DNA of 37,989 bases from Desulfoluna sp. (GTDB lineage Bacteria > Desulfobacterota > Desulfobacteria > Desulfobacterales > Desulfolunaceae), in assembly GCF_030145185.1 (NCBI RefSeq), contig NZ_JAQYWB010000057.1:1-37989 (forward strand). Direction: 5' to 3'. Position 1 is the stretch's first letter; the number at the start of each line of letters is the position of its first letter. Below, in pieces: positions 1-37,989 of the stretch. Below the pieces are notes generated by a model. The model was not told the DNA's origin. It saw nothing but the letters and a program-made list of their open reading frames with translations, and ran no database searches. The position numbers were made by a program, and so were the translations under genes.

Positions 1-175
1 CCCGCACCTTCTACCGTAGAGAGGACCCTCGGCCTCGCAAGTTAACGATGACCACGAGTCTTATTTCAAAATGCGGTGTTTCCGGTTTACGATACGCCTG
101 ACGGTGCGCACGGCGCACCCTACGCATCCACCCGGTACTTCATTTTAAAAATGAGGACGATACGGATTTTCATAC

Positions 176-229
176 ATGGGTTCCCGCCTTCGCGGGAAAG
201 ACGAAAATCGCTGGGTACTGTCAAACCGG
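176..229. repeat. REP-like palindromic repeat, copy 1
   Basis: A 54-base unit with a hairpin core TTCCCGC-CTTC-GCGGGAA followed by a conserved tail (AAGACGAAAA...CTGTCA.ACCGG). It matches the unit at 440-493 over its full length with about 11 differences. In the stem a T-A pair here corresponds to a C-G pair in the other copy, so the hairpin itself seems conserved. Confidence 0.75.
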
Positions 230-439
230 CCGGGCCCACAAAAACAGAAACAGGTGGGTATCAAAAAAGCCGCCATGCTCCATGGAATCGTCTTCCCCGG
301 CTCTCCGGAGAGTCGTTGCATACGGCCTGACCGAAACCTGAGACACCCTGCAACGCAGGAACAACCGGATGACCGGGGATCCATGCTCGGGTTACCTCAC
401 CATAAAAAGACACAACGCATACGCTTTCTCACAACCACC

Positions 440-493
440 ATGGCTCCCCGCCTGCGCGGGGAAGACGAAAAGCGTAGGGCGCTGTCAGACCGG
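440..493. repeat. REP-like palindromic repeat, copy 2
   Basis: Second copy of the 54-base unit, in the same orientation as 176-229. Its hairpin core is TCCCCGC-CTGC-GCGGGGA. The compensatory change relative to copy 1 keeps all seven stem pairs. Confidence 0.75.
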
Positions 494-515
494 GGCGATA
501 AAGACAAAATGGATA

Positions 516-528
516 GCTGAATAGTTAC
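516..528. repeat. 13-base motif GCTGAATAGTTAC, copy 1
   Basis: Exact 13-mer also present at 2710-2722 and 8750-8762. Here it follows the second REP-like unit by about 20 bases. All three copies lie in gene-free DNA, in the same orientation. Confidence 0.7.
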
Positions 529-761
529 CTTGGATTTATATTTCCCGAATGAAGAACCAAGCACGAAGAACGATTTTTACAAATCACCCATCCATGATGG
601 GCACGTTTCGCGCTTTGCACATCCTACGGCGCCGCCGTCATGTCACCTGTGTTGGTGGAAACTGAAACATGGCCAGTTCAAGCATTTGATGCGAACGGCG
701 CACCCCCTCACCCGTCACGCGAATGCGAACGCGAGGTGCCCAGGGTACCGCCAGCCGTTGA

Positions 762-817
762 GCATTCGCCCACCCGCTTTCAAGGTGGCTTCACCTTGCC
801 GCCGGAGGCAGCTTTTG
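762..817. repeat. intergenic hairpin repeat, copy A
   Basis: About 56 bases starting GCATTCGC, containing the stem CAAGGTG-GCTT-CACCTTG, then GCCGCCGGAGGCA and a T-rich tail. Close copies are at 3043-3097 and 8692-8746, and a degenerate one at 2882-2914. The stem is preserved by compensatory changes in copy B. Confidence 0.8.
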
Positions 818-894
818 TTTTCTCTCTCTGTTTGCCTATTTTCCTTAGAGTTGAAAAGCAGGTGAGGTTCTGATAAAAACCAGAGGTTGTTCGT

Positions 895-922
895 AAAATC
901 GGCGCGGCTCCGGTTTTTTTTT
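895..922 (+). terminator. intrinsic terminator-like hairpin before putP
   Basis: AAAATCGG (895-902) pairs with CCGGTTTT (910-917, one G-T pair) around a 7-base loop, and the T-run continues to 922. It points toward putP and ends about 33 bases before the putP start. It either stops transcription arriving from upstream repeats or acts as an attenuator in the putP leader; the sequence alone does not decide. Confidence 0.55.
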
Positions 923-955
923 GTGGATGAACCATGGGGAATGGAAGAAAAACGT

Positions 956-2440
956 ATGCTGGACAGTAATATTTCGATTTTGATTTCGTTTATTCTTTAC
1001 CTGATTTTTATGGTGGGGATTGGTTGGGTTTATTACGGCAAGACGAAGACCCTTTCGGATTACATCCTTGGGGGACGCGGTTTAAACAGCTGGGTGGGGG
1101 CCATGAGCGCCCAGGCGTCGGACATGAGCGGGTGGCTGTTGCTGGGCCTGCCCGGGTACGCTTACGTAGCGGGCCTGGAGTCGTTCTGGATCGCTTTCGG
1201 GCTGGCATTTGGGACCTGGTTGAACTGGAAATTTGTGGCGGTGAGGCTTCGGAATTACACGGAGATCTCTGGCGATTCCATCACCCTGCCTGACTACTTT
1301 GAAAACCGGTTTCGGGACACCTCGCATCTGCTTCGGATTATTTCAGCCATCTTTATTCTGATCTTTTTCCTGATTTATACCGCCTCTGGCTTTGTGGCCG
1401 GGGCCAAGCTTTTCAGCACCGTGTTTGGCCTTACCTATGACCTCGGCCTTCTTATCGGTGTGGCGGTGATCATCTCCTACACCTTCCTCGGCGGGTTTAT
1501 GGCGGTGAGCTGGACCGATTTTTTTCAAGGGATCATCATGATCGTGGCCATTATTGTGGTGCCGACCCTGGGAATCCTGAAGGTGGGGGGCCTTTCCGCC
1601 ACCCTCGATGGGATCCGTTCCATCAACCCCGAGCTCCTCAATCTCTTTACCGACACCCAAGGGGTGCCACTGGCTGTTTTAAGCGTGGTTTCCCTTGCAG
1701 CCTGGGGGCTGGGTTACTTTGGCCAGCCTCATATCCTGGCTCGTTTCATGGCCATTCGAACCACCGCTGAGATTCGAAAGGCCAAAAAGATCGCCATGGC
1801 CTGGGTCGTGGTCAGCCTCTCTTTTGCTGTGGTGGTGGGTCTTGTGGGCTTGATCTGTCTTGATGCTCCCCTGGCCGCAGGCGATCAGGAGAAGATTTTT
1901 ATGGTCATGGTGCATCAGCTGGTCCCCACGGTTTTGGCCGGGGTCTTTCTCGCAGCCATCCTGGCCGCCATCATGAGCACCGCCGACTCCCAGCTTCTCG
2001 TGACCTCATCGGCCCTGACCGAGGATTTTTACAAGGTGCTGTTCAGGCGAGACGCCTCCGATGCGGAGCTCGTCTGGGTGAGCCGCGTGGCTGTGATTCT
2101 GGTGGCGGTATTGGCCTGGTTTTTTGCGCGTAACCCGGACAGCTCGGTATTGAGCCTTGTATCCTATGCCTGGGCCGGATTCGGTGCCACCTTCGGTCCC
2201 ATCATCCTTCTCTCCCTCTATTGGAAGCGCATGACCCGTAACGGGGCCCTTGCCGGCATTGTGGTCGGCGGCCTTACCGTGATTGTCTGGAAACAGCTCT
2301 CAGGCGGCTTTTTTGACCTGTATGAGATCGTTCCCGGCTTTGTGGTATCCATCCTTGCGATTGTTGTGGGGAGTCTCATGGACGCTGAGCCTGCCCAGGA
2401 GATTCAGGGGGAATTCGATGCGGTCAATCGGTTGATGTAA
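956..2440 (+). CDS. putP: sodium/proline symporter PutP
   Basis: 494-residue inner-membrane protein of the sodium:solute symporter family, which imports proline with Na+. It follows E. coli PutP closely from end to end: DYILGGR at residues 35-41, the Na+-site segment ASDMSGWLL near residue 56, a long run of hydrophobic helices, GYFGQPHILARFMA, and AAIMSTADSQLL in the second half, where PutP has its other Na+ ligands. I chose ATG 956 because GGAAG lies 8 bases upstream and the N-terminus then aligns with PutP; the frame is open back to a TTG at 887 but those residues have no family counterpart. It stands alone, with no putA beside it. A terminator-like hairpin precedes it and a repeat module begins 23 bases after its stop. 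Confidence 0.93.
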   Translation: MLDSNISILISFILYLIFMVGIGWVYYGKTKTLSDYILGGRGLNSWVGAMSAQASDMSGWLLLGLPGYAYVAGLESFWIAFGLAFGTWLNWKFVAVRLRNYTEISGDSITLPDYFENRFRDTSHLLRIISAIFILIFFLIYTASGFVAGAKLFSTVFGLTYDLGLLIGVAVIISYTFLGGFMAVSWTDFFQGIIMIVAIIVVPTLGILKVGGLSATLDGIRSINPELLNLFTDTQGVPLAVLSVVSLAAWGLGYFGQPHILARFMAIRTTAEIRKAKKIAMAWVVVSLSFAVVVGLVGLICLDAPLAAGDQEKIFMVMVHQLVPTVLAGVFLAAILAAIMSTADSQLLVTSSALTEDFYKVLFRRDASDAELVWVSRVAVILVAVLAWFFARNPDSSVLSLVSYAWAGFGATFGPIILLSLYWKRMTRNGALAGIVVGGLTVIVWKQLSGGFFDLYEIVPGFVVSILAIVVGSLMDAEPAQEIQGEFDAVNRLM

Positions 2441-2593
2441 ACGAAAAGTAACGTTTCAGCTTGTGCCTCCGGCGGCCCTGCCTAAGAGTGTCGGGTGCAA
2501 GGCTCCGCCTTGCCGGTACGAAAAGTCGTATCGCTGGAGTGAAACTCACAGATTGCTGGGCCTCAAGCATGGAGGCGGAGCCTCCGGGGAGCA

Positions 2594-2614
2594 TTCCCAG
2601 GCGGAGCCTGGGAA
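2594..2614. repeat. 9-bp-stem palindrome, CCCAGGC type
   Basis: TTCCCAGGC-GGA-GCCTGGGAA is a perfect 9-bp stem with a 3-base loop. Palindromes of this type are seen between genes in many bacteria (family knowledge, unverified here). Confidence 0.6.
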
Positions 2615-2709
2615 CGAGAGAGAACCACGCTCGATACCTATTTCAAAGAATGTGGCTGAAACGATGACTAAGGCCACGGGTTAATATGTATGCCGGAGGC
2701 TTTTTTAGC

Positions 2710-2722
2710 GCTGAATAGTTAC
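2710..2722. repeat. 13-base motif GCTGAATAGTTAC, copy 2
   Basis: Exact copy of the motif at 516-528 and 8750-8762. As at 8750 it follows a GCCGGAGGC segment and a T-run within about 15 bases. Confidence 0.7.
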
Positions 2723-2806
2723 AACGAAAAAGCGGGGTTGTGACGGCAAAGGCGCTTTACCGCCTTGACCGTTGTGAGTCTGCCCTTCCCTTATCTGTTT
2801 CAAGTG

Positions 2807-2848
2807 AAAAAGCCGTAAGGACTCGTTGAGAGTCCTTACGGCTTTTTT
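2807..2848. terminator. strong bidirectional intrinsic terminator
   Basis: AAAAAGCCGTAAGGACTC (2807-2824) pairs perfectly with 2830-2847 around loop GTTGA. There is an A-run on the left and T-run on the right, so it can act in both directions. It sits between convergent transcripts: putP from the left and the minus-strand operon ending at 3110 from the right. Confidence 0.85.
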
Positions 2849-3042
2849 GCGTTTACACAGAGACGTCGTGGAAACCTGCGTTCAAGGTGGTACGCCTTGC
2901 CGACGGAGTGATTCCGGTTTAAGCCAACGGCTGAGTTGGATTCTGCCCACCTGCAGCTCTCGCACTTGCTATGCACTGGGCATTTTCCTGCACTTCATGC
3001 GAATGCGGATGCATTTCAGCCCGAAGTGACGGTACCCGATGC

Positions 3043-3097
3043 GCATTCGCAAACCCGCTTTCGAGGTGGCACACCTCGCCGCCGGAGGCTTTTTTTG
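3043..3097. repeat. intergenic hairpin repeat, copy B
   Basis: Same unit as 762-817 and 8692-8746. Its stem is CGAGGTG-GCA-CACCTCG, where the other copies have CAAGGTG/CACCTTG. An A-T pair is replaced by a G-C pair, so the stem is kept. It ends 13 bases before the stop codon of the minus-strand gene. Confidence 0.8.
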
Positions 3098-3109
3098 TTA
3101 TCTGCAACC

Positions 3110-3772
3110 CTACCCGAAGAGTGCATCCAGGTGTTCTGCCAGGGTGCCCGATCGGGCCAGGGCGAGAAGGTTTTCGGCTTTTAGGACGTGGGTTTGGGTG
3201 GCTTTGGGGTGAAAGGGGGTCAGAGCCTCTTCATCCCCATTCATGGAGAGGAGGCAGAGTTTTTCAGCTTGCTCCAGCGCGTCGACGAGGGCGGTCGGGG
3301 GCAGGTCTCCTGTGGCGGCCACGGTCCACTTTTTTCCCAGCTCCTGGTAGAGGAGGAGGGCGTCCAGCTCCCGGGTGACGAGGGCGGTTCGGTTTGTGGT
3401 GCCTTCAAGGACAAAGGGTGTGGGGGCGCTCCCTTCCACGGTGTGGTAGTCGCCGTCGTGGCCGTGGCCTATGCGGTAGATGACGATGCGTTTCAGCTCT
3501 TTTTTTTCGATGACGGGAAGGGTGATCCCTTCGGGGAGGAGAATTTTATCGGTGCCTGAGAGCCCCCAGCTTTCGGCCGGGCGCTGGGTGTTGCGCACCT
3601 GCCAGCCAAGGAGGGCCTCTTTTAAGGTGGAGAGGGAAAAACCCGATTCATAGAGCCACGCCTGGATGGCTTCGTTGTGTTTTCCCCAGAGCATTTTTTC
3701 TGCTTTGATGGTGGCGGCCACGGCTTTTTCATTCCAGAGCTCAGGGTTCGTCACCGTTTCGTTTGTTTCCAT
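3110..3772 (-). CDS. degenerate TOPRIM/primase-like protein
   Basis: 220 residues, probably cytoplasmic. The layout recalls the small CHC2/TOPRIM primase-related proteins of Desulfobacterota: an N-terminal helical segment with WL..GFSL.TLKEALLGW, a central β-rich part (LPEGITLPVI...RIVIYRI), then RELDALLLYQELG at about 134-146, resembling the TOPRIM glutamate motif, and LLSMNGDEEA at about 174-183, where a TOPRIM DxD motif would be but with Asn in place of the first Asp. No zinc-finger cysteines are present. I chose ATG 3772 because it overlaps the upstream stop (TGATG) and has GGAG 8 bases before it, so it is probably translationally coupled. It is the last gene of a three-gene operon. The family call is tentative; a replication role is not implied. 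Confidence 0.6.
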   Translation of the reverse strand: METNETVTNPELWNEKAVAATIKAEKMLWGKHNEAIQAWLYESGFSLSTLKEALLGWQVRNTQRPAESWGLSGTDKILLPEGITLPVIEKKELKRIVIYRIGHGHDGDYHTVEGSAPTPFVLEGTTNRTALVTRELDALLLYQELGKKWTVAATGDLPPTALVDALEQAEKLCLLSMNGDEEALTPFHPKATQTHVLKAENLLALARSGTLAEHLDALFG

Positions 3773-4476
3773 CAGCACAGCTCCATCACGGAGTTCCATC
3801 GTTCCCGTTCGGTTGCGACGGGCAGTCCGCTTTGTTTCATGGATTTTATCAAATTTTTTTCATTAAACCGTACAAAGGGGTTGGCTCGTTTCTCATCGGC
3901 CAGGGTGGAGACAACGTGGGCCGGGTCGTAGAGCGTGAGGTACCGTGCGATCTCCGCTTCATTTTCCGGTTCGATGGTTCTGGCAAAGGCCATGGACTCC
4001 TGGACATAGTCATGCCCGGCGTAGATCTTTGTGTCGTCCGGAAAGGTCAGGAGAAAGGTGATGGCGCGGAAGAAGCTCTCCATGTCACCGGAAAAGCAGG
4101 TCCCCACGGTTCCATTAAAGAGGGTGTCCCCGGTGATGAGGTGCCCTTTGATCTCGAAGGTGAGGCAGTCCTCCATGTGGCCGGGGGTGTGGTGAACGAG
4201 GAGGGGCTCTCCGTCAATGTCCAGCCGTCCGGTGTCCATCAGGGTTTGAACGTCCAGGTGTGTGGCGCCCGAGTGCTGGATCAGCGGGGCGTTGCCGACG
4301 GTGTGATCCGGGTGGGTGTGGGTGTTGATTACGTGGGTGAGGGTGAGGCCCTGGGTGTGGATAAATTCCAGGATCTCATCGACGGCACCTGGGTCGATGG
4401 CGATGGCCGTTTTCGGTCCGCTGACCACGTAGGCAAAATTGTCGGCGCTGTAGCGGAACTGGGTCAGGGTGAGCAT
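3772..4476 (-). CDS. gloB: hydroxyacylglutathione hydrolase-like metallo-β-lactamase-fold protein
   Basis: 234 residues. The metal site of glyoxalase II is easy to see: THTHPDH at 52-58, H100 in HTPGHMED, D117 in TGDTLF and H155 in AGHDYV. The C-terminal ANPFVRF near 198-204 matches the substrate-binding tail of GloB proteins. The expected reaction is hydrolysis of S-lactoylglutathione or a related thioester in the cytoplasm. Many anaerobic deltaproteobacteria make little glutathione, so the true thiol may differ (inference). Start ATG 4476 has GGAG 8 bases upstream. It is the middle gene of the minus-strand operon, 19 bases after the 129-residue gene. Confidence 0.85.
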   Translation of the reverse strand: MLTLTQFRYSADNFAYVVSGPKTAIAIDPGAVDEILEFIHTQGLTLTHVINTHTHPDHTVGNAPLIQHSGATHLDVQTLMDTGRLDIDGEPLLVHHTPGHMEDCLTFEIKGHLITGDTLFNGTVGTCFSGDMESFFRAITFLLTFPDDTKIYAGHDYVQESMAFARTIEPENEAEIARYLTLYDPAHVVSTLADEKRANPFVRFNEKNLIKSMKQSGLPVATERERWNSVMELC

Positions 4477-4495
4477 GGTGGTGTCTCCGTGTGTA

Positions 4496-4885
4496 TCAAA
4501 TGGGTTTTACGGGCAGGGCATCCACGGTGAGGGTGAGGGTTTCGCCCTTCAACTGGAGGTCCCATGATTTAATGCCTTTCAGCATGGCCGGGTAGGTCGC
4601 CTGCTTGGCTGCGATGAGTTCCAGGATGAATCGGGTGAAGACCTCTTTTTTGTCGCCTTGCAGCTCGGCCGGAAGGCGCGGTTCGATTTTTTGTCGGTAG
4701 CCGTCCTCTCCAGGGCTTTCAAACAGAGAGAGGTTCCAGCCGGTCACGGCCAGTGAGACCAGGAGTTTTTTCATGGCATCGTCTTCCCCGCAGGCGGCAA
4801 GGAGAGGGGAGGCCAGGGAGAGGAGTGCGTCGGCGACGTCGGCGTTCGTGCAGGCGGAAAACTGTTTGACGGAAAGGGTGCTCAT
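4496..4885 (-). CDS. hypothetical protein
   Basis: 129 residues, no signal peptide or membrane segment, mixed helical character with a C-terminal β-like segment (LQLKGETLTLTVDALPV). I do not recognise the family. AAGGA lies a few bases before ATG 4885, and a candidate promoter is about 100 bases upstream, making it the first gene of the operon with gloB and the TOPRIM-like gene. Conserved spacing with gloB suggests it is real. Confidence 0.7.
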   Translation of the reverse strand: MSTLSVKQFSACTNADVADALLSLASPLLAACGEDDAMKKLLVSLAVTGWNLSLFESPGEDGYRQKIEPRLPAELQGDKKEVFTRFILELIAAKQATYPAMLKGIKSWDLQLKGETLTLTVDALPVKPI

Positions 4886-4985
4886 GGGAAGTCCTTAAGG
4901 TCTTGGAGTCAAGGGTACGACGCCTCGTGGAAGGGCGGGTGCGTCAGGATAGCCATCCTTTCCCGGCAGGGGTTGGGATGCCCTC

Positions 4986-5013
4986 AAATTAAGCTGATTC
5001 CATCAAAAGTCAA
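4986..5013 (-). promoter_or_regulatory. σ70-type promoter candidate for the gloB operon
   Basis: On the minus strand TTGACT, 16 bases, TAATTT. It would give a leader of about 95 bases before ATG 4885. Confidence 0.5.
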
Positions 5014-5083
5014 GGGGTAGAACCCAGGGTTCCCCAGGTCAGGTGTGGGGGGCTTGTCACGAAATTGCGTCGAGGAATGCTCC

Positions 5084-5112
5084 TTGATCTTTGGCAAGGG
5101 CTGTTTTAATAT
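5084..5112 (+). promoter_or_regulatory. σ70-type promoter candidate for the purine genes
   Basis: TTGATC, 17 bases, TAATAT, upstream of the IMP cyclohydrolase gene. Moderate match to consensus. Confidence 0.45.
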
Positions 5113-5282
5113 TGCGCCACCTGCCGCGGCCCGCAGTTTTTGGGGATGTTGCCCCTGTTGATAAGGCACAAATCGTCTTATGACTGCAATGTACGCCTGT
5201 CTGGAAGGGTGCATGGGCTATGAAATCATCTATCACACGACGCCGCCTTAAGCGGGGGCACCACACAAAACGGGACAGAACT

Positions 5283-5963
5283 ATGGGGATGAATATTGTC
5301 GATCGCATCGATGACCGGGTCACGGTCAATCAGGTGCTGATCAGTGTGTCGGACAAGAGCGGGCTGGATGAATTTATCCCGGCCCTGGTGCGGATTAATC
5401 CGTCGATTCGTATTTTTTCAACGGGGGGCACCTTCGGGGCCATTGAAAAAATTCTTGGCGATGCGGCTGGAAAGCATCTGGTCCAGGTATCGGATTATAC
5501 CGGTCAGCCGGAGACCCAAGGGGGCCTTGTTAAAACCCTTGATTTTAAGATCTATCTGGGAATTCTTACCGAAAAATATAACGATTCTCATCAGGAAGAC
5601 TTAAAGAGAACCGGTGCAGTTCCGATAGATATGGTAGTTGTGAATCTTTATCCCTTTGCTTCCACCGTGGCCCGAGATGGGGTGAGTGTGGAGGAGGCGA
5701 GGAGCAATATTGATATCGGCGGTCCCACTATGGTCCGGGCATCTGCCAAGAATTACCTGCGTGTGGCGTCTGTGGTGAACCCTTCCGATTACGGCGCGGT
5801 TGTTGACGCCCTGACGGCCAACGGGGGGGCTACGGATTTGGCCCTGCGTTACGGGCTGGCGGTGAAGGCCTTTGAGCATACCGCAGCCTATGACCGACAT
5901 ATTGCCGATTATCTTGTTAAACAGACCCCGGAATGCGTTTCGGGTTGTTATAGCGCGTCCTAA
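5283..5963 (+). CDS. purH: stand-alone IMP cyclohydrolase domain (PurH N-terminal half)
   Basis: 226 residues. It corresponds to the MGS-like IMP cyclohydrolase half of bifunctional PurH, which closes FAICAR to IMP, the last step of purine synthesis. Visible family motifs in order are SVSDKSGL, FSTGGTF, a YTGQPETQGGLVKTLDFK segment carrying the VKTL active-site lysine region, VVVNLYPF and NIDIGGPTMVRASAKN. The protein ends where the linker to the transformylase half would begin. The other half is a separate gene 125 bases downstream in another frame with its own strong ribosome-binding site, so I read this as a natural gene split, not a frameshift. ATG 5283 is preferred on alignment; ATG 5289 is possible, and no start has a strong Shine-Dalgarno. 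Confidence 0.88.
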   Translation: MGMNIVDRIDDRVTVNQVLISVSDKSGLDEFIPALVRINPSIRIFSTGGTFGAIEKILGDAAGKHLVQVSDYTGQPETQGGLVKTLDFKIYLGILTEKYNDSHQEDLKRTGAVPIDMVVVNLYPFASTVARDGVSVEEARSNIDIGGPTMVRASAKNYLRVASVVNPSDYGAVVDALTANGGATDLALRYGLAVKAFEHTAAYDRHIADYLVKQTPECVSGCYSAS

Positions 5964-6088
5964 ACCTTGAGCCGGACCCGACAGGAGGATGCGGTGGCTG
6001 TCATGAGATCGTCGAAGGCGCTTTACGGTATCGCCTGCCCGACCTTTGATAAAGCCATCAGACGACATCCTGCGGGGGGAGATAGAAC

Positions 6089-7339
6089 ATGGCAGACGAT
6101 CTGAAGAAGATGTACCGAACCATCATGGACGACCATTTTGCCCCGGCCATGGAGATTTCGTTTGTGGACGGCGCCAACCGCCAGACTCTTTTTTATGAAA
6201 AAGTGGCCTGGACCATTGACCAGGTTAAGAAGGGGCTTCGTTACGGCGAAAACCCCGGCCAGGAGGCGGCGCTTTATCGCCTGACTAACGGTAACCTGGT
6301 GGTGGGCGAGACCCAGACCCTTGCCCCCGGGCGTCACCTTGCCTCGGATATTGAGCTGCTCCAGTCCGGGAAACACCCGGGCAAGACCAATCTCACCGAC
6401 GCTGATAATGCCCTGAATATTTTGCGATATTTTACCGATCGCCCTACGGCGGTTATCGTCAAGCACAACAACCCCTGCGGTGCGGCCCGTGCCGATTCCC
6501 TTGAGGAGGCCTACGCCAAGGCCTACATGGCTGACCGTATTGCGGCTTTCGGAGGGTGTATTGCCCTGAACCGGAGCGTGGACAAGGCCACGGCTGAAGC
6601 CATCAGTCATCAGTATGCCGAGGTGGTTGTGGCCCCTGATTTCGAAGAGGGCAGCCTTGAGATCCTCTCTGCACGGAAGAACCTCCGGGTGATTCGTATC
6701 GGCAACATGGACCGCCTCCAGGGGTATGTGGGAGAGCGCGTGGTGGATTTCAAGAGCCTCATGGACGGCGGGCTGATCGCTCAGCTCTCCTTTGTTCCGG
6801 AGGCCCGGACCCGCCAGGACCTCAAGCTGGCCGAATGCGATTACAAGGGGACCCGTTATGCGATCAATAGGGAACCCACCGATGCCGAGTATGAGGACAT
6901 GCTTTTTGGCTGGCTCGTAGAGTCTGGCATTACCTCCAACTCCGTGATCTATGTGAAAGACCAGGTGACGGTGGGCATCGGCACCGGCGAGCAGGATCGT
7001 GTGGGCGTGGCTGAGATTGCGGTGGACAAGGCCTACAAGAAGCTTGCCGATCGCTACGCCTTTGAGACCTATGGCGTGGGTTATGTCGATCTGACGGATG
7101 CCGACAAGAAGGCGGAGATTGACGCACGGGTGAAAGCAGAAAATGGGGGGATCAAAGGTGCCTCCATGATCAGCGATGCGTTTTTCCCTTTTCGGGATGG
7201 CGCCGATGTGGGGCTTCGTGAAGGGGTCTCTTCCATTGTGCATTCCGGCGGTTCCATGAATGATTATCAGTCCATCGAGGCGTGCAACGAATATGACGCC
7301 ACCATGGTCTACACCGGTCAGCGGAGTTTCAAGCACTGA
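6089..7339 (+). CDS. purH: stand-alone AICAR transformylase (PurH C-terminal half)
   Basis: 416 residues. It matches the AICAR transformylase half of PurH, which formylates AICAR with 10-formyl-THF. Family motifs are LRYGENPGQEA (50-60), SD.ELLQSGK, the catalytic KHNNPCGAA (125-133), DRIAAFGGCIALN, and SDAFFPFRDGADVGL near residue 370. It is longer than the usual half (about 320), with an extra N-terminal region and an insertion around TDAEYEDMLFGW. GGGGGAG lies 7 bases before ATG 6089. It is cotranscribed with the cyclohydrolase gene upstream, and together the two replace one bifunctional PurH. Confidence 0.9.
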   Translation: MADDLKKMYRTIMDDHFAPAMEISFVDGANRQTLFYEKVAWTIDQVKKGLRYGENPGQEAALYRLTNGNLVVGETQTLAPGRHLASDIELLQSGKHPGKTNLTDADNALNILRYFTDRPTAVIVKHNNPCGAARADSLEEAYAKAYMADRIAAFGGCIALNRSVDKATAEAISHQYAEVVVAPDFEEGSLEILSARKNLRVIRIGNMDRLQGYVGERVVDFKSLMDGGLIAQLSFVPEARTRQDLKLAECDYKGTRYAINREPTDAEYEDMLFGWLVESGITSNSVIYVKDQVTVGIGTGEQDRVGVAEIAVDKAYKKLADRYAFETYGVGYVDLTDADKKAEIDARVKAENGGIKGASMISDAFFPFRDGADVGLREGVSSIVHSGGSMNDYQSIEACNEYDATMVYTGQRSFKH

Positions 7340-7367
7340 TTCTGCGCGGTTATAAGTGATCGAAGGA

Positions 7368-7389
7368 CCTCGCCGACAGCGGGGTTTTT
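7368..7389 (+). terminator. intrinsic terminator after the purine genes
   Basis: CCTCGC (7368-7373) pairs with GCGGGG (7379-7384, one T-G pair) around CGACA, followed by TTTTT. Confidence 0.55.
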
Positions 7390-7436
7390 CGGAAATGAAT
7401 GGCGGCACGCCTCCAATGCCAGTTGGGGACGTGCTT

Positions 7437-7473
7437 CAGGCTCTGTCGGGAGTGTGGCTCCTGTGACGGCCTG
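7437..7473 (+). promoter_or_regulatory. structured leader upstream of the binding-protein gene
   Basis: Nested pairing: CAGGC (7437-7441) with GCCTG (7469-7473), GTC (7445-7447) with GAC (7465-7467), and GGAG (7449-7452) with CTCC (7458-7461). It ends 33 bases before the chosen start. It fits no riboswitch class I know. Confidence 0.4.
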
Positions 7474-7506
7474 GGTAACCTATCTGGTGTTGTAAGCGGT
7501 GTATGT

Positions 7507-8445
7507 ATGACGGATAAGCCTGCGTTGAAGATTGGGCACTTGCGGATCACCGACCACTTGATTCTTGGTGTGACGGACCTCAAGCTGAAGAAGGGAATGG
7601 AGATCTTTAAGCATTGCAGCCTCCAGCCGGTGTTGAAAAACGGGTGGAACGAGGTGGCCGATGATCTGGCGACCGGTGCTCTGGATGGTGCGTTTATTCT
7701 CGCGCCCACGGCCATGGATATTTACAAGTCCGGGGTGGGCATCAAGCTGATTCTCTTTACCCACAAGTCGGGCAGTGTCCTGGTGAAGAGCATGCGGGCG
7801 GGCATTCAGCGCATTGAAGATTTTGCGGGTAAGGTGGTGTTGATCCCCTACCAGCTCTCCGTTCACAACATGCTGTTTCACCGCCTTCTTAAAGAGAAGG
7901 GGCTGAACCCCGGCACAACGAGTGACAAAAAAGCCGATGTGTTTCTGGAGGTGGTGGCGCCTTTTCAGATGCCGGATGCCATCAATCTGGATGAGGACGG
8001 TGAGATCGCCGGGTTTATCGTGGCCGAGCCCTTCGGGACCCAGGTGATCAACAGCGGCAATGGTGAAGCCCTTCATCTCTCGTGTGACCTCTGGCCCAAG
8101 CATCCCTGCTGTGTTCTGGTGATGCGTGACGAAGTGATTGAGAAAAATCCAGACGCCGTCCACGAGCTGACCCGTAGCCTTGTGCGGTCTGGCCTGGCGG
8201 TGGAAGCGCAGCCGAAACCGGCCTCCATTATCGGTGCCGATTTTCTGGGTCAGAACAGCGATGTGATTTACAAGGTTCTCACCGAACCCAAAGAGCGTAT
8301 CTCTACGGACGAGCTTTTTCCGGTGATTGACGATTTGGCCATCATTCAGGATTACATGAAAGACGAGATGGGCATTTTAACGGATAAGATCGACCTGGAT
8401 AAGTTTGTGGACACCCGTTTTGCGCGGGATGCCGGAGCCAAATAG
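7507..8445 (+). CDS. NrtA/CmpA-type substrate-binding protein without a signal peptide
   Basis: 312 residues with the fold pattern of ABC-type nitrate/sulfonate/bicarbonate binding proteins (type II periplasmic fold): KIGHLRITDHLILG at the N-terminus, a GALDGAFILAPTAMD segment, a hinge and a conserved KHPCCVLVMRDEVIEKNPDAV near residue 200. Starting at ATG 7507 the fold begins at once and there is no signal peptide or lipobox. The frame continues upstream to 7399 with cysteine-rich, non-hydrophobic residues that are not an export signal either. No permease or ATPase gene is nearby. It may be a cytoplasmic ligand sensor, as NasS is for nitrate (inference), or its partners may be elsewhere. The Shine-Dalgarno is weak. 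Confidence 0.75.
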   Translation: MTDKPALKIGHLRITDHLILGVTDLKLKKGMEIFKHCSLQPVLKNGWNEVADDLATGALDGAFILAPTAMDIYKSGVGIKLILFTHKSGSVLVKSMRAGIQRIEDFAGKVVLIPYQLSVHNMLFHRLLKEKGLNPGTTSDKKADVFLEVVAPFQMPDAINLDEDGEIAGFIVAEPFGTQVINSGNGEALHLSCDLWPKHPCCVLVMRDEVIEKNPDAVHELTRSLVRSGLAVEAQPKPASIIGADFLGQNSDVIYKVLTEPKERISTDELFPVIDDLAIIQDYMKDEMGILTDKIDLDKFVDTRFARDAGAK

Positions 8446-8495
8446 ATAAGAAGGAGGTTATCCTTCAGTTCATGCCTCCGGTGGCCCTGCCGGGG

Positions 8496-8518
8496 GTTAA
8501 ACTTATGAAAAGTTTAAC
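8496..8518 (+). terminator. 9-bp-stem hairpin, possible terminator
   Basis: GTTAAACTT (8496-8504) pairs perfectly with AAGTTTAAC (8510-8518) around ATGAA, 50 bases after the binding-protein stop. There is no T-run, so it may be part of the repeat module rather than a Rho-independent terminator. Confidence 0.4.
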
Positions 8519-8691
8519 AAACAGGCTTTAAAAATTATTCTTGGTTAAATTTCATCTTAAAAGCGGATGTGATTTGACCCGAGGAATCCGTCTTCGCCTG
8601 CGGCTACGCCGTGACAAGTCCGCCTGCGCCATGTCAATGCGTCACCATTCGGACAACGCCAATGGGCTACGCCGTGACATGGGGGCAAAAC

Positions 8692-8746
8692 GCATTCGCA
8701 ACCTGCTTTCAAGGTGGCACACCTTGCCGCCGGAGGCAGCTTTTTG
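8692..8746. repeat. intergenic hairpin repeat, copy C
   Basis: Close to copies at 762-817 and 3043-3097. Stem CAAGGTG-GCA-CACCTTG, then GCCGCCGGAGGCA and a T-run. Confidence 0.8.
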
Positions 8747-8749
8747 AGA

Positions 8750-8762
8750 GCTGAATAGTTAC
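8750..8762. repeat. 13-base motif GCTGAATAGTTAC, copy 3
   Basis: Exact copy of the motif at 516-528 and 2710-2722, here directly after hairpin repeat copy C. Confidence 0.7.
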
Positions 8763-8851
8763 AAAAAACATGTCTTTTTGTCTGGAAGGGCGGAGGCATG
8801 GGCTGCAACGCCTCCCATTTCTAAGTGCGGATGTCGGGTGCGGTGAAAAAC

Positions 8852-10174
8852 TCAGTCTCGGGGGCCGGCTTTTTCGATGATGCGAAAAATGCCATCGATG
8901 GTACGGCTTTCCCAGAGACCCTTTCCGCTGAAGGTGGGTTTTGATTCCTTGTTGAGGCGGACCGCTACCTGGGCGGCAGACAATTCCTCCCGGCGTTTCA
9001 TGCCGATGATCTCCTTTAAAATATAATCTTTGTACGCTGCCGGGTCCGAGGGGAAGGGTCGATCCGGCTCGCTTGCCTTCGAGGGGGCGGACTGGAGGGT
9101 TTCGTCGTTCGGTGCGGGCTCGGTGGGGGGCGTCTCCACGAGGTCCCAGAGGTTATCCTGTTCCGAGTCGGTTTCGGCGGGTTTTTTCTGCCCCATGGGT
9201 TCCGTGGGTGTGGGCCGGGGGGAGGGCGGTTCATCTGCAACAGCCCAGAGATCGTCCAGGCCTGTGTCACTCATGGGGGTTTTATCGCTCGTCGTCGGGG
9301 TGTTTTCCACCAACGCCCACAGGTCGTCAAGCTCTGCGGCCCCTCCTTCCTCGGGCGTTTCATCCACCAGTGCCCAGAGATTGTCCAGATCTTCTTCCGG
9401 GGGCTTCTCCACCAGATCCCACAGATTGTCTCCCCCGTCCTCCGGCGGGACGGTATTTTCTTCAACAAGACTCCAGAGATCATCCAGGGGCTCTTCGGTG
9501 GGTGCTTCCACCAGGGCACTGAGATCGTCTATGTTTTCGTCCTGGAGGGGCTCGTTCACCAGGGCGCTGAGATCATCTAAGGTCGGTTTCTCGGTGGGGG
9601 GCGTTTCCCTTTTGGCAGGATCCTTTATGGGTGCGGCGGGTATGGGTTCCGCCGTTCTTTTGGGGGGTAAAGGGGCGGCAGGAGCCGATGCGGCCAAGGG
9701 GATCCCGGAGGTTTGAAGGGCGGTGAGGATGGCGGACAGGCTGCGGGCTTTTTCCTCTTCGATGGATAGGCGGCGCTCCATGGCGGAGGCTTTGCGTTCC
9801 TCTGCTTCGGCAAGGCGGCGCTGCTGGATCACGAGCCGGGCCAGAAGGGACGGCGTGGGGTTTTCTTCATCGAGAAGGGAGAGGATATCGTCATCTTCGT
9901 CTTGCCGGAAGGCGTTCCGAGAGAAGAGGGGGCCTTGTCCTGAAGCCCGGTTTCTCAAGGCCTGGCGAATCTCTTCCTGGGTGAGTCCCGATTCGGTGCA
10001 TTCGGAGATATAGGTGAAGAGGAGGATGTCTTCCCGGGTGAGGGCCGGCTCGCCTTCATCGCCGGGGCGGGTGAGGAACTCGCTGTAGATATGTTGCCAC
10101 AGAAGAAGGGTAGAGACTCCGGTTTTGAGTTCCTTTGCGGCCTCTTCAACACTGTATCGCTTTTCGTCGGCCAT
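8852..10174 (-). CDS. MerR-like protein with eight DDLW repeats and recombinase-like tail
   Basis: 440 residues. Residues about 6-73 read as a MerR-type helix-turn-helix (YSVEEAAKELKTGVSTLLLW...LTREDI...GLTQEEIRQAL). Residues about 105-155 are a charged likely coiled coil (RRLAEAEERKASAMERRLSIEEEKA). After a Pro/Ala-rich linker come eight acidic repeats of [LIGQ]D[DN]L[SW]xx[VL]: at about 199, 215, 230, 248, 263, 282, 306 and 339; the first two have Ser where the rest have Trp. A possible ninth (DDILSLLDEENP) is near 95. The C-terminal 60 residues end in LNKESKPTFSGKGLW-type sequence, like the DNA-binding tail of serine recombinases, but with no catalytic domain. I chose ATG 10174 (GGAG 5 bases upstream). 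The function is unknown; a DNA-binding scaffold is an inference. Confidence 0.75.
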   Translation of the reverse strand: MADEKRYSVEEAAKELKTGVSTLLLWQHIYSEFLTRPGDEGEPALTREDILLFTYISECTESGLTQEEIRQALRNRASGQGPLFSRNAFRQDEDDDILSLLDEENPTPSLLARLVIQQRRLAEAEERKASAMERRLSIEEEKARSLSAILTALQTSGIPLAASAPAAPLPPKRTAEPIPAAPIKDPAKRETPPTEKPTLDDLSALVNEPLQDENIDDLSALVEAPTEEPLDDLWSLVEENTVPPEDGGDNLWDLVEKPPEEDLDNLWALVDETPEEGGAAELDDLWALVENTPTTSDKTPMSDTGLDDLWAVADEPPSPRPTPTEPMGQKKPAETDSEQDNLWDLVETPPTEPAPNDETLQSAPSKASEPDRPFPSDPAAYKDYILKEIIGMKRREELSAAQVAVRLNKESKPTFSGKGLWESRTIDGIFRIIEKAGPRD

Positions 10175-10279
10175 TCCTTCTCCGTACGGTGGCAACTGAT
10201 GGATTTGCTTATTTCAGGAGATGATCAATCATCCGCCTAAGTTGATTTCGTGCATTTTAGTGTATTTTCACCGGTGGTG

Positions 10280-10678
10280 TCAATCGGAGGCCTGTTTCTC
10301 TCCCCAATGGGCAATGACAAGGTTGAAGCCGAAGGCGAGATTCAGGGCGGCGGCTTCTGCCAAGGAGAACCAGGCAATTTTCTGTCCTTCAGTCAGGGCA
10401 ATGGCCTCGGGGTTGAAGTCGGCCCGGGCGGTAAAGACATATTCCAGGCGGTCGGGGAAATCGTAGACCCCAAAGGATCGAATGGGGTCGGGACAAAAAT
10501 TGAGTTCTTCGTGAAGTTCCCGTCTGATACAGGCTTCCGGTGTCTCATCGGGCTCGACATGACCGCCCGGCAGATCCCACATGTTGGGGCAGGGAAGGTG
10601 AGGCAGATCGTCCCTGAGCATGAGCAGCACCTTGCCTCGGGGGTTGATGAGCAGGATACTCGTACCCTCTGGTTTCAT
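10280..10678 (-). CDS. Nudix hydrolase
   Basis: 132 residues. The Nudix box starts at G39: GHVEPDE (39-45), seven residues, REL (53-55), then HEELNF. This fits GX5EX7REUXEE, but the usual Gly near the end is Asn60. It also has the WDLPGGH lead-in typical of NTP/NDP-sugar pyrophosphohydrolases. It should cleave a nucleoside diphosphate linked to another group; the substrate cannot be told. AGGA is 7 bases before ATG 10678. It lies upstream of the MerR-like gene on the same strand, 105 bases apart, possibly cotranscribed. Confidence 0.88.
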   Translation of the reverse strand: MKPEGTSILLINPRGKVLLMLRDDLPHLPCPNMWDLPGGHVEPDETPEACIRRELHEELNFCPDPIRSFGVYDFPDRLEYVFTARADFNPEAIALTEGQKIAWFSLAEAAALNLAFGFNLVIAHWGEKQASD

Positions 10679-10703
10679 GTGAATTCCTAATGATAAATAG
10701 ATG

Positions 10704-10717
10704 TAAACAATTGTTTA
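10704..10717. promoter_or_regulatory. 14-bp perfect palindrome, possible operator
   Basis: TAAACAATTGTTTA lies in the A+T-rich divergent region between the Nudix gene and the pil-type cluster. It is 26 bases from the Nudix start and next to a plus-strand -35 candidate, so a regulator bound here could affect both directions. Confidence 0.4.
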
Positions 10718-10721
10718 ATAA

Positions 10722-10751
10722 TTGACAAAATTTTCTATTACAGGATATATT
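10722..10751 (+). promoter_or_regulatory. σ70-type promoter candidate for the PilT-like cluster
   Basis: TTGACA (10722-10727) followed after 17-18 bases by ATATAT/TATATT. It would give a leader of about 180 bases before ATG 10937; I see no gene in that leader. Confidence 0.5.
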
Positions 10752-10936
10752 TATAAGGTTTATCGGGATATTACAAGATGGAAAAAAGGCTTCAATGTCG
10801 GCAGCGTTTGGGACGATAAGGGAGGTAGTGGCAAATAGACCTCTATCGATGGAACGGATTGAGCACCGAGCCGTGGAATTGTGGCATGTAATATGGGCAT
10901 GCGGCAGATTAGGGCTTGGTAAGTTAAGGAGCACGT

Positions 10937-11398
10937 ATGGGTATTTATCCCAAAAAAGATTGTCAGATCAGGTTGTGCCTTTCAAACAACAGCCAACTGG
11001 ACGGCCTTGTGAATATCGTGGGCCGGGACATCAGAACCTTTCTTCTGGACGATGAGTCCGATATCGTCATGTACGAGGCCGTCAATGGGGAAGATGAAAA
11101 ACGGCGCCCCATGATTGTCCCCAAAAAGCATATTCTCTGGTTGGAGGTCAAGGGGTGCGACCTTGCCGAGCGGAAGATGGCGCTTTACCGTAAATTAAAG
11201 ATCAAGCTGATCAACGGCCAGGTGGTGAGCGGGGAAATTGATATCACCGGGTACGATCGCGTGTCTGATTATGTTCTCAAGAACTCCGATCTGTTCAGCG
11301 AAGTCGCCGAGGCCACCATTGATGGTGAAATTATTCGATCTATTGTGTTTGTCTCAACGACCCAGTACCTCTGGGTCGTTCCCGACGAAGACGCATGA
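10937..11398 (+). CDS. hypothetical protein with two repeated halves, next to PilT-like ATPases
   Basis: 153 residues, no signal peptide or membrane segment. The two halves look like copies of one β-rich unit: the N-terminal half has SQLDGLVNIVGRDIR..LL..ESDIVMYEA and the C-terminal half has QVVSGEIDITGYDRVSDYVLKNSDLFSEVAEA. The RVSDYV..SDLF pattern recalls small DUF6812-type proteins (tentative). AAGGAG sits 6 bases before ATG 10937. It is 28 bases upstream of the first ATPase gene and almost certainly cotranscribed with it, so a role with the pilus motor or its regulation is plausible. Confidence 0.72.
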   Translation: MGIYPKKDCQIRLCLSNNSQLDGLVNIVGRDIRTFLLDDESDIVMYEAVNGEDEKRRPMIVPKKHILWLEVKGCDLAERKMALYRKLKIKLINGQVVSGEIDITGYDRVSDYVLKNSDLFSEVAEATIDGEIIRSIVFVSTTQYLWVVPDEDA

Positions 11399-11426
11399 GC
11401 GGGCGAAGGGGTTCGAGAGGTGTGAT

Positions 11427-12494
11427 GTGGCAGAATTAGATAAGGTGTTTCAAGCGGGTGTCGCGTTGCGTGCCTCCGATGTGCACGTGGTGCCGGGTGA
11501 ACCGATTATTATGCGCAGGAACGGGGCGTTGGTTAAAACCAAAACTCCGAAGTTGAAGATCGAGCAGACCAGGCGTCTGATTCTGGAGCTGCTCTCACCG
11601 GAGGATAAGGAGCTCCTGGAGAAAGATCATCAACTTGACTTTTCCTACGAGATCAAGGGTGTGGGTCGTTTCAGGGGGAGCGCCATGGCTCATAACCGAG
11701 GGCTCAGCGCGGCATTTCGGGTGATCCCACCCGCTCTCCCTACGCTGCCATCCACCGGGCTTCCCGAGGTGGTGGAAAAGGTTCTGGATCAGCACCAGGG
11801 GTTGATTCTGGTGACCGGTGCCACCGGAATGGGCAAGACCACCACCCTGGCGGCCATGGTGGATTTTCTTAACGAGCGGCGGGCGCACCATATTCTCACC
11901 GTGGAAGACCCCATTGAGTTTGTTCACCCCAAAAAGAAGGGGGTCGTGAACCAGAGGCAGATAGGGCGAGACACCCGTTCTTATCTCAACGCGTTGAAAG
12001 GGGCGCTGAGGGAGGACCCGGATGTCATCGTCATCGGGGAGCTTCGGGACCTTGAAACCATCTCTCTGGCCATCAGCGCAGCCGAGACGGGGCATCTTGT
12101 CATCGGAACCCTCTCCACCACCAACGCCCCGAAAACCGTGGATCGCATCATCGATTCCTATCCCCCGGGTGAGCAGTCTCAGATTCGGGCCACCCTGGCG
12201 GAAACCTTGAAAGCCGTGGTCACTCAGAAGCTGATCCCTTCGGACGCGGATGATCGGATGCTTATGGCCGCTGAAATCCTGATCATCAACTTGCCGGTGG
12301 CGGGTTTGATCCGGGACTCCAAAGTGTTCCAAATCCCCAATCTCATGCAGACGGGCAAGAGCTTCGGCATGAAGTTGATGGATGAGTCGGTGATGGACCT
12401 GTTTAATCAGGGGTTGATCAGCGCGGAGAAGGCGTTGACGCATGTGCAGTCTGAGACGACTCAGCGACAATTGAAGGCAAAGCTTGCGGGGTGA
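11427..12494 (+). CDS. PilT/PilU-type ATPase, variant motifs
   Basis: 355 residues, cytoplasmic hexameric ATPase family that retracts type IV pili. Walker A is GATGMGKTT (131-139; family GPTGSGKST), the Asp-box segment is TVEDPIEFVH, and Walker B is DPDVIVIGE (197-205). The His box reads TGHLVIGTLST: H223 is kept but the second histidine is Ser230. GTG 11427 is chosen because GAGAGG lies 6 bases upstream and the ASDVHVV start then matches the family; the frame is open to 11238 but that part overlaps the previous gene. With its neighbour at 12543 it forms a PilT-PilU-like pair. No pilin or pilB gene is in view. Confidence 0.87.
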   Translation: MAELDKVFQAGVALRASDVHVVPGEPIIMRRNGALVKTKTPKLKIEQTRRLILELLSPEDKELLEKDHQLDFSYEIKGVGRFRGSAMAHNRGLSAAFRVIPPALPTLPSTGLPEVVEKVLDQHQGLILVTGATGMGKTTTLAAMVDFLNERRAHHILTVEDPIEFVHPKKKGVVNQRQIGRDTRSYLNALKGALREDPDVIVIGELRDLETISLAISAAETGHLVIGTLSTTNAPKTVDRIIDSYPPGEQSQIRATLAETLKAVVTQKLIPSDADDRMLMAAEILIINLPVAGLIRDSKVFQIPNLMQTGKSFGMKLMDESVMDLFNQGLISAEKALTHVQSETTQRQLKAKLAG

Positions 12495-12513
12495 GGATGA
12501 TGCAACTGAAAAC

Positions 12514-12531
12514 GGACGGCTTGAGCCGTCC
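12514..12531 (+). promoter_or_regulatory. hairpin beside the ribosome-binding site of the second ATPase
   Basis: GGACGGC-TTGA-GCCGTCC is a perfect 7-bp stem between the two ATPase genes. The Shine-Dalgarno AGGGGG begins at 12533, one base after the stem, so folding could limit initiation at GTG 12543 or protect the downstream mRNA after processing. Confidence 0.45.
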
Positions 12532-12542
12532 AGGGGGATGCT

Positions 12543-13601
12543 GTGGCTGTAATTGATACCTACTTCAGGGAACTGAGCGAAAAAGGGGCCAGTGACCTCC
12601 ATATGGTCATTGGTTGCCCGCCTCTTCTGCGTTTAAAAGGGGAGCTGGTGGACACCGATCATCCGGTGCTGGATCGGGAGCGGATGAAAGAGGTGCTCTG
12701 GGAGATCCTGCCCAGGGAGAAACAGAAAGAATATGAAGCAAATCTCGATCTGGATATGGCCTATGAGCTGGAAGGGGTGGGGCGTTTCCGGTGCAATTTC
12801 TTTTTCCATCACAACGGCCCTGGTGCGGTGTTTCGGCTGATTCCCACCGATATTCTGACCCTGGAACAGCTGGGGATGCCCCCGGTACTGAAGACCATTG
12901 CCGATTTTTCCCAGGGGCTGGTTCTGGTGACCGGGCCCACGGGAAGCGGCAAGTCAACCACCCTGGCCGCCATGATCGATTACATCAACAAGAGTCGGGA
13001 AGCCCATATCATCACCATTGAAGACCCCTTGGAGTTTGTGCATCAGAATCGTCGGTGTATCTTTACCCAGAGGGAGATCGGAACCCACGCGGCGAGTTTT
13101 GCTGACGCCTTGAGGGTGGCTGGTCGTGAGGACCCCGACATTATTCTTGTGGGGGAGATGCGGGATAAGGAGACCATCAGCCTGGCCTTGACCTGTGCAG
13201 AGTTGGGAATTCTGGTGTTCGGGACCCTTCACACCAACAGCGCGTCCAAGACCGTGGACCGCGTGATCAACGCCTTTTCTGCCGACCAGCAGGCGCAGGT
13301 GCGCACCATGTTCTCCGAGTCTTTGAAGGCGGTGGTAGCTCAGCAACTTCTCAAGACCGCCGACGGGACAGGGCGCTGTGCGGCCAATGAGATTCTTCTG
13401 GGCTCCACGGCCCTTGCCAGCGTGATCCGCAGCGGCAAAATCGCTCAGATCAACTCCATGATCCAGACGGGAACCTCCCAGGGCATGCAGAGCATGGATC
13501 AGCATTTGATGCAGCTGGTGAAGGAGAAGAAGATTACCGGTATGGCGGCCTATGAAAAGGCCATGGACAAATCCCTCTTCGGCGCCATGAAAAACGCCTG
13601 A
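12543..13601 (+). CDS. PilT-type twitching motility ATPase
   Basis: 352 residues. It has canonical Walker A GPTGSGKST (131-139), Asp box TIEDPLEFVH, Walker B DPDIILVGE (197-205) and TLHTNSA with H230. The first His-box histidine is replaced: LGILVFGTLHT has I223 where the family has His. Start GTG 12543 follows AGGGGG at 5 bases. The two ATPases align without gaps through these motifs and share about half their residues by eye, so they are paralogues. The most likely role is type IV pilus retraction or a related secretion motor; with PilB, pilins and PilC absent from the window, the assignment rests on family alone. Confidence 0.9.
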   Translation: MAVIDTYFRELSEKGASDLHMVIGCPPLLRLKGELVDTDHPVLDRERMKEVLWEILPREKQKEYEANLDLDMAYELEGVGRFRCNFFFHHNGPGAVFRLIPTDILTLEQLGMPPVLKTIADFSQGLVLVTGPTGSGKSTTLAAMIDYINKSREAHIITIEDPLEFVHQNRRCIFTQREIGTHAASFADALRVAGREDPDIILVGEMRDKETISLALTCAELGILVFGTLHTNSASKTVDRVINAFSADQQAQVRTMFSESLKAVVAQQLLKTADGTGRCAANEILLGSTALASVIRSGKIAQINSMIQTGTSQGMQSMDQHLMQLVKEKKITGMAAYEKAMDKSLFGAMKNA

Positions 13602-13664
13602 TTCTCTCTCAAGAAGACACCGAAATCAGGTCCCGGGTGCGTTTGTGGCCCTGGACTCCAGGGC

Positions 13665-14195
13665 TTACCTCGGGGTGAGGGTGGTGGTCAGGTCCAGCTG
13701 TTCCACCACCCGGCCACCGGGGAGCTCCACCAGCTCAAGGCGGTTGTCCGAGAGTCGTGCAAATCCCTGATGCCCGCCGCGCGGAATCACCGGAGAGCCG
13801 GGATTGAGGAAGACTTTTCCCATGAGGGTGTCGAGCTGGGAGACGTGGGTGTGCCCTTGAATCACGATGTCGTAATCGGTGAGGTCGGGCAGGTGGCTGT
13901 GCCCATGGGCCAGAAGCAGGGTCTTCTCCTCCCAGGAGAAGGCAAGGCTCAGCTCTCCGGAATAGAAGTCCGGTTGGTCGCAGTTCCCGCAGACATACCA
14001 GGTCGGGTTGGCAAGGGCTTGAAATTCTTCCCGGATGGTGAAGGGGTCAAACTCGGGATGGGCTCTTCCGTAGACGGTATCGAAGAGGTCTCCGGCCACG
14101 GCAAGGCCGTCCCCGGGTTTCAGCTGGGCTTTGATCAAGCGCCAGGTGGGCAGGTGTCCGTGGATGTCTGCCGTGATGATCAGTGAGTGGGTCAT
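13665..14195 (-). CDS. YfcE/MJ0936-type metallophosphoesterase
   Basis: 176 residues. All calcineurin-like motifs are present: DIH (10-12), GDLFD (35-39), GNCD (70-73), HGHSH (97-101) and GHTH (114-117). It is the right length for the YfcE family, cytoplasmic Mn2+-dependent phosphodiesterases with uncertain physiological substrate. I chose ATG 14195 (AGGA 6 bases upstream) over the in-frame ATG at 14216. It is downstream of rsmE on the same strand, separated by 128 bases that contain two tandem 15-base units (14236-14265). Confidence 0.87.
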   Translation of the reverse strand: MTHSLIITADIHGHLPTWRLIKAQLKPGDGLAVAGDLFDTVYGRAHPEFDPFTIREEFQALANPTWYVCGNCDQPDFYSGELSLAFSWEEKTLLLAHGHSHLPDLTDYDIVIQGHTHVSQLDTLMGKVFLNPGSPVIPRGGHQGFARLSDNRLELVELPGGRVVEQLDLTTTLTPR

Positions 14196-14235
14196 GGTGG
14201 ATCCTGTCGCGTGCATGATGTGTTTGCCGTCCGGT

Positions 14236-14265
14236 CAGCGTCAAGGGGGGCAGCGTCAAGGAGGG
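14236..14265. repeat. tandem duplication, 2 x 15 bases
   Basis: CAGCGTCAAGGGGGG followed directly by CAGCGTCAAGGAGGG (one mismatch), in the gap between rsmE and the phosphoesterase gene. Confidence 0.7.
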
Positions 14266-14323
14266 TCAGTGAGCCAAATCGCCTGTAAAATCCAGATTTT
14301 TTAATTTTCGAGGCCCGGTTTGT

Positions 14324-15040
14324 CTATAGGGGAAACAGGCGCGAGAGCAGGGCGGGTATGGCTGATTCCACCCTCAGGATGCGCGCACCCATGGAGACCG
14401 CTTGAAATCCCACCTCTTTAAGTTTCTCCATTTCATAGGGGATAAACCCCCCTTCCGGTCCCACCACCAGGGTGGTCGGGGCCGCGACATTCACCGGGCA
14501 GGGGACGGCATCGTAGGGGTGTGCCGCCAGTTTCAGCGTTCCGGCTGTCAGGGCTGTCAGCTCATCTTCCACAAAGGGCTTGAACCGTTTTTTTAAGAGG
14601 ATTTCCGGCATTCGCGTGTCTTTGGCCTGTTCCAGGCCCAGGACTCTTTGGGCGAGAAGATTCTCGTCGGAGAGGCGAGGGCTCTGCCAGAAACTTTTTT
14701 CTACCCGTACCGCATTGAGAAGCACCAGTCGCTTGACCCCCATGCTGGTGGCGGCGATGATTACCCGGTTAAGGACTTTTGGCCGGGGAAGGGCAAGGAT
14801 CAGGGTGAGGGGCAAAGGGGGGGGCGGCGAGTCATCAAGGGTGACGGCCATCTCCAGCACGTTTTTCTCTATGGAGAGAATATCTCCGGTTCCCAGGGCA
14901 CCGTTGACACATCCCACCGCCAGGGTGCTTCCCACAGCCGCCCGGTGGATGTCCTGTACGTGGCGAAGGCGTCGTCCCGTCAGCCGGACCCTTTTCGGGT
15001 CATCGGTAAAATCATCATCGAAAAGAAGAATCAGGTTCAT
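14324..15040 (-). CDS. rsmE: 16S rRNA m3U1498 methyltransferase RsmE
   Basis: 238 residues, SPOUT-class methyltransferase of the 30S subunit. The N-terminal PUA-like part (RLTGRRLRHVQDIHRAAVG) and the C-terminal SAM knot motifs VVGPEGGF (192-199) and MGARILRVESA (217-227) are clear. The usual Thr of RVETA is Ser here. ATG 15040 aligns with the family. In many Desulfobacterota rsmE follows prmA; that gene is not here. Confidence 0.92.
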   Translation of the reverse strand: MNLILLFDDDFTDDPKRVRLTGRRLRHVQDIHRAAVGSTLAVGCVNGALGTGDILSIEKNVLEMAVTLDDSPPPPLPLTLILALPRPKVLNRVIIAATSMGVKRLVLLNAVRVEKSFWQSPRLSDENLLAQRVLGLEQAKDTRMPEILLKKRFKPFVEDELTALTAGTLKLAAHPYDAVPCPVNVAAPTTLVVGPEGGFIPYEMEKLKEVGFQAVSMGARILRVESAIPALLSRLFPL

Positions 15041-15389
15041 TCATTTTATTCCATATAGAAGTGAAGCTTAAAAGGTCCTCACCTTGTATCACCGATGACA
15101 GCGGATTGTCGAGAAGGCACGGCGGTTTCGCGGGCGATGCCGTCTGGAAATATGATTTCAGTGAGTTACGGCTGAGGGAGCGAGGACTTGGGCGGGGGGC
15201 TGTGCCGGCGTCAGTCTTCCGTGACGCCGAAAGAGCAGGGGAGGGCGGCTTTTTGGATGCCGGGGATCAACCTTGACACCCCTCGTTTGCGTGTTACTTT
15301 AAACCATTGCGTCACGACCCCCGGGCGGGGGTGAATCATTCGGGGCGTTGATTTTTAACTATTTTTCAACATCAGGGGTAGAGGGATAT
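15041..15389. other. divergent intergenic region between rsmE and djlA
   Basis: No gene is supported in these 349 bases; one 71-codon open frame has no ribosome-binding site or family resemblance. A promoter candidate for djlA lies at 15273-15300. An inverted C/G run CCCCCGGGCGGGGG is near 15319-15332. Confidence 0.5.
15273..15300 (+). promoter_or_regulatory. σ70-type promoter candidate for djlA
   Basis: Perfect TTGACA, 16 bases, TACTTT. Leader of about 85 bases to ATG 15390. Confidence 0.45.
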
Positions 15390-16145
15390 ATGGGTTGGCT
15401 TGGTAAAGTGGTGGGAGGGACCATCGGATTTGCCCTGGGGGGGCCGGTGGGTGCTGTTGCCGGAGCGGTGTTCGGGCATGCCTTTGATAAAGACGGCAGT
15501 GAACTGAACCGTGATGAGAGACGGGGGCTGTCGGGGAATGAAGAGGCCCAGATGACTTTTTTTGTGGCCGCTTTTTCGATGTTGGCCAAACTCTCCAAGG
15601 CTGACGGCCATGTCTGTCAGGATGAGATCGAATCCATTGATCTATTCATGACCCGGGACCTCCACCTGAATCGTGAGAGCCGGAACATTGCCATTGATAT
15701 TTTTCGGGAAGCCATCAACTCGCCGGAGTCCTTTGAAAGTTTTGCCCGCCAGTTTTATACCACCTTTAAAAATCAGCCCCGGATGCTCGAGGTGATGCTG
15801 GATGTCATGCTCAGGGTCTCCACCGCAGACGGGCAGTTCAACCCTCAGGAGGAGGCGTTGATTTTATCGGCGGTGCATCTGTTTCAATATCCCACCGAGG
15901 GGTATCTTAAGCTCAAGGCGCGTTATGTAGACCAGAGCGACAAGTACCATGCGGTTCTGGGATGTGATCGCAATGATTCCGACGACTTTGTCAAGAAGCA
16001 GTACCGGAAGCTGGTGAATGAATACCATCCGGATAAAATTGCCTCCAAGGGCCTTCCCGAGGAGTTTACGCATTTTGCAGAAGAGAAATTTCGCGAAATT
16101 CAGGATGCCTGGGACCATGTAAAAAAAGAACGGGGTATTGCCTGA
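15390..16145 (+). CDS. djlA: DjlA-like co-chaperone: TerB domain plus J domain
   Basis: 251 residues. A Gly/Ala-rich hydrophobic N-terminus (residues 1-30) ending in GHAFDKD matches the membrane anchor of DjlA. A TerB-like helical domain spans about 50-165, with two DG-containing repeats (SKADGHVCQDEIE and STADGQFNPQEEA). The C-terminal J domain has HPD at 213-215, which stimulates DnaK. I chose ATG 15390 (GAGGG upstream), since the upstream in-frame ATG at 15348 adds residues unlike the family. It precedes the TetR and peptidase genes on the same strand. Confidence 0.9.
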   Translation: MGWLGKVVGGTIGFALGGPVGAVAGAVFGHAFDKDGSELNRDERRGLSGNEEAQMTFFVAAFSMLAKLSKADGHVCQDEIESIDLFMTRDLHLNRESRNIAIDIFREAINSPESFESFARQFYTTFKNQPRMLEVMLDVMLRVSTADGQFNPQEEALILSAVHLFQYPTEGYLKLKARYVDQSDKYHAVLGCDRNDSDDFVKKQYRKLVNEYHPDKIASKGLPEEFTHFAEEKFREIQDAWDHVKKERGIA

Positions 16146-16182
16146 GCCTTTGACAACCCCAGTAAAAAGGAAGGAAGAGGTC

Positions 16183-16761
16183 ATGGGCAAAGAGGAGAAA
16201 CGACAACGGGTGTATGAAGCGGCTCTTCTGCTCTTTTCCAGGCATGGCTTCAAGAAGACCACGGTGGAAGATATCGCCGATGCCCTCGGCATGACCAAGG
16301 GGAACCTTTATCTCTATGCCCGAAACAAGAAGGATCTCTATGAGTCGGCGGTGGCATGGTCCCTTCGCAACTGGCAACGGGCATCCCGCGAGGTGGCCGA
16401 CGCAGAAGAGAGCTGTGCGGCCAAGATTTATGCGTACTTTATCACCGGGTACCGGTATTTGGAATCGGATCAGGTTTTGCGTCGCCTCATCACCCATGAC
16501 CAGGCTCTGTTTCCTCTGACGGAGGCGGAAGATCGGTTCCACGAAATCAACCAGGCATCGCGGAATATTCTTGCGGGGTACCTGGCAGAGGGAATCGAGA
16601 CCGGTGAGTTTCGACCCTTTGAGGTGGAAGGTTTGGCGGAACTGCTCTACTCCTTTTACGTGATGCTGGTGATTAAGCGTTATCTGGTCCCTGGCAAGGT
16701 ACCCTCGCAAGAATCTCTAAATATAGCCTTTAATCTCATTCTAAAGGGGCTGCTCGCATGA
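16183..16761 (+). CDS. TetR-family transcriptional regulator
   Basis: 192 residues. The N-terminal helix-turn-helix is typical: RVYEAALLLFSRHGFKKTTVEDIADALGMTKGNLYLY (about 7-43). The rest is an all-helical ligand/dimer domain of unknown specificity. ATG 16183 follows GGAAGAGG. Its stop overlaps the start of the peptidase gene by 4 bases (ATGA), so the two are translationally coupled, and the regulator may control that operon. Confidence 0.9.
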   Translation: MGKEEKRQRVYEAALLLFSRHGFKKTTVEDIADALGMTKGNLYLYARNKKDLYESAVAWSLRNWQRASREVADAEESCAAKIYAYFITGYRYLESDQVLRRLITHDQALFPLTEAEDRFHEINQASRNILAGYLAEGIETGEFRPFEVEGLAELLYSFYVMLVIKRYLVPGKVPSQESLNIAFNLILKGLLA

Positions 16762-18113
16762 TTTATCGGTGTGGGACGATGGGGAAATCACTGGGCCGCA
16801 GGGTTTTGAAACGCACACTCAGCGGGGTCTTGTCTCGGATGATTGCCGTGGGCCTGTGGGCTGCGATTTTCTTGACGGGGTGCGGGGGCGACAATGACAC
16901 GACTCCCGCTCTCAGCGTCGCCGGGTCGAGCTGGACGGTGATGGTCTATCTTGACGGGGACAACAATCTCGAAGAGTGGGCGCTGGCCGATTTTAATGAG
17001 ATGGAGGCTGCCGCCACCGACGAGAACCTTCATCTTATCGTGCTTTTTGATCGCAGCCCGTATCACTCCGAAGCGCAGGGCGACTGGGAGGGGACGCGTC
17101 TCTATAAAATTCGTCATGACACGGACACCTCGTCGATGTCCTCGGTTCGACTGACCGATTCGGTGGGGCTGGGTCTTGCCGGGGATGAGTCCGATGAGTT
17201 GAACATGGGCCGCAGTGAGACCTTGAGGCAGTTTGTTTCCTTCTGTAAGGAGGCCTATCCTTCGGACTACACCGCCTTGATCCTCTGGGATCACGGGAGC
17301 GGTTGGGCTCCCTCCGGGGCGGACACCGCAAAAGTTGGGACCAAATTTATTGCCATTGACGATGCCAGCTCTGGGGATGCGCTTTCCATGAAGGAGGTGG
17401 CGGACGCCTTGTCGGGACAGCCGGTGGATCTTCTGGGGTTTGACGCCTGTTTGATGGCGGAGGCGGAGGTTGCCTGGGAGTTGCGCGATTCGGCGCGTTA
17501 CATGGTGGCCTCTGAAATGCTGGAACCTTCTACGGGCTGGAATTATACCGATTTTCTGAATCGGTTTGCCGGTGTCTCCGGCGTGAAAAAGACCCCTGAG
17601 GTGCTGGGACGCATTATTTCTGAAACCTATCTGGAGGGGGGCGGCGATATGGGGCTCAGTCTGTCGGTGACGGATCTCAAGGCCTTGCCCTCTCTCGGGG
17701 CGGCTGTGGACGCCCTGGCTCTGGAGATGATGGCGCTGGGACCCGAAGCGGTGACCTCGGCGCGTAATGAAATCCCCGATTATAATGATGACACCTGCGT
17801 GGACCTGCGTCGGTTTGCAGAGGCGCTGGGTGTCTCCAGCGAAACCCGGACTGTGTTGGGCGCTGCTCTTTCTCGGGCGGTGATCGTCAATGGGGCCACA
17901 AATCTGGATGAGATTTGCGGTCTTTCCATCTATTTTCCCCTTTTCGGCGTCTCATCCGGCCAGTATGGTGATTACACCTCCTTAAACCTGGATTTTGTCG
18001 ATGACACCGAGTGGGCCGGGGCGCTTAGAGATTATAAGAACCGCGCCCCTTACTACACGGTGGATCGTCGCGACGAAGACGGATCCCTTCTTGCGACCCC
18101 TGGCTCTGAATAA
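16758..18113 (+). CDS. clostripain-family (C11) cysteine peptidase, lipoprotein
   Basis: 451 residues. The N-terminus is a lipoprotein signal with lipobox LTGC (Cys42) after a hydrophobic stretch, so the protein is probably anchored outside the cytoplasm. The C11 catalytic dyad is visible: H179 in ALILWDHGSGW and C231 in GFDACLMA. C11 peptidases cut after Arg or Lys and usually self-activate; no clear pro-segment junction is seen. The acidic GGDNDTTP tract after the lipid anchor looks like a linker. The coupling to a TetR regulator is direct from sequence. Confidence 0.88.
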   Translation: MIYRCGTMGKSLGRRVLKRTLSGVLSRMIAVGLWAAIFLTGCGGDNDTTPALSVAGSSWTVMVYLDGDNNLEEWALADFNEMEAAATDENLHLIVLFDRSPYHSEAQGDWEGTRLYKIRHDTDTSSMSSVRLTDSVGLGLAGDESDELNMGRSETLRQFVSFCKEAYPSDYTALILWDHGSGWAPSGADTAKVGTKFIAIDDASSGDALSMKEVADALSGQPVDLLGFDACLMAEAEVAWELRDSARYMVASEMLEPSTGWNYTDFLNRFAGVSGVKKTPEVLGRIISETYLEGGGDMGLSLSVTDLKALPSLGAAVDALALEMMALGPEAVTSARNEIPDYNDDTCVDLRRFAEALGVSSETRTVLGAALSRAVIVNGATNLDEICGLSIYFPLFGVSSGQYGDYTSLNLDFVDDTEWAGALRDYKNRAPYYTVDRRDEDGSLLATPGSE

Positions 18114-18117
18114 CCTC

Positions 18118-18145
18118 TTGATAAGAGATGCTATCTTGCTATAAT
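18118..18145 (+). promoter_or_regulatory. strong σ70-type promoter candidate
   Basis: TTGATA, 16 bases, perfect TATAAT, just after the peptidase gene. The predicted start is near 18152, about 227 bases before the next gene. Confidence 0.6.
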
Positions 18146-18151
18146 ACCACC

Positions 18152-18260
18152 TGCCTTTTCGATTTGGCCCTGGCGTCCTTGCCTGGGGAGGCCCTTTTCC
18201 GGCTCTCATGACCACCCTTTCTTCTATCGATTCCCCACAGCCGGTTGGGCTTTGTTTTTT
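18152..18260 (+). ncRNA. possible small RNA or attenuated leader
   Basis: This stretch lies between the strong promoter at 18118-18145 and the terminator at 18236-18260 and contains no credible reading frame. It could be a short independent RNA of about 110 bases or the attenuated leader of the DUF3141 gene. No known RNA family is recognised. Confidence 0.3.
18236..18260 (+). terminator. intrinsic terminator
   Basis: CACAGCC (18236-18242) pairs with GGCTTTG (18248-18254) with one mismatch, followed by TTTTTT (18255-18260). It lies about 110 bases after the promoter at 18118-18145 and 118 bases before the next gene. Confidence 0.5.
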
Positions 18261-18378
18261 ATTGGAACAATCCTGTCACACGATATCAATGACGTCTTGC
18301 CGGAGCCTGGTGTGCTGAGCGTGAATTGCGGCCATCAATGGATGGTTTCAGATCTGGTAAGATCCTTCAGGAGGGTTT

Positions 18379-20583
18379 ATGGACACAGTTTCCGCCAATC
18401 CCATGTCATCCACCGTTGATCTCTTGACCCATGCTTCCCGGTATATGTTTGATGCTTCACAGCGTTCCGTTCTTTTTTGGGATGTGCTTCGGAAAAGGGG
18501 AAACAATTACCGGGAGCACCTAGAGAAGGGCCAGCCCCCAGTGTTGATTTTTGATTACGAAATAATCTGCGATGCCCGGACCTTCGAAAAACCGGCCAAT
18601 TACGCCTTGGCCCTGATACACGGAAAACGCGGGGCCCGGGAACAGGGGTTTACAGGCGGAGCCGACCGCAGGGTGACGGGGGATGAAAAAAAAGGGGATC
18701 ACCGGGACCCGAGCCGTCGCCCCATGGTGATCATCGATCCCAGGGCCGGTCACGGTCCGGGAATCGGAGGATCCAAAGAGGCGTCAGAAATCGGGCACGC
18801 TCTCGCCAACGGGCATTCTGTCTATTTTGTGCTCTTTTTTACCGAGCCGATGCCGGGCCAGACCCTGGCCGATGTGAAAAATGCCGAGATTCTTTTCCTT
18901 GAGGAGGTGGTGAAGCGGCATCCGAAGGCCCTTCGACCCGTGGTGATCGGGAATTGTCAGGGGGGCTGGGCCACCGCCATTGTGGCCGCCGAGCGGCCTG
19001 ACCTGGCAGGACCCATTGTCTTGAACGGCGCCCCTCTCTCCTACTGGTCGGGGGTGGGAGGCACGAACCCCATGCGATACAAAGGAGGGCTCGTGGGCGG
19101 TGTCTGGATCAACGATTTTGTCAGTGATCTGGGCGGGGGGCTCTTTGACGGAGCCAATCTGGTCATGAGCATGGAAGGCCTCAACCCGGGACATACCTGT
19201 TGGTCCAAACCGTACAATCTGTATAAAAATGTGGATACGGAAGAGGAACGTTTTCTTGATTTTGAAACATGGTGGGGCGGTTTCTTTTTGATGACGGGAG
19301 ATGAAATTCATACCATCGTCGCCGATCTTTTTGTGGGGAATCACCTGGCCCAGGGGCAATTGACGCTGGATGAGGGTCCTCCCATTGACTTGAGGCGGTT
19401 CAGCGATCCTGTGGTGGTGTTTGCGTCCAGCGGGGATAATATTACCCCTCCACAGCAGGCCCTCAACTGGATTCCCATGGTCTACAAGTCCGTGGATGAG
19501 ATCAAACAACGCGGGCAGGTGATCGTCTACGTCATTCACCCCACCATCGGGCATCTGGGGATCTTCGTGGCGAGCTCCATTGCCGGCAAGGAACAGAAGG
19601 AGATCATCGGGAGCGTGGAGATGATCAACTTTCTATCACCGGGGCTTTATGAAATGGAGATTGTCGAGGCGCCGTCTGAAGCATGGTTGAACGATTACAA
19701 GGTCACATTTTTAGAACGCACCATTGAGGATATTCTGGCCTATGACGATGGCGTGGAAGATGAACAGGCTTTTGAGCTCGTCGCCTCCATTTCAGAACGC
19801 AATGGGGCTTTTTATTCGACCTGGTTGAGCCCCCTGGTACGCGCCATGGTCACGCCGTTGTCCGCCGAGTGGCTGCGGGAGATGCACCCCATGCGCCTTC
19901 AGCGCAGTCTCTTCTCCGATCAGAACCCCATGATGAAGCCTGTGAAAGATGCCGCTGAATTGGTTCGTCGGGTGAGACGGCCCGTCTCAGAAGAGAATCC
20001 CTTTGTTCAAGCAGAACGGGCCCTCTCTGAAATGGTGGTGGCTGCCTTTGATTGGGGGCAGGCGCTTAGCGATATGAAGCAGGAGAAGGTGTTTCATGCC
20101 CTGTACGATAACCCGGTGATGGCCTGGCTTTATGGGTCGGGCCTTGGATTACCCATCGAAGAGAGCCGGGCGACCCGGGAAAAGAAGACTCGGGAGACGA
20201 GTCTGGACCGCCTGTTGTGGCTTGGGAAGATCGAGGAGGGCGGGTACCCGGAAGGGGCCATCCGGATGATCATCGCCATGGCCAGCGCTGACGGGGCCGT
20301 GGATGAGGCGGAGATGGCCATGGGCAGCCGAATCGTCAAGGCCAGCAGGCGCCTGAAGCGCTTGACCGCACGAGAGCTTCACAAGATCGTCAAAGAGCAA
20401 TCCCGCATCCTTCAAACGGATTTTGATAAAGCCCTTCACGCCCTGCCGGTTTTGATTGAGGGGAAGAGCGATCGGAAGAAGGCCATGAAACTTGCCAACG
20501 ATATTGCCCTGGCCGACCACTCTCTGGCTAAGGAGGAATCGAGGCTCCTTGCAAAAATGAAAAAGATTCTGGATTTGTCGTAA
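18379..20583 (+). CDS. DUF3141 α/β-hydrolase with C-terminal TerB-like domain
   Basis: 734 residues, no signal peptide. The first two thirds match DUF3141 proteins (annotated as poly-3-hydroxyalkanoate synthase-like): QRSVLFWDVLRKRGNNYREH, DPRAGHGPGIGG, nucleophile box GNCQGG with Cys193, GAPLSYW, SGDNITPPQQ with Asp353 and TIGHLG with His392, a complete Cys-Asp-His triad as in PhaC. The last 100 residues resemble TerB (IAMASADGAVDEAEM... and an ADHSLAKEESRLL repeat). No phaA/B or phasin gene is adjacent, so polymer synthesis is not shown. AGGAGG precedes ATG 18379. Confidence 0.85.
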   Translation: MDTVSANPMSSTVDLLTHASRYMFDASQRSVLFWDVLRKRGNNYREHLEKGQPPVLIFDYEIICDARTFEKPANYALALIHGKRGAREQGFTGGADRRVTGDEKKGDHRDPSRRPMVIIDPRAGHGPGIGGSKEASEIGHALANGHSVYFVLFFTEPMPGQTLADVKNAEILFLEEVVKRHPKALRPVVIGNCQGGWATAIVAAERPDLAGPIVLNGAPLSYWSGVGGTNPMRYKGGLVGGVWINDFVSDLGGGLFDGANLVMSMEGLNPGHTCWSKPYNLYKNVDTEEERFLDFETWWGGFFLMTGDEIHTIVADLFVGNHLAQGQLTLDEGPPIDLRRFSDPVVVFASSGDNITPPQQALNWIPMVYKSVDEIKQRGQVIVYVIHPTIGHLGIFVASSIAGKEQKEIIGSVEMINFLSPGLYEMEIVEAPSEAWLNDYKVTFLERTIEDILAYDDGVEDEQAFELVASISERNGAFYSTWLSPLVRAMVTPLSAEWLREMHPMRLQRSLFSDQNPMMKPVKDAAELVRRVRRPVSEENPFVQAERALSEMVVAAFDWGQALSDMKQEKVFHALYDNPVMAWLYGSGLGLPIEESRATREKKTRETSLDRLLWLGKIEEGGYPEGAIRMIIAMASADGAVDEAEMAMGSRIVKASRRLKRLTARELHKIVKEQSRILQTDFDKALHALPVLIEGKSDRKKAMKLANDIALADHSLAKEESRLLAKMKKILDLS

Positions 20584-20590
20584 GGGATAC

Positions 20591-20635
20591 AAAAAAAGTC
20601 GTGACGGTCCCGAAAGGGCTGTCACGGCTTTTTTT
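20591..20635. terminator. bidirectional intrinsic terminator
   Basis: A-run plus GTCGTGAC (20598-20605) pairs with GTCACGGC plus T-run (20621-20635); the apex is CCC-GAAA-GGG. It serves the DUF3141 gene and the convergent minus-strand gene, whose stop codon lies in the T-run. Confidence 0.88.
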
Positions 20636-21551
20636 ATTTGGCCCCCAGGCGGATCACGCGGGGGGGAATGGGTTTGCGGACCGAGGGGCGCCTGTAGGGT
20701 TCATCGGGGTGTCCGATGGCGATGACGGCGTGGACGGTTTCGCCATCGGGGAGTTGGACGAGCTGTCTCAAGGTTTTATCCTGGGCCAGGGCTTCCACGG
20801 CAAAGCCGATGAGACAGGTCCCGAGGCCCATGGCATGGGCGGCGAGAAGAATCTGGTTTGAGGCGAGGAGGGCATCCTCGGTGGGGCAGGAGGCCTCCTG
20901 GGAGCAGCTGACGAGGATGGCGGCCGGGGCACCGTGGAAGAGGCGGTCCCACTTTTCGTTATTCCAGCAGGCGATGCCTTCCTCGATGCGGTCGTGGTAA
21001 TCGGTGTAATATGCAGAGAGCTCCGGTTTACCCACGAGCTTGAGCGTGCCGCGTAAGGGGGCGATGCGGGCGAGGCGGTTGAGCTTTTGAAAGAAGTTCA
21101 GGACCCCTTGAGCAACCCCCTCCACGGACGGTCGATCGGGGAGCAGGGTAAACTGCCATGCCTGGGAGTTGGTGCCGGAAGGGGCGGTGGTGCCAATTTT
21201 TGTCAGGTCTTCCAACACTGCCATGGGGACAGGTTCTTTTGTGTAGTGGCGGCAGGATCGCCGGGAAGCCATCAGTTGAACGAGGGCCCCCACATCAAAG
21301 GTTCCGGGAGAGAGCCACCCCTTGGGGGTTTCAAAGGTCTGATATCCCTGATTCATGGGGGTATGACCGGTGAGTGTGATGGCGTCTGCGGGGCAGACGG
21401 CCAGGCAGTGGCCACAGGAGAGGGAGTCGTCACCCGTGATTGTGGCGACGCCATCGTCAAGGCTCAGGGTGTCGTGGGGGCAGATGTCAACGCAGGCTCC
21501 GCAGCCGGTGCAGCGTGTTTCATCAATGATGACGTGAATTTCGCGTTTCAT
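20634..21551 (-). CDS. ferredoxin-nitroreductase fusion
   Basis: 305 residues. An N-terminal ferredoxin-like domain carries a full [4Fe-4S] motif CTGCGACVDICP (Cys14, 17, 20, 24). The second motif is SLSCGHCLAVCP: Cys46, 49 and 53 are present, but the first ligand position is Ser43. The remainder is an FMN nitroreductase fold (MASRRSCRHYTKEPVP, APSGTNSQAWQF, GTCLIGFA). Such fusions pass electrons from ferredoxin clusters to FMN for unknown cytoplasmic substrates. ATG 21551 overlaps the stop of the transporter gene (ATGA), with AAGGA upstream, so it is coupled to it. Confidence 0.88.
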   Translation of the reverse strand: MKREIHVIIDETRCTGCGACVDICPHDTLSLDDGVATITGDDSLSCGHCLAVCPADAITLTGHTPMNQGYQTFETPKGWLSPGTFDVGALVQLMASRRSCRHYTKEPVPMAVLEDLTKIGTTAPSGTNSQAWQFTLLPDRPSVEGVAQGVLNFFQKLNRLARIAPLRGTLKLVGKPELSAYYTDYHDRIEEGIACWNNEKWDRLFHGAPAAILVSCSQEASCPTEDALLASNQILLAAHAMGLGTCLIGFAVEALAQDKTLRQLVQLPDGETVHAVIAIGHPDEPYRRPSVRKPIPPRVIRLGAK

Positions 21552-22609
21552 TCGGTGTCCTTCTGAAGGTGTTGTTTTGCTTCTTTTTCCGGTCCCAGCA
21601 GGATGGCGAACCATCGGGTGTCCTCTCGGGCTTCCAGGGTAATCTTCAGGGCCATGGTCAAGGGGACAGAAAGAATCATGCCCACGGGGCCCATGATCCA
21701 GCCCCAGAATGCCAGGGAGAGAAAGACCACCAAGGCGGAGAGTCCCACGCCGCTTCCCATGACCCGGGGCTCAATGAGGTTGCCGATGGCTACGTTCGTG
21801 GCCACATAGAGGAGTCCAACCATCAGGGCTTTCATGGCTCCGAATTGAACCAGGGCCAGGAGGATGGCCGGGACGGCGGCGATGATGGATCCGATATTGG
21901 GGACAAAATTGAAGATAAAGGCGATGAGCCCCCAGATGGCCGGAAAGTCGATACCGAAGAGCATCAGGCCGACATAGATCAGGCTGCCGGTGACAAAACT
22001 GGTGGCGCTTTTGATGGCCAGGTAGTGGCGGATGCCTTCGGCAATGCGGTGAAATCCATGATGAGAGGCGTTGTCGTTGCCGAGGGCGGCTTGAAGTTTC
22101 AGGGAGAAACCCGAGGCTTCCATGAGGATGAAGATGACCGTCAGGATAATGAAAAAGGTGTTGGTAAAGATCCCACCTAAGCGGGTCAGCAGCGCACCGA
22201 GAAAGGTCATCATGCGGCCTGGGTTGACGACGTTGAGCAGGGTCTCACTGGTGATGTCGATGTGGGCTTTTTGCAGCAGGGGGACCACACTGCTCACCAG
22301 GGCCTCCAGGCGCTGCTGGTAGGCGGGGATGCTTTTTGTAAAGGATTCCAGGGCTCCGGTGACGATGTTGATCAGGAGCAGGAAGAGGAGGAGTACGATA
22401 AATCCGATCAAAAGAACCGCGAGTCCAGACGGGATTTTTTTGCTCTCCAGCCAGAACAGAGGGGGGGAGACGGCCACGGCGATAAACACGGAGAAGAGAA
22501 AGGGAACCAGGATGGAGGATGCGGCCTGGATGCCCGTGACGACGACCACAAAACAAGCCAGGGAGAGAAGCATGTTGGCCCTGGGCGCGTTATCGGAAGC
22601 GGGGTGCAT
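21548..22609 (-). CDS. AI-2E family transporter (TqsA/PerM-like)
   Basis: 353 residues with about eight hydrophobic segments. The C-terminal half has the family signatures FVPNIGSIIAAVPA and EPRVMGSGVGLSALVVFLSL, then WGWIMGPVGMILSVPLT. The name comes from E. coli TqsA; members export diverse substrates or act as Na+/H+ antiporters, so the substrate is open. I chose ATG 22609 (AAGGA 7 bases upstream). It is the first gene of a coupled pair with the ferredoxin-nitroreductase. Confidence 0.87.
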   Translation of the reverse strand: MHPASDNAPRANMLLSLACFVVVVTGIQAASSILVPFLFSVFIAVAVSPPLFWLESKKIPSGLAVLLIGFIVLLLFLLLINIVTGALESFTKSIPAYQQRLEALVSSVVPLLQKAHIDITSETLLNVVNPGRMMTFLGALLTRLGGIFTNTFFIILTVIFILMEASGFSLKLQAALGNDNASHHGFHRIAEGIRHYLAIKSATSFVTGSLIYVGLMLFGIDFPAIWGLIAFIFNFVPNIGSIIAAVPAILLALVQFGAMKALMVGLLYVATNVAIGNLIEPRVMGSGVGLSALVVFLSLAFWGWIMGPVGMILSVPLTMALKITLEAREDTRWFAILLGPEKEAKQHLQKDTE

Positions 22610-22722
22610 GAAGGGTCCTTTGCGTCGAGGTCGAGGTCGATGACCGTGAGTGGGTGTGTGCTGAGACAATCGGTAAACCCTGTGATGAATAATTTATACC
22701 TCAAGCCGTCTTGACCGAAAAC

Positions 22723-22759
22723 AAAAAAAGCTGAAAGGACCACCTGCGGTGAGCTTTTT
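22723..22759 (-). terminator. intrinsic terminator of the Wzz/BY-kinase pair
   Basis: On the minus strand AAAAAGCT pairs with AGCTTTTT, with an inner CACC/GGTG stem, ending in a T-run. It begins 3 bases after the stop of the Wzz-like gene. Confidence 0.7.
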
Positions 22760-22761
22760 AT

Positions 22762-23529
22762 TCAGGATAAAGTGTCTGGATCCTCTGGGGATGCGTCTTC
22801 CCCAAGGATCCGGGAGACGAGGTTCAGGTCGGGCAGTGAGCCCAGGACGGGCAGGTTGACATATCGGGCGATCTGGCGCTCGGATTTTAGGGTGGCGTCG
22901 TTCCATTCCAGGGCCGCAATGAGGACCAGCACCCCCAGGAGTGACGCGCTGAACAAGGTGAGCATGGGGATGATTCGGTCGGCACGCCAGAGGGCTCGTA
23001 TGGCCGAGGATTCAATACTGCTGGCAAGTTTGGGCAGGAGGTCCGTGTCGATTTCAATGCCACCGAGTTGAATGCCCTCCTGGGCTTTTCTCAACAGTCT
23101 TCGTGCATAGTATCCCACCAGGTGGCTGCCCAATTCAGGGTCTTTTCCCAGGTAGGTGATGCGGGCGATCTCCCCTTCGCGGGAGAGGGAGAGGTTGTTG
23201 CGTATAGCGGCCGTGACTTTCTGGTAACGTTCCTTTTCCAGATGTTCCACGGTTTTTATGGTGAGGTTGAAATAGCGATCGACGGAGAAGTTTTGTTGAA
23301 AGAAGAGGTCCTGGTTCCTGATCACCTCGTCGAAAGAGGTGAAGACGGTGGGGGTGGTGGTGGACGCAAAGCGAGCCTCCAGAGGAAGCTGGATGTCCTG
23401 CCAGGCCCTGTATTGATCCGGGGAATAAAAGGCGGAGAGCAGATAAAGCCCAGGCATCAGGAGGGCGAGAAGAAACCAGGCTTTGTATCGTTTCATACCG
23501 TGGGTGTAGCGTTTGACAACGTAGGACAT
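22762..23529 (-). CDS. Wzz-like polysaccharide chain-length/co-polymerase protein
   Basis: 255 residues. A transmembrane segment at about 16-33 (AWFLLALLMPGLYLLSAF), a periplasmic middle with predicted coiled helices, and a second transmembrane segment at about 190-208 (LTLFSASLLGVLVLIAALEW) give the Wzz/PCP topology. A Pro-rich stretch after it (NLPVLGSLPDLN) resembles the segment before the kinase domain in fused Wzc proteins. AAGGAG precedes ATG 23529. The ATPase partner is the gene just upstream (12-base gap), as in split Wzz/BY-kinase systems. No glycosyltransferases are nearby. Confidence 0.75.
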   Translation of the reverse strand: MSYVVKRYTHGMKRYKAWFLLALLMPGLYLLSAFYSPDQYRAWQDIQLPLEARFASTTTPTVFTSFDEVIRNQDLFFQQNFSVDRYFNLTIKTVEHLEKERYQKVTAAIRNNLSLSREGEIARITYLGKDPELGSHLVGYYARRLLRKAQEGIQLGGIEIDTDLLPKLASSIESSAIRALWRADRIIPMLTLFSASLLGVLVLIAALEWNDATLKSERQIARYVNLPVLGSLPDLNLVSRILGEDASPEDPDTLS

Positions 23530-23541
23530 GGCCGCGTCTCC

Positions 23542-24195
23542 TTAGTGCCTGATAGGATTTTTCCATTGATTGGCCACGACCCCAAGGAGTTTGGCCCCAC
23601 TGAGTCGCATGGCCGTGACCGTGCGCTTCAATGTGGATCGAGGGGTCCTGTTGGTCATAAAGACCAGCACCACGCCGTCGGCGATGCTTGAAAGCAAGAT
23701 GGGGTCCCGCATGCGTTGATTTTCCGGGAAGGTGGAGGAGGTGTCTACGATGATGGTGTCGTAGCGGGTTTTGGCGTCCTGGATGAGGCGATGGTCATAT
23801 CCTTTGGAGATGGAGAGGGTGCCGTGAAAATCATCGGTAATGCGGGCCGCAGGGAGGATGTCGATGCCACTTACCGTCGGCACGATGAGTTCATCCAGGG
23901 AGGCTGCCTTGTAAAATGCGGCGGGGCTCTCTATGGGATCTATATTGAAAAAGTGGTGCACGGCCGGTGCGTACCAGTTGTAGTCGACGAGAAGGGTACG
24001 ACGTCTCCTTGAGTCGGTGGCTGCGATGGCAAGCCCTGTTGCCGTCGTGGTTTTTCCCTCTCCTCGGGCGCCACTTGTGATCACGAGGCAGAGGTTTTTC
24101 TGATGGTTTGTCGCGGTTTGAATGGCGGTGAACATCCGTTTTGTCTCCGCAATTCGTCCCAGGGTGTAAAGATGTGAGTCGATGGATTGATTCAT
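23542..24195 (-). CDS. BY-kinase/CpsD-like P-loop ATPase
   Basis: 217 residues. MinD/ParA-type motifs as in bacterial tyrosine kinases: Walker A SGARGEGKTT (41-50), Walker A' LLVDYNW (Asp71) and Walker B IIVDTSS (Asp151). The C-terminus ends NQWKNPIRH with no tyrosine cluster, so the autophosphorylation tail of Wzc/CpsD is missing. It would pair with the Wzz-like protein downstream. I chose ATG 24195 (AAGGAG about 10 bases upstream); the open frame continues to 24345 without family resemblance. A promoter candidate lies at 24424-24452. Confidence 0.78.
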   Translation of the reverse strand: MNQSIDSHLYTLGRIAETKRMFTAIQTATNHQKNLCLVITSGARGEGKTTTATGLAIAATDSRRRRTLLVDYNWYAPAVHHFFNIDPIESPAAFYKAASLDELIVPTVSGIDILPAARITDDFHGTLSISKGYDHRLIQDAKTRYDTIIVDTSSTFPENQRMRDPILLSSIADGVVLVFMTNRTPRSTLKRTVTAMRLSGAKLLGVVANQWKNPIRH

Positions 24196-24423
24196 GGATC
24201 GGTGCTCCTTGGGGTGGCTGTAGCCGGGGCTCAAGGCTGTGATGGGGATTCCTTTTGCAGGCTTGTTGTCTTGGGGGGTCGAATAGAATCCGCAGGTATC
24301 AGGGGTCGGGGTGACGGTTGACGCAAAGGGTGAAGACGGTTGCACAGGTTATAGAACGCACATTAAGGCAGGATGGGAGCTGTGCGATCGGACGTACTTG
24401 GGGTGAACGGTGACCATGGATTT

Positions 24424-24452
24424 ATATTAATACAAATGAATGCGGGTGGCAA
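24424..24452 (-). promoter_or_regulatory. σ70-type promoter candidate for the Wzz/ATPase pair
   Basis: On the minus strand TTGCCA, 17 bases, TAATAT, inside an A+T-rich patch. Predicted leader of about 220 bases. Confidence 0.55.
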
Positions 24453-24463
24453 CAGGGGAGGGT

Positions 24464-24499
24464 ACCGTACAGGCCGTCTGAGGGGATGGGCTGTACGGT
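24464..24499. repeat. 9-bp inverted repeat downstream of the SDR gene
   Basis: ACCGTACAG (24464-24472) and CTGTACGGT (24491-24499) pair perfectly around an 18-base loop. There is no T-run, so this is not a standard terminator; it could be an operator upstream of the promoter at 24424-24452. Confidence 0.5.
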
Positions 24500-24568
24500 T
24501 CAACGCTTGGGCGTGTCGGCTCTGGTTTTTCATCCGGTTGAAGCACACCCTTAAAAAATGGCGTCGGT

Positions 24569-25471
24569 CTATTCCAGGGCCGGTCCGATCTCGTGGAGAA
24601 GAAAGCTAAGCCCGTCGGTATGGGGCGCCCCGTCTTCCAGGGAGAGGATGGCGTTTATGTTGTCTCGGACATCTTCGACGGACACGTCTTGTCCCAGGGC
24701 GAGCCCGTGCCCGGAGATGACGGCGCTTTGCCCGAACCAGCCGGCGCCAGTGGTTACCGTAAGGCCGGTGTAGCGGTTGGCGTCAGAGCAGAGGTAAAGG
24801 GCCATGGGGGCGTTGAGGTCCGCCGCCATTTTTGAGGTGATCTGGTAGGGCATGATGTCTTCGGTCATGCGGGAGTGGGCGGTGGGGGAGATCGCGTTGA
24901 CCTTGATACCGAATTTTTTTACTTCCAGCTTCAGGGCGTTCATGAGGCCGATGATGCCCATTTTTGCTGCGCTGTAGTTGGCCTGGCCGAAGCTGCCGTA
25001 AAGGCCGGCGTTGGAGACGGTGAACAGGATGCGTCCGTAGCCATTTTCTTTCATGGCACGAACCGCAGGCTGGGTGACGCAGAAGGCTCCCTTGAGGTGG
25101 ACATTGATGACGGTGTCCCATTGCTCTTCACTCATTTTATGGAAAGACTGGTCGCGGAGGATACCTGCGTTGTTGATGAGGATGTCGAGGCTTTCGAAGT
25201 GGGTGAGGGCGGTCTCGATGATGGCGGCGCCTCCTTCCATGGTGGTCACGGAGTCGTAGCTGGCCACGGCCTTTCCGCCGGCGGCGGTGATTTCGGCCAC
25301 CACCTTGTCGGCGGCTTCGTGGCCCTCTCCCCTGCCGTCCCGGCTTCCTCCGAGGTCGTTGACCACCACGGCGGCGCCCCTTTTGGCCAGTTCCAGCGCA
25401 TAGCTGCGCCCGATTCCCGCGCCGGCGCCGGTGACGATGGCAACCTTTTTATCAAACGAGATTTTGTTCAT
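24569..25471 (-). CDS. short-chain dehydrogenase, 3-hydroxyacyl-CoA dehydrogenase type
   Basis: 300 residues. Classical SDR: TGAGAGIG (14-21), NNAG (100-103), catalytic Ser153, Tyr166 and Lys170 (YSAAK). The NDLGGSRDGRGEG segment (38-50) is typical of the dehydrogenase part of peroxisomal multifunctional enzyme type 2 and its bacterial homologues, which oxidise (3R)-hydroxyacyl-CoA with NAD. GGGAG lies 9 bases before ATG 25471. It is divergent from a hotdog thioesterase gene at 25640, which would fit acyl-CoA metabolism (inference). Confidence 0.88.
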   Translation of the reverse strand: MNKISFDKKVAIVTGAGAGIGRSYALELAKRGAAVVVNDLGGSRDGRGEGHEAADKVVAEITAAGGKAVASYDSVTTMEGGAAIIETALTHFESLDILINNAGILRDQSFHKMSEEQWDTVINVHLKGAFCVTQPAVRAMKENGYGRILFTVSNAGLYGSFGQANYSAAKMGIIGLMNALKLEVKKFGIKVNAISPTAHSRMTEDIMPYQITSKMAADLNAPMALYLCSDANRYTGLTVTTGAGWFGQSAVISGHGLALGQDVSVEDVRDNINAILSLEDGAPHTDGLSFLLHEIGPALE

Positions 25472-25639
25472 CGGTCTGTCTCCCGGTTACAGGTTAAATA
25501 CGAATCAAATGGGACGATGTGAACGGCGCGCAAACCATACCATAATTTAGCGGTGCGGGCCTGTTTTTCCTTTGGGCGTGTGGGCTTTTGTTGTAGCGTG
25601 GGCAGAGGTTAACCAAGGAGAATGAAATGGGGAGGAACG

Positions 25640-26047
25640 ATGGGTTTTGTGTTTGATCCACCGGAGGTGTTCCGGGACATGGGGGCAGAGATTCTTCTCT
25701 TTGATGAAGAGAAAGAATCCATCGAGGTTCGTTTTCCTGTGCAGGCGAGGTATCGGAACCCCATGGGGGTGATGCAGGGCGGTATGGTTGTGGCGGCCAT
25801 GGACAACACGTACGGTCCGCTTACCGTGCTTCTGGGGACCACCAGTGTGACCACACACATCAATACCACCTTTGTGAAGCCGGTGGCTCGTGATGAGCCT
25901 TATATCATTATTACGGCAAGGGTGACGGCGCGTTCGCGTCGTCACCTTCACCTGACCGGTGAGGTTCGTGATTCGCGCGGAACCCTCGTGGTGAGTGGGA
26001 CGGCCAGTTTTATGGTGCTGGAGACCCATGACCCCGAATCGGCATGA
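25640..26047 (+). CDS. PaaI-type hotdog thioesterase
   Basis: 135 residues, the usual length. The hotdog signature NPMGVMQGGMVVAAMDNTYG (about 37-56) includes the turn and helix carrying the catalytic Asp, with Gln-Gly where many members have His-Gly. Expected to hydrolyse acyl-CoA thioesters in the cytoplasm. ATG 25640 has GGAGG 5 bases upstream. The divergent neighbour is the SDR. Confidence 0.85.
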   Translation: MGFVFDPPEVFRDMGAEILLFDEEKESIEVRFPVQARYRNPMGVMQGGMVVAAMDNTYGPLTVLLGTTSVTTHINTTFVKPVARDEPYIIITARVTARSRRHLHLTGEVRDSRGTLVVSGTASFMVLETHDPESA

Positions 26048-26090
26048 CGCCTGAGAGGGGAGCCGCTGCGTGGCCGGGCAGGGCTATGGC

Positions 26091-26115
26091 GATCCGATGG
26101 GATCCCCCTCTTTTT
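26091..26115 (+). terminator. weak terminator candidate after the thioesterase gene
   Basis: GATCC (26091-26095) pairs with GGATC (26100-26104), followed by CCCCTC and TTTTT. The stem is short and the T-run is displaced. Confidence 0.35.
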
Positions 26116-26135
26116 GCATGACGCGCGATTCTCCG

Positions 26136-26164
26136 TTGTTGAGGTCATGGGTTTGGGGTATACT
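26136..26164 (+). promoter_or_regulatory. σ70-type promoter candidate for the HD-GYP gene
   Basis: TTGTTG, 17 bases, TATACT. Leader of about 260 bases. Confidence 0.45.
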
Positions 26165-26429
26165 AAGTCCATTCAATTGTTCATGATTCAGAAAGAGGCG
26201 GCTCGAAAAAAGGGTGGTGTCACTTCTGGTTCCTGCGTTTCGAAGAGACTCGTTGGCAGGGTTCAAGGTGGCGTCCGGATTTTTTGGCGGGTCGTCAGGG
26301 CTTCCCTTTTGTTGCAATGATGGTTCCTGCCTGCAGAGCGTCTGTTTTTTACCTGATCATCCGTTTCTCCTTGATGGCCCTTCCGTAATTCCTCATTTTA
26401 CCCGGTTTATCCTTTGGGAGCACCAGCCT

Positions 26430-27545
26430 ATGGATATGCAGAAAGAAAACGATTCGCCCCGCCTGTTGATTGTGGATGACGATGAGACCATTCGGATGAT
26501 TCTATGCCGGGTGATGGAAAAGCAGGGGTTTGTCTGTCATCAGGCTTCAAATGGCCTGGAAGCTCTGGATGTTTTGAATGATCATCCGGTAGACATTGTG
26601 CTGACGGATGTGGACATGCCGGAGATGGGAGGTATTGAGTTGGTTCGGCTGATTCGGGCTCAGTACACCGCCGACCCTATCGTGATGACCGGTCACATTG
26701 ATGAATTCAATTACGAACAGATGATTCAGGCCGGTGCCGAGGACTTTATTTTGAAACCCATGGCGCCAAGCGAAGTGGTTTTGAGGATCCGGCGCGTGTT
26801 GCGTGAACGCCTTCTTGCCAGGGGCCTGAGGGAAACTCATCAGGAGTTGAAGGCCTCTTATCTCGATACCATCAATCGTCTTGTGACGGCTGCAGAGTAC
26901 CGGGATGAAAATACCGGGAGTCACATCACACGCATGGGAACCTACAGTGCTTTTCTTGCGGAAAAATTGAATATGGATGGGGCTTGGGTGGACCGGATTC
27001 GGTATGGAGCGGCCATGCATGATATCGGTAAGATCGGCATTCCAGACAATATCCTGATGAAGCCATCGCGGTTGTCCGGCAATGAATTTAATGTGATTCA
27101 GACCCACCCGGCCATTGGTGCACGGATACTGGCCAACGCCCAGTCGGATGTGTTGCGGCTTGGTCAGCAGGTTGCCATTGCGCATCACGAAAAGTGGGAT
27201 GGCACCGGGTATCCCCAGGGGCTTTCCGGCGAACGGATCCCCCTTGCCGGGCGCATCGTGTGCATCGCCGATGTTTTTGACGCCCTTTCTACCAAGCGGC
27301 CCTATAAAGACCCTTATCCCCCGGATGTGATTTATTCCCTCATCGAGGATCAACGGGAAAAGCATTTCGATCCCGATCTGACGGACCTGGTGCTGGGACA
27401 TTTTGAAGATTTTTTGACGATCCGTAAAAGCTCTGGCACCGACAGTGAAAGCGGCACCGGTGAGTTGGTGAATTGGGGTGAAATTTTTAACTGGAGTGAG
27501 CGGGATGTCATGTCGGCGGACGTATCGACCGGACGCTCTGTATAA
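26430..27545 (+). CDS. response regulator with HD-GYP phosphodiesterase domain
   Basis: 371 residues. The receiver domain (about 10-125) has the acidic pocket VDDDE, phospho-acceptor Asp60 in LTDVDMPEMGG, and Lys109 in ILKPMAP. The HD-GYP domain (about 150-345) has HDIGKIGIPD with HD at 197-198 and HHEKWDGTGYPQGL with GYP at 260-262, the residues of active c-di-GMP phosphodiesterases such as RpfG. ATG 26430 has GGGAG 9 bases upstream. No sensor kinase is adjacent. A MITE begins 9 bases after its stop. Confidence 0.92.
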   Translation: MDMQKENDSPRLLIVDDDETIRMILCRVMEKQGFVCHQASNGLEALDVLNDHPVDIVLTDVDMPEMGGIELVRLIRAQYTADPIVMTGHIDEFNYEQMIQAGAEDFILKPMAPSEVVLRIRRVLRERLLARGLRETHQELKASYLDTINRLVTAAEYRDENTGSHITRMGTYSAFLAEKLNMDGAWVDRIRYGAAMHDIGKIGIPDNILMKPSRLSGNEFNVIQTHPAIGARILANAQSDVLRLGQQVAIAHHEKWDGTGYPQGLSGERIPLAGRIVCIADVFDALSTKRPYKDPYPPDVIYSLIEDQREKHFDPDLTDLVLGHFEDFLTIRKSSGTDSESGTGELVNWGEIFNWSERDVMSADVSTGRSV

Positions 27546-27553
27546 GCCGTCAG

Positions 27554-27691
27554 CCCGGATATTTCATGAGAAAACAATCAGGACTAAGGAATAATTCGTA
27601 ATGACAGTACTTTGCAGTCATATTTTTAGTCGTTTCAAAAATGCAAAATGTAATCCACGGTATTCTGTCTGATTTTCGTGAAATATCCGGG
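27554..27691. mobile_element. MITE with 13-bp inverted ends and TCAG target duplication
   Basis: CCCGGATATTTCA (27554-27566) and TGAAATATCCGGG (27679-27691) are exact inverted ends, and similarity continues inward with gaps (…GA.AAA..TCAG.AC). TCAG occurs immediately outside both ends (27550-27553 and 27692-27695), as expected for a 4-bp target duplication. The 138-bp interior is A+T-rich, unlike the flanks, and has no gene. IS1380-family elements make 4-bp duplications and have CC-starting ends, so a parent of that family is plausible but not shown. Confidence 0.85.
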
Positions 27692-27723
27692 TCAGGGGGC
27701 TCTTTCTGTGCCTGGGAGTGAAC

Positions 27724-27756
27724 ACGCCGCCGGCCTCTGGGGCCGGCGGCGTTTTT
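27724..27756 (+). terminator. strong intrinsic terminator
   Basis: CGCCGCCGGCC (27725-27735) pairs perfectly with GGCCGGCGGCG (27741-27751), followed by TTTTT. It probably belongs to the HD-GYP gene, from which the MITE now separates it. It also lies just after the stop of the convergent YcaO gene. Confidence 0.88.
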
Positions 27757-27760
27757 ATGA

Positions 27761-29494
27761 TCAGACGGGTTCTACCAGCATTTTAAGGTTGGATCGGGCA
27801 AAGTCAATGGCGGGGTCCATCTTAAGCGCCATTTTGAAGTAGATGATGGCTTTGTCGAGGGTACCGAGTTCCCGGTAGTTGGAGGCGATGTTGGCATAAT
27901 CGATGGCGGAGTTGGGGTTGAGGCGGAGCGCTTGCCGGAAGGCCTCAATGGCCTTCTCATGATTAGCCATCATGTAGTGGCAAAAACCCATGAGGTTGTA
28001 GATGTCTTCACGCTCGGGGTCCAGGTCGAGGCCGGTTTTGAGAATGCCCAGGGCCTCTTGGTAGCGTCCCGTCTCTTTGAGACAAACCCCCATCCAGGAG
28101 CAGATGGACGGGATCTCCTGGGTGTCGGGGTGGGCTGCCAGGGCGTGTTTAAAGGCTGCGAGGGCGTCATCGTAGTCCCCCCGATTCAGTAGGATCTGGC
28201 CCCTGTAGAAGTGGAAGTAGTAGCGTTCCCCGACAGCTTCTTCGAGCGTTACGATGCGTGCAAGGGCTGCCGCCGGCTCAAATTTTTCCGTGATCACTTT
28301 GGCGACGAACATGGGGACGCTGGTTCCCAGGCTGCGTTCGCGGAAGTGGGCGCCGGGGATGATGGTGTAGAAGGTGGGGATGCCGAGCTCCGGGTGGGTG
28401 GTTTCGACAAGGAGAATCTCCATCCCGATGGCTTTAAGGGCCGCTACGCACGCCTCGATCTCGACCTTGATGTTGGCGTTTGACAGATCCGGCAGGGAGG
28501 TCAGGGGCACGGAGGGCTGAGGGTGGGTGATGAACGCGGCCTCGGCGAGATCGGTGTATTTGGGCAGCCCGCTGGCCACATAATTGGCGCCGGTGTTGAA
28601 ATCCCCGGCCAGCTGAGCCACTTCGGTCAAGGCTCGGCTCATGGCTTTTTCAGGGTCGGGAGCGGTCCCGGCGGTCCAGACCAGTTCACTGGATTCTGGA
28701 AAGGTGGCAGGGTCCCAGGCCAGCACGCCCACCGTGGGGATGCCGGTGTCAAGGGAGAGGTCGGAGCAAACGAGGCGGATGCCGTTTTTACGGTATTTCG
28801 AGATCATCTCCCGGACGGCGGGGTCGGTGGCGGTATCCGGGTCGATGGTGGGCGTGATCTGCTTGCCCTGGCTCACCAGGGAGCAGACGTGACGCTCCAC
28901 AACCTCTGAGATGCCTTGACAGATCGCCTCTTCCCGGCAGTTGCCGGCAGAGGGGCCGTTGAATTCGTTGATGGTAAAAAACCAGTCAAAGGGAATGAGC
29001 ATCTCTTCCCCCCGGGTGAGGTTCCAGGCCGGTGTCCACTGGAAAGGGATATCTGAAAAGAGGGCTTCGGCCGTTTCAGCGGGGGTTTTTTTGTCGTGGA
29101 CCGATTGGGCAATCAAGTCGAAGGGGAGGGCGCGATCTTTGACGTTGCGGTAGGTGTTGGTGAAAAAATGACTCTCATCGGCCTTGAAGGCAAAAAAGCT
29201 GAATCGTTCCGCCAATTCCATGACAGCGCTGGCCTCAGACTGCTGGGGGGTGGCCCCTTTGCCCATTTGTTTGGCCGTTCCGGTGAGGGAGGAGGCATCT
29301 TTGCCACAGAGGCTGAAAAATACGGGAATATCGAGCCTGCCGTTGTCGATTCTTGAGGTCTCTTTAAAAATATCGAGGGCCAGGTGTTCGGCCTTTTTTT
29401 TAAAACGGGCCACGGTCTCTTCCGGGGAGATTATTTTGTCCTGATCTGAGGTACAGGTTTTGATGGCATCTTCCAGTACGGTTCTGACACTCAT
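27761..29494 (-). CDS. YcaO-domain protein with C-terminal TPRs
   Basis: 577 residues. Residues about 85-400 form a YcaO ATP-dependent domain, with glutamate-rich nucleotide-site motifs SEASAVMELAERFSFF and EAICQGISEVVERHV. Residues about 420-577 hold tandem TPRs (GDYDDALAAFKHALAAHP, GRYQEALGILKTGLDLDP, ANHEKAIEAFRQALRLNP, GTLDKAIIYFKMALKMDP). YcaO enzymes activate amide backbones to make azolines or thioamides. The protein ends KMLVEPV, without the PxPxP tail of azoline-forming members, and no TfuA, dehydrogenase or precursor peptide is nearby. E. coli YcaO also has a C-terminal TPR part and has been linked to RimO-dependent S12 modification. I chose ATG 29494 (AAGGA upstream). Confidence 0.88.
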   Translation of the reverse strand: MSVRTVLEDAIKTCTSDQDKIISPEETVARFKKKAEHLALDIFKETSRIDNGRLDIPVFFSLCGKDASSLTGTAKQMGKGATPQQSEASAVMELAERFSFFAFKADESHFFTNTYRNVKDRALPFDLIAQSVHDKKTPAETAEALFSDIPFQWTPAWNLTRGEEMLIPFDWFFTINEFNGPSAGNCREEAICQGISEVVERHVCSLVSQGKQITPTIDPDTATDPAVREMISKYRKNGIRLVCSDLSLDTGIPTVGVLAWDPATFPESSELVWTAGTAPDPEKAMSRALTEVAQLAGDFNTGANYVASGLPKYTDLAEAAFITHPQPSVPLTSLPDLSNANIKVEIEACVAALKAIGMEILLVETTHPELGIPTFYTIIPGAHFRERSLGTSVPMFVAKVITEKFEPAAALARIVTLEEAVGERYYFHFYRGQILLNRGDYDDALAAFKHALAAHPDTQEIPSICSWMGVCLKETGRYQEALGILKTGLDLDPEREDIYNLMGFCHYMMANHEKAIEAFRQALRLNPNSAIDYANIASNYRELGTLDKAIIYFKMALKMDPAIDFARSNLKMLVEPV

Positions 29495-29920
29495 ACAACA
29501 CGTCCTTCTCGTGGCTTTCCGACCTGAATGGCTCGGGAATGTATTTTTGTTCGGCAAGCACTCTGCATGCATCACAGGCTTCTGAAAGGGCAATTTTTTT
29601 CAGTTGTTTTCAGGTGTTATCGAAATAAAGGTGTAATGCATGAAAAAACATTCTTCGTAACATACAACATGCGGAAGTGAAAAGACTTTTTTATATTGAC
29701 CCTTTATGACCAATCTGATAATTGGGTTGGGATAAAATAATTGGGGTTTTGACGTTTTTCTACAAGCCATTCCGCATTTTTTTGTTGTTCCGGGGTTCCA
29801 AAACGGGGCTTCGGTGGAAGCACCGGACGTCAGCCTTCAACACGCCACCCCACAAACGTCAAAAACCCCCTCTGTCCCTATTTCAGCGCCTCAACTCGGA
29901 TGATTCACAGGCATCTCAAT
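29495..29920. other. divergent region between YcaO and hisB
   Basis: No gene is supported in these 426 bases, and I found no convincing small precursor-peptide gene on either strand. It holds A+T-rich DNA around 29640-29740, with a weak plus-strand promoter candidate (TTGACC 29696-29701, GATAAT 29717-29722, only 15 apart), and a 127-bp inverted-repeat-bounded segment (29743-29869). Confidence 0.5.
29743..29869. repeat. inverted-repeat-bounded element upstream of hisB
   Basis: GGGGTTTT-GACGTTT (29743-29757) pairs with AAACGTC-AAAAACCCC (29854-29869), with one bulged A. No target duplication is seen. It may be a non-autonomous repeat or part of the hisB leader. Confidence 0.5.
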
Positions 29921-30508
29921 ATGACACGCACAGCGACCATCACGCGCAACACCCAAGAGACCCGTATTTCCATTGACCTCGACCTGGACGGCAGGGGCAG
30001 GGCGGATGTGAAGACCGGCATCCCCTATTTCGATCACATGTTGACCCTCTTCGCGGCCCATGGTTTTTTTGACCTGACCCTGAAGGCCGACGGAGATCTG
30101 GAGATCGATGCCCACCATACCGTCGAAGACACAGGGCTTGCCCTCGGCATGGCCATTGCCGACGCCCTGGGAGACCGGGCCGGGATCAGGCGGTATGGCC
30201 TGGCCGTCACGCCCATGGATGAAACCCTGGCGGAAGTGGCCTTAGATCTCTCCAATCGGCCCTACCTCGTGTACAATTTTCCTGACCATCGGGTTCGGGA
30301 TGGCAACTTTGACGCCTGGTTGGCCCAGGAATTTTTCCAGGCCCTCTCAGTTAAAGCGGGGATGAATCTTCATATCAACGTACGGTATGGTACGAATGAT
30401 CACCACATTATCGAAGGGGTGTTTAAATCCCTGGGGCGCGCGCTGGACCAAGCGGTCTCCATCGATCCGCGCATCGAAGGGGTTCGCTCTACCAAGGGTG
30501 TGATTTAA
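29921..30508 (+). CDS. hisB: imidazoleglycerol-phosphate dehydratase
   Basis: 195 residues, the length of monofunctional HisB. It dehydrates IGP to imidazole-acetol phosphate in histidine synthesis. The Mn-binding motifs are complete: [17 protein letters not shown], and [13 protein letters not shown] near the C-terminus. ATG 29921 aligns with family starts; ATG 29900 is in frame but has no better ribosome-binding site. Other his genes are not in the window, so the pathway is dispersed here. Confidence 0.95.
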
Positions 30509-30557
30509 CAACGACCGTTGCCATAATGATTCCGGGCGGTCATACCGGGAGGTGTGC

Positions 30558-31244
30558 ATGGGGTACCCCACGCGAGAACCCGTCGTCGGGAAACGATTTT
30601 GGCTCCCCGTCTTATTTATGCTGACGCTCTTTGCCTGCTCCCCCTTGCGTCAGCCAAGCCAGCCGGTGGTCCCTGTCTCCTTATTTTCCTGCAATTCGGT
30701 GGTGGTCCTGCCCTTCTCCTGGGAGGCGCCTGAAGATAGCGTGTACATTGACCATGAGCGGGAGGAGGGGCGTGAGGCCTCTCTCTCTGCCGATGCTTTG
30801 GCAACGGAGCTGGCGAAGCGGATGGCCGCGTGTCTCGAGGAAAATGGGGTGAGGGCGACGGTTTCCCTGGCTCCGGCAACGGGTCTGGAGGAGCGGGTGG
30901 CTGCATTGAAAGAGCAAGGAGCTCCTTGTGTCCTCTTGGGACGAGTCGAACGATATGAGGAGCGCATCGGCTCTGACTGGTCGGTGAGCCGTCCGGCGTC
31001 GGTGGCCTTTAAAGCTCTTTTATTGGAGACTGCGACGGGGCGGGTGCTTTGGAAGGGTTCTTTTGATGAGGCCCAGCAGCCTCTCAGCGAGAATCTTTTG
31101 ACCCTGAAGCGGTTTATCTCGCGAAAGGCGCGCTGGGTAACGGTGGCAGTGCTCGCTGAAGGGGGATTCAAAGGGCTGGTAACGTCCATGGTTCAAATGG
31201 GGGGCCGGCCTCTTCCTGTCGGCGCGGTGACACAGGATCCATAA
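30558..31244 (+). CDS. hypothetical lipoprotein
   Basis: 228 residues. Basic N-terminus, hydrophobic stretch and lipobox LFAC (Cys27). The mature part has a NSVVVLPFSW strand, a helix AKRMAACLEENGV, then VLLGRVERYEER and ETATGRVLWKGSFDEAQQPL, a layout like CsgG/TolB-N-type lipoproteins that sit at the outer membrane, though I cannot name the family. ATG 30558 has GGGAGG 5 bases upstream; GTG 30552 is in frame. It lies 49 bases after hisB and may be cotranscribed. Confidence 0.75.
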   Translation: MGYPTREPVVGKRFWLPVLFMLTLFACSPLRQPSQPVVPVSLFSCNSVVVLPFSWEAPEDSVYIDHEREEGREASLSADALATELAKRMAACLEENGVRATVSLAPATGLEERVAALKEQGAPCVLLGRVERYEERIGSDWSVSRPASVAFKALLLETATGRVLWKGSFDEAQQPLSENLLTLKRFISRKARWVTVAVLAEGGFKGLVTSMVQMGGRPLPVGAVTQDP

Positions 31245-31639
31245 TCGTTTTTTAGAGTGTTCCTCCCTGCTTGGGTGGGGGACTTAAAAATAGTTCTTGA
31301 CAAAGATGCAACTGGCATTAACTTATGCACCTGCTTGGGCGGACTTACCGTCAATCGCCTTCGCTTATTTATAATGAATAATTTTACTTGTATATCCTGT
31401 TTTTTTAGCGGGTTGGCTCCTTTTTGCGGCCGTGGCAGAGGCAAGGCGTCCTTTCAGACGGTTAAATGAAGGGTTCCATCACTCAGTATGAGTGGCTTTC
31501 ACCTGGCGTGAGGGCTTTGAATATAAAATAAGTGGTATGGCAGACGACCTGCCGATGGTGTGACTCTCCTTTACGGTCGCCATCGATGTGGTTTTTTTTG
31601 GATTGGATACCGACTCTCGCGGACAGGAGCTTTTTGCAC
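31245..31639. other. promoter region of the dnaG-rpoD operon
   Basis: No gene is supported in these 395 bases; the dnaG frame is open from 31532 but lacks family resemblance before 31640. It contains a near-direct repeat CCTGCTTGGGYGG..ACTTA (31266-31286 and 31330-31346), a perfect TTGACA at 31297-31302 with only a poor -10, an isolated TATAAT at 31370-31375, and a CACTC-AGTAT-GAGTG hairpin near 31480-31494. Confidence 0.5.
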
Positions 31640-33469
31640 TTGATTCCTGAATCAGTGATCACAGACATTAAGCACGCGACTGATATTGTTCAGGTTGTCT
31701 CAGAAACCGTTCAGATGAAAAAGACGGGAAGCAACTTTGCAGGTCTTTGTCCGTTTCACTCCGAAAAAACTCCCTCCTTTACTGTCAGTCCGACAAAACA
31801 GATCTACTATTGCTTTGGATGCGGAGCCGGGGGCAGTGTCTTCAACTTTGTCATGAAGCGTGACGGGTTGACCTTCCCGGAGACCGTGCGTGCATTGGGC
31901 AGCCGTTGTGGCATTGAGGTGCCGGAGCGTGCCTTGAGCCCTGAAGAGAAAGAAAAAATAGGTGCCCGGGAAAAAATTTTTCTGGCCAATCGTCTGGCAG
32001 CCGATTTTTTTACACAGACCCTCAAAGGGTCCGTGGGCACCCAGGCGCTGGCTTACCTTCGAAACCGGGGCATCAGTGAAGAGACCATGGAACGCTTTGG
32101 TCTTGGGTATGCGCCGGATTCCTGGGATGCCGTGTCTCAGTGTCTCTCTTCGCATCGGGTGCCCGTGGATATTGCGGTGAACAGTGGGTTGCTTATTGCC
32201 AAAGAAGAGACGGGACGGTTCTACGATCGCTTCAGGAATCGCATCGTCTTTCCGATAGTTGATACAGCCATGCAGGTATCGGGGTTTGGGGGCCGCGTGA
32301 TGGATGACGCGTTGCCAAAGTATCTCAACTCGCCCGAGACGCCTGTTTATCATAAGGCCCGTTCTCTTTATGGGCTCCATGCTGCGCGTGAGGGGATCCG
32401 TCAAAGCGGCATGGCCTTTGTTGTTGAGGGTTACTTCGATGTTCTGGCCCTGTTTCAACATGGTATCACCCAGGCGACGGCCACGCTTGGAACGGCCTTG
32501 ACTCGGGATCATGTACGTCTTCTTTCACGGTGCGGTGCCGAACGGTTTGTCTTGGTTTTTGATTCTGATCAAGCCGGGATCCGGGCGGCTCTTCGCAGTG
32601 TGCCGGTGTTTCAGAAAGAGTACATGACGGCAAAAGTGCTTGTATTGCCCACGGGTCACGATCCAGACTCATTTGTTCGGGAGTCGGGGCCTGAGGCGTT
32701 TTTGTCCATGGCAGAGAACGCCATGGATCTTCTGGAGTTTTTAATGGACGCTTCCATTCGGCGTCACGGGCTCAGTGTGGAAGGGCGGTTGAAGGTCCTT
32801 GCCGATATGAAGGAGCCCCTCCTCGCCTTAGAGGATCGGGTGGCCCGTTCTCTTTATATTCGCGTGTTGGCCGATAAGGTGGGCATCGATGAAGGGGCGG
32901 TCAGTGAAAAAATTCATCAGGATCCGGGGGCGGGACACCGTTATTCCGGGCCTGGTTCGCAAAGCGATAGACCTGAAAGACCTGTGGGGCGAATTCCGAC
33001 CGGGAACAGCTTGGAGCTGCAGATCGTTTCCATGCTTGTCCGTTACGCCGGGATCCATGCCTATTGCAGGGATGTTGGAATTACAGACTATTTCGAAGAT
33101 CCAGGACTCAAGGGGCTTTGCTCCACGGCCCTGGCTTATGACGGACCTCCGGAGGCCATGACGGACTGGCTTCTTATGAACCTTCGGGAGGAGGGGCAAA
33201 GGGAATGGGTGGCGCGTCTTGCCATTGATGAGTTCCCGGTGATTCACCAGCGGTGTGTTGCTCTGATTGATCAGTATGTCCGCAATAGAAACAGATTAGG
33301 CGATGACCTCTCAAAAAGAATCAGGGAGGCGGAAGTGCATGGAGATCATGTCCTTCTGCTGGCTCTGCTGGAAGAGAAACGACGCTTTTCCCAGGACCTG
33401 AAGAGACGTCATGATGAAGCCAAGAAGGTTAAACATCAATCCGGGGTTGCAGGAGGCAAAACCATATGA
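31640..33469 (+). CDS. dnaG: DNA primase
   Basis: 609 residues. It makes the RNA primers for replication. The CHC2 zinc finger has Cys37, His40, Cys58 and Cys61 (CPFH...CFGC). The TOPRIM catalytic residues are Glu263 in VVEGYFDV and Asp308/Asp310 in VFDSDQAG. The C-terminal 170 residues would be the DnaB-interacting domain. The start is TTG 31640, which puts [10 protein letters not shown] at the N-terminus as in other DnaG proteins; AGGAG is 10 bases upstream. No ATG is available in that region, and another TTG lies at 31634. Its stop overlaps the rpoD start by 4 bases. Confidence 0.94.
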
Positions 33470-35289
33470 CCAACAAGTCCGATACCTCTCCCGAGAAGAG
33501 CAAGAAGAAACAAGAGTCAGCATTTAAGGCTCTGCTTGTGAAGGGTAAAAAAGTCGGAGTCCTCACGTATGATGAGATCAATGAGGTGCTTCCGGATAGC
33601 GTGGACTCTTCGGATCGCCTGGATGACATCGTTGTGATGCTTCAGGAGATGGATATCAAGGTGGTTGCGGAAAGCGACTCGGATCATGACGATGGGGACG
33701 AGAAGGATGACGAACCCGCCGAATTGGATTCCGAGATGCCCATGGACAGCCCGGCGACCCCGAAAAAGAAGGTCGCGGCCTTTGATTCCGAAACCGGGGC
33801 GGCCGATTACGGCACGGTTACCGATCCTGTAAAAATGTATCTTCGTGAGATGGGCATGGTGACCCTCCTCTCCAGGGAAGGGGAAATCGAGATCGCCAAA
33901 AAAATTGAGTTGGGCGATCAGGAAGTCCTGCGCCACCAACTCGATACCACCATCGCGGTGGGCTATATTCTTTCACTTGCCGACGGCATTGCCTCTGAAA
34001 AACTGCGTCCCAAGAACGTTTTGCGTGATGTGGACGAAGGGGACGGAGCCGTTGACGAGAAGAATCTGGTGGGTGAGTTTCTCAAGACCATTGCCGAAAT
34101 TCGTATCATTCATGATGAGAACACGGGGCTCCGGTATCGTATTTTTACCGAAGAGCTCTCCTCGGATGAGCAGCGTAAGATCAGGCGATCCGTCAGTCGT
34201 CGAACCGAAAAGATATTTAATCTCCTGAAGGAGTGGCGGCTGGAGGTGAGTGTCTCGGACATCATCGATGCCAAAATTCTCGAGAATATTGGTTGGTTTG
34301 ATGCCATGAACAAGGTGCTGGGGCGCTGTGCCGACACCTTTGGTACCTCCGTCACGGAGTTCAGGGGGCAGCTGGTTGATCCACAGACCTTTATCGCCTG
34401 GGCCATGGACAAAAGTGCTCTGGGGGAAGAGAAGCTTCTCAGTATTTATCCCGATTTTGCCTATCTGCAGCTGCAGATCGAAGAGCGTGAGCTTGGCATC
34501 AAGGCCAACGGGCGCATTTTGTCCCGTATTGCCTCATCCATCGAAGAGGGCAAAGTCCGGGCCAAGGAGGCCAAGAGTGAGTTGGTCAAGGCCAACCTTC
34601 GCCTGGTGGTCAGTATTGCCAAGAAATACACCAACAGGGGTTTGCAGTTTCTTGATCTGATTCAGGAAGGGAACATCGGCTTGATGAAGGCGGTGGATAA
34701 GTTTGAGTACCGAAGGGGCTACAAGTTCAGTACGTATGCTACCTGGTGGATCAGGCAGGCCATCACCCGAGCCATAGCCGATCAGGCGCGCACCATTCGT
34801 ATTCCTGTGCACATGATCGAAACCATCAACAAGCTGATCCGTACCAGTCGTTATCTGGTCCAGGAGTTGGGGCGTGAACCCTCCCCTGAAGAGATCGCCG
34901 ATAAGATGGAGATTCCACTGGACAAGGTTCGCCGTGTTCTTAAGATTGCCCGAGAACCTATCAGCCTCGAGACCCCCATCGGGGAAGAGGAAGACAGCCA
35001 TCTGGGTGATTTTATCGAAGACAAGAAATTTATGCTTCCCTCCGATGCGGCCGTGAACATGAACCTGGCCGAAAAGACCCGGAAGGTTCTGGCGACCCTG
35101 ACCCCGAGGGAAGAGAAGGTGCTTCGGATGCGTTTCGGCATTGGTGAGAAGGCGGATCATACCCTCGAAGAGGTCGGCAAAGACTTTGCCGTCACCCGAG
35201 AGCGTATTCGCCAGATTGAGGCCAAGGCCCTGAGAAAACTGCGGCACCCCACCCGGAGTAAAAAGCTTAAAAGTTTTATCGAGATCTAA
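33466..35289 (+). CDS. rpoD: RNA polymerase sigma factor RpoD (σ70)
   Basis: 607 residues, primary sigma factor. Region 1.1 (about 1-65) is followed by an acidic linker ([19 protein letters not shown]), region 1.2 ([21 protein letters not shown]), a non-conserved insert, region 2 ([20 protein letters not shown] through [18 protein letters not shown]), region 3, and region 4.2 ([20 protein letters not shown]). Translation is coupled to dnaG (ATGA overlap). rpsU, the usual first gene of the macromolecular synthesis operon, is not upstream here. Confidence 0.97.
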
Positions 35290-35295
35290 GGTGAG

Positions 35296-35332
35296 GGACG
35301 TCCCTTTGCCGTTGCCGGAAAAAGGGACGTCC
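35296..35332 (+). terminator. 12-bp-stem hairpin after rpoD
   Basis: GGACGTCCCTTT (35296-35307) pairs with AAAGGGACGTCC (35321-35332), 7 bases after the rpoD stop. There is no T-run after the stem, so it may stabilise the 3' end or need Rho. Confidence 0.55.
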
Positions 35333-35358
35333 TATGCCGTTTGTGTGGTGGATAACCC

Positions 35359-35388
35359 TTGACAAAGGGGGGCCGCCAAGGGTAATGA
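35359..35388 (+). promoter_or_regulatory. promoter candidate for the tRNA gene
   Basis: Perfect TTGACA (35359-35364), 18 bases, TAATGA. The start site would fall about 10 bases before the tRNA. Confidence 0.55.
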
Positions 35389-35405
35389 TACTCACCTTGA
35401 TGCAC

Positions 35406-35482
35406 GGGCCTATAGCTCAGCTTGGTAGAGCCACCGGCTCATAACCGGTCGGTCCCTGGTTCGAATCCAGGTGGGCCCACCA
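35406..35482 (+). tRNA. tRNA with CAT anticodon (Met elongator or lysidine-modified Ile2)
   Basis: 77 bases with full cloverleaf: acceptor GGGCCTA/TGGGCCC, D stem GCTC/GAGC, anticodon stem ACCGG/CCGGT with loop CTCATAA, T stem CCTGG/CCAGG with TTCGAAT, discriminator A and encoded CCA. Acceptor pair 1-72 is G-C, so it is not an initiator. CAT could be elongator Met or Ile2 read after TilS modification; sequence alone does not settle it. Confidence 0.95.
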
Positions 35483-35608
35483 GCTCAAAATATACCGTGG
35501 AAAAGGAAGCCCCTTAAAGGCTTAAGATGCACCCCTTTTTTTCACGAACCAAGGCGGATAAAGCACCATGAAAGATGTTGCAAAATGCCGGGACAGTTTT
35601 TAAACACC

Positions 35609-35644
35609 AAGGCGTGTTGGCTAAAAGGCCATCACGCCTTTTTT
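35609..35644 (+). terminator. strong intrinsic terminator
   Basis: AAGGCGTG pairs with CACGCCTT, with inner TGGC/GCCA, followed by TTTTTT. It is 127 bases after the tRNA and 58 before the next gene. A weaker hairpin AAGCC/GGCTT with a later T-run lies near 35506-35541. Confidence 0.85.
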
Positions 35645-35701
35645 ATTGAAGGGGTGCCTGCGGCATGGTTGCAGGGCCTTTAAGAGAAGAATGGAGGACA
35701 G

Positions 35702-36832
35702 ATGAGCGTAACGGTTTCTGAGATAATCTCCATGATGGAGGAACTGGCACCATCATCCCTTGCGGAACAATGGGATAATGTGGGGCTGCAGATTGGTCGG
35801 ACAGATCAAACAGTCACTCGGATTCACATCGCCCTCGATCCCACCCCGGAGGTGGTGGCTGCAGCCGCAGACGACGGGGCGGAGATGCTGATTACACACC
35901 ATCCTCTCATCTTCACCCCCTTGAAGACCCTGAACCTCGATACCCCCCTTGGCGGCATCATCGCCCGATCCGTTTCCTCCCCCCTCAGCATTTACTCAGC
36001 CCACACCAACCTTGACAGTGCCCCCGGCGGAATGAATGACGTTTTTTCTGAAATGATCGGTATGGATCATCCGGTGCCCCTGATGCCTTCGTTTGATTCC
36101 GAAACAGTGAAATTGGTTTTTTTTGTGCCTGAAGAGTATCGTCACAAGGTGATGAAAGCTCTTTTCTCCGGCGGTGCCGGTTCCATTGGGAAGTACAGCT
36201 GCTGCTCGTTCTCCTCACCGGGGCGGGGGACGTACATGCCTGAGCAGGGAGCGGAGCCTTCTGAGGGGTTTCCCGGGAAGATGAGCTGCGTGGACGAAGT
36301 CCGGGTGGAGACGGTGGTCAAGCGCTCCCAGGTAGATCATGTGCTCTGTGCGGTGCGGGCTGTGCATCCTTATGAAACCATGGAGTACAATATCTATCCC
36401 CTGTTGCCCGGGGCAGATGGCGACGCATCGGGTTCCGGTCTGGGGCGGGTGGGCACATTCAATCCCGCCATCCGCTTGAAAGATCTTGCTGAACGGATCA
36501 AGGCAGCCTTCGGTATGCCCATGGTAAAGGTGGTGGGCAATCCCGAGATGCCGGTTCATCGGGCTGCTGTCTGTACCGGCAGTGGGGCTTCGCTCATGAA
36601 GGCCTTTTACAAAAGCGGGGCGGATGTCTTTATCAGCGGCGAGTTAAAATACCATGATGCCCGTACCGTCGAGGAGATGGGGAAAGGGCTTGTGGATGCC
36701 GGTCATTTTGGGACCGAGCATTTTTCATGCACCCTGATGGCTCAAATTTTGAAAGAAAAAATTAAAGAGAGAGGCCTCAAGGTGGATGTGGTGGTGAGCA
36801 CCCTCGAGAAGGACCCCTTTGTATTTGTTTGA
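35702..36832 (+). CDS. Nif3-like dinuclear metal-centre protein (YqfO type)
   Basis: 376 residues, the long YqfO form with a central inserted domain (about 130-235) that contains a VRAVHPYETMEYNIYPL segment. Metal-ligand motifs at both ends are present: EQWDNVGLQIG, LITHHPLIF and SAHTNLD in the N-terminal half, and GELKYHDA and DAGHFGTEHF in the C-terminal half. The family forms hexameric toroids; some members are GTP cyclohydrolase-like, but the role is unsettled. GGAGG precedes ATG 35702. Confidence 0.92.
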   Translation: MSVTVSEIISMMEELAPSSLAEQWDNVGLQIGRTDQTVTRIHIALDPTPEVVAAAADDGAEMLITHHPLIFTPLKTLNLDTPLGGIIARSVSSPLSIYSAHTNLDSAPGGMNDVFSEMIGMDHPVPLMPSFDSETVKLVFFVPEEYRHKVMKALFSGGAGSIGKYSCCSFSSPGRGTYMPEQGAEPSEGFPGKMSCVDEVRVETVVKRSQVDHVLCAVRAVHPYETMEYNIYPLLPGADGDASGSGLGRVGTFNPAIRLKDLAERIKAAFGMPMVKVVGNPEMPVHRAAVCTGSGASLMKAFYKSGADVFISGELKYHDARTVEEMGKGLVDAGHFGTEHFSCTLMAQILKEKIKERGLKVDVVVSTLEKDPFVFV

Positions 36833-36962
36833 CGGATATGTCGCCGTATCAGACAGCGGCTGTGGCCGTGATGGCAATGTGAAATTGTGACAGCGTTTAT
36901 CGGGTAGCGACACATCCACCGGCAGAGGCCGGTTCATAGATATGGGAGGCTTAATAAATTAC

Positions 36963-37691
36963 ATGCGTAATCTTAATGTGACCCGGGAGCAGGTTGACAC
37001 ACTGGCGCGTCTTCAAAAAATTGAGACGGAGTCGGCGCGGATTCAAAAGAAGTTGAAAGGGACGGTTTCCCAGACAGCTGTTCAGGGCGCGCGCCTGAAG
37101 GAGCTCGATATCGAGCTTGAGGTGGCCCAGGAGGAGTTGGCTGGGGAACAGAAGCGGTATGCGGCCATTGAAGAGGAGGTCGTTGAGCTCAATACCCGTG
37201 TGGTCAAAAGTCAGGAATACCTGCGCGTTGTGACAAACAACAAGGATTATCAGGTACTTCGCCGTGAAGTGGACGACAACACCAAGCGGGTTGGAGAGCT
37301 TGAGGAAACGCTGATTATCCTTTTGGATGAGCTGGAAGGCCGCGAAAAAAAAATGGCCGAGATCAGCGAAGCCCACACCGCCGAGTCGGAGAAGGTTAAG
37401 AGCATTGAGAATGAAATTTATAACGATACCGTCGAGGAACGTGAAACTCTGGAGGGCATGGCCCGTGAGCATGAGGATGTCGTGAAGAGTTTGCCTCCGG
37501 CTCTGTTGGATCATTACGAGAAGCTTCTTAAAACCACCGATCGCCTGGCAGTGGTTAAGGTCTCCGGCGGGGTGTGTTACGGCTGTTTTATGAATCTTCC
37601 TCCCCAGCAGGCCATTGAGCTCAAAAAGCTGGGAGGGCTTCACCATTGTCCCCGATGTCATCGGATTCTTTATTTTGAAAACGACGACTGA
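36963..37691 (+). CDS. coiled-coil protein with C4 zinc ribbon (CT398/CdsZ type)
   Basis: 242 residues. Residues about 8-180 form a long antiparallel coiled coil, with a conserved NNKDYQVLRREVDD turn. The C-terminal zinc ribbon has GVCYGCFMNLPP and HHCPRCHRILYF (two CxxC pairs). Chlamydial CT398 binds σ54 and secretion ATPase partners; the function in deltaproteobacteria is not established. ATG 36963 fits homologues; GGGAGG is 13 bases upstream, rather far, and ATG 36942 is the alternative. It lies 130 bases after the Nif3-like gene and just before rnpB. Confidence 0.88.
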   Translation: MRNLNVTREQVDTLARLQKIETESARIQKKLKGTVSQTAVQGARLKELDIELEVAQEELAGEQKRYAAIEEEVVELNTRVVKSQEYLRVVTNNKDYQVLRREVDDNTKRVGELEETLIILLDELEGREKKMAEISEAHTAESEKVKSIENEIYNDTVEERETLEGMAREHEDVVKSLPPALLDHYEKLLKTTDRLAVVKVSGGVCYGCFMNLPPQQAIELKKLGGLHHCPRCHRILYFENDD

Positions 37692-37702
37692 TATTCACGG
37701 TT

Positions 37703-37737
37703 CGGCCTGAAAAAAAAGTCTATTTTTCAGGCCGTTT
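37703..37737 (+). terminator. intrinsic terminator
   Basis: CGGCCTGAAAAA (37703-37714) pairs with TTTTTCAGGCCG (37723-37734), followed by TTT, 11 bases after the zinc-ribbon stop. Confidence 0.75.
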
Positions 37738-37770
37738 CCGTCGCATGTGAGTCGAGGTGAAAATCGCCAT

Positions 37771-37798
37771 TTGCCTTTCCGTCGTTTTGAGGTATAAC
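37771..37798 (+). promoter_or_regulatory. promoter candidate for rnpB
   Basis: TTGCCT, 16 bases, TATAAC, with the start predicted near 37805. Confidence 0.6.
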
Positions 37799-37810
37799 AC
37801 GGTCACAATC

Positions 37811-37989
37811 GGAAGACGGTTGGAGGGGGACAGATGATCGCTGGGTTGCCAAGGCAACCGGGAGGAAAGTCCGAACACCGCAGGGCAGGGTGCTCCATAA
37901 CGAGGAGTCGCGGCAACGCGAAGGCAAGTGCAACAGAGAGTAGACCGCCCGGCACTCAACAAAGGTAAGCCGCTAACCGGCTTACCTTT
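37811..37989 (+). ncRNA. rnpB: RNase P RNA, bacterial type A, 3' truncated by the window end
   Basis: Catalytic RNA that matures tRNA 5' ends. Universally conserved blocks are seen in order: ACAGATGATCGC after helix P1, GGAGGAAAGTCCG (37861-37873), CAGGGCAGGGTG (37881-37892) and GCAACAGAGAGTAGACCGCC (37930-37949). The final AGGTAAGCCGCTAACCGGCTTACCTTT forms part of a long stem. The 5' end is estimated and the 3' portion lies beyond the window. Confidence 0.96.

Follow-up and report, generated by a model that had tools for sequence, protein, structure and literature searches.

Arrays of short docking motifs have been well studied in eukaryotes and less in bacteria; repeats of an amphipathic acidic motif on a disordered arm are the usual look of a multivalent docking array. 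RacA pairs a MerR-type head with a non-regulatory, DivIVA-binding arm and has centromere-like sites. In Myxococcus, the chemosensory clusters of FrzCD are borne by the nucleoid (PMC5716589; PMC6952110), and FrzCD is a receptor whose N-terminal tail carries positive charge (PMC5716589).

Here we describe a repeat protein of the marine sulfate reducer Desulfoluna sp. (genome of 5.79 Mb), encoded in a stretch of 37,989 nucleotides, hereafter the window. Like the MerR regulators and RacA, this protein has a MerR-type head followed by a predicted long helix. Unlike the MerR regulators, it has no effector domain that we could find, and the proteins of its family combine a recombinase-like tail with a long disordered arm that bears 4-12 docking-like motifs. 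That tail resembles the Recombinase domain (PF07508) of the large serine recombinases (SPbeta SprA/YokA) by profile and weakly by fold, but it is only about 60 residues long and comes without a resolvase catalytic domain. The analogy with FrzCD would lie in a chemosensory complex assembled on DNA, the difference being that ours is a separate protein with repeats and putative DNA binding (PMC5716589). Homologues of an NMT1-like protein encoded next to the repeat gene combine receiver and CheW domains, as the CheV/CheW adaptors do, but they insert an NMT1-like domain, and the repeat protein itself has neither receiver nor CheW (CheV: PMC12691637). The predicted architecture, the conservation of the motif and the gene neighbourhood are established below from sequences and structural models.

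Domain layout of the repeat protein

The repeat gene occupies positions 8852..10174 on the minus strand of the window, and its ORF translates from the ATG at 10174 into 440 amino acids. The frame is open upstream as far as a TTG at 10195, and a Met stands at the same start position in all five Desulfoluna genus mates. From the N- to the C-terminus, the parts are a MerR-type helix-turn-helix head (residues 7-74; 9953..10156, minus strand), a predicted long helix of the AEERKAxAxE type (residues 106-155; 9710..9859, minus strand), which is kept in the 26-protein alignment, an acidic arm, predicted to be disordered, and a recombinase-like tail of three helices (residues 378-436; 8867..9043, minus strand). 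AlphaFold2, run with 26 sequences, predicted the head and the tail confidently, together with the helix, which, in this single-chain model, aligns with the helix following the head in MerR structures. The arm (residues ~160-370) had pLDDT values mostly below 50, in agreement with the preliminary description, in which the repeat region was thought to be disordered. Short helices were predicted at residues 218-222, 233-236, 267-270 and 287-290, each of them on a motif copy (4 of the 8 copies). With a pTM of 0.28, the mutual arrangement of the parts is not predicted by the model.

The head matched PF13411 (MerR_1) over residues 7-74 with 22.0 bits, against a cut-off of 21.6, when the whole protein was searched, and with 26.7 bits when the head was searched alone, bearing out the MerR-type domain proposed for the N-terminus. 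Its model superposed on the DNA-binding domain of RacA with a Z of 10.4 and an rmsd of 1.7 over 68 residues, which places it within the MerR-like fold; the TM value was ~0.8 on the target, in a Foldseek listing without any E-value <0.001. With the whole model, the best Foldseek match was a MerR protein at E 0.015, and none reached 0.001. CbpM and DafA, MerR-like folds that bind proteins, were also among the structure matches of the head. The net charge of the head is -6 in the window protein and negative in 20 of the 26 proteins (median -3), and the tail is mildly basic (+3 in the window protein, median +2). The earlier suggestion that both ends look DNA-binding holds for the resemblance of the folds, but it is weakened by the acidic head and by the protein-binding MerR-like folds, and the statement that the protein is DNA-bound needs tempering.

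The tail of the window protein scored 14.7-15 bits against PF07508 (Recombinase), below the Pfam cut-off of 21.1; one relative reached 21.9 bits, and 28 of 30 tails of family members and paralogues matched the domain at E<=0.1. A tail profile searched against solved structures matched the SPbeta recombinase 9dxh at E 8.3e-7; designed helical proteins outscoring the recombinase in this search were taken as composition hits. Foldseek with the tail model listed Pax-6 as the best match at 0.85 and serine integrases from 1.2, with nothing at E<=0.001. A resolvase catalytic domain was not found by Pfam in the whole protein at E<=1, MerR_1 being the sole match. The proposed recombinase-like C-terminus lacking a catalytic domain is supported by profiles, though the window's own tail falls below the cut-off.

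The same tail recurs in two other protein families of these bacteria. One, of ~200 aa, is common (L005, L017, L020, L023, L024 and others) and has MxDFLxxLR close to the N-terminus, a helix of the AEERKA type and a tail resembling TFSGRGKWHAQTIHRLC; NCBIfam gave nothing beyond chance-level matches for it (L005, L017), and in PHROGs the L017 paralogue matched an integrase at 9e-6. The other, of 275-293 aa (L002, L028, L030), joins an unassigned N-terminal part to the same type of tail, and tail matches place it in 5 of 6 Desulfoluna genomes, three of which were read.

No model in Pfam, NCBIfam, PHROGs or PADLOC covers the layout of the repeat protein at its whole length, in keeping with the earlier remark that no protein so built had been described. 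In PHROGs, the head and the helix of the window protein matched a single family, of unknown function, at E 0.01. PADLOC returned no match for the window protein or L012, and a Cas12c match in L087 (12.6 bits) was taken as chance. In IMG/VR, searched with patterns from one sequence only, no relative was confirmed. On these searches, a phage or mobile-element reading of the gene was set aside. Among the papers listed in literature searches, none gives an account of the family; the one match to the motif strings, in a D-Ala ligase paper, was unrelated.

The motif array in the window gene

Eight motif copies lie in the arm, all on the minus strand: DDLSALV (copy 1, 9557..9577), DDLSALV (copy 2, 9509..9529), DDLWSLV (copy 3, 9464..9484), DNLWDLV (copy 4, 9410..9430), DNLWALV (copy 5, 9365..9385), DDLWALV (copy 6, 9308..9328), DDLWAVA (copy 7, 9236..9256) and DNLWDLV (copy 8, 9137..9157). 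They begin at residues 200, 216, 231, 249, 264, 283, 307 and 340, with a spacing of 15-33, and span window positions 9137-9577. The eight copies at this spacing, given before as residues 199-346 (9137-9580), match once the preceding residue is counted, and the translation agrees with Ser in the first two copies and Trp in the other six. The pattern xD[DN]L[SW]xx[VL], said to hold for all eight, describes copies 1-6 and 8, but copy 7 deviates at its end. When the residues of the linker were shuffled (n=2000), the mean was 0.039 copies and the maximum 1, versus the 8 real ones.

The 21-nt copies have a mean nucleotide identity of 0.70 (0.57-0.90), and a residue shared between copies is encoded by a shared codon in 58 of 123 cases (0.47), versus 0.38 expected from the usage of the gene. 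Tandem Repeats Finder reported one short row in the gene, away from the motif repeats. The differing codons and the lack of a tandem row at the repeats indicate that no recent DNA duplication is visible in the window gene, as the preliminary description had held. A scan of the whole genome gave 14 hits for the W-type pattern and 70 for the S-type pattern, clustered only within the repeat gene; elsewhere, the nearest neighbours are ~2 kb apart.

Conservation of the array among relatives

The array is present in all 28 neighbourhood loci, with 2-12 copies (two in L117), and all other ORFs at these loci have at most one; the 26 loci from the class list hold 4-12 copies in the ORFs read (for L076, the second part only). 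A count of repeats across relatives had been proposed as a check, and no repeat-lacking homologue appeared among the 28 loci, collected with a profile that includes the array and could therefore miss repeat-less family members. Aligning 26 proteins, the window protein included, yielded 185 copies of the search pattern [DE][DN]L..[LVI][LVIA]; this pattern allows nothing but L at position 3 and restricts the choice at positions 1, 2, 6 and 7. Within this pattern, D stands at position 1 and L at position 6 in 183 of 185 copies each. Position 4 is Ser in 129 of them, Trp in 27 and Gly in 12; L, M or I usually comes before the motif and D/E usually after it. The pattern-limited consensus is D, D/N, L, S/W/G, any, L, V/I/L, and in shuffled linkers of the 26 proteins the same pattern occurred on average at most 0.23 times.

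Of the Trp/Leu motifs in the preliminary description, the Leu core is kept, but Trp is not general: at position 4 it is largely a feature of Desulfoluna. The window gene and its counterparts in all five genus mates have Trp copies (L055 has no Ser copies), genus g62 (L089, L092-L095, L099, L102) has a single Trp copy near the end, and in the sister genera (L058, L059) all copies carry Ser apart from one with Pro. The motif core is retained in proteins just 25-33% identical overall to the window protein, so that its maintenance at the protein level, claimed for the window gene, extends across genera. A plain 42-nt tandem DNA array in L081 and near-identical copies in L087 and L091 indicate that repeat expansion happens in some lineages.

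All eight genomes of the bacterial family have a match to the repeat gene. In the class, 74 of 291 genomes match at E<=1e-6, many through the tail or the helix alone; those counted as carrying the gene are the 45 with a best E <1e-13. A search of 395 genomes of the phylum at E<=1e-10 gave 8 matches, namely the window genome over its full length, five head-only, one helix-only and one tail-only; this draw apparently came without the matching f35 genomes and says little about the order. In conclusion, the family is real, is present in several families of the order and is unnamed in the libraries searched. In one metagenome-assembled genome the repeat gene is frame-broken (L009/L026/L056) and in another genome it contains an N run (L018/L119), which suggests that the array may be hard to assemble.

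The motif resembled the CheY-binding peptides of FliM and CheZ. A profile of the 185 copies scored the N-terminus of the organism's FliM at -1.4, and 499 of 569 other ORF products, five family members missed by clustering included (L118, L119, L128, L129, L132), scored at least as high. With FliM below most ORF products, the FliM-like reading was dropped. The best hit of the profile outside the family was in a CheA of the L109 cluster, and some hits fell in REC-NMT1 proteins; these hits may be due to chance.

Gene neighbourhood

The most constant neighbour in the 28 loci compared is a gene for an NMT1-like protein (PF13379 by Pfam; 312 aa), located in the window at 7507..8445 on the plus strand, convergent with the repeat gene; the two do not form one operon. 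By eye, the protein has no signal peptide or hydrophobic leader. The two genes lie tail-to-tail in 36 of the 45 class genomes, with 10-415 nt between matched ends, cases that are not independent given the long synteny in Desulfobacteraceae-like genomes, so that the Fisher value is inflated by kinship. In the remaining nine, the NMT1-like orthologue (a match of at least 57% identity) is divergent in one (G159), elsewhere in six and absent in two; 11 further class genomes have the orthologue without the repeat gene. Among the genus mates, L057 has no NMT1-like gene adjoining the repeat gene.

Domain scans revealed fused homologues of the NMT1-like protein: REC-NMT1 (L109; L121 at 5164-6570, from the window's own genome; L130), REC-NMT1-CheW (L122 at 2968-6567; L125 at 2096-4057) and REC-NMT1-SpoIIE (L124 at 2397-4805). 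The REC-NMT1-CheW proteins look CheV-like, with a built-in small-molecule sensor. In L130, a single-domain NMT1-like gene and a REC-NMT1 gene are consecutive and share a strand. All four readable loci of genus g37 (L108, L113, L119, L128) have a CheW gene directly downstream of the repeat gene and on its strand; in the other g37 genomes, the contig ends within the repeat gene (G261) or no repeat-gene match was obtained (G081). L109 has CheA, a receiver protein, CheR and the NMT1-like gene on one side of the repeat gene, and REC-NMT1, CheD, CheB, CheX, an HDOD-like protein, a second CheD-like protein, CheA and CheW on the other, the HDOD-like and second CheD-like proteins being assigned by eye. 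The CheW context and the che-cluster context each represent one lineage. In the two g81 genomes (L100, L101), the repeat gene adjoins a gene for a cyclic-nucleotide-binding-type protein, and not the NMT1-like gene or CheW.

A gene for PrkA, assigned by Pfam in L103 and by clustering in the other loci, stands back-to-back with the repeat gene in 9 of the 28 loci (L105, L106, L110, L112-L116, L119), with gaps of 55-559 nt; in three more (L103, L107, L111), the repeat gene and the divergent prkA are separated by a nitroreductase-like gene. This arrangement was seen in Desulfobacteraceae-like genomes, and likewise in g37, in which the NMT1-like gene is no longer adjacent. No prkA adjoins the repeat gene in the window, in L053-L059 or in L100, L101, L102, L104, L108, L109, L117 and L118; these include f34 (L100, L101, L117), L102, with prkA a few ORFs upstream, and L108, where the contig ends.

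The outer neighbours differ by lineage across the 28 loci: the window has a split purH, L058 has cation-efflux and metallo-hydrolase genes, Desulfobacteraceae-like genomes have ispD and a prkA-DUF444-spoVR block, and L112 has TetR and enoyl-CoA hydratase genes. The two parts of purH (5220-5963 and 6089-7339, plus strand) differ in frame and are separated by 125 nt, the break falling within the AICARFT domain; the PurH halves are likewise separate, at 80-95% identity, in L053, L054, L055 and L056, which makes an assembly error unlikely. On the other side, the stretches 10937-11398 and 11238-13601 (plus strand) hold two tandem type II/IV secretion ATPase genes, which we take to be PilT/PilU-like, behind a small protein with a sub-threshold match to DUF6812.

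Discussion

Repeats of a conserved motif, both amphipathic and acidic, along a disordered arm point to a docking array, and that the array as such serves in docking is, on these features, quite probable. That the docked partner belongs to a chemosensory-type system, as the gene context suggests, is possible, though short of an even chance. Our preferred reading, held tentatively, is that the repeat protein would serve a cytosolic chemosensory-type pathway as a multivalent docking scaffold and might be anchored on DNA. Specifically, the MerR-like head and the long helix would probably make the protein a dimer, most members would display, on the acidic disordered arm of ~200 residues, 4-12 short helices that are amphipathic and follow the form phi-D-D-L-S/W-x-L-V/I-D/E, and the recombinase-like three-helix tail would close the protein. 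With one partner molecule docked on each helix, a single dimer would gather many copies. The neighbourhoods hint at candidates, namely the NMT1-like protein, CheW, receiver domains and PrkA; the likeliest pool would be a cytosolic chemosensory-type module made of the NMT1-like neighbour, its REC/CheW relatives and CheW. In addition, the folded ends may hold the assembly on DNA. We infer all four elements of this scheme, the dimer, the docking, the identity of the partner and the anchoring on DNA, and the partner could be encoded elsewhere. Gene context speaks for the scheme indirectly, through related genomes and with CheW contexts from two lineages; prkA offers a competing context, and the comparison with FliM failed to support it.

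The DNA-bound multivalent hub of the preliminary description retains its conserved motif, its disordered arm and its DNA-binding-like folds, but loses its emphasis on Trp and is opposed by the acidic head. The case for a DNA-anchored assembly is weak because the head is net acidic, while the tail is mildly basic. It is improbable that the protein represents a new class of DNA-anchored scaffold, in which a soluble chemosensory assembly of NMT1-like, receiver and CheW proteins would be kept at the nucleoid by head and tail, its size set by the number of repeats.

An unlikely, yet serious, alternative is a MerR-type transcription regulator, placed by its head (and tail) on promoters, in one family on that of the divergent prkA-DUF444-spoVR operon, with the acidic repeats contacting RNA polymerase or another factor. 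A head above the Pfam cut-off and a model resembling MerR regulators up to the following helix fit such a protein, and the back-to-back arrangement with prkA, expected of a regulator, is its best support; it has to contend with the loci without an adjoining prkA (the window, L053-L059 and eight more of the 28) and with a head that is negatively charged in most of the proteins. To our knowledge, MerR regulators do not usually carry a docking array of 4-12 copies. Quite improbable is a nucleoid- or chromosome-anchoring protein like Bacillus RacA, with the MerR head on DNA and, beyond the helix, an arm linking the chromosome to some other structure: the RacA DNA-binding domain is among the closest solved folds and both ends have a DNA-binding type of fold, but the head is acidic, and the neighbours scanned, a subset of the ORFs, included no recognisable division or partition genes.

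Expansion within a disordered linker could also have left the repeats as a by-product without any partner, as the tandem array of L081 and the near-identical copies of L087 and L091 might suggest. This we regard as very improbable, since the window copies vary in codons and spacing without a tandem DNA array and the motif core outlasts the divergence of the rest of the protein.

Thus one array of short docking-type motifs is conserved in several families of sulfate reducers, and the protein that carries it has no name in the libraries searched. The genes around it point to concrete candidate partners, among them proteins in which an NMT1-like domain is fused to receiver and CheW domains, and the chemosensory link of the repeat protein is new and testable.
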